Positions 1 to 50,785 of a DNA stretch of 50,785 nucleotides are shown here, in pieces. A model generated the notes under the pieces. The model ran no database searches. It saw nothing but the letters and a program-made list of their open reading frames with translations, and had not been told where the DNA came from. Positions within the stretch are counted from its first letter, which is position 1. Each line of letters begins with the position of its first letter. Both the position numbers and the translations under genes were made by a program. The stretch is from Candidatus Omnitrophota bacterium (GTDB lineage: Bacteria > Hinthialibacterota > Hinthialibacteria > Hinthialibacterales > JAKPRU01). Location of the stretch: the NCBI GenBank assembly GCA_029570205.1, contig JAKQSI010000024.1:1-50785 (forward strand), written 5' to 3'.

Positions 1-432
1 GACAGGCACAGAAGCCTGTCCTACCATTCGCCCGGGACCTGACAGGCACAGAAGCCTGTCCTACCATTCGCCCGGGACCTGACAGGCACAGAAGCCTGTC
101 CTACCATTCGCCCGGGACCTGACAGGCACAGAGGCCTGTCCTACCATTCGCCCGGGATCCGACAGGCACGGAGGCCTGTCCTACCAGTAGGCCGGGACCT
201 GACAGGCACAGAGGCCTGTCCTACCAGTAGGCCGGGACCTGACAGGCACAGAGGCCTGTCCTACCAGTAGGCCGGGACCTGACAGGCACAGAGGCCTGTC
301 CTACCATTCGCCCGGGATCCGACAGGCACAGAGGCCTGTCCTACCATTCGCCCGGGATCCGACAGGCACGGAGGCCTGTCCTACCAGTAGGCCGGGACCT
401 GACAGGCACAGAGGCCTGTCCTACCAGTAGGC
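1..432. repeat. 40-bp tandem repeat array, each unit with a 7-bp palindromic stem
   Basis: Ten complete 40-bp units and one partial unit start at 1, 41, 81 and so on to 401; the array runs off the left edge. Each unit opens with a perfect inverted repeat, GACAGGC/GCCTGTC around a 6-base loop, followed by about 20 bases containing CTACCA and CCCGGG or GCCGGG. Two main linker types alternate in blocks: one with ATTCGCCCGGGA, one with AGTAGGCCGGGA. A variant ending GGATCC always precedes or repeats before a unit with CACGGAGG, so a higher-order duplication of several units is visible. The same palindrome recurs singly elsewhere in the window. No function is assigned; each unit could fold as a hairpin in DNA or RNA. 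Confidence 0.95.
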
Positions 433-520
433 CAGGCGTCTCTGCCTGGCAAAGAAGTGCGGGAAGCACGCTTTCTTCACCCAATCACCGGCCCCAGCGG
501 AGCGCCGCTCGGAAGATTGC
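431..520. repeat. Composite palindromic repeat ending the tandem array
   Basis: The last array unit runs into a second palindrome, GCCAGGCGTCTCTGCCTGGC, then a tract with AAAGAAG, CTTTCTTC and ATCACCGGCCCC. The same order of modules is found at 6719-6800, and a related order at 7420-7620. The rest of the gap, 521-691, holds no recognisable gene, promoter or RNA. Confidence 0.75.
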
Positions 521-691
521 AATGAATATACCATCGGTTCGGATGTCGGGCAAAAGCGCTGTTCCATTTACAGCAGGAAATAGGGATGTCTATGATGGCG
601 GTGTTGTTCAGCAGGGGCGAGAATCTCAAGAGGTCGAGGCCACGTATTTTCTGTCGTCTCCGTGACTTGAACGTAATCCGAGAAAACCATC

Positions 692-1780
692 ATGTCAGAT
701 GTCGCACTGGTCATCAGCGATCTGGGAAGAGGAGGGACACAGAGGGTCTTGACCAACCTGGCGAATTATTGGTCACAATCGGGGATTGAGGTTACGGTCA
801 TCACATTGCAGAAACGGGATCGGGATTTCTTTCAACTCAGTCCATCCGTTCGGCGAATTGAGATTGGGGGAGTATCCGAGTCGAAGAGTATCTTTTCAGC
901 GGTTCAGTCGAACCTCAATCAAATCCGCGCGATTCGAGAGGCAATCCGGTCCACCGGTGCACCCGTTGTGGTGGGATTTATCGGGGCAACGAATATTCTG
1001 GTTATCGCGGCGTGCATAGGTCTGAGGATTCGGGTCGTGATTTCCGAGAGAAACGATCCGAAAGTGCAATCCATCGGGAGGATCTGGGATTTCCTTCGAT
1101 GGGCATTCTATCGGTTTGCAGACGTGGTCACCGCCAACAGCCACGGGGCTGTAAACTCATTGGCACGCTATGTTCCGAAACGGAAACTGGCATACATTCC
1201 CAACATACTTGTTATTCCGCCGGAGTCCGAACCGTTTACATTCGCACGTCCGACCATTCTGGCGGTCGGGTGCCTTCATCGACAGAAAGCGTTCGATATT
1301 CTGCTGGAATCGTTTGCTATGATTTGCGCACAGATAACAGACTGGCAGCTGGCATTTGTGGGAGATGGGCCGGAAAATGAAGCGCTGCATAAGCAGGCCC
1401 GCAGCCTTGGAATCGGCGAACAAGTGCAATGGCTTGGAGCGAAGGAAGATCCCTTCCCTTACTATCGGGCCGCAGAGATTTTTGCGCTTCCCTCACGTTA
1501 CGAGGGGACACCGAATGCGTTGCTGGAAGCGATGGCCTGCGGACTTCCAGCGGTGGTCAGCGATGGGTCGCCCGGGCTGCTGGAATGGGTAGAAGACGGC
1601 ATTTCCGGCAAAGTAGTGCCGGTGGAAAATGCGCAGGGGCTTGCGAATGCATTATTGGATCTCATCCGTGATCCGGCGCTTCGCAAACAACTGGGACAGG
1701 CGGCGAAATTACGTGTGGCAGAATGCACCCCGGAGAATGCGGTGCGGGTGTGGGAGGATGTTGTTGGTCTGAGGGGATGA
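692..1780 (+). CDS. GT4 family glycosyltransferase
   Basis: A 362-residue cytoplasmic or membrane-associated glycosyltransferase of the GT4 (GT-B fold) family, which moves a sugar from a nucleotide-sugar donor to a glycan or lipid acceptor. The N-terminal glycine-rich acceptor-side motif (GRGGTQRV, about residues 13-20) and the C-terminal donor-side EX7E motif (Glu271 and Glu279 in EGTPNALLEAMACG) are both present, and the length is normal. The ATG at 692 is used; the ribosome-binding site is weak. It is followed by asparagine synthase and a second GT4 gene on the same strand, the usual make-up of a surface polysaccharide or O-antigen cluster. The sugar and acceptor cannot be read from sequence. 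Confidence 0.9.
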   Translation: MSDVALVISDLGRGGTQRVLTNLANYWSQSGIEVTVITLQKRDRDFFQLSPSVRRIEIGGVSESKSIFSAVQSNLNQIRAIREAIRSTGAPVVVGFIGATNILVIAACIGLRIRVVISERNDPKVQSIGRIWDFLRWAFYRFADVVTANSHGAVNSLARYVPKRKLAYIPNILVIPPESEPFTFARPTILAVGCLHRQKAFDILLESFAMICAQITDWQLAFVGDGPENEALHKQARSLGIGEQVQWLGAKEDPFPYYRAAEIFALPSRYEGTPNALLEAMACGLPAVVSDGSPGLLEWVEDGISGKVVPVENAQGLANALLDLIRDPALRKQLGQAAKLRVAECTPENAVRVWEDVVGLRG

Positions 1781-1850
1781 AATGAATAGGACACATAAGA
1801 CCTTTGGGAAATACCCGTGTTGGAGAATCAGCTAAGGAGCAATGATGTTT

Positions 1851-3731
1851 ATGTGTGGCATTTTGGCCTGTTTCAGCCCGCAGGGCAAACCTGTCAATGA
1901 GGAAACGTTTCATTGCCTGCTGGACAATCTTCAACATCGCGGTCCCAATGACAGCGGGGTCTGGTCTTCACCCGAAGCCGGCGTGGTGATGGGGCATCGA
2001 CGACTGTCCATTCTCGATCTGTCACCCCTGGGGCATCAACCGATGGATTCGCGCAACCAGCGCTGGACGCTCATCTATAACGGGGAAATCTATAATTGGA
2101 AGGACATGCGCGATCGGTTGGTGAGCATGGGAGTCTCTTTCCGAAGCGCCGGCGATACGGAGGTTCTTCTGGAGGGTATATCGAACTGGGGGCTGGAAGC
2201 CACGCTTCGGCAATGTGTCGGGGTGTTTGCGATTGCGGTCTGGGACCGGGAAGAGCGGAAAATGTATATCGCCCGGGACCGGATGGGCGAAAAACCCCTT
2301 TATTACGGGTGGAAAAATGGGACCTGGTGGATCGCCAGCGAATTGAAAGCCATCGCGGCAGCGCCATCCGGCGGGTGGGAACTCGACCCGGAGGCGATTG
2401 GCTTATACATGCGATACAAGTATGTCCCGGAGCCATACTCGATTTACCGGGAGATTCGGAAGCTGCCGCCCGGTTCACTGGCCGAATTGCGATCCGATGG
2501 AACGGCGGACAAGAGACCCTATTGGAACTTTTCCGAGGTGGTCGAACGGGGACAGGCGGAACCGTTCCAAGGCTCTATCATGGAGGCCGCGGACGAGCTG
2601 GAGTCGCTGCTGAGAGAGTCGATCCGGTTGCAGCGTGTGGCAGATGTGCCGGTGGGGGCATTCCTGTCGGGGGGAATCGACTCTTCGACGGTCGTGGCGC
2701 TGATGCAGGCACAGGGAGGAGATCCGGTTCGCACCTTCTGCATCGGTTTTGACGAAGCGGATTATGATGAATCCGGATATGCCAGAGCGGTTGCAAAACA
2801 TCTCGGCACGGTTCACACGGAACTCAAAGTTACTCCTGACGAGGCCATGGCGGTGATACCGCAACTGGCTTCGATTTATGACGAACCGTTCGCCGATTCC
2901 AGCGCCATCCCAACCATTCTGGTCTGTCGCCTTGCACGCAAACAGGTGACCGTGGCACTTTCCGGGGACGCGGGGGATGAGTTGTTCGGCGGCTATAACC
3001 GCTACCCGCAACTCTCGGATCTGTGGGGCCGGATGCAGGCGCGACCTGCATGGCTCTCGAACGGATTGTCTGCGTTGTACGGAGCGGGACGGCGAGTCTG
3101 TTCGCTGGTCGGATGCGAGAATCTCGCGCAGAAATTCCTGTGGCATGAGAACTATGCGAAGATCCAGACCATGCCGGAACTGTATGCGAATCTGTTGACG
3201 CATTGCAACAGCCTGGACTTCGCCCTGTCCGAGCCGCCAAACCGTCCGTTGAAGCCGAAGACGTTTCCGGTCAACACCCCCTATCATTACGGAATGGCGT
3301 GCGATGCGACGGAATACCTTCCAGGGGATGGTCTGGTGAAAGTAGACCGCGCGGCGATGTCGTGCGCCCTGGAGACCCGCATTCCACTCCTGGACCATCG
3401 CATTGTGGAGTGGGCCTGGAGCCTACCGGAATCCCATAAAGCAGATCGTCAGAAATCCAAGAAGGTTTTGAGGACCGTGCTGCACCGTTATGTGCCGGAA
3501 AGCATGATGGACCGGCCCAAGAAGGGATTTGGCATACCGGTGGGCGAATGGATTCGCGGGCCACTCCTGGACTGGGCGGAATCGCTGATTTCGGAGACCG
3601 CAATCCGGAAAGCGGGGATCCTTCATCCGCGACGGGCGCGGGCAATTTGGACAGCACACCGGGATCGAAAGGTGGATGATCCCTATCGGGTGTGGGCGCT
3701 TTTGATGCTTCAAGCATGGCTATTGAAATAG
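1851..3731 (+). CDS. asnB: Asparagine synthase (glutamine-hydrolysing), AsnB type
   Basis: A 626-residue two-domain enzyme. The N-terminal class II glutamine amidotransferase frees ammonia from glutamine and the C-terminal synthetase adenylates a carboxylate and amidates it, classically aspartate to asparagine. The catalytic cysteine must be residue 2 (MCGIL), so the ATG at 1851 is preferred over in-frame ATGs at 1842 and 1845; an AAGGAG site lies at 1834-1839. The PP-loop SGGIDSS is at about 273-279 and a C-terminal RPKKGFGIP segment is typical of the family. Between two glycosyltransferases it may instead amidate a sugar acid, as many cluster-borne AsnB homologues are thought to do; that is inference. 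A 16-bp gap separates it from the next gene. Confidence 0.93.
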   Translation: MCGILACFSPQGKPVNEETFHCLLDNLQHRGPNDSGVWSSPEAGVVMGHRRLSILDLSPLGHQPMDSRNQRWTLIYNGEIYNWKDMRDRLVSMGVSFRSAGDTEVLLEGISNWGLEATLRQCVGVFAIAVWDREERKMYIARDRMGEKPLYYGWKNGTWWIASELKAIAAAPSGGWELDPEAIGLYMRYKYVPEPYSIYREIRKLPPGSLAELRSDGTADKRPYWNFSEVVERGQAEPFQGSIMEAADELESLLRESIRLQRVADVPVGAFLSGGIDSSTVVALMQAQGGDPVRTFCIGFDEADYDESGYARAVAKHLGTVHTELKVTPDEAMAVIPQLASIYDEPFADSSAIPTILVCRLARKQVTVALSGDAGDELFGGYNRYPQLSDLWGRMQARPAWLSNGLSALYGAGRRVCSLVGCENLAQKFLWHENYAKIQTMPELYANLLTHCNSLDFALSEPPNRPLKPKTFPVNTPYHYGMACDATEYLPGDGLVKVDRAAMSCALETRIPLLDHRIVEWAWSLPESHKADRQKSKKVLRTVLHRYVPESMMDRPKKGFGIPVGEWIRGPLLDWAESLISETAIRKAGILHPRRARAIWTAHRDRKVDDPYRVWALLMLQAWLLK

Positions 3732-3747
3732 CGACGGGGTACAAGAA

Positions 3748-4851
3748 ATGCGCGTGACCTGCTTCATCGGTTCTCTCTCCTGCGGCGGGGCACAGCGAAG
3801 TCTCCTGATTCTGGCGGAGCATCTATCTCGAAGAGGGCATGAGGTCACCCTGATGACCCATGCGAGTTCCGGGCAACCGGATTTCTTCCTGATCCCGGCA
3901 GGTGTATCGAGGGCATACACCGATCCGGCTGCCTCAGTGGATTGCCGGTGGTTCGACCTTCCCGCGCAGCAGAAACGTCGGCAGGCACTTCGCGACTCCC
4001 TGCTGCAAACAAATCCGAATGTAGTTCTGGGGTTCATTACGATCAACAACATTCGGATTTTGCAGGCGCTGGAGGATTCCGGTATCCCGGTGGTTGCCTG
4101 TGAGCGATCCGATCCGCGTATCTGCCCGATCAACTGGCGCTGGCGGTTTCTTCAAAGGAAGATGTACCCGAAAGCTGATGCGGTCGTGGTTCAGTCCAGG
4201 GAACTTTTGAACTGGGCAAGAACCGAGTATCCCGACTGGAAAACCGTCGCAATTTACAATCCGGTCCTGCCGCCACCCGAAAACAAGCCTCCGCGCCCGC
4301 CGTTCTTTCGCAGGGAATTCAACCTTGTCACCCTGGGGCGGCTGGCCGAGGAAAAACGATACGATCATCTGCTGAGAGCCTTTTCCAGCCTTGCTCCCGA
4401 TTTTCCCGATTGGCAGCTGACTATCGGGGGTGAAGGCCCTACCCGGAATGAACTCGAGAGCCTGATTCGGGAATTGCATTTGACGGAGCGGGTGGAGCTG
4501 CCGGGCGAGATCCAGGAACCTTATTCCTTGCTGGGCCATGCGAACCTGTTTGCGATGACCTCCCGTTTTGAAGGATTTCCGAATACGCTCGCAGAGGCGA
4601 TGGCCTGCGGTGTGCCTGCAGTGAGCTACGATTGCCCGTCCGGTCCCCGGCAGATTATTCGCCACGGAATCGACGGTATCCTCGTGAAAGATGGGGATAT
4701 CGAGGAGTTTGGCGAGGCTCTGGCAGCCCTGATGGGTGATACGCGCCGCCGGGAATTGTATGGCGCAAAAGCGCGGGAGGTGGTAGAACGTTTTCGAGTG
4801 GACGATGTAATTGACCGGTGGGAGCGGGTTTTGCGGGAAGCCAAGGGATAA
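3748..4851 (+). CDS. GT4 family glycosyltransferase (second copy)
   Basis: A 367-residue GT4 (GT-B) glycosyltransferase. It shows the N-terminal CGGAQRSLLILAEHL motif and the C-terminal EX7E motif at Glu275/Glu283 (EGFPNTLAEAMACG), then a PSGP segment frequent in GalNAc/GlcNAc-type family members. It starts 16 bp after asparagine synthase and shares the overall layout of the 692-1780 protein, including an N-terminal GG-Q-R motif, so the two may be paralogues acting in sequence on one glycan. Donor and acceptor are unknown. It is the last gene of the rightward glycan cluster and converges on the phosphate transporter gene. Confidence 0.9.
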   Translation: MRVTCFIGSLSCGGAQRSLLILAEHLSRRGHEVTLMTHASSGQPDFFLIPAGVSRAYTDPAASVDCRWFDLPAQQKRRQALRDSLLQTNPNVVLGFITINNIRILQALEDSGIPVVACERSDPRICPINWRWRFLQRKMYPKADAVVVQSRELLNWARTEYPDWKTVAIYNPVLPPPENKPPRPPFFRREFNLVTLGRLAEEKRYDHLLRAFSSLAPDFPDWQLTIGGEGPTRNELESLIRELHLTERVELPGEIQEPYSLLGHANLFAMTSRFEGFPNTLAEAMACGVPAVSYDCPSGPRQIIRHGIDGILVKDGDIEEFGEALAALMGDTRRRELYGAKAREVVERFRVDDVIDRWERVLREAKG

Positions 4852-4860
4852 GGCGGAGGA

Positions 4861-4887
4861 GAAAAAAGGCGGTAGCTGCGCTACCGC
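4861..4887 (-). terminator. Intrinsic terminator of the phosphate transport operon, built from a dispersed repeat
   Basis: GCGGTAGC/GCTACCGC forms a perfect 8-bp stem with a 3-base loop (4869-4887). On the minus strand it is followed by six T residues (4862-4867), a classical rho-independent terminator 27 bp after the PiT stop codon. The sequence, with its AAAAAAGGCGG and CCGCACTCCA flanks, resembles 30841-30870, so the terminator belongs to a repeat family. Confidence 0.8.
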
Positions 4888-4913
4888 ACTCCAAGGGCGT
4901 GGCCATACGGCGA

Positions 4914-5897
4914 TCAAAGGAAATGTTTGAAAGCCAAGGTAATCAGAAAGGTCAGGGCGGCGCAGATCGGGAAGGTAATCACCCACGCCAGGACGATATT
5001 CCCAACAATGTTCCAGCGAACGCCGTTGATATTTTTGGCGGCGGCAACGCCCATGATGGATGTGGTGATGGTATGCGTTGTGCTGAGAGGAACGCCGCTC
5101 AGGGATGCTCCCATAATTACGACGGAAGCAGATGTTTCTGCGGCAAATCCCTGCCAGGGACGAATATTCACCATGCGCATCCCGACATTCTTGATGATCT
5201 TCCATCCGCCGATCGTTGTGCCGATTCCCATGGTTACCGCACACAGCAATACCACCCAGACCGGCACATAAAACTCCGGCAGGACACCGCCTACCACCAG
5301 GGTCAGGGAGAAAATGCCTATAAACTTCTGCCCATCGTTCATCCCGTGATTGAAAGCCATGAGCAAAGAGGACACGATTTGGAGTCTGCAGAATGCAAAT
5401 TGGGCGGTTTTCGGGGTTATGTGGCGGCAGAGAGAGATGATGATTCGAGCCACAACATAGCTGACTATAAAACCCAGGAAACTCGAGAGCAGCAGTCCGA
5501 GCAGGACTTTTTTCCACCCGGCGGCGATCAACGCCGATGGCCCAACCGTGGCGAGAGCCGCGCCGGACAGACCGGCCACCAGTTCATGGGACTTGCTTGT
5601 GGGAATGCCGAAATGAACGGTGACGAAGCTCCAGAGAATGATGCAGGTCATGGTGGCGATGATTGCGCTCGGCTGAATGGCGGCAACATCCACGATACCG
5701 GTCCCGATGGTATGCGCCACCTCCGTTCCGCATAGTGTGCCGAATACATTAAAAGTCGATGCCAGAAACACCGCCGCCCGGGGAGTCATCACCCGTGTGG
5801 AAACAACCGTGGCAATGGCGTTCGGCGCATCGGTCCAGCCGTTGACGAATTCCGCCCCCAGCACGAGAAGCAGGACAAGGAACAGTTCCCAACCCAT
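4914..5897 (-). CDS. pit: PiT family inorganic phosphate transporter
   Basis: A 327-residue polytopic inner-membrane protein that takes up phosphate (as a metal-phosphate complex or by cation symport). The N-terminal family signature is clear (DAPNAIATVVST, about residues 23-34; the first usual G-N is G-W-T here), and the second, inverted copy appears near residues 165-180 as FNHGMNDGQKFIG. The length fits the short PiT form. ATG 5897 has an AAGGGA site upstream. It lies 15 bp after a DUF47 gene on the same strand, a well-known PiT-plus-accessory pair, and is followed by a terminator at 4861-4887. Confidence 0.92.
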   Translation of the reverse strand: MGWELFLVLLLVLGAEFVNGWTDAPNAIATVVSTRVMTPRAAVFLASTFNVFGTLCGTEVAHTIGTGIVDVAAIQPSAIIATMTCIILWSFVTVHFGIPTSKSHELVAGLSGAALATVGPSALIAAGWKKVLLGLLLSSFLGFIVSYVVARIIISLCRHITPKTAQFAFCRLQIVSSLLMAFNHGMNDGQKFIGIFSLTLVVGGVLPEFYVPVWVVLLCAVTMGIGTTIGGWKIIKNVGMRMVNIRPWQGFAAETSASVVIMGASLSGVPLSTTHTITTSIMGVAAAKNINGVRWNIVGNIVLAWVITFPICAALTFLITLAFKHFL

Positions 5898-5912
5898 CGC
5901 ACATATCCCTTC

Positions 5913-6572
5913 TTATTTGGAGGCCCGTGCGATGGACATCATCGTATCGGCAACATCGCGCTCGTGATCGGTGATCCGTTCAAGTCCCTGGAAGATTCGC
6001 TCCCATTTCATCACAGTGAGAGGATCGGTTCCATTTCCCTGCCATAAATCGCTGACTGCCGCTGTCCGCAAATCGTCCGCTTCCGTTTCGAGATTGCTGA
6101 ATGCCGGATAACGGGAAGCGATGTCATCATAACGGGCGTGTCTCAAATCCTCCACCATCGTCGGAATCTCCTCCGCCATTTTGACGATGTAAGCCGAGAA
6201 TGACCGAACCTGCGGGCGAATGCAACCGACATTGTAGATCTGGATATGTTTTACCACCCGCCGCATGGATCGAAGACAGCTGTCGAGCTGGTTGGCCATA
6301 AGGGCGGCATCGGATTTGTCGATCCAGCTGATGATGAAAGTACGATCGAGGATTTCATTGATCTGTTGTTTCAGAAGGTCACCTTCCCCTTTCAGGCGGA
6401 TGACCCGCTGAATGGAAACGGGGCGCTCTTCGACCTCGCAGGCAAACAGGTGATCCAACTCATGGGCGCATTCGACGGTTTTCCGCGCGTATTGTTCGAA
6501 TAGTGACTCCAACACACCATCCGACCGATTCTTGAATATGTCCACAAACAATCGAGAGAAAAAAGAGAACAT
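5913..6572 (-). CDS. DUF47 (PhoU-like) phosphate transport regulator
   Basis: A 219-residue all-helical cytoplasmic protein of the DUF47/TIGR00153 family, related in fold to PhoU. These proteins accompany PiT transporters and are thought to modulate phosphate uptake. The N-terminus (MFSFFSRLFVDIFKN) and the C-terminal end (ERITDHERDVADTMMSI), which resembles the metal-binding helix of PhoU-like proteins, fit the family, and the length is normal. It starts at ATG 6572 with an AAGAGGAAAAG site and is the first gene of a two-gene operon with the PiT permease. Confidence 0.9.
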   Translation of the reverse strand: MFSFFSRLFVDIFKNRSDGVLESLFEQYARKTVECAHELDHLFACEVEERPVSIQRVIRLKGEGDLLKQQINEILDRTFIISWIDKSDAALMANQLDSCLRSMRRVVKHIQIYNVGCIRPQVRSFSAYIVKMAEEIPTMVEDLRHARYDDIASRYPAFSNLETEADDLRTAAVSDLWQGNGTDPLTVMKWERIFQGLERITDHERDVADTMMSIARASK

Positions 6573-6597
6573 GATGACTTTTCCTCTTAAGAAAGCT

Positions 6598-6812
6598 GGC
6601 CCAGAACCGTCATTCCGAGGAGCGAAGCGACGTGGGAATCTTGTGGTTGCGGCAGACCGACCTGAGATCGCCGCGTCGCAGCCCTTCGCAGACTCCGGGC
6701 GGCTCCTATCTCACCCATCGACAGGCACAGAGGCCTGTCCCACCAGCGGGCCAGGCGTCCCTGCCTGGCAAAGAAAGGCTTTCTTCTTCCAACCACCGGC
6801 CCCGCCGGAGCC
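6598..6812. repeat. Mosaic of three palindromic repeat modules
   Basis: In order: a module with ATTCCGAGGAGCGAAGCGAC and a paired tract GATCGCCGCGTCGC...CCTTCGCAGACTCCGGGCGG (about 6612-6706), then GACAGGC-ACAGAG-GCCTGTC (6719-6738), then GGCCAGGCGTCCCTGCCTGGC with an AAAGAAAGGCTTTCTTC tail (6749-6790). The same modules recur in other orders at 420-520 and 7420-7620. The wider gap 6573-7640 carries short reading frames in several frames, but none has a family signature or convincing start, so no gene is called. Confidence 0.8.
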
Positions 6813-7144
6813 GTGCTCACGGTCATTGCCGTGAATGCGCAGGTACGGCAGGGACGGATCACAAGATATCCCACCTGCCTTTGTATTATTTGATGACGGA
6901 ACCATGCGCACAATGCCGCTGCCACCCGGAAGACGCAGAAATACGCCATCCGGCGCTCCGGCGAGGCATTTTGGGTGTCGCCGAGGGCCGATTCCGCTTG
7001 CCGGAACCAGCCATTTTTCTATTGAGGAGATCTTCTGTCAGTATCTATCATAAATAAAATCAAGTAGTTATATGCTCTCGGAGATAAATTTTACTTTGCG
7101 CCTCCAAACATTGAAAAAAAATTGAAAATATTTGCCTCTACCCC

Positions 7145-7172
7145 TTGCCAATTCATCCGAATTCGATATAAT
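7145..7172 (+). promoter_or_regulatory. Sigma-70-like promoter with no obvious downstream gene
   Basis: TTGCCA (7145-7150), a 16-bp spacer and a perfect TATAAT (7167-7172) lie in an AT-rich island. Transcription would start near 7179, more than 500 bp before the next convincing coding start at 7712, and would run through the hairpin at 7232-7258. Confidence 0.45.
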
Positions 7173-7231
7173 CTTAACCAGAACCGAGGAAAGTTGTCTC
7201 GCAAAGACAAAACATTTTCTCATTTTACCCT

Positions 7232-7258
7232 CGCTGCCCGGACACCATCCGGGCAGCG
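7232..7258 (+). other. Strong hairpin downstream of an orphan promoter; possible small RNA
   Basis: CGCTGCCCGGA and TCCGGGCAGCG form an 11-bp perfect stem around ACACC loop bases (7243-7247 CACCA). It sits about 55 bases after the predicted start from the 7145-7172 promoter. It is followed by GCATTTTAAGG, which is not a good U-tract, so it may be part of a structured leader or small RNA rather than a terminator. No known RNA family was recognised. Confidence 0.35.
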
Positions 7259-7419
7259 GCATTTTAAGGGGCTTTCGCCCGAACGACAGGGAGAATATCT
7301 GAACCCTGATTTACCCGATTGAAGGATTGCCCTGATTCTTCATCCCTTTCTTTTTCCTCATCACGGTAATCCCGTAATCCCATCAATCACGGTTCAGACT
7401 TCTTCTGGCGCCTCTCTTT

Positions 7420-7620
7420 GAAAGGACAGGCATAGAAGAGTAGGCCAGGCGTCCCTGCCGGGCAGAGAAAGGCAGCGACAAGCCAGGAACCAGGACTGAG
7501 CCTGAGATCGCCACGTCGCCGCCCTTCGCAGACTCCGGGCGGTTCCTCGCGATGACGGGTTGGGCATCCCGCCGCGAGGCCACGCTTTCTTTTTCCATAT
7601 CACTGGCCCCCTCGAAGGGA
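7420..7620. repeat. Second mosaic of the same repeat modules
   Basis: A truncated GACAGGCA module (7424-7431), a GGCCAGGCGTCCCTGCCGGGC module (7441-7461), and a GATCGCCACGTCGCCGCCC...CTCCGGGCGG module (about 7505-7545) occur in a different order from 6598-6812, followed by a tract with CACGCTTTCTTTTTCC and CACTGGCCCC that resembles the tail near 460-500. Shuffled order of shared modules points to independent insertions or recombination. Confidence 0.7.
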
Positions 7621-7651
7621 AGTTCCCCGGTGTGAACCTGAATCTGTGATC

Positions 7652-7680
7652 TTCAAAAAGCGACATGGGTCAGCTACAAT
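7652..7680 (+). promoter_or_regulatory. Sigma-70-like promoter for the UroD/ProB operon
   Basis: TTCAAA (7652-7657), a 17-bp spacer and TACAAT (7675-7680) lie 31 bp upstream of ATG 7712. Spacing and position suit the promoter of the gene cluster that follows. Confidence 0.5.
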
Positions 7681-7711
7681 CGCATGAAGGTATCAATTTG
7701 AGGTGAATGCC

Positions 7712-8740
7712 ATGTTATCCCGCAATCCGAGCATGACTCCTTATGAACGGTTTATGAACGTCCTCGAAGGCAGGCCGGTAGATCGTGTGCCGGTAACCCC
7801 TATCCTGATGACTTTTGCTGCGCAGTATAGCGGCAGGAAATACGGGGATTTCTGTTTCGATTATCGGACACTGGTGGAATGCTGGATACGATGCCGGGAG
7901 GATTTCGACCTGGATTTCGTTGCGACCCTGTCGGACCCGTTCCGTGAGGCAGCGGACTTCGGACTTCCGGTCCGACGGGAGGAGGACGATCTTCCTATCC
8001 GCGAGGATTACTTGATATTGGGTCTGGATGAAATGGAGAAGGTCCAGTTCGTGAACCCATACAAGGGTCCCCGGATGTCGGACCGAATCCGCGCGGTGGA
8101 AGAATTTCGAAGGGCGATAAAAGGAAAAATCCCGATTCTGGGCTGGATAGAGGGCTGCTTTGCAGAAGCCTGCGATCTGTATCCGATGACCGATATCATG
8201 ATCGACACGATTGACCGTCCTGACATGGTTCGCGATTTCCTGGAAAGGATTCTTCCGACCGAGATCGCCTTCGCCGAAGCGCAGATCCGCGCGGGCGCAG
8301 ATGTGATCGGGATCGGGGATGCGGCGGCTTCCCTGGTGAGTGCAGAGACTTACGAAGATATCATCCTTCCGTTCGAGCAACGGGAAGTAGATGCGATTCA
8401 CAAAGCCGGGGCCAGGGTGAAACTCCATATCTGCGGCAATACCAACCACCTGGCTCGCCTGATGTGGAAGTCCGGCGCGGATATCATCGACCTGGATCAT
8501 GCGGTCGATCTACCCCGCGCCCGGAAGTGTATCCCGGAACGCGTTGCGATCTGCGGAAACATGGACCCGGTTGCCGATTTGCAGGATGGAACCCCCGATA
8601 GTATTGTAGCCCGCGCAAAATCCGACCTGGAAGCAGGCGGCAGGGCGTTTATGCTGGGACCCGGCTGCGAGGTCCCCCGTTATACACCCATAGAAAACTT
8701 GCACGCTTTTGTGCGTGCTGCGAAAGAAACGTTGCTGTGA
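7712..8740 (+). CDS. Uroporphyrinogen decarboxylase-family protein, corrinoid methyltransferase (MtaA/MtbA)-like
   Basis: A 342-residue cytoplasmic TIM-barrel protein of the UroD superfamily. It carries the zinc-site pattern of the methylcobamide methyltransferase branch: His239-x-Cys241 (LHICGNTNH) and Cys319 (GPGCEVPRYTP). True HemE enzymes lack this site, so it probably moves a methyl group between a corrinoid protein and a thiol or demethylates a substrate; the substrate is unknown. An AGGTG site at 7701-7705 favours ATG 7712 over the in-frame GTG at 7703. Its stop overlaps the GTG start of proB by 4 bp, so the two are translationally coupled. No corrinoid protein or partner methyltransferase gene is in the window. 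Confidence 0.85.
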   Translation: MLSRNPSMTPYERFMNVLEGRPVDRVPVTPILMTFAAQYSGRKYGDFCFDYRTLVECWIRCREDFDLDFVATLSDPFREAADFGLPVRREEDDLPIREDYLILGLDEMEKVQFVNPYKGPRMSDRIRAVEEFRRAIKGKIPILGWIEGCFAEACDLYPMTDIMIDTIDRPDMVRDFLERILPTEIAFAEAQIRAGADVIGIGDAAASLVSAETYEDIILPFEQREVDAIHKAGARVKLHICGNTNHLARLMWKSGADIIDLDHAVDLPRARKCIPERVAICGNMDPVADLQDGTPDSIVARAKSDLEAGGRAFMLGPGCEVPRYTPIENLHAFVRAAKETLL

Positions 8741-9897
8741 CCAAGTCTTCATCTCCCTTTGAGTTGTCTTCGGAAATTCGAAACGATCTGAAAAAGCGCA
8801 TGGCGGCAGTCCGCCGTGTGGTTGTAAAGCTGGGTACGCGAGTGATCGACCACCCGCAGACCCGGTTCAACGCACCGGTGGCGGTGGAACTGGCGCACGA
8901 TATCGCCGATTTGCGTGCCGCCGGAGTGGAGGTAGTCATGGTCAGTTCGGGAGCCGTCGGGCTTGGTATGCGCCTGCGCAACGAAGACCGCCGTCCCCGC
9001 AAACTCGCCCAGCGTCAGGCTTATGCCGCGCTCGGTCAGAGTGAACTAATGCACCAGTACCGGGAAATCTTTCGGATTTATGGAATCCAGGTTGCCCAGG
9101 TTCTACTGACTCGTCGTGACCTGGATGAGCGGACCTCCTACCTTAATGCGCGGGAATCGCTGAATGAATTGCTCCGATTGGGAGCGCTGCCGATTATCAA
9201 TGAGAACGACACGGTTGCGGTCGATGAGCTGCGATTTTCCGACAACGACATGCTGGCCGCTCTTCTGGCGGGAAAAATCGACGCCGATCTTCTGGCGATA
9301 CTTACGGTGGTAGACGGCCTGTATACCGATGATGCGGAACAGAGACTGATTCCGTTTGTACGTCCTGATGATGAGAGCCTTCTTGCCAATGCGAAGGAAT
9401 CCGACAGTTACCGATCCCTGGGCGGGATGCGCGCCAAAATCCAGGCCGCCAAGACAGCCTGTGCCGCCGGGGTGTTGACAGTGATTACAAATGGGACCCG
9501 TCCGCGCATTCTGTCCCGGCTGTGGCAGGTGGATGCCCCGGCCACATGGATGGTTCCGTTGCGACGTCACCTGGCGGGGCGCAAGCATTGGATCGGTTTC
9601 GGCAAACAGCCATCGGGCGGCAAAATCCGTGTTGATGCAGGCGCGGCAACCGCTCTGCGCGAGCAGGGCAGAAGCCTTCTGGCACGTGGAGTGACGGCGG
9701 TAATCGGGGATTTTTCGCGGGAGGATCTTGTTGAGATCGAAGATGAGGCCGGGCAGGTCATAGCACGGGGGCTGGTCCATTATGATTCAAAGGACCTTCA
9801 GAAGATCTGTCAAAAGAACAGTGCCCAGATCAAGAAAATCCTCCAGATAGACAATCCTCCCGAAGTGATTCATCGGGATGACCTGGTTATTCTCTGA
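8737..9897 (+). CDS. proB: Glutamate 5-kinase with PUA domain
   Basis: A 386-residue enzyme that phosphorylates glutamate to gamma-glutamyl phosphate, the first step of proline synthesis. The amino-acid kinase domain shows VVVKLGT (about 28-34), INENDTVAVDELRFSDND and the GGMRAKIQAAKTA motif; a C-terminal PUA domain (about 290-375) follows, as in long ProB proteins. The GTG start at 8737 overlaps the upstream stop and adds about 20 residues before the family core; an internal ATG at 8800 is the alternative. No proA is adjacent, which is unusual. The stop is one base before the glycerate kinase start. Confidence 0.93.
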   Translation: MTKSSSPFELSSEIRNDLKKRMAAVRRVVVKLGTRVIDHPQTRFNAPVAVELAHDIADLRAAGVEVVMVSSGAVGLGMRLRNEDRRPRKLAQRQAYAALGQSELMHQYREIFRIYGIQVAQVLLTRRDLDERTSYLNARESLNELLRLGALPIINENDTVAVDELRFSDNDMLAALLAGKIDADLLAILTVVDGLYTDDAEQRLIPFVRPDDESLLANAKESDSYRSLGGMRAKIQAAKTACAAGVLTVITNGTRPRILSRLWQVDAPATWMVPLRRHLAGRKHWIGFGKQPSGGKIRVDAGAATALREQGRSLLARGVTAVIGDFSREDLVEIEDEAGQVIARGLVHYDSKDLQKICQKNSAQIKKILQIDNPPEVIHRDDLVIL

Positions 9898-9898
9898 A

Positions 9899-11029
9899 AT
9901 GAAAATCCTGATTGCCCCCAACACGTTCAAAGAGAGTTTGAGCGCCCCGGAGGTGTGCGAGGCCATCCGCGTGGGGATTCTGGCCGCGGGATTTGAAGGA
10001 GAGATCGTGTCCGTCCCGATGGCCGATGGGGGGGATGGAACGATGAACGCTCTGGTTGCATCGACCGGCGGGGAAATCCGTTCGGTGACGGTTTCGGACC
10101 CATTGGGGCGACCCGTGGAAGCGGCGTTTGGCCTGTTGGGAGACGGACGCACAGCTGTGGTGGAGATGGCACAGGCATCCGGCCTGTGGCGGCTGTCTCC
10201 GGTCGAGCGAAACCCTCTGTTGACCTCGACGCGCGGGACAGGCGAGCTGATCGCGACGGCCTTACGGGCCGGGGCATCGACGGTTATTGTCGGGATCGGA
10301 GGCAGCGCAACCAATGATGGCGGCGCAGGTATGGCCCAGGCGCTCGGATACCGGTTTCTTGATGCCGACTCCAAAGAAGTTGAAGGGATCGGCGGTGCGC
10401 TTTGCCGGATTTCCCGGATTGATGCGAGCGGTGTCATGCCGGAATTGTTTTCTGCACGAATTCGGGTGGCATGTGATGTTGAGAATCCACTGCTCGGCCC
10501 GCGAGGCGCGACACGAGTGTATGGCCCTCAAAAAGGAGCGACCGGCGAGATGTTCGACAGACTCGAAGCGGGGCTGGCGAACCTGGCGTATCTCTGGGAA
10601 AGCGATCTGGGGATTTCCGTGAAAGACCGTCCTGGCGCGGGCGCAGCGGGTGGGCTGGGGGCGGGACTGGTGGCATTTTGTGGCGCGAAACTGGAACCGG
10701 GATTCGATCTCGTCGCAGAAGTATCGGGATTGCGCAAAGCATTAGATGGAGCCGATCTGGTCCTTACCGGCGAGGGGCGCGTGGATGCCTCTACCGCATT
10801 TGGAAAGGTCCCGACCGGTGTGGCACGGCTGGTATGTGCGGCAGGGATACCGGTTGTATGCCTGACAGGCGACATTGCCGGAAACTGCGCCAATTTGCAT
10901 GAGTGCGGGATTACCGCCATTTTCCCGATTGTGCGCGGGCCGGTGACTCTGGAGACCTCTATGAACGAGGCGGCAAGATCGATTGCGCTATCGACGGAAC
11001 AGGTAATTCGGCTCTGGATGAGGAGATAG
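9899..11029 (+). CDS. Glycerate kinase (GlxK/GarK family)
   Basis: A 376-residue type-1 glycerate kinase, which phosphorylates D-glycerate, usually to 2-phosphoglycerate. Family motifs are MKILIAPNTFKESLSA at the N-terminus, GGSATNDGGAGMAQALG in the middle, GAAGGLGAG and LTGEGRVDASTAFGK towards the end. The ATG at 9899, one base after the proB stop, gives the canonical N-terminus; an ATG 21 bp upstream is not needed. It is third in a tight run with the UroD-like gene and proB, whose functions have no known shared pathway. Confidence 0.92.
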   Translation: MKILIAPNTFKESLSAPEVCEAIRVGILAAGFEGEIVSVPMADGGDGTMNALVASTGGEIRSVTVSDPLGRPVEAAFGLLGDGRTAVVEMAQASGLWRLSPVERNPLLTSTRGTGELIATALRAGASTVIVGIGGSATNDGGAGMAQALGYRFLDADSKEVEGIGGALCRISRIDASGVMPELFSARIRVACDVENPLLGPRGATRVYGPQKGATGEMFDRLEAGLANLAYLWESDLGISVKDRPGAGAAGGLGAGLVAFCGAKLEPGFDLVAEVSGLRKALDGADLVLTGEGRVDASTAFGKVPTGVARLVCAAGIPVVCLTGDIAGNCANLHECGITAIFPIVRGPVTLETSMNEAARSIALSTEQVIRLWMRR

Positions 11030-11077
11030 TTTTTGCGATGGAACAGGGAGCTGGGATTGTGAGGCTGGGGAAGAGTC

Positions 11078-11165
11078 CTCACCCCCCGGCCCCCCTCTCC
11101 AAGGATGGAGAGAGAGGGGGGGGTAAGGGAGAATGGGGCGAATGGGACTAATGAGACCAATGGGA
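11078..11165. repeat. Palindromic CCCTCTCC/GGAGAGAGGG repeat and ATGGG-rich tract
   Basis: CACCCCCCGGCCCCCCTCTCC pairs with GGAGAGAGGGGGGG across AAGGAT (about 11081-11117). This family recurs within coding sequence at 13398-14260, 22442-22610 and 31805-31860. It is followed by a low-complexity run with GAATGGGGCGAATGGGACTA (11130-11165); a similar ATGGG run is at 11985-12020. Reading through it would add 37 repeat-coded residues to the next protein, so the downstream ATG 11216 is preferred. Confidence 0.7.
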
Positions 11166-11215
11166 TATCTCAAGGGAGTATTGTTGAGACCGGTGAAGTT
11201 GAGTCAGGTAAAGAT

Positions 11216-11974
11216 ATGAGAAGCAGAGTTTTATTTGTTGCATTTTTTTGCGTGTTCCCGGTGATTGCGTGGGCCGGGCCGACGTTGGATTTTCGGGCGC
11301 AGCGGGACCTGGAAATTCTCCGCAAGACCCTGCGGGAACGGACAGCGCAGGAGTTCAGCGACAGTCTTTCGACGTTCCTGAACCGGTACGGATTTGTGGC
11401 GCCGCTGGCCGATATTTACATCGAATGGGCGAGCCAACAAAACACGATCAGGAATGCCGGCACGGTGTATTCGGAAGTGATGAAACGCTGGCCGAAACAG
11501 ACCGAGGCCGAGAAAGCGCTGTCGGCGTTGAGTGAATTGATCTTATTGTCGGAACACTGGCCGTACCCGGACACACTGGAGACTCTTCGGGCGTACGCTC
11601 AGAGCCTGATTGATGGGGAATCGCCGATGCCGGATATTTCGGCGGTCTTATTGATGACAAAGGCATTTCTGGCGCTCGATGAGCCGGGAATGGCGGATGC
11701 GTGCATTACCGCCGCACTGGCTCTGCCGGAGAATGGAGACAACACGGATCTGCTTCTGCTGCAAGCGGAATCGTCCCGACTCATGGAGAATACGGAGAAA
11801 GCATCGGAGCAGTTTTATGACCTGCTGAATCGGACTTTGTCATCCCGTCAGAAACAGGCCGCCGCGTTGGGATTTCTTCGGTGCGCCCAGAGAACCGATG
11901 AGCGCTATGAGACCATCCGAAAGAAGCTGATCGAAGCGGACCCGGATGGATTGACACCGCAGGCGTTTCGATAG
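11216..11974 (+). CDS. Secreted or periplasmic helical-repeat (TPR-like) protein, unknown function
   Basis: A 252-residue protein beginning MRSRVLFVAFFCVFPVIAWA, a clear Sec signal peptide cut after residue 20. The remainder is alpha-helical with TPR-like spacing (for example DLLLLQAESSRLMENTEKASEQFYDLLNRTL), suggesting a scaffold. ATG 11216 has an AGGTAAAG site and is chosen over the upstream ATG at 11105, whose extension is repeat-derived. It lies 186 bp after glycerate kinase and converges on the 1122-residue gene. No specific family was recognised. Confidence 0.75.
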   Translation: MRSRVLFVAFFCVFPVIAWAGPTLDFRAQRDLEILRKTLRERTAQEFSDSLSTFLNRYGFVAPLADIYIEWASQQNTIRNAGTVYSEVMKRWPKQTEAEKALSALSELILLSEHWPYPDTLETLRAYAQSLIDGESPMPDISAVLLMTKAFLALDEPGMADACITAALALPENGDNTDLLLLQAESSRLMENTEKASEQFYDLLNRTLSSRQKQAAALGFLRCAQRTDERYETIRKKLIEADPDGLTPQAFR

Positions 11975-12073
11975 TGGAAGAGAAAATGGGATGGATGGGA
12001 CCAAGATGACGAATGGGGAGGAGGAAACAGCATCCCCGGCGGCAAGACACCCGAAACGGATATCCGGCGCCCC

Positions 12074-12165
12074 TCCCGACAGGCAGGGACGCCTGGGTTA
12101 CCGACAGGCAGGGACGCCTGACCTACTGGGGAAAATGGTGGGACAGGCCTCCGTGCCTGTCGGCA
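12074..12165. repeat. Cluster of GACAGGC-type palindromes overlapping a gene end
   Basis: Two copies of CGACAGGCAGGGACGCCTG (about 12078 and 12105) are followed by an inverted copy, GGACAGGCCTCCGTGCCTGTC (12141-12161). The last 68 bases lie in the 3' end of the leftward gene at 12098-15466 and encode its final residues (LPTGTEACPT...SGVPACR). Confidence 0.85.
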
Positions 12166-15100
12166 AGGAATCCAGCGTGACATAAGCCATATAGCTACTC
12201 ATGGAAGAATGCCTGCCGGCGGTGGCGCTGCGGCTTCCGGCTATCAGGATTCGATCACCGACAACTACACCGCTGAGCGAGCTGAGCATAGGATAGAAGC
12301 CCGCGTTCCGACTGTGCCAGGAGACCGTTCGCGTCTCGGCACCGGTCCGTGCCTCATAGATTTGCGCGCGTCCCGGTCGGTCGCCGCCATCCAGTAAAAT
12401 AATCCGGTCACCGGCCGTTACCAGCGACATTCGCCCGCGTATGCCCTGAAAACTACCCAGGTAAGATACCTGTCTCGATTTCCGAAGGGCGACCGCAAGT
12501 AAATCGAACTTTCCGGACTGTTCTCTACGGTTGATAATCAAACACCGATTTCCCGAAATAGCCGCCGATTCCGGTCGGATTCCCCTGGGTAACGGAACAA
12601 CGCGATTCCATTCACAAAGCCGACCATCCTGCTGAATTCGAGCGGCATAAATAGCCGAATGAACCTCCTGTTCCCGAATGATGGCCAATAAATGCCCGCC
12701 TTCTACCCAGATGGGAGAAGGAGTCCTTGAGGATTTCGGCAACGGGGAAATCTGCCATCGTCCGATAATTCCCTTTGTATCCAGCGGAGCGACAAAAAGT
12801 TGTGGACCTTTTAACTGCGACGGCGGAACCAAAAAGAAAATTGCTTCCTCCCCAACGGCCAGCTGGACATCATCACAATGAATGGGGGTCACACCGACAC
12901 GATGCAAAGTCTGAAACCGCCCACCCAGAATATCGGAGCGGTAAATTGCCCCTTTTTCATCCAGGATATAGACCGCCCGGTCTCGAAGAAATGCTATACC
13001 CGTCATTCCAGAGGGATTCGAGGGTTCCGGTCGAGTTACGGCCGGCGCGGGACTCTCTGTCGGCTCATAAACAGGGGATGTCTCTTGTAACGGTTCCTTA
13101 TTCGGGGTCTCTTCCGTCTTCGGAAAAGTAGTCGTTTTCTCTACACATTCCGGTACCATTCCGGGATCAGGGACAGGGGGGTCATCACGCGGAACCTGTA
13201 CGAGCCGCCTGGCGTAAGACTTTCTTTTTCTGCGACATGCTAGAAGAAACAGAAGCCAGAACAGTCCCAGCCATCCCAAACCACTGCCGAGAAGCATGGG
13301 TTTCCACGGGATGCGTTCCTTTTTCCAGACAACTTGCGGGGGCGGAATTGAGGAACAAAGAAGGGGAGCGGAGCCGAGTGCAACGGGGTCAACCCCCTCT
13401 TTATGTCCCCCGATTTTGGGGGAAAGGTCTTCGGAGTTATCCACCCCTGTATCTCGCCCATCAACAGGATCAGGACGATATGCGGTATCGGGGGAGGAGT
13501 TTTTGTGTTTATTTGCAGGCGTCGAGGCGGTCTGTTCAGCGCTGCCAATGTCGCTTCCGCCTCCGGGAGCGGCGTCCGACCCCGAGTCTTCGCTCAGCTC
13601 AGGTTGATTTGCCTGTCCCGGCTGCTCCTTTTCCCTCTCCCCTTGCGAGAGGGTTGGGGTGAGGGAGGGTTGTTCGTGATCGACAGCCTTAACAGCGCCA
13701 GGACGATATCCAGACATGGGGGATACATTGGCAGATCCTGCGCCGGTCCCTTCAGCGCTGCCCCCGATTCCGCTGCCGCTTTCCTGAGTAGATGGAGATA
13801 TTCCCTTTTCTGTCACCCCGTCTTCTCCATTCTCTCCCCCGGAGAGGGAGGGTTGTTCAACAGCGCCAGGACAATCTCCAGACATGGGAGATACATTGGC
13901 AGATCCTGCGCCGGCGCCTTCAGCATTTCCCCCGATTCCGCTGCCGCTTTCCTCGGCAGATGGAGATGTTCCTTTTTCTGTCACCCCATCTTGTTCCTTC
14001 TCTCCCCCGGAGAGGGTTGGGGTAAGAGCATTCGAACTGGGCATAGAACCGGAATGAGCGCCTGCATTCGGACTGGTGTTGGCATTGGGTGTATGATCGG
14101 ATATAGAAGAATCGGATTCAGCAGCCACCTGCTCGCCATCGCCTGTTTCTTCTCCAGGATCGGATAACGGTTCGGGTTGAGATTCGTTGGAACTCCTGTC
14201 CTCAGACTCCGTTGGAATCTCCGAACCTGCCCCCTTTCCCTCCGGGAGAGGGCTGGGGGTGAGGGGCTGATCCGGTGCACTGACAGGATTCGGTAACTGC
14301 GTATCCTGCGGGGAAGGCTGCTGTGTATTCGCAATAGTTTGGGATGAGTTTTGATTTTCCGGCAACGGATTCTCGGGCCGGCGGGTTTTAGGGATATCTG
14401 ATTCATTCATCCCGCTGTCGTCATCCTCCGTACTCGGCTTTGCGGTTTGGAGCATTCCCTCGTCCTCCCGGTTCCCGCTGAGTCCCGAATCCGATTTGCC
14501 GCCGCCCGCTTTTCCTTTTTCCGGGAAAAGGTAGTGAACGCGAACCTCTCCTACCTTTGCAGGCGATCCTTTTGGAAACTCGATACTATACTCGAAATAC
14601 CGACCCTGTCGGGCAATTTCGAGCGGGCTTCCGGTTACTTTGACGGACCAGGGACTATAAGGCGCTCCCCGGTCCGGGCTTGTGCGATAACGGATAGCCG
14701 GACGGTTCTGTTCGTCGCCCTCCGTGGCCCAGGACAGAACCAGAATATGCGCGTTGCTTTCCAGATCCACCTCGCCGTGGAAGAACAAAGGCTGATTCTT
14801 CCGGATATTCCGGTCCGGTGAAGAAGCGGAATCGACAGGGGGGTTGTCCGGTTCGGACCAGGAAACCTGCCGACCGCCACCCAGGAATTCGCCCGTGCTT
14901 TGAACAAGGCGGTTTGATTCATCGAATCCCTCCATACGGAGATGCCCGTCATCCAACAACTCCAGACCGGTGATTTGTTCTATCGGCAACCGGCCCGTGC
15001 CGGTCCACTGAGGAGACGGATGTTCGATATCGGCATAAAACAGGGTAGGGCGGCCTGAATGCTCTCCCAGCATCCAGACCGCCCCATGAGAGAAAATGAA

Positions 15101-15466
15101 CACGCCCTCCTCGAACCCTGAGGGTGGACTTCCCCAATCAGCCCATTGCATGTGTACCGTGCCCAACGGTCGCTCCATGCGCCATATCCGCCGATGTCCA
15201 CGGCGGTCTTTTCCGATCGCAAACAGCCAACCTGGAGTTTCCTGATACCGGATGGACCCCGGATCGGCATCCGGTGGAGTTTCCAGTTTCACCGACCCCG
15301 GGTCTTGCGTTTCCGGGAGGTCAGTTCCTGTATATCCGATTCCGGCATCACCCCATCCGGCCCGGAAATCGGCTACGCGGACCAGCGAGGGCTGACCGTT
15401 CACAGGAGCCGCAAGACCCAGGACCGCGATCAACACGGCCATTAACCTTCCAAGCTTCAAGACCAT
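12098..15466 (-). CDS. Large signal-peptide-bearing membrane protein with repeat-derived linker and propeller-like C-terminal domain
   Basis: A 1122-residue protein of unknown function. Residues 1-24 form a signal peptide (MVLKLGRLMAVLIAVLGLAAP). Residues about 25-350 look beta-rich. Residues about 350-715 are a low-complexity Ser/Gly/Pro/Glu linker. A single membrane segment (WLGLFWLLFLLACRRKRK) lies at about 722-743 with a basic stop-transfer end, and residues about 800-1100 contain repeated short beta blocks such as AISGNRCLIINRR, VTAGDRIILLDGG and VVGDRILIAGS, like a Kelch or galactose-oxidase propeller. ATG 15466 has a GAGGG site; an upstream ATG at 15544 would bury the signal peptide. 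The linker and C-terminus contain dispersed repeats. Confidence 0.75.
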   Translation of the reverse strand: MVLKLGRLMAVLIAVLGLAAPVNGQPSLVRVADFRAGWGDAGIGYTGTDLPETQDPGSVKLETPPDADPGSIRYQETPGWLFAIGKDRRGHRRIWRMERPLGTVHMQWADWGSPPSGFEEGVFIFSHGAVWMLGEHSGRPTLFYADIEHPSPQWTGTGRLPIEQITGLELLDDGHLRMEGFDESNRLVQSTGEFLGGGRQVSWSEPDNPPVDSASSPDRNIRKNQPLFFHGEVDLESNAHILVLSWATEGDEQNRPAIRYRTSPDRGAPYSPWSVKVTGSPLEIARQGRYFEYSIEFPKGSPAKVGEVRVHYLFPEKGKAGGGKSDSGLSGNREDEGMLQTAKPSTEDDDSGMNESDIPKTRRPENPLPENQNSSQTIANTQQPSPQDTQLPNPVSAPDQPLTPSPLPEGKGAGSEIPTESEDRSSNESQPEPLSDPGEETGDGEQVAAESDSSISDHTPNANTSPNAGAHSGSMPSSNALTPTLSGGEKEQDGVTEKGTSPSAEESGSGIGGNAEGAGAGSANVSPMSGDCPGAVEQPSLSGGENGEDGVTEKGISPSTQESGSGIGGSAEGTGAGSANVSPMSGYRPGAVKAVDHEQPSLTPTLSQGEREKEQPGQANQPELSEDSGSDAAPGGGSDIGSAEQTASTPANKHKNSSPDTAYRPDPVDGRDTGVDNSEDLSPKIGGHKEGVDPVALGSAPLLCSSIPPPQVVWKKERIPWKPMLLGSGLGWLGLFWLLFLLACRRKRKSYARRLVQVPRDDPPVPDPGMVPECVEKTTTFPKTEETPNKEPLQETSPVYEPTESPAPAVTRPEPSNPSGMTGIAFLRDRAVYILDEKGAIYRSDILGGRFQTLHRVGVTPIHCDDVQLAVGEEAIFFLVPPSQLKGPQLFVAPLDTKGIIGRWQISPLPKSSRTPSPIWVEGGHLLAIIREQEVHSAIYAARIQQDGRLCEWNRVVPLPRGIRPESAAISGNRCLIINRREQSGKFDLLAVALRKSRQVSYLGSFQGIRGRMSLVTAGDRIILLDGGDRPGRAQIYEARTGAETRTVSWHSRNAGFYPMLSSLSGVVVGDRILIAGSRSATAGRHSSMSSYMAYVTLDSLPTGTEACPTIFPSRSGVPACR
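13395..14265. repeat. Dispersed palindromic repeats inserted in a coding sequence
   Basis: Within the 12098-15466 gene lie CCCCCTCTTTATGTCCCCCG (13396 on), CCCTCTCCCCTTGCGAGAGGG (13630-13650), two TCTCCCCCGGAGAGGG copies (about 13834 and 14001) and CTTTCCCTCCGGGAGAGGGCT (14234-14254). Translated, they give LTPTLSQGERE, LSGGENGE, LTPTLSGGEKE and LTPSPLPEGKG, in frame. These are the coding face of a repeat that is elsewhere intergenic. Confidence 0.85.
13691..14026. repeat. 168-bp in-frame tandem duplication
   Basis: 13691-13858 and 13859-14026 are diverged copies of one 168-bp (56-codon) unit; both contain VTEKG, ESGSGIGG, GAGSANVSPMSG and PGAV on the minus-strand protein. A CTCTCCCCCGGAGAGGG palindrome closes each copy, suggesting it took part in the duplication. 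Confidence 0.85.
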
Positions 15467-15697
15467 ACAGCCCTCGTCACATACCGCGAGGAAAAACGGG
15501 AGATCTAATGCCCGTGCCGCATGGCTTATCAATCCGTGTGCCAAGGAATAATGAATGAATGGACGGATTATTATCCCACTGTATTTATTTCATTTAATTG
15601 GGATAAATTAAGTATGATTATTAGGGATTTTTTTGAGCAGAAATTGCTCAATGGGAAGCAGATACCCCCTCTCCCATTGGGAGCAGGAGTGAGGCGA

Positions 15698-15982
15698 TTA
15701 TGCCAGGTGAATCTTCAATTTCTTGCCCAAGGCAAGAGCGGCGCTCTGCAGCGTGAGAAGAGTTACCGATGCATTGTCCGGGTCGAGAAGACGATCCAGT
15801 GAAGAGCGGCTTGTCCGCATCATTCGCGCCAGTGCGCTCTTCGATAAATTACACTCTGCCATTTCCCTTTCGATCTGGTACGCGATAACACGCTTAATGG
15901 CCGTAGCCTCTGACTCTGCCAGGAGACCTTCCTCTTCCAGGAAATCGTCGAAACGGCTGCCGATATGCTTATTCTTCATCAT
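15698..15982 (-). CDS. HigA/XRE-type antitoxin
   Basis: A 94-residue helix-turn-helix protein of the kind that neutralises HigB/RelE-type toxins and represses its own operon. The HTH is in residues about 45-75 (LSKSALARMMRTSRSSLDRLLD). It overlaps the upstream toxin frame by 4 bp (ATGA), the usual toxin-first HigBA order. The frame is intact although the toxin is broken. Nothing convincing lies between it and the large gene starting at 15466 apart from an AT-rich stretch. Confidence 0.85.
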   Translation of the reverse strand: MMKNKHIGSRFDDFLEEEGLLAESEATAIKRVIAYQIEREMAECNLSKSALARMMRTSRSSLDRLLDPDNASVTLLTLQSAALALGKKLKIHLA

Positions 15983-16339
15983 CCTGCCTCCTGGTATTGC
16001 TTGAGCCGGGCACGGGCTGTGCCAATCTCCTTCCGGGGAATCCTGTTCGTTTTCTTGATAAATCCATGAAGTAAAATCATATTAGGGCCGTCAATGGTGA
16101 ACAAAATACGTGCAATTCCGTCCGGAACCTTGCTTCGGGCTTCCCAAACATCCGGCTCCAGTTTCGCCACCATCGGCATCCCAAGCGGCCAACCGAATTG
16201 CGCTGTTTTGATATCCTCACCAATCATCTTCTTATGAGATGCAGGAAGGGATTTTCAACCATTCCCGCACAGGTTCCGTTCCTGAGTCCGTTCGGAAAAA
16301 CGCGACACTGAGTCCAATGTCACCGATTCTCATCTCCAT
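15979..16339 (-). pseudogene. HigB/RelE-type (Gp49-like) toxin gene with a one-base frameshift
   Basis: The intact downstream part (from ATG 16227) reads MIGEDIKTAQFGWPLGMP and ends in LLHGFIKKTNRIPRKEI, the core of phage-derived Gp49/HigB toxins, an RNase family that cuts mRNA at ribosomes. The missing N-terminus is present upstream in another frame: VAFFRTDSGTEPVREWLK, joining to SLPASHKK. Removing one A from the A4 run at 16252-16255 restores a 119-residue toxin from ATG 16339. It is therefore inactivated, or the extra A is a sequencing or assembly error. The promoter and operator upstream are intact. Confidence 0.85.
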
Positions 16340-16343
16340 GCTC

Positions 16344-16372
16344 AATGTACCACAATTGGTACACCCGGTCAA
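16344..16372 (-). promoter_or_regulatory. Toxin-antitoxin promoter with palindromic operator
   Basis: On the minus strand TTGACC (16372-16367) and TACATT (16349-16344) are separated by 17 bp. Between and over the -10 lies a perfect inverted repeat, TGTACCA-ATTG-TGGTACA (16346-16363), ideally placed for autorepression by the antitoxin. The start would fall almost on the toxin ATG, so the transcript may be leaderless. Confidence 0.65.
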
Positions 16373-16447
16373 TGGCAGAATTCATCTATCTTATGACCGG
16401 CATTCCGTACAACGACACCGAAGACAGACGCGATCTGTAAGCCCAGG

Positions 16448-17839
16448 TCACTTGTCCTCAGCAGCCAGATACGGCAGCATCACACCGACCCCCATCACCA
16501 GCGCCATCCAGGCCGAGGTCCGCATCTGGAAAAACATAGGCGCGAAGAACTGGGCAGTGAGAAAGGCAATGAAACTGAGCAGCAACCCCTGATTTACCCA
16601 CCGCAGAAACGAATCGGGCGAGGTGTTCCGCTGCCCCATCAGGCAGTGCAGATAGCTCAAAATCAGCCACAGATACACCAGCAGCCCAAACAACCCCAAT
16701 TTCACGGTCACCCACAAAAAGGTGTTATGCACGCCGAGCAGATTGGTCCGGGGCAAGTAGACGAGCATTTCCAGAATCCCGCCCAGGCCGATCCCAAGCC
16801 ATGGATGCGCCTTGATACTCAGCAGCGCATTCTTCCACTCGACAAGTCGATAATGCGCGCTGCTTTCCCTGGTCGGATGAAAAATGGACCAGACGCTCTG
16901 CCCCACCGCATACCAGGAATTTGTGACGGTAATCACGCCAAGCAGAAGAACAAGAGCCAACGTACCAAACACTACAAACCGCACCCGCCGCCTGCCGCTC
17001 TCCAGAAGAAACAGGCATCCCAGCGCAACGGCGAAACCGACATAATAGGCTCGCTTGTACGTATTCAGCAGCGTGAGAAGCACCATGGGCCAGAACACCA
17101 GCCACATTCCCCGGCGGATTCCCTCCGGCTTTCGGATGAGCAGGAGAAGCACAAACAGAAGATAGGTAACGAAATTCAGGCCGTCGCCCCACTCGGTAAA
17201 AATGGCGGTGATCCGCCATTTGATCTGCAATCCCGCGCCCTGGAAATACAGGTACATGCCCTCCGCGCTTTTCAGAATCACAGCCGAACCGAAAATCCAC
17301 AGAAGCAATTTCAACCGTTCTCGCGTTGTGATGATATTCACGGTCAGGAAAAATACGATGTAGAAATGCAGAATCCGCCGGGGTTCAAATATCCGGTTCG
17401 CTTCGCCGGTCAGGCGAACACAGGTGATATATCCCACGACACACGCCAAGCCGAAAGCCAACAGAGGAATATCCAGGCTCGTGCGAACAAACCGCGCCCG
17501 CGAAGAGAAAATTGTCGCGGCAAGGAGCAGAAGCAGAAAGACCTCAAATGGGTTGATGAACAGGCCGGGAAGAGAGAGTTTGTACAGCGTCGGGTAGAGT
17601 TTTTCCGTCAGGAGAAGAATATCCTCGGTGATCAGAACCTCAGAGGCAATGAACAGACAAAAGGCCAGATCCAGGCGGGAGAGGAAGACGGCAGCCCCAG
17701 CGATACCCGCGAAGACGGCCGCTGTGGACCACGGCGGTTTGGCGATGCTGATGATGGTTAATGCCGCAACAAGCACCAATCCGATGACAAGAATAACCCG
17801 CTCGGAACTCGGCATTCGGCTCAGAATCGCCGTATTCAT
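16448..17839 (-). CDS. O-antigen ligase/polymerase-like (Wzy_C) membrane protein
   Basis: A 463-residue polytopic inner-membrane protein with about ten to twelve hydrophobic segments. The periplasmic loop and following motif HPWLGIGLGG...VHNTFLWVTVKLGLFG mark the O-antigen ligase superfamily, which polymerises glycan repeats or joins them to lipid A or proteins. ATG 17839 overlaps the stop of the binding-protein gene by 4 bp (ATGA) and has a GAGGGGG site, so translation is coupled. The glycan cluster at 692-4851 is 11 kb away and need not be linked to it. Specific activity (ligase or polymerase) cannot be told from sequence. Confidence 0.85.
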   Translation of the reverse strand: MNTAILSRMPSSERVILVIGLVLVAALTIISIAKPPWSTAAVFAGIAGAAVFLSRLDLAFCLFIASEVLITEDILLLTEKLYPTLYKLSLPGLFINPFEVFLLLLLAATIFSSRARFVRTSLDIPLLAFGLACVVGYITCVRLTGEANRIFEPRRILHFYIVFFLTVNIITTRERLKLLLWIFGSAVILKSAEGMYLYFQGAGLQIKWRITAIFTEWGDGLNFVTYLLFVLLLLIRKPEGIRRGMWLVFWPMVLLTLLNTYKRAYYVGFAVALGCLFLLESGRRRVRFVVFGTLALVLLLGVITVTNSWYAVGQSVWSIFHPTRESSAHYRLVEWKNALLSIKAHPWLGIGLGGILEMLVYLPRTNLLGVHNTFLWVTVKLGLFGLLVYLWLILSYLHCLMGQRNTSPDSFLRWVNQGLLLSFIAFLTAQFFAPMFFQMRTSAWMALVMGVGVMLPYLAAEDK

Positions 17840-19206
17840 GATGCCCCCTCGGAAGTGAGAATCGACTGAAAGATCTTGCTTGTCTGTTCCATCCATAGCT
17901 TCATCACAACGGCTTTGCGGACGGGGTCTTTCCATTCATCATTTGCCAGACGAAGCAGTTCCTTTTCCTCAACCGGAGGCCGAACAAAGCTCGCCATTTT
18001 CTCAGCGGGTAGTCCGGCTTTGATCAAGTTTCGCCATGCCGCGCGAAGAAAATCGTGCTGGTCCAGAATTACCGCGCCGACGAGATCATCCAGGATCGTC
18101 CATCGCTGCCCGCCCAGTTCGTGATTGTAGTTCAAAGCGGATTCCAGAGAGTACGGGGACGCGACCGACCGCTCGGCGATTTGGGGTTCCGCGTAAACAG
18201 AGGGAAGTACCGGCAGCCGGTCGAGCGATTCATTCACAGGCCCGCCCGGGTCACCCGGACGAAGCACCCAGAGTCGTTGCCCCTCCGGGCGGAGCAGGAA
18301 TCGGACGAATTGCCGCGCCAGTTCCGGTTCCGGCGCTCCTTTCAGAATACCAAGCGCGTCCGGGTTCATCACCGACACCCCTTTGGGAACAACGAAACGG
18401 GTGGAGCCGGGCTGCCCCTGGCGCATCTGCGCAGCGGCGTAGAAATCAATCAGCAGTCCGTATGCGGCCTCGCCGGAGACCACATCTTTGCCGATTTGGG
18501 ATGAATAGCGTGTGAGATACCGGCTGTTCCCCGCCAGTTTCATAATAGTTGCCCAACCGTCTTCCCATCCCAATGCCTGAAGGATGATTTCAAAGATCAT
18601 GTGGGCCACGCCCCCGCTGCGCGGGTCCGGTGTTGCCACCCAGCCGTACACGGCCGGGTCGGCGAGGTCCGTCCATGTTTTGACATCCGGCAGACCGCAT
18701 CGCTGAACCACGGCATCGTTAATCAGAATCCCGAAAGTGGATAAAGCCACACCGAACCACAATCCGTCCGGATCACGCAATGGAATCCCCGCGATGGAAT
18801 CCGGCAAATCTTCGGCAATGTCCGGCGGCAGCTCACAGGGCTGCAACAACCCAAGCGAACCGAGCCGCAGGTACGGGTCGATTCCACCACCGAAAAAAAG
18901 ATCCACGTCGATCCCCTCGGGTGTTTGCTCAAACTGGGAAAGTACAAACCGCAGACAGCGCGAGGTCCCGCCCTGGTCCAGCCAATCGACTGTCACCGTC
19001 TCGCCGTACCCGGCCTGATACCATCGGCTGAATGCCGCGCCGAGTTCCCGTTTAACATGGAGGTTGTGCGGCGACACGATGGCCAACTTGCGGGACCCGT
19101 TGCTTTGCTGCTCCGCCGCCGGTTCCCCAGAACAGCCGGAGAGCGCCGACAGGCACACGACCGGCACAAAAAACGCAACGGAAAAACACCTTCGCGACAT
19201 CATCAT
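17836..19206 (-). CDS. ABC transporter solute-binding lipoprotein (iron/spermidine-type)
   Basis: A 456-residue protein with a lipoprotein signal (LSALSGC, Cys at about 25) and a two-lobe binding-protein fold of the Fe3+/polyamine/thiamine class: KLAIVSPHN near the start, VDLFFGGG, AYGLLIDFYAA and the late PDALGILKGAPEPELARQFVRFLL. It binds a solute outside the inner membrane for an ABC importer. No permease or ATPase gene is near; instead it overlaps an O-antigen-ligase-like gene by 4 bp. A C-terminal extension of about 90 residues follows the usual fold. The start is ATG 19206, or 19203 or 19200 (MMM). Confidence 0.88.
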   Translation of the reverse strand: MMMSRRCFSVAFFVPVVCLSALSGCSGEPAAEQQSNGSRKLAIVSPHNLHVKRELGAAFSRWYQAGYGETVTVDWLDQGGTSRCLRFVLSQFEQTPEGIDVDLFFGGGIDPYLRLGSLGLLQPCELPPDIAEDLPDSIAGIPLRDPDGLWFGVALSTFGILINDAVVQRCGLPDVKTWTDLADPAVYGWVATPDPRSGGVAHMIFEIILQALGWEDGWATIMKLAGNSRYLTRYSSQIGKDVVSGEAAYGLLIDFYAAAQMRQGQPGSTRFVVPKGVSVMNPDALGILKGAPEPELARQFVRFLLRPEGQRLWVLRPGDPGGPVNESLDRLPVLPSVYAEPQIAERSVASPYSLESALNYNHELGGQRWTILDDLVGAVILDQHDFLRAAWRNLIKAGLPAEKMASFVRPPVEEKELLRLANDEWKDPVRKAVVMKLWMEQTSKIFQSILTSEGAS

Positions 19207-19304
19207 GGGGGCAATTGTAGCTTGAAGGTATGGGAAGGAATAGAGGAGGGAATTGAGAATTAAAAGTCAAGAGCAAGAATTGAAGAACGGAAAGAGATGA
19301 GGTC

Positions 19305-19934
19305 CTACGCATGGCAGTCGACAATGCAGCGGCGGGGCCGTTGTTGCTGCTGGACAACACTGCCGGTTGGGGAATAAGAGGCCGTCTCTTCTTTTCCACC
19401 AATCAGTGTTCGGACTTCATCATTGAGAAGGCGCAGAGAGCGCCGTACAAGCAATTCATTCATAATGTTTTCCTTACGCACCGCAAGGACCAGGTCCCGC
19501 AGTCGCCCCCCGACATAGGACAGCCGCTCCGCATCCTCATGCGGAAGCGCGTGAGAAATCATCTTCAAAGTGATTCTGGACGATGCGGTTCCCAGATACT
19601 CCGCCCATCGGTTCATTTCTTCCTGGCGCTGCTCTTCGAGAGACTGGATTTTTCGCACGAGTTCGCTGATTTCCTCGGTGACACTCTGCAGGGCATTCAT
19701 CGCCCCGGTTGCCAGAAAAGGACGTTCCTCCTTCTTTTTGGCGAGCAGATTCTCATGCAGCGGTATTTCCTCATCCAGAATCGAAATCAACAAATCCAGG
19801 TTCGGTCGCGTTCGATTGTGAGAAAAGGACGAAGAATCTTTCGAGGCCCGTTCTTTGAGGGGTTCCGTTCGGGGTTCTGTTCTCTGGGAATTGAAGAATG
19901 GGCTGTAGCTCTTATAGACCGATAATTCATTCAT
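19305..19934 (-). CDS. flgN: FlgN-like flagellar export chaperone
   Basis: A 209-residue, mostly helical protein resembling FlgN, the cytoplasmic chaperone that carries hook-associated proteins FlgK and FlgL to the flagellar export gate. Long helices with heptad character (SVTEEISELVRKIQSLEEQRQEEMNRW) are followed by NELLVRRSLRLLNDEVRTLIGG and a disordered TASYSPTGSV end, which is the usual FlgN tail. It overlaps flgJ by 4 bp (ATGA) and is the last gene of the flagellar operon. FlgN is poorly conserved in sequence, so context carries much of this call. FlgK and FlgL are not in the window. Confidence 0.7.
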   Translation of the reverse strand: MNELSVYKSYSPFFNSQRTEPRTEPLKERASKDSSSFSHNRTRPNLDLLISILDEEIPLHENLLAKKKEERPFLATGAMNALQSVTEEISELVRKIQSLEEQRQEEMNRWAEYLGTASSRITLKMISHALPHEDAERLSYVGGRLRDLVLAVRKENIMNELLVRRSLRLLNDEVRTLIGGKEETASYSPTGSVVQQQQRPRRCIVDCHA

Positions 19935-20527
19935 CGACGTTCCACCTTGTCCAACGGAATGACCGGTTTTGTGAAGTCCATAAAGGGATTCCGTTCCGGC
20001 ATTGGAATGAACTCAGGTCCCCGCTTGAGAGGAATGGCTCCGGCAACGGGGTCTTTCTTTTTGTTCAGCGGAATGAACTGGGAAACATCCGGCTGCTCCG
20101 TTTTGTTCGGAAGACTGAGAAACTGCGCCTTCTTGTCATCCATCTGTTTGAGGACACTTTCGGAGGTGTGCAGATTGTCCTGGATTTCCTTGAGTTGTTC
20201 GTAGACCAGATCGGCGATGCCGAATCCGCCCTGTCCCGCGAGGTCTTTCGCAAGCGCGTCATCGGCCATCTCCTGGTACATTTCGGTGGCGTGGGTCGGT
20301 TCCAGGAATCCATCCTGGGGGACGGTATTGCGCATTTCCTTAATGAGTTGGCGAACCAGGATGCCCTCGAAATCACCGGCGATTTCGCGCATTTGTTTTT
20401 CGTTCATCTTGCCGAAAGATTTCTCGGTGAGACTCCGGAGGCGTTTGATCTCGCTGTCCGTTCGCCCGCTGTCCACCATGGCGGAGGCTTGCGGGTAACT
20501 GCTTCCCAGAAGAAGATCATCCGACAT
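19931..20527 (-). CDS. flgJ: FlgJ-type rod-binding protein (rod-capping domain only)
   Basis: A 198-residue protein with the rod-binding domain of FlgJ (residues about 40-110: EIAGDFEGILVRQLIKEMRNTVP and MYQEMADDALAKDLA). In enterobacteria FlgJ caps the growing rod and carries a muramidase domain; here that half is missing and replaced by a polar, Pro-rich tail, as in many non-enterobacterial FlgJ proteins, which use a separate peptidoglycan hydrolase. ATG 20527 has a GAGGAAAGAG site; an upstream ATG at 20584 is less likely. It lies between flgI and flgN. Confidence 0.85.
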   Translation of the reverse strand: MSDDLLLGSSYPQASAMVDSGRTDSEIKRLRSLTEKSFGKMNEKQMREIAGDFEGILVRQLIKEMRNTVPQDGFLEPTHATEMYQEMADDALAKDLAGQGGFGIADLVYEQLKEIQDNLHTSESVLKQMDDKKAQFLSLPNKTEQPDVSQFIPLNKKKDPVAGAIPLKRGPEFIPMPERNPFMDFTKPVIPLDKVERR

Positions 20528-20635
20528 GTTCTCTTTCCTCGAATCCGGTTTGGCGGAGGGATGGTGACCTCCTTGTCTATACATCCCGCCGACGCGATGA
20601 GCTTATGCCATCAATAACCCCCAAGGGGATGATTA

Positions 20636-21754
20636 TCACAGAATAATCAGCTCGGCGTGTAACGCGCCTGCTTCTTTCAAACTCTGAAAGATGGAAATCA
20701 GGTCCCGTGTGGTCACATGGAGAAGATTCAATCCTTCCACCAGCTGTTCCACCGTGGCTCCCTCGACCAGATGGAGTCCGCCCCTGCCCGGCTCGACTGT
20801 CAGCTCCTGTTGGGGGATGACGACGGTTTCGGCGCTGGCGGAGAGCGGACTGGGCTGCGAAACCTCGGTTGTGCTCGTGACGGTGATTGTCAGCGACCCG
20901 TGGGCAATGGCGACTTCATCCAGTCGGATGTTCTGCCCGGCCACCACGGTGCCGGTGCGGGAGTTGATGACCACGCGGGCCGGGATGTCGGTAGCCACTT
21001 CAAGATCCCCCAGCACCGCCAGCAGATCGACCTCATTGTCGAATTCAAAATCCATCAGTTTTGTGACATCCACCTCAACAACCCCTTCATTGACGGCCAG
21101 CGCGGCTGGAGTGCCGAGCGCGCCGTTGATGGCATCCTTGATATTCATCGCCGTCTTGGCATCGGGATATTGGAGAATGAGGCGCAGGAACCCTTCCTGT
21201 AAAATGTCGGTAACCACTTCCTGGCCGACGACCGTGCCGCCGTTGGGAACCCGCCCGGCAGTGGGATGATTGGTTTTGACCAGATCGCCCTGGGTGGTTC
21301 CAACTTTAAATCCGCCGGTCAGGACCGTACCGCGTGCGATGGCGTGAATCTGATTGTCTGTACCACGAAGAGCGGCGAACAGCAGCGTGCCGCCTTCCAG
21401 GTTTTCTGCGCCGTTCAAGCTGGAGACCACAACGTCAATCGGTGTTCCTTCCCGGGCATAGGGAGGAAGCTCGGCGCTGACCATGACAAATGCAACGTTT
21501 TTCGGGTCGATTCCTGCGGCGGTGACCCGCATATCCATCTGATTGAGCATATTGGCGATCATCTGGGCGGTGGCGGCCCCGCTGCCGTCCCCGGTTCCAT
21601 CCAGGCCCACAACCAGGCCGTATCCGACCAGCTGGTTATTCTGAACACCGTCCACCCGTGTAATGTCTTTGATTCTGGTGACGGACGCTGCCGGCGCCAA
21701 AATCGCCGTGAGGAGAATCAGAAGAATCGCAAGAACCGGCGCCTGTCGTCTCAT
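20636..21754 (-). CDS. flgI: Flagellar P-ring protein FlgI
   Basis: A 372-residue periplasmic protein that builds the P-ring, the peptidoglycan bushing of the flagellum. A signal peptide (MRRQAPVLAILLILLTAILAP) precedes the conserved start RIKDITRVDGVQNNQLVGYGLVVGLDGTGDG, and the NHPTAGRVPNGGTV and C-terminal ATVEQLVEGLN motifs are all present, with normal length. It sits 11 bp after flgH in the flg operon. Together with FlgH it implies an outer membrane. Confidence 0.97.
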   Translation of the reverse strand: MRRQAPVLAILLILLTAILAPAASVTRIKDITRVDGVQNNQLVGYGLVVGLDGTGDGSGAATAQMIANMLNQMDMRVTAAGIDPKNVAFVMVSAELPPYAREGTPIDVVVSSLNGAENLEGGTLLFAALRGTDNQIHAIARGTVLTGGFKVGTTQGDLVKTNHPTAGRVPNGGTVVGQEVVTDILQEGFLRLILQYPDAKTAMNIKDAINGALGTPAALAVNEGVVEVDVTKLMDFEFDNEVDLLAVLGDLEVATDIPARVVINSRTGTVVAGQNIRLDEVAIAHGSLTITVTSTTEVSQPSPLSASAETVVIPQQELTVEPGRGGLHLVEGATVEQLVEGLNLLHVTTRDLISIFQSLKEAGALHAELIIL

Positions 21755-21765
21755 GAGTATGCTCC

Positions 21766-22518
21766 TCAGAAGAACAAGGTTAATGCCCGTGTAAACAGTC
21801 CCGGATTCGCCATACCGGTAATCGGGCCGCCGCCTTCGTAGCTGATCTGGGCATCTGCGATATTGGTTGACAGCACCGTGTTATCCGCCGTGACATCATT
21901 CGGACGGACACTACCGGAAAGCACGATGCTCTTGGTTTCTTTGCCGATATTGATGGTCTTGCGGGCCTCAACCAGGAAATTGCCGTTGTCGTCAATCATG
22001 ACGATTTTAGCGGCTACGCGCGCAGTAAATGTATCGCTGCGTTCCAGGTCGGTCTCGCCTTTGAAATCGTTCTGGCCGTCGAAAACAAATTCAGGATAGT
22101 CGATGGCCGTCTTATCGCTCTTCTTATGGCCGAATAGACTCCCGGCGATCTTCTCCTGGAGAAACGACGAGATTTTGCCGGACATGGTCGTTTTCCGTTT
22201 CGTTTCGGCGTCCGCTACTTCGGTTGCGCGATTACTTTCTGTAATGATGATTGTGAGAATATCCCCGACCTTATCCGCATTTCCGGCGACATAGAATCCG
22301 TTGACCGGAGACTTGCTGTTCCAGAGGCTCTTGGCGGAAGCCGGGACGGCACAAAAAGCGGTGCACAGGCAAAGAACAGTCAACAGGATTCCCAATATCT
22401 TTCCTGCCCCCCTGCTCCCTCGCAACCCGCCCGCTGCGCAGTGTCCTTCACCCCAATCCTTTCCGGGAGGAAGAGGGAGGTTCTCTGTATGGTTTGAAAG
22501 GTTCTCAGGATTCATCAT
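21766..22518 (-). CDS. flgH: Flagellar L-ring protein FlgH, with a repeat-derived N-terminal extension
   Basis: A 250-residue outer-membrane L-ring protein. The family core begins at SLWNSKSPVNGFYV (about 64) and continues with KVGDILTIIITESNRAT, LSGSVRPNDVTADNTVLS and the terminal ALTLFF. A hydrophobic signal (ILGILLTVLCLCTAFCAVPASA, about 41-62) precedes it; no clear lipobox is seen, whereas many FlgH proteins are lipoproteins. Forty extra residues stand before this signal, part of them (LPLPPGKDWGEG) encoded by a dispersed palindromic repeat. The start at ATG 22518 is supported by an AAGGGAGAAAT site; an earlier ATG at 22620 runs through a second repeat and is rejected. Confidence 0.9.
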   Translation of the reverse strand: MMNPENLSNHTENLPLPPGKDWGEGHCAAGGLRGSRGAGKILGILLTVLCLCTAFCAVPASAKSLWNSKSPVNGFYVAGNADKVGDILTIIITESNRATEVADAETKRKTTMSGKISSFLQEKIAGSLFGHKKSDKTAIDYPEFVFDGQNDFKGETDLERSDTFTARVAAKIVMIDDNGNFLVEARKTINIGKETKSIVLSGSVRPNDVTADNTVLSTNIADAQISYEGGGPITGMANPGLFTRALTLFF

Positions 22519-22612
22519 ATTTCTCCCTTTTGTGGAGTGTCTGTCCACAGGCTGGAAGCCTGTGCCACCCTGTTTTTCCTGTCCTTCCGGCAGAGGGTAG
22601 AGGTAAGGGTCT
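22440..22612. repeat. Dispersed palindromic repeats at the flgA-flgH junction
   Basis: Three repeat relatives lie here: CACCCCAATCCTTTCCGGGA with GGAAGAGGGAGG (22449-22480, inside flgH), ACAGGCTGGAAGCCTGTGCC (22548-22567) and a CCTGTCCTTCCGGCAGAGGG copy (about 22577-22597). The second is the GACAGGC-type palindrome with a different loop, also seen at 31729-31748. Confidence 0.75.
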
Positions 22613-22619
22613 GCCTGCA

Positions 22620-23648
22620 CTAGATCATCTCCACGGTGTTTGCATCCACTACCCTGGCCTGGACGATCTTGTTGTTGAACAAGTTCCTGACGCGAATGAT
22701 ATCGCCGATGTTTGCATTCTGTTCCGTTTTCCCCCGGATATTCATTCGGAGGTTCCCGTTTTGAACGACCACGCTGACCACCTGGCCTCGTGGAATCAAG
22801 TACGTGCGAGCAAACAGGTCACGTGTGACCGTGATACCGGGATTGACGGTACGCCCCAGTTTTCTGCCGACCAGTTCGCGCGGGTCGCTGATCGTGTATT
22901 CATCTTCACGTTCCGACCGAACGTAGCGGGTTTGCACATCTACATCCTGGAGGGTGACCATGGACCCCGCTGGTTTGTTGTTACGGAACACAAACACATT
23001 CCGCCGATGGGCGATTTCCACGATCAGCGTCCGGTGCATGTATTCGTTGTCGTTGAGCAGGATGGTGAGATCATACTGGACCGTGCCGTACCGCTGCGGG
23101 GAAGTCCGGTAGACCTGAATGCGAACATCGCCGGGCGGCAGGCGGAGATCATTGGGGAGTGAGAGAACCCGAACACTCAGTTCCTTCGGGTCCCAATTGA
23201 ATTCCTGCATGATATCCCGCATGATTCGCTCGGCAAGCGTGTCTGCGCTCACAGTCTGGCCCAAACCGAATATCTTGAAGTTCCGAGGCCCGTCGAAACT
23301 GATCCGCCGGAACTCATCAAATCCATTCTGCCTGGCTGCCGCGATGATTCGTGAGGAAGTGCAAATCAGAGATTCGCCCGGATTGGGAACCTTCGTGACC
23401 GGAACAGCTCGCAAAGCCTGACGCTCTTCTTCCGAGCCGCCGGTGATCGACTGCGCCAGGTCACCCACTGTGACGACTTGCATAGTAGCTTGGGCGATAA
23501 CGCAGGAGGCCGGCAGTTCGATTACAATTCGTTCGGGCTGGTCAAGCGCCCAGACCCCTGTCGCCCGGAGGACCAGAAGTGCGCTCACCAGGAACGTGAT
23601 CGCGATTCGTTCCAGTTGTGCCTGCTGCCAGTCTTTGCGTCCTCTCAT
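22620..23648 (-). CDS. flgA: FlgA, flagellar P-ring assembly chaperone
   Basis: A 342-residue periplasmic chaperone needed to assemble FlgI into the P-ring. An N-terminal membrane/signal segment (ITFLVSALLVLRATGVWA) is followed by a long variable region and a C-terminal SAF-type domain (about 235-342) ending RGQVVSVVVQNGNLRMNIRG...IIRVRNLFNNKIVQARVVDANTVEM, which is diagnostic. It is longer than the E. coli protein (about 220 residues), as in many other phyla. It sits between flgG and flgH in the same operon. Confidence 0.93.
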   Translation of the reverse strand: MRGRKDWQQAQLERIAITFLVSALLVLRATGVWALDQPERIVIELPASCVIAQATMQVVTVGDLAQSITGGSEEERQALRAVPVTKVPNPGESLICTSSRIIAAARQNGFDEFRRISFDGPRNFKIFGLGQTVSADTLAERIMRDIMQEFNWDPKELSVRVLSLPNDLRLPPGDVRIQVYRTSPQRYGTVQYDLTILLNDNEYMHRTLIVEIAHRRNVFVFRNNKPAGSMVTLQDVDVQTRYVRSEREDEYTISDPRELVGRKLGRTVNPGITVTRDLFARTYLIPRGQVVSVVVQNGNLRMNIRGKTEQNANIGDIIRVRNLFNNKIVQARVVDANTVEMI

Positions 23649-23672
23649 GGTTCCTCTCCCGGCTTACGATCC

Positions 23673-24467
23673 TTATTGAGCCAGATTCACGGCAGTTTGC
23701 AACATGCTGTCGGAAGATCGGACAGCCCGTGAATTGACCTCGAACGCGCGCTGAGCAGTGATGAGGTTCACCAGCTCTTCCGCGATGTTGACATTAGAGT
23801 TTTCCAGGAATCCCTGGGCGATTTTGCCGGCTCCATCTGTGCCGGGGTCGAGTAATGTCACAGGCCCGGATGCCTGGGTTTCCAGGAATAGATTATTGCC
23901 GTCCGCGTGGAGTCCGGCGGGATTGACAAAGGTAGCGAGCTGGATGGTTCCGAGCTCATTGGGTGTTTCGGTGACGCGCCCCTGAATGACCGAAACGATA
24001 CCCTCCTCGCTGATGTTCAATGCAACAGTGTCATCAGGAAGGGTGATGGGCGGCTGAAGAACATAGCCGTCCGAGGTTACAATTCTGCCTGTCTCGTCCA
24101 TGCTGAACGCACCGTCACGCGTATAGGCTAATGTGCCGTCGGGGAGTTCAACCTGGAAAAACCCATTTTTGCCCAGGATGGCAAGGTCCAGCGGATTCTC
24201 CGTAGATCGATAGGAGCCTTCGGTGAAGATTCTGCGTGTTCCCGCCACGCGGACACCATGGCCGACCTGGATCCCAGCAGGAACCTGGACGCCCGCGGCA
24301 ACGGATGTCCCCGCCGGACGAATTGTCTGGTACAGCAGGTCCTGGAAATCCACCCGGGTACGTTTGTATCCGAACGTATTCACGTTCGCGAGGTTGTTGG
24401 CAATGTTGTCCACTTCGAATGACATGCCGCTCATCCCGGCCGCCGCAGTAAATAACCCTCGAAGCAT
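23673..24467 (-). CDS. flgG: Flagellar distal rod protein FlgG
   Basis: A 264-residue axial protein forming the distal rod of the flagellar basal body. The rod-family N-terminus (LRGLFTAAAGMSGMSFEVDNIANNLANVNTFGYKRTRVDFQD region, residues 2-43) and C-terminus (SNVNIAEELVNLITAQRAFEVNSRAVRSSD) are both near consensus, and length matches FlgG exactly. It lies 43 bp after flgF and 24 bp before flgA, in a conserved order. Confidence 0.97.
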   Translation of the reverse strand: MLRGLFTAAAGMSGMSFEVDNIANNLANVNTFGYKRTRVDFQDLLYQTIRPAGTSVAAGVQVPAGIQVGHGVRVAGTRRIFTEGSYRSTENPLDLAILGKNGFFQVELPDGTLAYTRDGAFSMDETGRIVTSDGYVLQPPITLPDDTVALNISEEGIVSVIQGRVTETPNELGTIQLATFVNPAGLHADGNNLFLETQASGPVTLLDPGTDGAGKIAQGFLENSNVNIAEELVNLITAQRAFEVNSRAVRSSDSMLQTAVNLAQ

Positions 24468-24510
24468 TGTCGTTCTCCTGTTTTCCCCAGAGTTCGCCTG
24501 GGTTGCGGTA

Positions 24511-25335
24511 TCAGCTCACTCGGCCCACGTCGTTGACGGCGCGTTGCACGGTGTCGTCGATCTTTCTCAATACCCTGGAATTGGCCTCAAAGGTGCGCAT
24601 AGAGTCCATCAAATAGATCATCTCCGTGGTGGGAACCACGTTGGCACGCTCGATGAATCCCTGAGACACACCCAATTGGCGGGGAGGAATGATCTGATCC
24701 TCGTGGCCCGGTTCCAGGGCGTAGAGATTATTGCCTGTTTTCTGTAAGAGATCGCGATTAACGAAATCCACAACGCGAATTTGATCTACAACATTCTGGA
24801 CGGGAACGCCGGTTGCCGGATCGAATCCCATTTCAAACACGTTCCCGTACTTGTCTACAGTGAATTCGTTAGAAGCGATTCGGATCGGTTGGATGTATCC
24901 GCCGCCGCCCTGCCCCGCCAGGTAATGCCCTTCCGGCGTGGTCAGGTACCCCTGGGCATCCCGATAGAAACTGCCGTTTCGGGTATACCGCATTCCGTCG
25001 GGCGTAAGGATGGTGAAATAGCCGTCTCCAACCATCGCGAGATCGTTCTGATCCCCGGTCTGTTGAAGAACACCGGGAGAATTGTCGGTGTAAACCCAAT
25101 CGATGCCTGCGCCGGTGCCGATTCGACCGATGGCATGGTTATAGCGGGGTTCCTCAAGGCTTGGAGTAATTCCTGCGTAAGACTGCTCAAGCATGACATC
25201 CGGGAACGAGCGGACAATCATCGATTCCCGCTTGAATCCGGGAATGAGGGAGTTTCCGAGATTGTGCGCAAGAACGTCCTGATTTTTCATCTGGACGATC
25301 ATACCGGAAGCTGCCGAGTATAGCCCTGTAATCAT
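24511..25335 (-). CDS. flgF: Flagellar proximal rod protein FlgF
   Basis: A 274-residue rod protein homologous to FlgG. The N-terminus (MITGLYSAASGMIVQMKNQDVLAHNLGNS) and the C-terminal end (ERANVVPTTEMIYLMDSMRTFEANSRVLRKID) mark the flagellar rod/hook family; position directly before flgG and the less canonical core favour FlgF. It is the first gene of the flg operon. ATG 25335 follows a sigma-54-type promoter by about 50 bp. Confidence 0.92.
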   Translation of the reverse strand: MITGLYSAASGMIVQMKNQDVLAHNLGNSLIPGFKRESMIVRSFPDVMLEQSYAGITPSLEEPRYNHAIGRIGTGAGIDWVYTDNSPGVLQQTGDQNDLAMVGDGYFTILTPDGMRYTRNGSFYRDAQGYLTTPEGHYLAGQGGGGYIQPIRIASNEFTVDKYGNVFEMGFDPATGVPVQNVVDQIRVVDFVNRDLLQKTGNNLYALEPGHEDQIIPPRQLGVSQGFIERANVVPTTEMIYLMDSMRTFEANSRVLRKIDDTVQRAVNDVGRVS

Positions 25336-25387
25336 GTCTCGTTATTTCTCCTGCCCTGATAAATGCAATGCGTCACGATTGGATCGA

Positions 25388-25402
25388 GCAACACCTATGC
25401 CA
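25388..25402 (-). promoter_or_regulatory. Sigma-54-type promoter of the flg operon
   Basis: On the minus strand TGGCATAGGTGTTGC matches the RpoN consensus TGGCAC-N5-TTGC with GG and GC exactly 10 bases apart; only the C of GGCAC is changed. Start of transcription would be near 25376, giving a leader of about 40 bases before flgF. RpoN control of rod and ring genes is established in several flagellated groups. No rpoN or enhancer-binding protein gene is in the window. Confidence 0.75.
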
Positions 25403-25548
25403 ATCCCGCTTGTCGAAACAACCTTTCAGTAACCGTTTGAATCGCAATAACTTGGGTACATAGTGATCGGGCGTGTGGTGTCGGCGGGGAAGAGACAACC
25501 CAGGAATTTTTTACCGCCTGTGGTAGGATCTTCCGGGGGGGCGCGAAT

Positions 25549-25962
25549 GTGAACCGATTTTACGTGTTTGGATTCAACGAGAGGCCCATCCTGGGCGAGG
25601 GTTGGTATGACCTCGAACGTCTCGGGGACGGACCACCATTTCGGGCCACGTCTGCCAGGGCTACACTGGTTTTGCCGAAATTCGGTCTGCAGGAACTGGC
25701 GTTGATTTGTTGCGCACGGACAAAGACAACCGGCCAACCGCTCCAGGTAGACTTGTTCGATCCGCGCGGACAGGTCACCCGAGTGGATATTTGTTCGGAG
25801 GCTTGGCACATTCGAAGGTACGTTCCTTCAGCGCCGGGACAGCCGTTGGAATATCTCGAGATACTTGTGAGAAATCCATGGTCGCCGAACCGTCTTCTGG
25901 GGTCCTCGGACCGCAGGCTTTTGGGGCTTTTCGTGTCGGCGATCCGGCTTTGTTGCGTGTAG
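25549..25962 (+). CDS. Small protein of unknown function
   Basis: A 137-residue frame with a GTG start at 25549 and a GGGGGG tract 9 bases upstream. It looks like a single beta-rich domain, with FYVFGFNERPILGEGWYDLE at the start, then PRGQVTRVDICSEAWHIRRYVP and LEILVRNPWSPNRLLGSSDRRLLGLFVSAIRL. The W-P and DRR-L-G-L-V pattern resembles a small domain seen beside glycosyl- and methyltransferases in other bacteria, but no family is claimed. It has no signal peptide and diverges from flgF across 213 bp. Reading in other frames through this area is poorer, so it is probably real. Confidence 0.55.
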   Translation: MNRFYVFGFNERPILGEGWYDLERLGDGPPFRATSARATLVLPKFGLQELALICCARTKTTGQPLQVDLFDPRGQVTRVDICSEAWHIRRYVPSAPGQPLEYLEILVRNPWSPNRLLGSSDRRLLGLFVSAIRLCCV

Positions 25963-26039
25963 GAATGGGATGGTGGGGAATGGGGCGAACAGGATCAATA
26001 GAATCCATGGGAACTCCGAGTCGTCTTAGGTCGGTGTGG

Positions 26040-27209
26040 ATGAGTTTGAGGATGGTTGTCAGGCGTATCGGATGGTTCTTTGCATTTCTCAGTGTGTTGC
26101 TGTCGGGATGGGTGGAAGCGGGCGGATTCCTGGTAACGGAATCCGGCGACCCCGTTCATTGGGATACCCATGGCGGGACAATCCATTACCGGGTCGATCA
26201 AGGTCCTCTCGGGCCTTTCTCCAACGCGGAAGCGATTGAACTGGTTCGAATGGCTTTTCGGATCTGGCAATCTGTTCCCACATCCACTGTCGCATTCCGT
26301 TATGACGGCCTGCTCGAGGACGATGTATCGGACAAGAATGTCGACAAACATCTGCAAATCCCTGACGATGATCTTAATCCCGTGATTCTGGATACGGACG
26401 GATTGATTATCGACTTGCTGGAGGGGGACGGCGCACGATATGCCTATTTGGGAATCACCCAGTCGTATGTGGAAACCGGGGGAAAAATCCTCGGAGCGGA
26501 CATCATCATCAATGGTCTGAACTGTCCATCAGGAGAAGAGGGCAAACAGACGCTTCTCGCCACAATAGTCCACGAGATCGGTCATTTTCTAGGATTGAGC
26601 CACAGCCAATTGAACCATCAATTCTGGAACGACGGGGACACGGAAAACGACAGGTATCTTCCAACGATGTTTCCCATTCGTTCGGACGATGACTCCAACC
26701 TTGCCGACCTGAATCCGGATGATATCTTTGCCGTGTCCTGGTTATATCCGTCAGACAGTTTTTGGTCCTCAACAGGTGGAATTGCGGGTACAGTGGTCCG
26801 CCGGTCCGGGCATCCGGTGCAGGGGGCAAATGTTATCGCACGGAAAATCGATGATCCCTGCATGATGGCTATCAGTTGCGTGTCCGATTTCCTGATTGGG
26901 GGAACCGGCGAATTTGAGATTTACGGGCTTCCATACGGGTCGTACACAATCGAGGTCGAGCCGATCGACCCGTTGTTTTACGGGAGCGCAGCGATCGGCC
27001 CCTTTGCGGAAAACCGTTACTCGGAATCGTTTGTCAATCCCATCCTGCCGGAGTACTATAACGGACCGCGCGAAAGCGCTGATCCGGCAACAGACGATCC
27101 CGAGGATTTCGAGGCGGTTCAAGTGGAACTCGGAGAAAGCGCCGAGGTGGAAATTATTGCGAACGAAGGACCGGCGGGAGTACACGAATGGGCCATTCAC
27201 CAACCCTGA
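26040..27209 (+). CDS. Secreted matrixin-type zinc metalloprotease with a carboxypeptidase-regulatory-like domain
   Basis: A 389-residue secreted protein. Residues 1-25 are a signal peptide (MSLRMVVRRIGWFFAFLSVL). The protease domain carries the full zinc site HEIGHFLGLSH at 178-188 (HExxHxxGxxH) and a TMFP Met-turn about 37 residues later, so it should be an active metzincin of the matrixin type. Residues about 245-310 (GGIAGTVVRRSGHPVQGANV...GEFEIYGLPYGSYTIEVEP) form a beta-sandwich like carboxypeptidase-regulatory domains, perhaps for substrate or surface binding. ATG 26040 is preferred because earlier in-frame ATGs precede the signal. The target is unknown. Confidence 0.87.
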   Translation: MSLRMVVRRIGWFFAFLSVLLSGWVEAGGFLVTESGDPVHWDTHGGTIHYRVDQGPLGPFSNAEAIELVRMAFRIWQSVPTSTVAFRYDGLLEDDVSDKNVDKHLQIPDDDLNPVILDTDGLIIDLLEGDGARYAYLGITQSYVETGGKILGADIIINGLNCPSGEEGKQTLLATIVHEIGHFLGLSHSQLNHQFWNDGDTENDRYLPTMFPIRSDDDSNLADLNPDDIFAVSWLYPSDSFWSSTGGIAGTVVRRSGHPVQGANVIARKIDDPCMMAISCVSDFLIGGTGEFEIYGLPYGSYTIEVEPIDPLFYGSAAIGPFAENRYSESFVNPILPEYYNGPRESADPATDDPEDFEAVQVELGESAEVEIIANEGPAGVHEWAIHQP

Positions 27210-27266
27210 ACGGGGCGGATACCGGCTGTTCGGCAGGAAGAAAGTAAACCGCCGGGAGGTTGTAAT

Positions 27267-27569
27267 ATGGAAATCAATGTGACAAACCGGGGCGGAGAAA
27301 TCACGCCCGACTTGCAGAAACACCTGGATAAGAAGCTGAGAAAACTGGAGAGAATCTCCAGTGGGATATCGGATATTCACATGGTGATTGTACATGAGCG
27401 TCCGGACCGACGAGTGGAAGTATCCGCCCGGGTTTACGGACAGGACCTGTTTGCCGAGGAACGCGGTGAGGATTTACTGACCTGCATTGATGTCGCCCTG
27501 GAAAAACTGGTCAAGCAGGTCAAAAAACGGAAGGGGAGGGTCAAGGACCATACGCCTCACCCACATTGA
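27267..27569 (+). CDS. hpf: Ribosome hibernation promoting factor (HPF/RaiA, short form)
   Basis: A 100-residue cytoplasmic protein of the HPF/YfiA family that binds the small ribosomal subunit in the A and P sites and stalls translation in stationary phase. It has the beta-alpha-beta-beta-beta-alpha layout, starting MEINVTNRGGEITPDLQKHLDKKLRKL, with the basic helix KLVKQVKKRKGRVKDH at the end. It is the short form without a dimerisation domain. A GGGAGG site precedes ATG 27267. It is 46 bp before the phosphotransacylase gene and may be cotranscribed with it. Confidence 0.92.
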   Translation: MEINVTNRGGEITPDLQKHLDKKLRKLERISSGISDIHMVIVHERPDRRVEVSARVYGQDLFAEERGEDLLTCIDVALEKLVKQVKKRKGRVKDHTPHPH

Positions 27570-27614
27570 TGGCCATAATGAACCACCAACCATACAACAA
27601 GGGAGCTACGCGCG

Positions 27615-28616
27615 ATGCCACACCCACTCGACCTTATCAAAGAAAACGCAAGAGCAAATCGGCAGCGCATTGTTCTGCCGGAGACGGAAGATCCTCGGAC
27701 CATCCAGGCGGCGGCAACGGCGCTGCGTGAACAGACAGCCGAGATCATCCTGATCGGGAATCCCGACGCAATCCGGGCGCTTGCTGAGAAAGAAAACGTT
27801 TCGATTGAGGGAGCCAATCTGTGGGATCCGGCCTCCAATCCCGACCGGGAGCAATGGATCGAGGCTCTCTATGAGAAACGGAAACACAAGGGCATGACCA
27901 GGGAGGAAGCGGCGGAATTGATGAAAGACCCGCTTTACCTGGGTGCGATGATGGTCAACCAGGGAGGGGCGGACGGCATGGTGGCGGGGGCAATCACCGC
28001 GACCAGCAAGGTTGTTCGAACAAGCCTTCATGTCATCGGATCGAAAAAGGGAATCAAGACGGTTTCCTCCTGTTTTATGATGGTTCTTCCGAACAGCCCG
28101 TTTGGAATCAACAGTACGTTGATGTACGGCGATTGCGGCGTGGTTCCCGATCCGACAGCGGAGCAGCTGGCGGATATTGCCATTGCCACGGCGGGATCCA
28201 CGGTCGCGCTGCTTCGCGGGGAACCCATCGTCGCCATGTTGTCGTTCTCTACATACGGAAGCGCGGAGCATCCCCGGGTCGACAAAGTTCGGCAGGCGTT
28301 GCGAATCGCGCGGGAAATGGATCCCCAGTTGAAGATCGACGGGGAGCTCCAAGGCGATGCGGCCCTCATCCCCGAAGTCGCAAAGCGCAAGTGCCCGAAC
28401 AGCATCGTCGCGGGCAAAGCCAATACACTCATTTTCCCGGACCTGGATTCGGGAAATATCGCCTACAAGCTAACGGAGCGTCTCGCACACGCGGAGGCCT
28501 ATGGACCGCTTCTCCAGGGATTTGCCAAGCCGGTCAACGATCTTTCGCGCGGATGTTCCGCCCGGGATATCGCCAATGTCATCGCCATCACGGCCGCGCA
28601 AGCCCAGGCGGTGTAA
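27615..28616 (+). CDS. pta: Phosphate acetyltransferase (phosphotransacylase)
   Basis: A 333-residue enzyme that converts acetyl-CoA and phosphate to acetyl phosphate. The PTA_PTB family signature is present: [26 protein letters not shown] (about 118-143), [30 protein letters not shown] and the final [23 protein letters not shown]. The length fits the single-domain Pta; Ptb-type enzymes are somewhat shorter and differ around the first motif. With the acetate kinase 950 bp downstream it makes ATP from acetyl-CoA. The intervening dehydrogenase is unusual for this operon. Confidence 0.9.
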
Positions 28617-28682
28617 TCCCCGCATGGGAAATTCGCGGGAACAACGGAATTCAGTTGCAGCAAGAAGGAGTAGATCAACATC

Positions 28683-29552
28683 ATGACTGTCAGAAACCTT
28701 GGGATCATCGGCGGCGGAACAATGGGCGGCGGTATCGCCGAGGTCGCCGCCAAGAGCGCCATCAATGTCGTCATCCAGGAACCGACCGTAGCGCTCGGTG
28801 AACGGGCCATTCGCGGCATTGCGGCGTCCCTGGATGAAGCGATCGCGAAATGGGCGATCACCGAAAGCGAGAAACGGGCCATCCTGTCCCGCATCAAAAC
28901 CACCGACTCGTACAAAGGATTTGAAAAGGTGGATTTTGTGATTGAGGCCATTGTAGAGAGTACCGAGAAAAAGGCTAAAGTGTTTCGTGAGGTCAGCCAG
29001 GTGTGCCCCCCGGAGGCCGTGATTGCCACAAACACCTCGACCATCTCGATCACTTATCTGGGCGCTCAAAGCGGAAGACCGAAACAGTTCCTGGGGATGC
29101 ACTTTCAGCCGCCCGTACCGAAAAAACCATTGGTGGAACTGGTTCGCGGGCTGGAAACCAGCGACGAAACCCTCCAGAGGGCACGCCAGCTGGCCGAGGT
29201 CATGGGGAAAACGGCCATAGAGGTTTACGAATGGCCCGGATATGCCACCACACGCATCATTATTCCTCTCATTAACGAAGCCATGTACGTGGTCATGGAA
29301 AACGTGGCCAGCGCCGCAGATGTCGATATCGCCATGAGCAAAGGCTGCGGGATGCAGAAGGGACCGTTGCACCTGGCGGATGAGATGGGTCTCGATGCGG
29401 TTCTTGCGCAATCCGAGCATCTGTTCCGTGAACTGGGCGATCTGAAATACCGTCCATGCCCTCTGCTCAAGAAAATGGTTCGTGCCGGGCATCTGGGTGT
29501 AAAGACCGGTCGCGGATTCTTTACCTACAACCATGAAAATAAGAGAGAATAG
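28683..29552 (+). CDS. 3-hydroxyacyl-CoA dehydrogenase family protein with altered active site
   Basis: A 289-residue NAD-binding protein related to 3-hydroxybutyryl-CoA dehydrogenase. The Rossmann motif GGGTMGGGIAE (9-19), the NTSTISI strand, catalytic His140 (GMHFQPPVP) and Glu152 are kept. However, the Asn that normally follows the His (HFFNPVP) is Pro, and the second conserved Asn (the V-N-R of GFVVNRI, Asn208 in the human enzyme) is Thr190 in GYATTRIII. Activity on 3-hydroxyacyl-CoA may therefore be weak or changed. It stands between pta and ackA with short gaps (66 and 12 bp). The substrate is unknown; another NAD-dependent hydroxy-acid reaction is possible. Confidence 0.85.
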   Translation: MTVRNLGIIGGGTMGGGIAEVAAKSAINVVIQEPTVALGERAIRGIAASLDEAIAKWAITESEKRAILSRIKTTDSYKGFEKVDFVIEAIVESTEKKAKVFREVSQVCPPEAVIATNTSTISITYLGAQSGRPKQFLGMHFQPPVPKKPLVELVRGLETSDETLQRARQLAEVMGKTAIEVYEWPGYATTRIIIPLINEAMYVVMENVASAADVDIAMSKGCGMQKGPLHLADEMGLDAVLAQSEHLFRELGDLKYRPCPLLKKMVRAGHLGVKTGRGFFTYNHENKRE

Positions 29553-29564
29553 GAGATCGTTGTT

Positions 29565-30833
29565 ATGAAAGTTTTCGTCTTGAATTGCGGTAGTTCATCG
29601 GTGAAATATCAGTTGATCGACACCGATTTGGAGAAAATGGAAAAACAGCAGGAAGTTGTGCTGGCACGGGGATCCGTTGAGAAAATCGGCCTGGTTCCTT
29701 CGAGTTCCTCTTACCAGGTTGTGCAAGAGAATCCTCTTTTTCTTCCACAAAGGCAAAGTAAACTCCCACCACCTGAAAAAGAAACGGTCGAGATTGTGGA
29801 CCATATCGCGGCCATCCGCCATGCAATCAAGTGCCTGACGAATGAGAAAACCGGTGTTATGCGGGATGCTGCCGAGATCCAGGCTGTGGGACACCGGATG
29901 GTCCATGGAGGCGAGAAGTTCAAGAAATCCCACGTGATCGACAAGGAAGTTCTGAGGAACATCCAGGAATGCGTGGAATTCGCCCCGCTCCATAATCCGC
30001 ACAATCTTCGCGGTTATTACGCCACTTATGACTTGTTTCCGAATATCCCGCAGGTGGCGGTGTTTGATACGGCTTTCCACCAGACTATGCCGCCTTATGC
30101 CTATCTGTACGGTCTGCCGTATGCCATCTATCAAAAACACGGTATCCGCCGGTATGGGTTTCACGGCTCTTCGCACCGATATGTCACCTATCGGGTGGGG
30201 CAGCTGTGCGGGGTAAACCCGGACCAGCTGCGAATTATTACTGTCCATCTGGGAAACGGGTGCAGTATGACCGCAGTCGACCACGGAAAATCCATTGATA
30301 CCACGATGGGATTCACCCCGCTGGAAGGACTCCTGATGGGGACCCGCACCGGGGACCTGGATGCCTCGGTTCCCCTGACGCTGATGGTCAAAGAAGAAAT
30401 CTCCGTCGCCGAAGTCAACGCGATGATGAACAAACACAGCGGGCTGTATGGAATCTCGGGGGTTTCCAACGATATGCGCGAGGTTATCATGGCTGCCACG
30501 GAGCAGAAGCGGGATCGTGCCAAGATCGCCATCGACATGTTCTGCTATCGGATCACAAAGTATGTCGGTGCATACACGGCGGCTATGGGCGGATTGGATC
30601 ATGTCGTATTCACAGGCGGGATCGGCGAAAACTCGCCCCTGATTCGCGAGCTTTCCATGAGGAATCTCGAATTCCTGGGAATTGAAGTCGATTCGCAATT
30701 GAACAAAATGGAAAATATGGTCGAGGGAAAGATTTCGAAAGGCAAAGTGGGGGTGTGGGTGGTTCCGACCAACGAAGAACTCGTGATCGCCCGGGACACC
30801 ATTCGCGCTATCCAGGGCGTGAATTGTTCTTGA
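29565..30833 (+). CDS. ackA: Acetate kinase
   Basis: A 422-residue ASKHA-fold enzyme that transfers phosphate from acetyl phosphate to ADP. Family features: VLNCGSSSVKYQLID at the N-terminus, RRYGFHGSSHRYVT and TVHLGNGCSMTAVDHGKSIDTTMGFTPLEGLLMGTRTGDLD in the core, and FTGGIGENSPLIRE near the end. GGAGA precedes ATG 29565. Last of the hpf-pta-dehydrogenase-ackA run. Specificity for acetate rather than propionate or butyrate is from family resemblance only; butyrate kinases are shorter. Confidence 0.94.
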   Translation: MKVFVLNCGSSSVKYQLIDTDLEKMEKQQEVVLARGSVEKIGLVPSSSSYQVVQENPLFLPQRQSKLPPPEKETVEIVDHIAAIRHAIKCLTNEKTGVMRDAAEIQAVGHRMVHGGEKFKKSHVIDKEVLRNIQECVEFAPLHNPHNLRGYYATYDLFPNIPQVAVFDTAFHQTMPPYAYLYGLPYAIYQKHGIRRYGFHGSSHRYVTYRVGQLCGVNPDQLRIITVHLGNGCSMTAVDHGKSIDTTMGFTPLEGLLMGTRTGDLDASVPLTLMVKEEISVAEVNAMMNKHSGLYGISGVSNDMREVIMAATEQKRDRAKIAIDMFCYRITKYVGAYTAAMGGLDHVVFTGGIGENSPLIRELSMRNLEFLGIEVDSQLNKMENMVEGKISKGKVGVWVVPTNEELVIARDTIRAIQGVNCS

Positions 30834-30840
30834 TTTTGTT

Positions 30841-30918
30841 GAAAAAAAGGCGGCCGCTGCCGCACTCCAGGGAAACTCGGACAGACCGGGAAGGCGAGAT
30901 TTCGGCTTCCCGGTTGTT
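30841..30918 (+). terminator. Repeat copy and hairpin after ackA
   Basis: AAAAAAAGGCGGCCGCTGCCGCACTCCAG (30842-30870) is a partial copy of the repeat used as terminator at 4861-4892. It is followed by an ACCGGGAAG/CTTCCCGGT 9-bp stem (30885-30914) with TGTT after it, 52 bp past the ackA stop and likely to end the operon, although the U-tract is weak. Confidence 0.45.
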
Positions 30919-30967
30919 CGACAACGATTTTCGGAATCATGCGAAAATGGCGTGTATTGCCCACAAA

Positions 30968-31082
30968 CCCAAATTCGTCATGGTTTGGTTTGGGAGAGGG
31001 CTGCGGACACGGAAAATAGTGTCGTAATGACCACTCACATCATTGAAATCAACTACTTGCGAACATTGATGGCGAATTTGGG
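30968..31082. repeat. Widely spaced perfect 10-bp inverted repeat
   Basis: CCCAAATTCG (30968-30977) and CGAATTTGGG (31073-31082) bound 95 bp that contains no gene; the right arm touches the TsaC stop codon at 31083. Could be ends of a small mobile remnant or a long-range RNA pairing. No relative was seen in the window. Confidence 0.4.
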
Positions 31083-31730
31083 CTAACGTCGGCTGGAAAA
31101 CAAAGGCTCCAGGATTTCGCGAGCGATTGCTCCTTCCCGCATAATCTTCCAGCGACCTTTCTCCTTTCCGATCACCGTGGACGGGCGGGGAACTTCGGGA
31201 AACGGTCCTCCATCGACAATCCAATCCACCTCGCCAAGCATCTCTTCGCTCAGGTCTTCAACGCGGAGAACCTCGGGCTGGCCGCTCCGGTTTGCGCTGG
31301 TTGCCACCAGCGGAATGTTCATCTCCCGAAGTATAGTCTGGAGCCATTCGTGATCCGGGGCACGCAGCCCGATTGAATTTCCTGGACCACTAAGCCCCTC
31401 CGCCAGAGGCAACTCGGTTGCCGCAACAACCGTCAATGGTCCCGGCCACCAGCGACTTAAGATGTCTCGCAAGACCTCATCTTCCTGCACTCCATAGTCC
31501 GCCGGATGCTTTTCTGCCGCTACCAGCAACGCTAACGGCTGGCTGAGGGGCCGCTGCTTGATCCGAAAAACCCGACGAATGGCATCGGGCCGATCCCACC
31601 GGCATCCGATACCATACACCGTATCTGTCGGAAAGATCGCCACGCCCCCGTTGTTCAATACCTCTTTACACCGGCACAGGCATTCTGCGTCCGATTCCGC
31701 TGAGATCCCAAGTTGAGTCCATTTTCCCAC
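31083..31730 (-). CDS. tsaC: Threonylcarbamoyl-AMP synthase (TsaC/YrdC/Sua5 family)
   Basis: A 215-residue cytoplasmic enzyme that makes threonylcarbamoyl-AMP from threonine, bicarbonate and ATP for the t6A37 modification of tRNAs reading ANN codons. The YrdC signature is clear: GGVAIFPTDTVYGIGC, RIKQRPLSQPLALLV, PGPLTVV and LVATSANRSGQP. The frame stays open back to 31871, but the extra residues are encoded by dispersed repeats. The GTG at 31730, which itself lies at the repeat edge, gives a reasonable N-terminus; the true start is uncertain by up to about 15 codons. Confidence 0.88.
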   Translation of the reverse strand: MGKWTQLGISAESDAECLCRCKEVLNNGGVAIFPTDTVYGIGCRWDRPDAIRRVFRIKQRPLSQPLALLVAAEKHPADYGVQEDEVLRDILSRWWPGPLTVVAATELPLAEGLSGPGNSIGLRAPDHEWLQTILREMNIPLVATSANRSGQPEVLRVEDLSEEMLGEVDWIVDGGPFPEVPRPSTVIGKEKGRWKIMREGAIAREILEPLFSSRR

Positions 31731-31862
31731 AGGCTGGAAGCCTGTACCACCGATGTTCTTGCCGGACCCTGGATTCCGGCCTTCGCCGAAATGACGGCAA
31801 GTGACTCCCTCTCCCTTCGGGAGAGAGTCGGGGTGAGAGAACGGAGGGCCGGGGGCGGGGTT
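31731..31862. repeat. Three dispersed repeat modules in tandem between ccsA and tsaC
   Basis: ACAGGCTGGAAGCCTGTACC (31730-31749), a GGATTCCGGCCTTCGCCGAAATGACG module (31771-31796) and CTCCCTCTCCCTTCGGGAGAGAG (31805-31828) with GGGGTGAGAG lie side by side. They fill the whole gap and would encode GGTGFQPV and PDSLPKGEG if read with tsaC. Confidence 0.8.
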
Positions 31863-31863
31863 T

Positions 31864-32853
31864 TTATGCATAGCTGTGCAGGCCGCTCAACACATAATTG
31901 ACCCCCAGCCAGGTAAACATCAGTGCCCAGAATCCTGCGACGGAAACCCAAACATTGCCCGCCGTGCGCCACTTGGCATTGATGTGCTGATGCAGGAAAA
32001 GTCCGTACACCAACCAGGTAATCAACGCCCAGCTTTCCTTGGGGTCCCACCCCCAGTATCGCCCCCAAGCCTTGTTGGCCCAAATCGCGCCGGTGATGAT
32101 TCCCAGGGTCAGAAACGGATAACACATCGCCACGCACCGATAAATGAGGTTGTACATGACCGAATTGTCTGGAATCATGTCGGCCAGACAATATCGGAAT
32201 AGAAACTCGACTCCCGCATATATCACGACGCACAGCAAGGCTGCAAAAAACCAGTTGAATCCCTTTGTGGAACCTTCTCCAAATGATTTCATCAGCACGT
32301 GCAGGCTCACCGCCGCAACCATGCCGATTGAGACCGACAGAAAGAGCCTGCCCGGAACGCGGTTCTTTCCCTGTTCATGTGAAAGGTAGAGAAGCGCGAT
32401 CACATACCCCACCAAAGCAAATCCATACCCGACGGTGTAGCTCATCACATGAATTTGCAGCCAATAGCTCTGAAGGGCCGGAATCAGCGGTTGGGGGACC
32501 GGTGTGCCGACCGATGAGGCGTATCCATTCCCCAGCACCGCCAGGATAGCCACGATACCCCCCGCAAACTTGTAGCCGGTCGTGTATTCAAAAAACAGGT
32601 ATCCCGCCACCATACACCACACCAGGAACACGGTCATTTCATCCAGATAGACATACGGCGGCTGCCCGGAATATACCCACCGCCAGACCCAATTCACCGT
32701 ATGAACCAATAGGCCGAGAGTCAGAATAGTCCGTGCGGCTCTCCATTTTGATCCCTCTTTGGGGATGATCGTCCGCCAGAAGTAGAAAACACAGGCGGCG
32801 ATGTACAGTACAATCGAGGCCAGCAGCGTATGTGTGTAAAACGAAGTGTCCAT
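31864..32853 (-). CDS. ccsA: Cytochrome c biogenesis protein CcsA (CcsB in some nomenclatures)
   Basis: A 329-residue polytopic membrane protein of System II cytochrome c maturation. With ResB/Ccs1 it exports haem and attaches it to apocytochrome c. The tryptophan-rich WWD haem motif is clear (WGRYWGWDPKESWALITWL, about 263-281), and conserved His residues are visible in the flanking helices. About eight membrane segments are predicted. It follows resB by 71 bp on the same strand. Its end abuts a repeat cluster. Confidence 0.92.
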   Translation of the reverse strand: MDTSFYTHTLLASIVLYIAACVFYFWRTIIPKEGSKWRAARTILTLGLLVHTVNWVWRWVYSGQPPYVYLDEMTVFLVWCMVAGYLFFEYTTGYKFAGGIVAILAVLGNGYASSVGTPVPQPLIPALQSYWLQIHVMSYTVGYGFALVGYVIALLYLSHEQGKNRVPGRLFLSVSIGMVAAVSLHVLMKSFGEGSTKGFNWFFAALLCVVIYAGVEFLFRYCLADMIPDNSVMYNLIYRCVAMCYPFLTLGIITGAIWANKAWGRYWGWDPKESWALITWLVYGLFLHQHINAKWRTAGNVWVSVAGFWALMFTWLGVNYVLSGLHSYA

Positions 32854-32924
32854 TATTTCAGGCGGTCCTTTCTATTTCGCAAGAGAGTAGAGAGTGCGGG
32901 CAGATGTGGACACAGCGGACTTTT

Positions 32925-34070
32925 TCACGCTTCCTTTCGCCGCAAAAACGGTTTGACATAAAAAATCCAGATCACCCCCACCATGAGCAATACACCTCCG
33001 ACGTAGAAAATCTCATCTCCGGGGTCTCTTTTCACTTCCAGAATCGTATAGGATTCCCGGTCCTTATCCCAATCACTCTGATAGAAAGCATATCCGGAAT
33101 ACCGAAGGGGATCATTCACAATGACCCTCTTTCCGCCCACTACCTTTCCGTCCTTAACAAGATAGATCTGACTATTATAGGACTTCACACGCAGAAACTG
33201 CGGCTCGCGACTGTACTGCATAAGGATATCGCGTGCCTGGGTGTCGCCGGGCGGATTGCGGTCGAGATACCTCAGAACCTTCTCCCGGGATGTTCCGTTT
33301 CGCTCGATCTGAACACGAATGGCCGGATTACGCCACTTTGCGGGGTGCGTCGCCGGAAGATTGTTCCCATCCGGATGGTAATCCGGGAATACATCCAGCA
33401 CCGTGATGGTTGCATCATATACCGTCGAGAAAACACGGGTTCCCGGATCGGCTGTGACATGCTGCTCATAGCGACCGTCCGGCCCATAAAGAATCAAGGC
33501 GCCGTTGCCGCTGTCGTAATGGTCCAGCCAGAACCGCTCGCACATCAGCGAAAAGGGAAGGGAAACGGGATTCATCCGGTCGCCTTTGGGTTGATAGAAC
33601 ACCGAACTGCATCCCCCCTCATTGAGAATCATCCGGCCGCTGAGTCCGAACACTCCGGTTACGAACGCCCCCACTCCGATCAGCAGAAGCCCCGCATGGG
33701 TGACCAGAAATCCGAGGTTGTTCAGTGTGAATCGAAGTCGCTGACTGGCACAGGAGAGGATGGAACAACAAAGAACCGACAACAGGCCATTGAACCAGAA
33801 CGTGCGAAACACATCGTCCAATCCGAAAAAGATAATCAGTCTGCCCCATTCCGGCCCGTAGGTTTGCCGGTAAAAGGAAGGTGGACGCTGTTGTATCAGG
33901 ACGCTCCCAAGCAGCGTGAACAGGCAAATCATCACGATCAGCCCGACAGCGAACTTCAGATTCCGCAGGAACTTCCACAATCCTCCCAAACCATACATCC
34001 CGCACAGAACGGATAAACCGACAATCAGGGCAAGGGAAAGCAGAAGCGATCCGGTTGAGAGGTCTTGCAT
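32925..34070 (-). CDS. resB: ResB-like cytochrome c biogenesis protein (Ccs1)
   Basis: A 381-residue membrane protein, partner of CcsA in System II. Hydrophobic segments near residues 6-24, 35-55, 75-95 and 118-140 are followed by a large periplasmic domain with RVFSTVYDATITVLDVFPDYHPDG and GKRVIVNDPLRYSGYAFYQSDWD (the NPLxYxGYxFYQ-type ResB signature), then a last segment (FYVGGVLLMVGVIWIFYVKPF). ATG 34070 has a GGAGAAC site; the upstream ATG at 34118 is not needed. Implies c-type cytochromes. Confidence 0.9.
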   Translation of the reverse strand: MQDLSTGSLLLSLALIVGLSVLCGMYGLGGLWKFLRNLKFAVGLIVMICLFTLLGSVLIQQRPPSFYRQTYGPEWGRLIIFFGLDDVFRTFWFNGLLSVLCCSILSCASQRLRFTLNNLGFLVTHAGLLLIGVGAFVTGVFGLSGRMILNEGGCSSVFYQPKGDRMNPVSLPFSLMCERFWLDHYDSGNGALILYGPDGRYEQHVTADPGTRVFSTVYDATITVLDVFPDYHPDGNNLPATHPAKWRNPAIRVQIERNGTSREKVLRYLDRNPPGDTQARDILMQYSREPQFLRVKSYNSQIYLVKDGKVVGGKRVIVNDPLRYSGYAFYQSDWDKDRESYTILEVKRDPGDEIFYVGGVLLMVGVIWIFYVKPFLRRKEA

Positions 34071-34224
34071 GAGTTCTCCATGAAAAACGTTGTCCGGGGA
34101 AATGGCAGAGTCCGCCACCCAATCAACGGAAAAAAAAGTCTATCCAAGGGGGCTATGACCGACAAGGGAGAAAAAACACCGGCGATTGTCCCCCTTCACT
34201 TAACGACATTTCCTCCAAACATCT

Positions 34225-34252
34225 CCCCCTGGATACGCGGAGATTCAGGGGG
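34225..34252. repeat. Inverted repeat in the prepilin-resB gap
   Basis: CCCCCTG and CAGGGGG pair around 14 bases, 65 bp downstream of the prepilin stop. There is no T-run, so it may be a weak or factor-dependent terminator, or a repeat relative. Confidence 0.3.
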
Positions 34253-34316
34253 TGGTTCTCCTGAATCGATAAACAAAACTCTTTCTGGTTTCGAGACACT
34301 CTCAGGGGTTCCTGCC

Positions 34317-34952
34317 TTACTTATTCGTCTCTGTTGTCTCGTCCCAGAAACGCTGTGCCTGTATGGCGCGGTTCTGTTCTTCGTATGTCGCGAACAGGTA
34401 CGGGTAGGCTGGGGTGTACATTCCATCGACGGCGCGGATCACATCTCCGGGACTGTCAATCCCGTTGGTGATATCGTACCGCACTGCCGGGTTGTCATCA
34501 TGACACTGGTCCGGCCCGAAAGACCAGACAAAAAACGCCGCGTTCTGGGTCTTGTGATAGTAAGCCGGTTCGGATTCAAAGAATTTCTCATGCAGCACCG
34601 CAAACGGCTCCGCATGAAGAAATCCCTTGCTGTCCTTATACCCATTCCGCCAGGGGGCAAACACTCCCTGCTGAAACTTGTCTTCAATGGGTTCCGAGAT
34701 ATAGGCCACCGGAGTGGTGAGAAAACGGTGCTGTCCCTTGTCTCCGTCCAGGTGGGGCATCCAGAGACCGTTGTCCATGTAATAGATCGTCATCGCATCA
34801 GCGAGGACTTTGGCATCGGCGGTCACCACGGTCGACTTGGCGCGTATCTGGGCATTAAGATAATTCGGCACAGCCATCGTGGCCAGGATGCTGATGATCG
34901 TGACCACCACAAGCAGCTCGATCAATGTAAACGCATCAGGTGAACGCATCAT
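34317..34952 (-). CDS. Type II secretion/pilin-like protein with prepilin leader
   Basis: A 211-residue protein with a type IV prepilin leader and N-terminal helix: AFTLIELLVVVTIISILATMAVPNYLNAQIRAK, where cleavage would fall after Ala7 and Glu5 of the mature form is present. The rest resembles GspG-like pseudopilins with a large, loop-rich C-terminal domain (GDKGQHRFLTTPVAYISEP, FFVWSFGPDQCHDDNPAVRYDITNG). Such proteins are common as multiple free-standing genes in some uncultivated phyla and may not belong to a full secretion system. ATG 34952 or 34949. It stands alone; no other secretion genes are near. Confidence 0.85.
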   Translation of the reverse strand: MMRSPDAFTLIELLVVVTIISILATMAVPNYLNAQIRAKSTVVTADAKVLADAMTIYYMDNGLWMPHLDGDKGQHRFLTTPVAYISEPIEDKFQQGVFAPWRNGYKDSKGFLHAEPFAVLHEKFFESEPAYYHKTQNAAFFVWSFGPDQCHDDNPAVRYDITNGIDSPGDVIRAVDGMYTPAYPYLFATYEEQNRAIQAQRFWDETTETNK

Positions 34953-35039
34953 GGAATCTTCTTTTCCTTACCCTATCCACCCCATCCACACGTTCTTCAT
35001 ACCAAGAAGTATATCACCGTCCCGCACGGTTGACAGATG

Positions 35040-35073
35040 AACAAAACAGGGGAGCGGATATCTTCCGCTCCCC
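35040..35073 (-). terminator. Intrinsic terminator of the glycine-zipper lipoprotein gene
   Basis: GGGGAGCGGA/TCCGCTCCCC, a perfect 10-bp stem with a 5-base loop (35049-35073), is followed on the minus strand by TGTTTTGTT, 30 bp after the stop codon. Confidence 0.85.
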
Positions 35074-35103
35074 TTGGCGAATTCCGAGTGAAAATGCCGG
35101 TTC

Positions 35104-35436
35104 TTACCTGTAGTCCGATTGATAGACTGATTTGGTCACCCCGGTGGACGTAGATTGGGTGGTTTCTGCCTCGCGCCGCCCGGCTTCGTAGCCCTCTTCG
35201 CGTGCCTGGTCTTTTTCCTTCTCGAGATAATGGCCACCGAGACCGCCCAACAGGCCGCCCGCAGCCGCGCCGATCGCCGCGCCTTCCGCTGTCTTTCCGT
35301 CATTGTTATGTCCGATAATGCCGCCCGCGAGACCGCCCAGGGTCGCCCCGCCGAGCGCGCCTTTTTGCGTCGTCGTGCAACCCACCATTCCGACAAGTAA
35401 CACGCAAGCAACGGTAATCGCAATCAAGTGTTTCAT
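35104..35436 (-). CDS. Small glycine-zipper lipoprotein
   Basis: A 110-residue outer-envelope protein. A lipoprotein signal ends LLVGMVGC (Cys at about 20) and is followed by TTTQKGALGGATLGGLAGGIIGH and AAIGAAAGGLLGGLGGHYLE, two glycine-zipper (G-x3-G) stretches like those of SlyB/YMGG or Rick_17kDa proteins that insert in or span membranes. The C-terminus is charged and disordered. ATG 35436 has a GGAGG site. A promoter and a terminator bound it as a single-gene unit. Function beyond envelope maintenance is not known. Confidence 0.85.
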   Translation of the reverse strand: MKHLIAITVACVLLVGMVGCTTTQKGALGGATLGGLAGGIIGHNNDGKTAEGAAIGAAAGGLLGGLGGHYLEKEKDQAREEGYEAGRREAETTQSTSTGVTKSVYQSDYR

Positions 35437-35500
35437 TGGAAAAACCTCCATGCCTTGTTTTGAATCTCAACGATCCAGTCGCCTCCATGGTCACGTATAT

Positions 35501-35529
35501 ATTTTACCGCTTTCCAGCCCTGCATCCAA
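35501..35529 (-). promoter_or_regulatory. Putative promoter of the lipoprotein gene
   Basis: On the minus strand TTGGAT (35529-35524) and TAAAAT (35506-35501) are separated by 17 bp, about 65 bp before ATG 35436, in a locally AT-rich patch. Confidence 0.4.
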
Positions 35530-35585
35530 GCTCCACAGGGATGACTTTTTGCTTTACTCTCCCTCTATATCATCCGAGAAATGAA

Positions 35586-36971
35586 ATGAATCGATTGATC
35601 CAGGCCATAGTTCAACGTCCGTTTCTGTTTTTTCTGATTCCTTTTCTGGTTTATATGCTTAATTTCCGCGAGATCAGCAATCGCGGCGACACTGTTCCGA
35701 CTGTGTTCACAGCTCTCAGTCTTCTCTGGGATGGCGATATTTTCCTGGATGAAATCCGGGACTATGTTCCGTATGAACAGTTGCCTTATTTTCTCTCGGA
35801 GCGGCGGGGGCATGTTCTGTCGAATTATCCGATTTTGCCCGGCATCCTGTCCGTCCCCGTGTTCCTGCCCGGTGTTCTGTTCAATTGGATTCGCCCGGAT
35901 TTGCCGGATGCCTGCTGGCGATTTTTCTCCAAATGCGCCGGTTCGCTGTACACCGCGCTTTCGGTCCTGATGCTCTTTCTGACTCTTCGCCGACTCACCA
36001 CTCCAGTGGGTGCGATCGTAATCTCCATGGCCTATGCGTTCGGGACCGCCTCCTGGCCGGTTTCCAGCCAGGCCCTCTGGCAGCACGGACCCAGCTGCTT
36101 TTTGTGGATGGTTGTCCTGTACGAGCTCGTGCGGGTTTCCGTCTCTCCCCCAAGTTGGGGGAAATCCCTCCCACCTTCTCCCCCAGGATTGGGGGAGACA
36201 CAGAGGGGGTTGAATGCTCTCCTCCTCCTCGCCGGTTTTGCCGCAGGGCTTGCTGTGGGATGCCGCCTGATTAACCTTGCTGCGTTTGCCGTGATCGCCG
36301 TTGGTGTCTTGTTCCAATGGAAAGGGCGGGGAATGGCGTACTTCCTGGCCGGGTTTTTGCCGCCGGTATTTCTGCTGCTGGCTTACAATTTCTACTATTT
36401 CGGCGCGTGGGATGGCGGCCTTTCCCAAGTGCTGGAGTTGCGCGAATCTCTCGATGGCGAGGTCGGTGGTGTCTGGGATACGCCGTTGCTGGTGGGGATC
36501 ACCGGCAACCTGGTCAGCCCCAGTCGCGGACTGCTTGTGTTCAGTCCCTTTATTCTCTTCTCAATTTGGGGGATAGTGGAACTTTGGAAAAATCAGGAGA
36601 CCCGGTTTTCTCTGCTCGGGATTTCGATGTGGGCACCCGTGGTTTTCCTTGTGATTATTTCAAAATACACGGTCTGGTGGGGAGGAAACGCTCATTACGG
36701 GCCTCGATATCAGATCGAAATGCTGCCGGTCCTGATGCTTCTGCTGGGGGTCGGTTGGAAACGTTTTTCGGCAAGTCGGTGGTTGCTTGTGGTTTTCTGT
36801 ATCCTTCTGGCCTGTTCGATTTTCATCCAATGGGTCGGCGCGTATTGTCATCCGAGTGAATGGGCTATGGACCCGGTGCCCATTTTTGAGGACAAGAGCC
36901 GATTGTGGGATTGGTGTGATAATCAGATCGTCCGGTGCCTCCAAAGCGGCATCAAACCCAGGGTGTTTTGA
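35586..36971 (+). CDS. Polytopic membrane protein, probable GT-C (ArnT/PMT-like) glycosyltransferase
   Basis: A 461-residue protein with about ten membrane segments. The first periplasmic loop begins SNRGDTVPTVFTALSLLWDGDIFLDE, which in GT-C enzymes of this type holds the acidic residue used to transfer sugar from a lipid-phosphate carrier; YGPRYQIEMLPVLMLLLGVGW near the end is also common to them. A loop near residues 190-212 is encoded by a dispersed palindromic repeat. ATG 35586 gives a normal N-terminus, with only a weak ribosome-binding site; the frame is open back to 35436. Its stop is one base before the ABC importer gene, so they are likely cotranscribed. Confidence 0.7.
   Translation: MNRLIQAIVQRPFLFFLIPFLVYMLNFREISNRGDTVPTVFTALSLLWDGDIFLDEIRDYVPYEQLPYFLSERRGHVLSNYPILPGILSVPVFLPGVLFNWIRPDLPDACWRFFSKCAGSLYTALSVLMLFLTLRRLTTPVGAIVISMAYAFGTASWPVSSQALWQHGPSCFLWMVVLYELVRVSVSPPSWGKSLPPSPPGLGETQRGLNALLLLAGFAAGLAVGCRLINLAAFAVIAVGVLFQWKGRGMAYFLAGFLPPVFLLLAYNFYYFGAWDGGLSQVLELRESLDGEVGGVWDTPLLVGITGNLVSPSRGLLVFSPFILFSIWGIVELWKNQETRFSLLGISMWAPVVFLVIISKYTVWWGGNAHYGPRYQIEMLPVLMLLLGVGWKRFSASRWLLVVFCILLACSIFIQWVGAYCHPSEWAMDPVPIFEDKSRLWDWCDNQIVRCLQSGIKPRVF
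36147..36206. repeat. Palindromic repeat pair inside a membrane-protein gene
   Basis: CTCCCCCAAGTTGGGGGAAA and CTCCCCCAGGATTGGGGGAG stand side by side and add VSPPSWGKSLPPSPPGLGET in frame between two membrane segments. Relatives are at 13396-13427 and 49273-49297. Confidence 0.85.
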
Positions 36972-36972
36972 C

Positions 36973-39450
36973 ATGGTGAGATCCGTGAATGTGTCATCTA
37001 TAAAACCGTCGGGGGCGCCGGACCCCGACGACCGGTCGCTTGTGGGATGGATTCGGGAGAATCCGAGGTATTTCTTTTTCCTTCCGCTCGTTCTGGCGGT
37101 CTTGGCTCCCCTCTATTTCGAGAATCCGTACAAAACCAAAGATACGGTCATTGTCGCTTGGGGCATGGTGATGCGCGGCGAAAGCCGCCCCGGATATATT
37201 GCCTGCCGAGACCTTTTCGAAAAGAGGCATCCGGGAGTGCGGGTCCAAATGTTCAGCTGCGGGCGTGGCGATAATCCTCAGCGACTGATGGGCGCCATTG
37301 CGGGAAACTCCGCTCCGGACCTGGTTCAATTCGAGTCCTACCAGGTTGCTTCCTGGGCGGCCCGGAATGCGTTCGTGCCGCTTGATGAATGGATCGAGCG
37401 GGACCGGGATGAAACTTACGGTGTCCGCCGGGAAGAATATGTCAAATCGAGTTGGGAACCGGTCACCTGGCGTGGGCAGACCTATGGCATTCCTTCCTGG
37501 ATGGGGACTTTCGCAATGGTTTACAACAAGACCGCATTCCGGGAGGTCGGCCTGGATCCCGAATCACCGCCCAAGACCTATGACGATCTCCTTGAGGCAT
37601 CCAAAAAACTGGTGAAGTTCGACAGCGCGGGGAATATCGAACGCGGTGGCTGGATTCCGCTCTATTTCATAGACCAGAAGCACTTCACTTCCTATCTTGT
37701 GTCTCTCCTGCAGGCCGGGGGCAAGCTGATGTCACCGGATGGGCTGTATCCGCAAATCGACACGGAGGAAGCCCACCGGGTAATTGATCTGTATCGAAAA
37801 GCTCATGCCATCCACGGCGGGTGGACCAAAATCCAGACGCTTTACAGTTTGATCGGCGGCCAGAGCGGAGATTTGTTTCTTTCCGGGAGGGTAGCGATAG
37901 ACCTCGAAGATGACTGGCTTGTTTATCGAGTGGCTTCATTTGTTCCCGATTTTGATTTCGGTGTCGCTCCGTTCCCCAGTTTCGACGGTAAGACGATTGT
38001 GTCCCAGTCAATCGGCTTGTCGTATGTGATTCCGATCAATGCGCCGCACCCCGAACTGGCCTGGGAATTCATCAAGTGGATGAATTCACCGGAAGCGATC
38101 CTGCTTCGGAACTCCCGTTGGAGAGAGGAAAGCCGCAAGCAACTCGGCCCAAACGCCCCACAATATGTGGGACTGCACTCCAATATGGCGTGTAATGAAG
38201 TGGCTTGGGCGGAACCGCAGTTCGATTCGCCCCGTTTGCAGGAAGCCGCCAATGTTTTTCGAAGCCTCTTGCCTTATACGCGCGAAATGGCCACCAATCC
38301 TGTTACCGCGGCTCTTCGATACCGGCTGGGCAATGCGCTCCGTCGGATATTTGCCGGTCAAATGGAGGTTGGAGAAGCGCTCAGACAGGTTGAGCGCGAA
38401 CTCAACAAACAGTTGGAGGAGTTTCGCGCCGAACCGCCCGGGCTTCCGCTTTCCGGCTGGGCAATCGCACAGGTTACGATGGGGATTCTTCTGTGCGTGG
38501 TGGCGGCAACGGTCATACTGGTTGTCCGTCAATCGAGGCGTGGGCGCATTCAATGGCGCAATGCACTGGGCGGATATTTGCTCGCCTCGCCATGGCTGAC
38601 CGGATTCTTCGTATTTATCGGCGGTCCGATCATCGCTTCGTTTATCCTCAGTTTCTGCTCTTACGATGTGCTGCACAACCCGCGTTTTATTGGAGCGAAT
38701 AATTATGCCGAAGCCTTCACACGTGATGCCTTGTTTTGGAAAAGCCTGGGCAACACGGCGTTTATGATGCTGGGCATTCCCATAGCAATGAGTGTTTCGC
38801 TGGGCATTGCCATGCTGCTGAATATGCGAGTGCGCGGTTTGGGGATTTATCGCACCATGTACTATCTTCCCGCGATAGTACCCATGGTCGCCGGCGCTGT
38901 CCTGTGGCAGTGGCTCCTTTCCCCCCAGACCGGCCCGGTAACTTGGGTGTTTGAACACACTCTCACACCGTTTTTTGCCGCATTCGGTATGGAACTTCAC
39001 GCTCCGGTCTGGCTGCAAGATGATGCCTGGATCAAACCCAGCTTCATCTTGATGGGCTTGTGGAATGCCGGGGCAGGCATGATTATCTGGCTGGCGGGTC
39101 TCCAGGGAATCCCGGAACAATTGTACGAGTCTGCCGCCATTGACGGAGCCGGACCGTGGTCACGGTTTTGGTCGATCACTATCCCCATGCTCACTCCGTA
39201 TATCTTCTTCGAACTCATCACCGGCATCATCGGCACATTCCAAATCTTCACCACAGCTCTTGTGATCACGAACGATTACCCCCCGGATGCCGTTCTGTTT
39301 TATGTTTACCACCTGTTCAACAATGCTTTCCGATATTTTCACATGGGATATGCCTCGGCCATGGCCTGGATTCTTTTCCTGATCGTTCTGGTTTTGACGG
39401 TTTGCCAGGTCTGGGGAGCAAAACGCTGGGTCTATTACGGGGGCAATTGA
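36973..39450 (+). CDS. Fused extracellular solute-binding protein and ABC importer permease (MalF-like)
   Basis: An 825-residue natural fusion for carbohydrate-type uptake. A membrane anchor at 33-49 precedes a family 1 sugar-binding-protein domain (about 60-475: VIVAWGMVMRG, APDLVQFESYQVASWA, GIPSWMGTFAMVYNKTAF, GVAPFPSF, ELAWEFIKWM). A second segment (about 494-518) links it to a MalF-type permease (about 530-825) with six segments and the EAA loop EQLYESAAIDGAGPWSRFWSITIPML that docks the ATPase. ATG 36973 is one base after the previous stop; the longer frame from 36787 overlaps that gene and is rejected. The MalG-like partner follows immediately. No ATPase gene is seen, so a shared one elsewhere is inferred. 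Confidence 0.9.
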   Translation: MVRSVNVSSIKPSGAPDPDDRSLVGWIRENPRYFFFLPLVLAVLAPLYFENPYKTKDTVIVAWGMVMRGESRPGYIACRDLFEKRHPGVRVQMFSCGRGDNPQRLMGAIAGNSAPDLVQFESYQVASWAARNAFVPLDEWIERDRDETYGVRREEYVKSSWEPVTWRGQTYGIPSWMGTFAMVYNKTAFREVGLDPESPPKTYDDLLEASKKLVKFDSAGNIERGGWIPLYFIDQKHFTSYLVSLLQAGGKLMSPDGLYPQIDTEEAHRVIDLYRKAHAIHGGWTKIQTLYSLIGGQSGDLFLSGRVAIDLEDDWLVYRVASFVPDFDFGVAPFPSFDGKTIVSQSIGLSYVIPINAPHPELAWEFIKWMNSPEAILLRNSRWREESRKQLGPNAPQYVGLHSNMACNEVAWAEPQFDSPRLQEAANVFRSLLPYTREMATNPVTAALRYRLGNALRRIFAGQMEVGEALRQVERELNKQLEEFRAEPPGLPLSGWAIAQVTMGILLCVVAATVILVVRQSRRGRIQWRNALGGYLLASPWLTGFFVFIGGPIIASFILSFCSYDVLHNPRFIGANNYAEAFTRDALFWKSLGNTAFMMLGIPIAMSVSLGIAMLLNMRVRGLGIYRTMYYLPAIVPMVAGAVLWQWLLSPQTGPVTWVFEHTLTPFFAAFGMELHAPVWLQDDAWIKPSFILMGLWNAGAGMIIWLAGLQGIPEQLYESAAIDGAGPWSRFWSITIPMLTPYIFFELITGIIGTFQIFTTALVITNDYPPDAVLFYVYHLFNNAFRYFHMGYASAMAWILFLIVLVLTVCQVWGAKRWVYYGGN

Positions 39451-39451
39451 G

Positions 39452-40309
39452 ATGACAGGACGATCTCTTATCCGAGCATTCATCCCGCACCTGTTTCTAT
39501 CGACCGGGGCGGTGATTTTTCTATTTCCGTTCCTCTGGGTGGCTTTGACCTCTCTGAAAGGTCCTGATGAGGTTGTTCAGGTTCCCCAGCCGTGGATTCC
39601 CTCTGTGCTGAAGCATTGGCCCATCAATTGGAAGGTGGCTGTCGACAATTACAAGAAGGTGTTTGAGATGTTGCCCGTGTGGGACCTGACCCGAAACACA
39701 CTGTATGTCACCTTTATGAGTATCATTGGCCAGCTCTTTGCCTGCTCTATGGTGGGGTATTCGTTTGCCCGGTTGTCGTGGCCGGGCAGGGATATCTGGT
39801 TCGTGGTTCTTCTGGCCACCATGATGCTGCCGCCGCAGGTCACTTTCATTCCGGTCTTCCTGATCTTTCGGGCGCTGGGCTGGTACAACACAATGAAACC
39901 TCTCTGGTTTCCCTTCTTTTTCGGCAGCGCATTCTTCATCTTTCTTCTTCGGCAATTTTTCCGGACGCTGCCGACTGATTTGGAAGATGCCGCCCACATT
40001 GACGGCTGCGGCCACTTCCGCACATTCATCGAGATCATGCTGCCGCTCGTCAAACCGGCCCTGGGAGCGGTCGCCGTCTTTCAGTTTATGAACAGCTGGA
40101 ACGATTTCCTCGGCCCTCTTATCTATATCAATGATGACCGATTCACCACCCTTTCGATGGGAGTTTATTATTACAAACTGGAACGGCAGGGAATGTGGGG
40201 AGAGATGATGGCTGTCACCCTCATGATGACTTTACCCGCCATCGTGGTCTTCTTCTGCGCTCAAAAACACTTTGTCCAGGGAATTACACTGACCGGCATG
40301 AAGGAATAA
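39452..40309 (+). CDS. Carbohydrate ABC transporter permease (MalG-like)
   Basis: A 285-residue permease with six membrane segments, partner of the fused protein upstream. The MalG-type start (LFLSTGAVIFLFPFLWVALTSLK), the EAA loop LPTDLEDAAHIDGCGHFRTFIEIMLPLVKPAL and the C-terminal QKHFVQGITLTGMKE are all typical. ATG 39452 is one base after the upstream stop, so the two are translationally linked. The solute cannot be told from sequence. Confidence 0.94.
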   Translation: MTGRSLIRAFIPHLFLSTGAVIFLFPFLWVALTSLKGPDEVVQVPQPWIPSVLKHWPINWKVAVDNYKKVFEMLPVWDLTRNTLYVTFMSIIGQLFACSMVGYSFARLSWPGRDIWFVVLLATMMLPPQVTFIPVFLIFRALGWYNTMKPLWFPFFFGSAFFIFLLRQFFRTLPTDLEDAAHIDGCGHFRTFIEIMLPLVKPALGAVAVFQFMNSWNDFLGPLIYINDDRFTTLSMGVYYYKLERQGMWGEMMAVTLMMTLPAIVVFFCAQKHFVQGITLTGMKE

Positions 40310-40344
40310 CCCCCAGGTGGCAGGGGCCATCTTGCCCCCGACAA

Positions 40345-41424
40345 TTACTTATCCTCCTGCTTCTTCTGCAGTCGATCCATCACCGCCATACGGGTTCCCC
40401 GAGTCTTCTTCTTGCCTTCACCGGAACCCTGCTCCCGGGACGTTTTCAATCGCTGAACCTGTGTGACCGCACTGTTTTTGAGATTCTCATCTTTGAAAAT
40501 CTCTTTCTCAATCCATTCGCAAATCCGGTCCACTTCCTTAATTCCCTGCACGAGGACCTTGGACTCCACCGCCAGGGCTTTCAGTTCCCGACGATAGCCG
40601 GCGACCCCTTTCAACTGTTCCGGGTTGAGCCGCAAGGCCCCACTATCTTCAAACAGATCCTCCCCACCATCTCCCACGGACTGCTGGAGTTTGCTCAGTT
40701 CGCGCTGGATGAGGGAATCCCGCATTTCGCATAAATGACGTTGCGTGTCCAAAACACGGCTTTTGTGTTTTTGAAGGTCCAGCCGATAGTAGTATGCGGC
40801 ATAAGTCAGCGGTTCCAGCGACCGGCTTCGCAACAGATACTGCCTTTTTTCCTGAATCAGTTGCCTGGCGAGCGATGCGGCGGCGACCGAGTTGCCTGCC
40901 TTCTGGAGACTCATCATTTCCGCCAGTTTTCGCTCATAACTGGCGAAGATCGGTTCCGCTCGCTTGCGTTCCGTGATCTCTTTTTCGAGTTCCAGGAGGT
41001 CTTCAACGTTCTCTTCGGTAATTTCAAATCGTCTGCGCAGGCTATTCGTGAGTTCCTCGGCCTCTTCGTTCCCGATTGCGCCTTCCTGGATCCGCTGGGA
41101 AAGCGTTTGAATAGCCAGGCTGAACAGAACTCGGATCTCCTCAGCCAACGACCGGCTTGAACCCCGCAATGCTTTCTCCAGGCCGGTCTTGAAGGACGCA
41201 TTGCTTTTTGTGTTGTCTTCGTAGTCTTTCAGCAGACGCTGCGCCTCGTCCAATGTGAACCACGTGACTTTGCCGTTGTGGATAACTTTTACCAGCTCAT
41301 CCGTATGGACATTCTTGTTCTCGGCAACAGAACCTTTTTCCGTTTCCCAGTAGCTGAAACGTTTCTTAAAAAAGTAGTTCTGGAGAGACTGGTCGAAAAA
41401 TTGTTCGATCTCAACAGCAGGCAT
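40345..41424 (-). CDS. Coiled-coil protein of unknown function
   Basis: A 359-residue soluble, highly charged protein without signal peptide or membrane segment. After an N-terminal part that includes KVIHNGKVTWFTLDEAQRLL it is almost wholly helical, with long Glu/Lys/Arg heptad stretches (EELTNSLRRRFEITEENVEDLLELEKEITERKRAEP) and a basic, disordered end (GSGEGKKKTRGTR). No family was recognised. It converges with the ABC importer genes (35 bp between stops). ATG 41424 has a GGAAG site. Confidence 0.75.
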   Translation of the reverse strand: MPAVEIEQFFDQSLQNYFFKKRFSYWETEKGSVAENKNVHTDELVKVIHNGKVTWFTLDEAQRLLKDYEDNTKSNASFKTGLEKALRGSSRSLAEEIRVLFSLAIQTLSQRIQEGAIGNEEAEELTNSLRRRFEITEENVEDLLELEKEITERKRAEPIFASYERKLAEMMSLQKAGNSVAAASLARQLIQEKRQYLLRSRSLEPLTYAAYYYRLDLQKHKSRVLDTQRHLCEMRDSLIQRELSKLQQSVGDGGEDLFEDSGALRLNPEQLKGVAGYRRELKALAVESKVLVQGIKEVDRICEWIEKEIFKDENLKNSAVTQVQRLKTSREQGSGEGKKKTRGTRMAVMDRLQKKQEDK

Positions 41425-41650
41425 TCTTCCATTCCCCCAACTGCCGAGGCGGTATGGAAAGATTTCGCGTCCACCTCACCTCAAATCGATCAACACGGTC
41501 CGTCTATTTTGCTTACCATCACAGAAAGTATATCAAAATCTGTGGTGAATCCCAACATTTGTTTGCCAAAAATAATTATGAGGATTCGGTGAATGTACGG
41601 TTCCCCAAGCGGGAACGGGACTTGCTAGTACTATTTTGATAAATCCGGGC

Positions 41651-41788
41651 ATGTCGGACGGCCAAATTGTTCCTAAGTGCTTGAGATGTAAGAGGTTATC
41701 TCATTAGAGAGTCTGAGGAGCTCTGGGGGCGGCGACAGGAAAATCCTGCCCCGATTGCGGGCACACATGGAGGTTGTCAGATGACTGA
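41651..41788 (+). pseudogene. Possible broken zinc-ribbon reading frame
   Basis: From ATG 41651 one frame reads MSDGQIVPKCLRCKRLSH, stop, then two codons, a second stop, and goes on as GAATGKSCPDCGHTWRLSDD before ending at 41788. Two CxxC pairs in one frame, 20 residues apart, are what a zinc ribbon would need, but TAG (41705) and TGA (41714) interrupt it. The intervening stretch reads openly in the +1 frame (YLIRESEELWGRRQ), so two compensating frameshifts are an alternative. Its end overlaps the ATG of the next small gene. The gap 41425-41650 holds nothing else recognisable. Confidence 0.35.
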
Positions 41789-41990
41789 GCATTCGCAAAT
41801 GGATCGACTGAGAGACATGGCCAAACGGTTCCAGACATACTTTCGGAATCCCGGCCTGGCGGAAACATCATTTATCACTTCCGCCCGGTTTCGGGGATTC
41901 TCTCATACCGCCGTGCACCGCGTTGCCGTGCTGTTCTGGCCGAGGGGGCATGTTGCGCGCCTCGCGGCGGAAGGAATCATCGAACTGTGA
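41781..41990 (+). CDS. Small protein of unknown function
   Basis: A 69-residue frame, MTEHSQMDRLRDMAKRFQTYF at its start, with a strong GGAGG site 7 bases before ATG 41781 and a very strong terminator 17 bp after its stop. Those two signals, more than its sequence, argue that it is expressed. It is basic, with no signal peptide or membrane segment, and matches no family known to me. Confidence 0.5.
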   Translation: MTEHSQMDRLRDMAKRFQTYFRNPGLAETSFITSARFRGFSHTAVHRVAVLFWPRGHVARLAAEGIIEL

Positions 41991-42007
41991 CAGGTCAGAA
42001 AGCGATC

Positions 42008-42051
42008 GGGGCAGCCGGAAAAGGGGAGAGTGTTCCGGCTGCCCCGTTTTT
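42008..42051 (+). terminator. Strong intrinsic terminator
   Basis: GGGGCAGCCGGAA and TTCCGGCTGCCCC form a perfect 13-bp stem (42008-42020 with 42033-42045) followed by GTTTTT. It ends the short transcript carrying the 41781-41990 gene. Confidence 0.92.
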
Positions 42052-42161
42052 GAGCGCTCGATCCCGCCGAAAAATGTGGTTGTGTCCTTTGGGAATTGCT
42101 AAAATATAGATACCGTGAGTGCATGGATTTTGCGGGATTCCTGAATGCGAGGCACAATCCC

Positions 42162-42554
42162 ATGGGATGGTTCAGGAAAAAGAGAACGAACTCCGATGAG
42201 GAACTTCTGGCACGACAGAACCCTCTTCTCAAGGCAGGCGAGTGGGAAGAATTGCTGTCGTCCCGGCGCTCGCTTTCTCATCGTCGCATGGTCACGACAT
42301 CGCGGGAGTACCGCAAAGACATCAAATTCATCGTGTTCGGAGCCATCTTGGGCGCAATTGTTGTCGGTCTCGTCAGCATGATGGCGTCGGGGATCTACAT
42401 CTGGCGTATTGACGGTTATAGTTCCAGTCGGGGATTCAGTATGATTGACGGCCCGGACCGCCCCGTACGGCCCATTCTCGAGCGCGCGGGCTACGCGGGG
42501 GTGGCTACGGGTTTTGGTATCTTCCTTTTCAGACGATTTTGGCATCGCCGGTGA
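42162..42554 (+). CDS. Small two-segment membrane protein of unknown function
   Basis: A 130-residue protein starting MGWFRKKRTNSDEELLARQ, with a basic cytoplasmic N-terminus, a long membrane segment (FIVFGAILGAIVVGLVSMMASGIYIW, about 55-80) and a second (AGVATGFGIFLFRRFW) at the end. ATG 42162 has a GAGG site; an ATG at 42123 in the same frame is possible. No family recognised. It is on its own between a terminator and trmB. Confidence 0.6.
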   Translation: MGWFRKKRTNSDEELLARQNPLLKAGEWEELLSSRRSLSHRRMVTTSREYRKDIKFIVFGAILGAIVVGLVSMMASGIYIWRIDGYSSSRGFSMIDGPDRPVRPILERAGYAGVATGFGIFLFRRFWHRR

Positions 42555-42811
42555 TACCGGAGTGCGCGACCAGTTAACTTTTAGGCGGATGGAAGAAATC
42601 GCTTTGAGGAATCATCTCCCATATCCTGGACTCCTGGGGGCGTACTTTCACAAGTGGAATACCTGCGAGGAAAGTGTGTCATGAATGGCGCGGTGTCCAC
42701 CGACCTGGCCGGCCTGGCCCAGCGAATTCAGGGACAGCAATGTATCGGGTTGGGCTTCCAGCGGTATCACATTTTCTCCGCGCAGGCGACCCGGCATTCT
42801 TACAATCAGAC

Positions 42812-43447
42812 ATGTTTACGACTCCCATTGATGAAAAATACCTTCTTACCGGTAATGATCTCCTGAATCCGTTCGATTACACGGCTATTTTCGGAAGGAC
42901 ATGCCCCGTGGAGATCGAGATCGGTGTCGGGAAAGGCCGATTCATACTCGATGAGGCGGTTCGTCGCCCCGATACGGGCTTTTTGGGCATTGAACGAGTA
43001 CGGAAATATCTTCGGATGACTCATCTCCGGCTGAACGAACTCGGCTGCGAAAATGTGCGCTTGATTTGCGAGGATGCAGGATATGTCGTTCGGCAATTAG
43101 TTGTAGACAACAGTATCGCCGCGTATCATGTCTACTTTCCTGATCCCTGGCCGAAGCGGAAACACCACAAGCGACGGATAATCCAGCCGGATTTTGTTCG
43201 CCACCTGTACAGGACTCTTAATCCGTCCGGTGTATTGCGAATCTGTACCGATCATCAGCAATATGCGCATCATATTGATTTGGCGGTAAAAAGTCTTCCA
43301 GAATGGGAAGAAGTGCGGACCTGGAGCGAAATGGCCCGCACTGAGGAATCCTCTACCGCTACGCATTTCGAAGTCAAGTACAGCCGCGAAAAACGCATGG
43401 TCTACTGGACCGAATGCCGCTGCCCGAACGAAAAACCGATCCGTTGA
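42812..43447 (+). CDS. trmB: tRNA (guanine46-N7)-methyltransferase
   Basis: A 211-residue SAM-dependent enzyme that methylates G46 in the tRNA variable loop. Motif I EIGVGKGRFI, the DAGYV (acidic) motif and the diagnostic YFPDPWPKRKHHKRRII block are present, as is the C-terminal T-E-(x)n-E ending (THFEVKYSREKRMVYWTE). The start is uncertain: ATG 42812 gives a family-like N-terminus but lacks a ribosome-binding site, while a GAGGAAAG site precedes ATG 42681 of another frame that ends at 42866 inside this gene. The upstream frame may be a coupled leader peptide, or the gene may begin earlier (the frame is open to 42674). Confidence 0.9.
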   Translation: MFTTPIDEKYLLTGNDLLNPFDYTAIFGRTCPVEIEIGVGKGRFILDEAVRRPDTGFLGIERVRKYLRMTHLRLNELGCENVRLICEDAGYVVRQLVVDNSIAAYHVYFPDPWPKRKHHKRRIIQPDFVRHLYRTLNPSGVLRICTDHQQYAHHIDLAVKSLPEWEEVRTWSEMARTEESSTATHFEVKYSREKRMVYWTECRCPNEKPIR

Positions 43448-43554
43448 CAGAGAAGCGGAGCCTTTTGTCCCCGGAGCCGCAAACAGGCCGGGGGCGAATG
43501 GGGGAATTACTAATCGGAACAATAACTAGCTTAATCAGAATGTGAAACAGAACA

Positions 43555-43655
43555 CGGTGGGCCGGCGGCGGAAAGAACATGTAGCCGAGGTGAGCGGCTG
43601 CCTGTGGAGTACCCACAAATAACCCGACATGGCCCGGAAGTTCTTTCATGCACCG
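43555..43655. other. Structured intergenic segment; possible non-coding RNA
   Basis: An outer GAAAGAAC (43571-43578)/GTTCTTTC (43640-43647) stem, flanked by CGGTG (43555)/CACCG (43651), encloses two hairpins: GTAGCCG/CGGCTGC (43581-43601) and TGTGG/CCACA (43603-43617). A CACCGTCGGTCCG...CGGTG hairpin follows. The layout of a long interrupted stem with small internal hairpins recalls 6S-like or other structured RNAs, but no family can be named and the strand is unclear. It lies between the trmB stop and the stop of the leftward 43664 gene. Confidence 0.35.
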
Positions 43656-43663
43656 TCGGTCCG

Positions 43664-45280
43664 TTACGCGGTGGAGTAAACAACATTCTCCTGCCTACTA
43701 TGTAGAGTTGGAATTGATAACTTCGACTCGATAAGCTCGGCGCGCATTCGGGCAATCCGGAATGAGTCGATGGCACGGTACAATCTGGCCGCAATCTCCG
43801 GTTTCTTCATTTCCTCCTCAACACGCGCTAATTGATAAAGGGCGTATGTCCGCCATCGTCCATGGGGATATTTCTGGATATAGATCGAAAGGCTTTTCTC
43901 GGCGTTAGCTGAGTTACCTGTTTCATAATGGCATTGCGCCATGAAATAGAGAATATCCTCGGCTGCGGAGGGAGAACAATTTTCTGAGGCCTTGAGATAG
44001 GCTTGTATTGCCTCGATCGGATGACCCAGCAACTGGAGAATCCGGGCATTCTGGTAGGTCAGCAGATTGGCATGAGCCTCTTCCCGTCTCTTCAGAAAAG
44101 CCGGGTCCCGATAGGAGACAAAAGAATGGAACGGATAATCCCAGATTCCTGTCGGATTTGTGGCTGTACCGTCCTCAAGTGTAACCGACTCGGTAACCAT
44201 TTGCTGGAGTCGGTCCGGATCGACATACACCGAGGGATGAGGCGGCAAAATGCGGATATATGACTCCAGCAGTTGGAACTTCGGGAGAACCCCCTCGGCC
44301 TGACAAGTCGCACCGACTCCCGCGTGAAGATATCTCTCGAATTGTTCTTTTAGAGGCACATTGTCAGGTTCTGCAAAGAGGCGTTGCCGGATTGAGACCA
44401 GGGTCGCCGGCTCGCCTGTGTCTTCAAACATAACCAGGGACCCGTGGACGGTGTCGCACAGAAGCCACTGGTCCGATGCGCATACCCGGCACAGCGTATG
44501 GCTGGGTTGGACCGTTGTTTGGGTTGCGCTTGCGATTTCCGGTTCCCCGAGCAGAACGACCGTCGAGTCCAGACCCGCCCGATCACACAAGAGAGAAAGT
44601 GCCCACGCAGATCGATCACAGAGACCGAATCCCCGCAGCAAAACATCTACCGCTCCCACATTGATCACATCCGGTTCCCAAAAGGCAATATGAAGAAAAA
44701 CCCACTCCAGAAGTTTTTCTACTTTCTCCCGGTCGGTGACGCACCCGGCAACAAGTCGATCTGCAATACATTGCAGAAAATGACAGCGACGGAGATACTG
44801 AGAATCCTCCGTGGTGAAAACCGCACTGTTGACAACATCCGGTTTCAAGTTCCATTCGGCCTGATAGCGCATCAGCACAGGACCGGCTGCGGGAAAAGGA
44901 ACCCATTTCGCTGCTTGAGTTAGAAGCGATGCGGATTTTTCATCCTGACCGATCCAGGCCATCAGAATGCCTCGAATAAACAGATCATGAACTGTCCCTG
45001 TTGAAATCCTGTCCAGCGCTTTCAAAGCCGCGTCATACTCGAGACTGTTTATGAGATGAACGACATTTGCGTATTTTTCGGCGTACAACGATTCATCAAA
45101 TGCCGCCTTGATATCAACGCGAGCGCTTGAAACCGCTTCGGTTTGCTTCTCGTTTCGCGCTCGGCCCAAATAAACGAAAAGCAGAAAGGCGATCATCACA
45201 CCTAAGCTGAGTAACGGCAGGAAGATATCTTTGCGAGTTCGCGGCGGGCGAGAAGGGGAATTGGATTTATCGGATGACAT
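43664..45280 (-). CDS. Membrane-anchored transglutaminase-like protein with TPR-like C-terminus
   Basis: A 538-residue protein. A basic N-terminus and one membrane segment (IFLPLLSLGVMIAFLLFVYLG, about 19-39) anchor it, with the rest probably periplasmic. Residues about 185-280 form a transglutaminase/cysteine-protease-like domain with a full Cys221-His261-Asp276 set (GFGLCDRSAWALSLLCDRAG, PSHTLCRVC, LLCDTVHG). Residues about 400-520 contain helical repeats of TPR type (ILYFMAQCHYETGNSANAEKSLSIY). Such proteins may cleave or modify peptides, but the substrate is unknown. ATG 45280 has an AGGAGG site; the frame is open to 45442. It is divergent from the hybrid kinase gene. Confidence 0.8.
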   Translation of the reverse strand: MSSDKSNSPSRPPRTRKDIFLPLLSLGVMIAFLLFVYLGRARNEKQTEAVSSARVDIKAAFDESLYAEKYANVVHLINSLEYDAALKALDRISTGTVHDLFIRGILMAWIGQDEKSASLLTQAAKWVPFPAAGPVLMRYQAEWNLKPDVVNSAVFTTEDSQYLRRCHFLQCIADRLVAGCVTDREKVEKLLEWVFLHIAFWEPDVINVGAVDVLLRGFGLCDRSAWALSLLCDRAGLDSTVVLLGEPEIASATQTTVQPSHTLCRVCASDQWLLCDTVHGSLVMFEDTGEPATLVSIRQRLFAEPDNVPLKEQFERYLHAGVGATCQAEGVLPKFQLLESYIRILPPHPSVYVDPDRLQQMVTESVTLEDGTATNPTGIWDYPFHSFVSYRDPAFLKRREEAHANLLTYQNARILQLLGHPIEAIQAYLKASENCSPSAAEDILYFMAQCHYETGNSANAEKSLSIYIQKYPHGRWRTYALYQLARVEEEMKKPEIAARLYRAIDSFRIARMRAELIESKLSIPTLHSRQENVVYSTA

Positions 45281-45433
45281 GAGATGCGCGCCTCCTGATT
45301 CATAATATGAGATTTGGACGGCCCTTAGAAGAGATCCGTTGGGGGCGCAGTTGTACACATTAGACGGGCGTTCAGGCACAAGCAGAACAGATTGAAAAAA
45401 AGCGATCAAATAAAACTTTGTTGACAAATCCCT

Positions 45434-45462
45434 TTGACGCAAGGACTTGTGGACGGTATAAT
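45434..45462 (+). promoter_or_regulatory. Strong sigma-70-type promoter of the hybrid kinase gene
   Basis: TTGACG (45434-45439), a 17-bp spacer and a perfect TATAAT (45457-45462) are 36 bp upstream of the GTG start at 45498. This is one of the best housekeeping promoters in the window. Confidence 0.8.
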
Positions 45463-45497
45463 AGAAGGAAACATAACAGGACCGGGATTACTGAGCT

Positions 45498-47174
45498 GTG
45501 CCTCATCCGACATATTTGCACCATTTGGAGGAGCTCAAGAGAGCCATCACATCAGGAGATGGGGATAAGGCTATCGCCGCTGCCATCGGGTTGGAGCAAG
45601 TCGCGAAACAATACCGAACTCTCCTGGAACAAGCGAACGATGCCATTCTGATTCTGGAACCGGAATCGGGCCGGATACTGGACTGGAACTCCAGGGCTGA
45701 AACGCTTCTTGTTTACAATGCTGCAAGTTTAGCGAGCATGAGCCTGTGGGATTTATTTCCCGAGAGCGAATTACCCACCCAGCGTCAGGAATTCGAGAGA
45801 AATCAAGTTGAGACAAATGTCATAACCTCTGAGATATCAATTATTTGTGGTGATGGGACCCGTCGGTTTGTGGACAGTTCCTCATCGTTGGTCCGATTCG
45901 GAGACCGGAGTGTGGTTCAGGCGATATTGAGGGATGTCTCGGAACGTGTCCGCCTGAAAAAGGAGACCGAGAAGTACGCGGAGGAGTTGGAGAACAGGAA
46001 CAAGGAGTTGGCACGGGCACAGAGACTGAAATCTGAGTTCCTTGCCTCGATGTCGTACGACTTATTGACTCCTGTGGAGGCGATCCAGGGCCACTGCGGG
46101 ATTCTGCTGGATGATGAGCTTCACGATGCATTGACCCCATTAGAGCGTAAAGAGATCCTGCGCAAGATGGAGAAGAAAGCGTCACACTTGAAATCGTTGA
46201 TTTCCCGATTGCTGGAGCTGTCCCGTCTGGAAGCGGGGGCGGTCTCGGCGCTGAATGAAGATGTGGATCTGGTTTCCCTGGTGCATGAGGAATTCGAGCC
46301 ATATCGCAATGAACTGGCAGAAAGGGGATTGCGAGGCGATGTTCTTTCGGAGAACAGGTGTATTATCTGCCGGACGGACCCGGTGAAATTGGGCAACATT
46401 GTTCGGCTGTTGCTCGGGAATGCCGTCAAGTTTACGGAGCGGGGTGAAGTGACGGTTTCTGTGAGGGTAGATGGAGCCACAGCGGTTTTGTCGGTGCGCG
46501 ATACGGGGGTCGGGATGGAGCATGAATATCTTGAAGACATTTTCGGGATATTTCGGACTCATGAGAGATCGTTCACCCGTCGGGACTTGGGACCGGCCCT
46601 GGGACTGTCACTGGTCAAAAAATTCTCGGATCTTCTGGGTGGACAGATCGAGATTGAAACGGAGATGGGGCGCGGGACTGTGTTCACGCTTCGTCTGCCC
46701 GACACGGTTCTTCGTGTGCAGCCGTTCGCGGAGGAATCCGGTTTCTCCGGCAAGAACGGCATCCGTGACGCATTGGTGGTGGACGATGACCGATACACGG
46801 TGGAGATGCTGAGCGAGTTTCTGGAGTGTGTCGCCCATTGCCGAGTTCGGAAAGCCTATTCGGGTGTGGATGCTCAATTGCGCCTTACGGAACAGCGTCC
46901 TGACTTTCTGTTTGTCGACCTGATGCTTCCCCAGATTAACGGGGAGCGACTTCTCCATTACTGTGGGAGCATGTGGGGAGAGAACGCGGTCACCAAGATT
47001 GTGGTAACCGGCAAGATTCTGACCTCCGAGGAGCGGTCCCGCCTCTTGCAGCGCGCCGCTGCTGTGATCGACAAGCGTAACCTTCGGACAGATGTTCTTC
47101 GCAATCTCCTCTCCTCTGCTTTGAACCTGGATCATAGCGCTGTGCCTGCGCATCAGGCGGAAGGGTGGGGATAG
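45498..47174 (+). CDS. PAS-containing hybrid histidine kinase homologue lacking the phospho-acceptor histidine
   Basis: A 558-residue soluble signalling protein. Domains in order: PAS (about 38-150, AILILEPESGRILDWNSRAE), a short coiled coil, a HisKA-like dimerisation domain (about 178-245), HATPase (about 260-400: Asn308 in GNAVKFT, Asp335 in DTGVGM, GPALGLSL) and a C-terminal receiver (about 428-545: VDDD, Asp474 in FVDLML, VTG, DKRN). The H-box reads SYDLLTP instead of SHELRTP: Tyr187 replaces the phosphorylated His. It cannot autophosphorylate in the normal way and may act as an ATP-binding scaffold, a receiver target or a regulator of another kinase. GTG 45498; no transmembrane segment. 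Confidence 0.88.
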   Translation: MPHPTYLHHLEELKRAITSGDGDKAIAAAIGLEQVAKQYRTLLEQANDAILILEPESGRILDWNSRAETLLVYNAASLASMSLWDLFPESELPTQRQEFERNQVETNVITSEISIICGDGTRRFVDSSSSLVRFGDRSVVQAILRDVSERVRLKKETEKYAEELENRNKELARAQRLKSEFLASMSYDLLTPVEAIQGHCGILLDDELHDALTPLERKEILRKMEKKASHLKSLISRLLELSRLEAGAVSALNEDVDLVSLVHEEFEPYRNELAERGLRGDVLSENRCIICRTDPVKLGNIVRLLLGNAVKFTERGEVTVSVRVDGATAVLSVRDTGVGMEHEYLEDIFGIFRTHERSFTRRDLGPALGLSLVKKFSDLLGGQIEIETEMGRGTVFTLRLPDTVLRVQPFAEESGFSGKNGIRDALVVDDDRYTVEMLSEFLECVAHCRVRKAYSGVDAQLRLTEQRPDFLFVDLMLPQINGERLLHYCGSMWGENAVTKIVVTGKILTSEERSRLLQRAAAVIDKRNLRTDVLRNLLSSALNLDHSAVPAHQAEGWG

Positions 47175-47626
47175 AATCAAAAATTAAAAAACCAGAAAAG
47201 AAGAAAGTCAGAAATCAAGAGTCAAATGGAGATGGGAGTAGGGGTGAGGAGCGATCAGGCAGCCGGGTGTGGGTGTGTCACTTTGTCACAGATCCCTGAA
47301 TCCAGGATGAGAGTAGCGTTGTATTTCGGGACCCGAACAGGATTGAAGTTCGTATCATTTATGCGGTATGTATTTATCTGATTATACTGCTATTATATTT
47401 ATTGTGCCATAACCATTTTATCTAAAGATGGGTCATTTTGATCGAGGGGATTTCCACCTTGTGCGATTTGGCTTGAAACGTGCTTTGACCAGAAGAAACA
47501 GGTATTCCTAGTGGGTGTTATTTGGTATTCTGTTTACGAGAAGCGTACCGAGAGGTTGGGGTCAATCGTTAGGAGGCGAGGCCACTCCTCCCAGGAGCGC
47601 CGATATTTCATCAGGAGGTTCTTCCC
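47175..47626. other. Intergenic region upstream of degP
   Basis: 450 bp with no convincing gene. An AT-rich patch (47350-47420) could hold promoters; TTGAAG (47342) and TATGTA (47366) are 18 bp apart, but this is weak. An AGGAGG site (47611-47616) just before ATG 47627 is clear. No repeat or RNA family recognised. Confidence 0.5.
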
Positions 47627-49159
47627 ATGAAAGCATCACAAAGTCCACTGACAATGGGCCGTCTTTTGCGCGTCACGGCGATTGTTGCTGTGACCTCGTT
47701 GTTCTGTGTTTCGATTTCGGATATGGCGGGAGCGCGTTCGGCGCAGGCGCTGAAAGAAATGAGCCAGGCGTTCTCCAACGCGGCAAAGAAGGTGACTCCG
47801 TCGGTGGTACATATCCGCACACTTAAGACGGTCACCCCCACCGAGAGTTTTTCATTTGAGGATTTTCCACCGGATTCTCCGTTCGCGCCGTTTTTCGAGC
47901 ATTTCCTGAATCCCAGAGACCGGGGGGACAACCGGGAAGATCGCCGGAAACAGGATAGCGAACCGGGCGAAGTGCCTTATGGGATGGGGTCTGGGCTTGT
48001 TGTGACTCCCGACGGATACATTCTCACAAACAACCATGTTGTGGATGAGGCCGACAAGATTGAGGTTCGGTTGAGAGTCGGCGGACATGACAAGACCTAC
48101 ACGGTTGATATGAAAAACAATCCTCCTCGTCAGGATCCTGTTTCCGACTTGGCGGTTATCAAGATCGACGCGAAGGATCTTCCGGTTCCGGAGTTGGGAG
48201 ATTCCGACCAGTTGGAAGTGGGTGAATGGGTGATCGCCATCGGGAATCCGTTTGGGCTGGACCAATCTGTGACGGCAGGGATAGTGAGTTATCTGGGACG
48301 TGGGCCGATGGGCGGTCCCCAATTCGGCGATTTTATTCAGACGGATGCGGCAATTAATCCGGGTAACAGCGGCGGACCGCTGGTGGACCTGGATGGAAAA
48401 GTGGTTGGGATTAACGCGGCGATTGCGACTGGCAGTCCGTTCGAGCGCAGTTATGCCGGAATTGCGTTCACGATTCCGATCAATATCGCCAAATCCGTCA
48501 AAGATGCTCTGATTGAAAAAGGTTCTGTCACAAGGGGATACCTTGGAGTTGGGATTACCGCAGTGGGCGAAGAGGTCGCCAAACACGAGAATCTGGAGAA
48601 CCAGGACGGCGCCCTGGTGAACAGTGTACAGGATGGCACTCCCGCAAAAGAAGCCGGAATACAGGTCGGCGACATTGTCATCGAGCTGAACGGAGAGAAA
48701 ATCAAGGGACCCTCGGAATTGCAGCTGAAAATAGCCGCCATTACTCCCGGTGAGAAAGCAACCCTGACAATCCTGCGTCACGATGGCGATTCATACAAAG
48801 AGAAGAAGATCCAGGTGACAATCGGCACGCGACCCAGTAACGAGGAAGTTGCCGAGGTCTCCGCGCCATTAACGAGCAAGAATCTCGGCATGACGGTGCA
48901 GGATCTGACGGAATCCACGGCGCAGAGCCTGGGATATACCATGGGTACGGGTGTTTTGGTGACGGATGTCGCGCCATACAGCCCCGCGGCCAATGCCGGG
49001 ATTCAGCAGTACGATCTGATCCGGCAGGTGAATCATCAGCCGGTGAAAACGGTTGCCGAATTCAAAGAAGCGTTGGCCAAACGAGAGGATTCGGCTCTCC
49101 TGGTAGTGCAGCGCCAGAAAACCAAAGACACGTTTATTACGGTAATCGAGATGAAGTAG
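47627..49159 (+). CDS. degP: Periplasmic serine protease/chaperone DegP (HtrA/Do family)
   Basis: A 510-residue envelope quality-control protease. A signal or anchor (VTAIVAVTSLFCVSISDMAGA) comes first. The trypsin-like domain has the complete triad His137 (TNNHVV), Asp174 (SDLAVI) and Ser248 (NPGNSGGPL). Two PDZ domains follow (about 290-390 with YLGVGI and GIQVGDIVIELNG, and about 410-500 with TGVLVTDVAPYSPAANAGIQ). The length and two PDZ domains match the Do/DegP type. AGGAGG precedes the start. It is a single gene followed by a terminator. Confidence 0.95.
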   Translation: MKASQSPLTMGRLLRVTAIVAVTSLFCVSISDMAGARSAQALKEMSQAFSNAAKKVTPSVVHIRTLKTVTPTESFSFEDFPPDSPFAPFFEHFLNPRDRGDNREDRRKQDSEPGEVPYGMGSGLVVTPDGYILTNNHVVDEADKIEVRLRVGGHDKTYTVDMKNNPPRQDPVSDLAVIKIDAKDLPVPELGDSDQLEVGEWVIAIGNPFGLDQSVTAGIVSYLGRGPMGGPQFGDFIQTDAAINPGNSGGPLVDLDGKVVGINAAIATGSPFERSYAGIAFTIPINIAKSVKDALIEKGSVTRGYLGVGITAVGEEVAKHENLENQDGALVNSVQDGTPAKEAGIQVGDIVIELNGEKIKGPSELQLKIAAITPGEKATLTILRHDGDSYKEKKIQVTIGTRPSNEEVAEVSAPLTSKNLGMTVQDLTESTAQSLGYTMGTGVLVTDVAPYSPAANAGIQQYDLIRQVNHQPVKTVAEFKEALAKREDSALLVVQRQKTKDTFITVIEMK

Positions 49160-49185
49160 GCAAGGATCAAGGTCTTGTAGAGAAC

Positions 49186-49215
49186 AAGGGGCGACGCGTA
49201 TGTCGCCCCTTCTGT
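49186..49215 (+). terminator. Terminator after degP
   Basis: AAGGGGCGAC/GTCGCCCCTT, a perfect 10-bp stem with a 6-base loop (49186-49211), 27 bp after the degP stop and followed by CTGTATATT, a modest T-rich tail. Confidence 0.75.
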
Positions 49216-49271
49216 ATATTCGAACGCACAATTCCCTGCCGTGAATCTGGGACAGAGAAGACTTGATGTTA

Positions 49272-49345
49272 TTCCCTCCCCCGAAGATCGGGGGAGGTCA
49301 GGTGGGGGTTGACAGCATTGAAACTACCACCCCCCTCTGAGACGC
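49272..49345. repeat. CCTCCCCCG/CGGGGGAGG dispersed repeat next to the IS end
   Basis: CCTCCCCCGAAGATCGGGGGAGG is a 9-bp palindrome (49275-49297), followed by TCAGGTGGGGGTTGACAGCA, then ACTACCACCCCCCTCTGAG. It is related to the repeat inside the 35586-36971 gene and at 13396. Confidence 0.7.
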
Positions 49346-49396
49346 TCTCAATTTTCAGGTGAGGGATTTCCGAAGAAGATACATCGACGGAATGTG

Positions 49397-50440
49397 TCAA
49401 GTCCAATGAGACAGTTCCGTTTGGAAATTAGTGAGTGTTTCTTGTGTTGAACTTCTTTGGTCTGGCGGGTTGATCCAGACCGCTTTCGGGAGTGCAGCGA
49501 CTACCGGGGTTCCTCGGACGAATCGTTCCGGATGGTCGCGGTAGGCCTCCGCCAACACTTGGCGCCGTGCCGCCAGCGCCGCCTCCCCATGACCGAAATG
49601 CACCGTCTCCGGTGTCAGCCACGCAATCCCCGAATGATGGTGTTCTGTGTTGTACCACGTGAAAAACTCACGACAAAACGATTGCGCATCCTCAATACAC
49701 CCGAATCGTTTCGGAAACTCCGGACAGTATTTCAACGTCTTGAACTGACTCTCCGAAAACGGGTTGTCGTTCGAGACATGCGGGCGACTGTGACTTTTGG
49801 TCAGACCCAAGTCGGCCAGGAGCATTGCGACGCCTTTCGATGTCATGGACGGCCCCCGATCCGCATGAAGGGTCAACTGGTCGCGTTGGATGTTCTGTTT
49901 CGCGCAGGTCTCCTCGATCAATCGTTTCGCCAGGGTTTCCGATTCCCGACTCGCCACCATCCAGCCCACCACGTACCGACTGAAAATGTCCAGAATCACG
50001 TACAGGTAAAAATAGGTCCATTTCTCCGGTCCCAAGAGTTTGGTGATGTCCCACGACCAGACTTGGTTGGGCCGGGTCGCCAACAATTCCGGCTTGCTGT
50101 ATTGCGGATGCCGGGCCTGATTCCGGCGTTCCCGCACCTCCTGGGCCGCTGCCAGAATCCGGTACATGGTCCGCACCGAACACAGGAACCGGCCCTCATC
50201 CAGGAGCGTCGCATGCACCTCTCCCGGGGATCGGTCCACGAACCGTTCCGAATGCAACTGCGCGAGAACCTCTTGCCGTTCCGGTTCCGAAAGCGCCCGG
50301 TCCGGTTTCGGGCGGGGACGCAGGGGCTCCGGTTCGGATGCAGGCCGAATCGACCGATACAATGTGGATCGCGCCACCCCCAGCGCCCGGCACGCGCGGG
50401 ACACGCCGGTCACTGGAGCCAATTCCTGGACCGATTCCAT
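49397..50440 (-). CDS. IS3-family transposase OrfB
   Basis: A 347-residue DDE transposase. An HTH-like start (VSRACRALGVARSTLYRS), an HTH_21 segment and an rve integrase core with Asp131 (WSWDITKL), Asp194 (LHADRGPSM) and Glu230 (NPFSESQFKTLKY), 35 residues between the last two, complete the active-site triad. The frame is full length. The start ATG overlaps the OrfA stop (TGATG), and -1 frameshifting at an A9 run upstream (50504-50496) would also produce an OrfAB fusion through an open frame. Confidence 0.95.
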   Translation of the reverse strand: MESVQELAPVTGVSRACRALGVARSTLYRSIRPASEPEPLRPRPKPDRALSEPERQEVLAQLHSERFVDRSPGEVHATLLDEGRFLCSVRTMYRILAAAQEVRERRNQARHPQYSKPELLATRPNQVWSWDITKLLGPEKWTYFYLYVILDIFSRYVVGWMVASRESETLAKRLIEETCAKQNIQRDQLTLHADRGPSMTSKGVAMLLADLGLTKSHSRPHVSNDNPFSESQFKTLKYCPEFPKRFGCIEDAQSFCREFFTWYNTEHHHSGIAWLTPETVHFGHGEAALAARRQVLAEAYRDHPERFVRGTPVVAALPKAVWINPPDQRSSTQETLTNFQTELSHWT

Positions 50441-50785
50441 CAGGCTCTCCCGTCGTTCTCCGGCTTGTTGAGGGGGATTCCCAGCATCTCCGAAATTTTT
50501 TTTTGAAACTCGATGATCGTCTCCGCCTGGTTCAGACGGCGTTCCAGGCGGGCCACCTGGTTGCGCAACCGTTCGTTTTCCTCTTCCAACGGACTGCGTT
50601 TCCGTTTCCGGCCCCGATGGTCATCCCGCAGAGCGCGACAGGCCCCCTCGCGGTACTGCGCCCGCCAGTGGACCAGTTGGGAGAAGTACAGCCCTTCTCG
50701 GCGCAGCAGCGCTCCGATTTGCCCCGGTTGCGTACACCCCATCCGCTTGCCGCACAATTCCCGCCTTGTACTCCGCCGTAAAGCG
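50440..50785 (-). pseudogene. IS3-family OrfA, partial at the window edge and frameshifted
   Basis: From the window edge the frame reads RFTAEYKAGIVRQADG, then leaves frame; the continuation is in the neighbouring frame as CTQPGQIGALLRREGLYFSQLVHWR, ending SEMLGIPLNKPENDGRA. One extra G in the G4 run at 50740-50737 accounts for the break. The rest has a helix-turn-helix and a leucine-zipper-like coiled coil (EEENERLRNQVARLERRLNQ), typical of IS3 OrfA. It contains the A9 slippery run used by IS3 elements to make OrfAB. Confidence 0.8.

Follow-up and report, generated by a model that had tools for sequence, protein, structure and literature searches.

We describe a hybrid histidine kinase gene of Candidatus Omnitrophota in which Tyr has taken the place of the phospho-acceptor His, a recent substitution that fell on an ATP-binding core already degenerating. 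The gene lies at 45498..47174 on the forward strand of the stretch of DNA analysed (the window, 50,785 nucleotides). It begins with GTG and encodes a protein of 558 aa with the domain order PAS-HisKA-HATPase_c-REC. With moderate confidence we regard the protein as a pseudo-histidine kinase with an attached receiver, which has recently lost autophosphorylation and would act in a DivL-like manner through another kinase or regulator. The initial annotation had suspected a pseudokinase, and this is the best-supported reading; an error is excluded by a second genome, G002, and the loss of activity is deduced from the sequence.

All four domains score above the Pfam gathering scores: PAS_9 (43.9 bits; PAS domain at residues 38-152, 45609..45953), HisKA (48.3 bits; DHp domain, residues 178-247, 46029..46238), HATPase_c (82.3 bits; CA domain, residues 294-402, 46377..46703) and Response_reg (40.7 bits; REC, residues 425-545, 46770..47132), all on the forward strand. 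One chain carries HisKA, HATPase_c and receiver, as in active hybrid histidine kinases of the HisKA type. Such kinases have a phospho-acceptor His in the H-box; here the H-box reads FLASMSYDLLTPVEAIQGH with Tyr187 at the acceptor position (codon TAC, 46056..46058, forward strand), which confirms the substitution noted in the initial annotation. His occupies this place in all 21 other HisKA matches of the same genome, one of them a 66-aa fragment. Among 290 diverse genomes, the canonical H-box pattern with Tyr, F-[LIVMF]-x4-Y-[DE]-x-R-T-P, gave a single match, a count to be read with the limit that the pattern demands Arg-Thr-Pro and would miss degenerate boxes lacking the Arg, such as SYDLLTP. 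The match, in genome G078, lies outside any kinase ORF and was dropped as a second Tyr kinase. The His version of the pattern was present in 221 of the 290 genomes, with 644 matches in the first 165. A Tyr-bearing H-box is thus rare among HisKA kinases, within what an Arg-requiring pattern can detect.

The genus is represented by three genomes in the collection: that of the window (G000), G001, which matches isolate USCA_maxbin.089 (L033), and G002, which matches Candidatus Omnitrophota isolate JPNA_maxbin.304 (L032). G002, a second species-level genome from a separate assembly with 95% amino acid identity to the G000 protein, has TAC too; G001 (86% identity) has CAC, that is His. Outside the genus, the order supplies five orthologues (G003, G004, G005, G007 and G008; 37-38% identity to the G000 protein), which have the same DHp-CA-REC order and all read HELRTP. 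G006, the ninth genome of this order, yielded no orthologue with a similar score. Conservation of the Tyr, which had been named as a check on the substitution, therefore holds for G000 and G002, but G001 and the order-level orthologues have His, so that Tyr is found in only two of eight orthologues. The presence of His in G001 and in the five order-level orthologues shows that His is the ancestral state and that a single, recent CAC-to-TAC transition preceded the split of G000 and G002, which are separated by a synonymous distance of 0.14, as against 0.60 to G001.

The H-box is not the only damaged part of the catalytic core. The H-box Arg has become Leu190 (46065..46067; HELRTP to YDLLTP), and the G2 box has Ala367 where its middle Gly belongs (46596..46598; GAGLGL to GPALGL). 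Both changes occur in all three congeners, including the His-bearing G001, whereas the order-level orthologues keep Arg and Gly. At the first N-box Asn position (residue 304, 46407..46409; all three codons on the forward strand) G000 and G002 have Leu and G001 has Val instead of the N-box Gln/Asn; in the order-level orthologues this residue is Gln. Functional kinases of known structure, for example HK853, carry Arg, Asn and Gly at the three corresponding places. The order-level hybrid kinases thus share orthology and domain order with the 558-aa protein, but differ in keeping HELRTP, the Gln and GxGLGL, and most of them lack PAS, which the three congeners share with G008. From this distribution the losses of Arg, N-box and G2 residues are genus-wide and older than the loss of His. 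Other parts of the core have survived: Asn308, Asp335, the phenylalanines of the F-box, and Asp188 and Thr191 beside the acceptor position. The claim that N-box, G1 Asp and receiver Asp are preserved accordingly stands for Asn308, Asp335 and Asp474, but the N-box has lost its first Asn and the G2 box its middle Gly, and neither is intact. The structure model (mean pLDDT 76) predicts the ATP lid (residues 350-368) and the linker poorly and therefore tells little about ATP binding; its fold matches are histidine kinases in general.

At the N-terminus, a helical stretch AI-SGD--KA (residues 8-30, 45519-45587) is common to all eight orthologues, with Gly20 and Ala25 invariant even where PAS is absent. 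The end of the protein (47148-47174) varies: CAG at codon 553 gives G000 a slightly longer tail, and in G002 and G001 TAG at this codon ends the protein after SAVPAH.

The receiver has a complete active site. The acidic residues D429-D430-D431, the phospho-acceptor Asp474 (46917..46919, forward strand), T504 and K526 provide the acidic pair, Asp, Thr and Lys of a functional receiver, and D474, T504 and K526 are invariant among the orthologues, Asp474 in all eight. Three residues before the receiver Lys stands Val, not Tyr or Phe. Relay-type receivers usually lack Tyr/Phe at this position and do not signal through a Thr-Tyr switch (PMC9981736). By this residue the domain would be of relay type rather than output type.

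Pseudo-histidine kinases are known mainly from DivL, whose Tyr is conserved across the alphaproteobacteria. The 558-aa protein resembles DivL of Caulobacter and other alphaproteobacteria in carrying Tyr where a HisKA-type DHp has its acceptor residue, in its PAS input and in a CA domain that is kept but weak or abnormal, and DivL (4q20_B) is among the fold matches of the protein model (TM 0.71 by target length). DivL, with Tyr550, has no kinase activity and controls CckA (PMC4211667). It differs in having multiple PAS domains and no receiver, as against one PAS and a C-terminal REC in the 558-aa protein, whose Tyr moreover arose recently and is not shared by the whole genus. A further difference is Leu190, which stands at the position of DivL R553, three residues after Tyr550 and required for binding of DivK~P (PMC4211667); the docking chemistry therefore cannot equal that of DivL. 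By the tests made, the protein does not appear to be a DivL family member, and at most it may work like DivL in outline. A second parallel is the ChrS variant of Corynebacterium glutamicum, a recently inactivated histidine kinase that continues, as a pseudokinase, to influence signalling through its paralogue, the kinase HrrS (PMC9491836). That variant, however, was laboratory-evolved, lost its CA domain by frameshift and kept its His.

A strong promoter of its own had been assigned to the gene, and this was borne out, as a consensus match, by a sigma-70-type sequence, TTGACG-N17-TATAAT (45434..45462, forward strand), which matches the consensus at 11 of 12 positions and whose hexamers and spacing are fully kept in all three congeners. 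Because a promoter scan of this sort is expected to return 1.8 chance sites in the region, conservation in the genus is the stronger evidence. A divergent TPR gene (43664..45442, reverse strand), with a transglutaminase-like middle part recognised by eye, is the only neighbour found beside the kinase gene in all three congeners. The flanks of the pair (43664-45442 for the TPR gene; 7849-11272 in L059) differ between G001 and the other two, as if kinase and TPR gene had moved together. Downstream of the kinase gene, an HtrA-type protease is encoded at 47627-49159 and a transposase at 49397-50440. Beside the HtrA gene (49272-49328) stands a short intergenic repeat that recurs, with 89-93% identity, twice at the G001 locus (L059, 4796-4839 and 16749-16805), one of these copies at the edge of the rearranged block. 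There, the pair of kinase and TPR gene has another hybrid kinase and a REC-SpoIIE regulator directly beside it. The same block lies on another contig in G000, so its adjacency is no evidence of partnership and it was rejected as the partner. The order-level orthologues have no neighbours in common with the window. Phosphorylation by another kinase, as first proposed, would suit the intact receiver, but the search for a donor was negative: neighbourhood comparison identified no partner kinase, HPt or regulator, and the kinase gene is an orphan.

Selection after the loss of His was assessed on a single genome pair with few substitutions, G000 vs G002, which differ in the whole gene by 29 nonsynonymous and 51 synonymous changes (dN/dS 0.166); neighbouring genes of the same pair range from 0.05 to 0.38, with the kinase gene inside this range. 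The gene as a whole departs from neutrality (P 4e-11), as do PAS (0.005), DHp (0.008) and REC (5e-5), and the REC dN/dS vs G001 of 0.06-0.07 is the lowest of the domains. For the CA domain of this pair neutrality is not rejected (8 vs 7, P 0.12; P 0.16 with a stronger transition bias). The nonsynonymous share in CA is larger in recent than in older differences (8:6 vs 10:27 codons, P 0.057), and perhaps the ATP domain is relaxing. ATP binding, which had been assumed, is doubtful, with residues 304 and 367 abnormal across the genus and CA the one domain not rejecting neutrality. Purifying selection on PAS, DHp and REC argues that the protein is maintained without its acceptor residue.

What such a maintained protein does may be read in more than one way. 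The main rival, itself rather unlikely, is a phosphatase-only sensor, in which kinase activity is lost and the DHp, under PAS control, removes phosphate from its own receiver or from another response regulator. Phosphatase activity commonly requires a nucleotide-competent CA domain, which counts against this, as do the relaxed look of CA and the loss of the Arg between Asp188 and Thr191. Both the acidic Asp188 after the H position and Thr191, four residues after it, are nonetheless kept, and the DHp is under constraint. In EnvZ the two activities separate at these places, His243 being needed for kinase activity and Thr247, the counterpart of Thr191, for phosphatase activity (PMC5727384). DivL, however, keeps the fold yet has neither autokinase nor phosphatase activity (PMC4211667).

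We also consider it unlikely that the gene is at an early stage of decay, an unneeded histidine kinase caught soon after inactivation with perhaps the receiver alone still useful. The stepwise loss of catalytic residues would fit, and the CA domain is indistinguishable from neutral after the change, with a raised nonsynonymous share among its recent differences. Against decay, the reading frame is still open in both Tyr-bearing genomes, PAS, DHp and REC all evolve under constraint, and the promoter has not been eroded.

Very improbable is a derivative in which Tyr187 itself takes phosphate from ATP, an option the initial annotation had called speculative and which finds no support here. The Tyr stands exactly at the acceptor position, and an early report described DivL as a tyrosine kinase (Wu 1999, as cited in PMC4211667), but a subsequent study detected no autokinase activity in DivL (PMC4211667), Leu304 and Ala367 are abnormal at the ATP site, and the change fell on a core already degenerate. 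The Pfam matches of the 558-aa protein include no BY-kinase domain. A sequencing or assembly error is practically excluded: although TAC and CAC are one base apart and the related genomes are metagenome bins, the identical TAC in G002 comes from another assembly with a protein 5% different, so that of the objection first raised (His in orthologues together with an error) the first part holds for G001 and the order-level orthologues but the error falls away.

For the preferred reading, a pseudo-histidine kinase acting through a partner, the comparisons themselves show that Tyr replaced an ancestral His in the lineage of the two Omnitrophota species, that other catalytic residues had been lost earlier, that the receiver is intact and that PAS, DHp and REC are still constrained; from these we infer the rest of the mechanism. 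PAS input would alter the conformation of the DHp, and the DHp would work by binding: it would pair with another kinase as a heterodimer, influence such a kinase allosterically, or offer a response regulator a place to dock. The receiver would obtain phosphate from another phosphorelay and serve as a further input or as a sink. Residual phosphatase activity would be the likeliest remaining chemistry, given that the phosphatase motif retains Asp188 and Thr191. Only tentatively, and with low expectation, we extend this to a stepwise conversion within the genus, first of ATP-site residues and then of His, in which another relay phosphorylates REC and thereby governs the dead DHp and, through it, a partner kinase. 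If this is true, the receiver of a former hybrid kinase has become an input to partner-kinase control.

By itself the protein adds a young case, of independent origin, to a known phenomenon and brings no new mechanism. One His-bearing and two Tyr-bearing versions, 86-95% identical, allow the sequence of losses to be followed, which offers a natural before/after pair for testing how an enzyme is converted into a pseudokinase.
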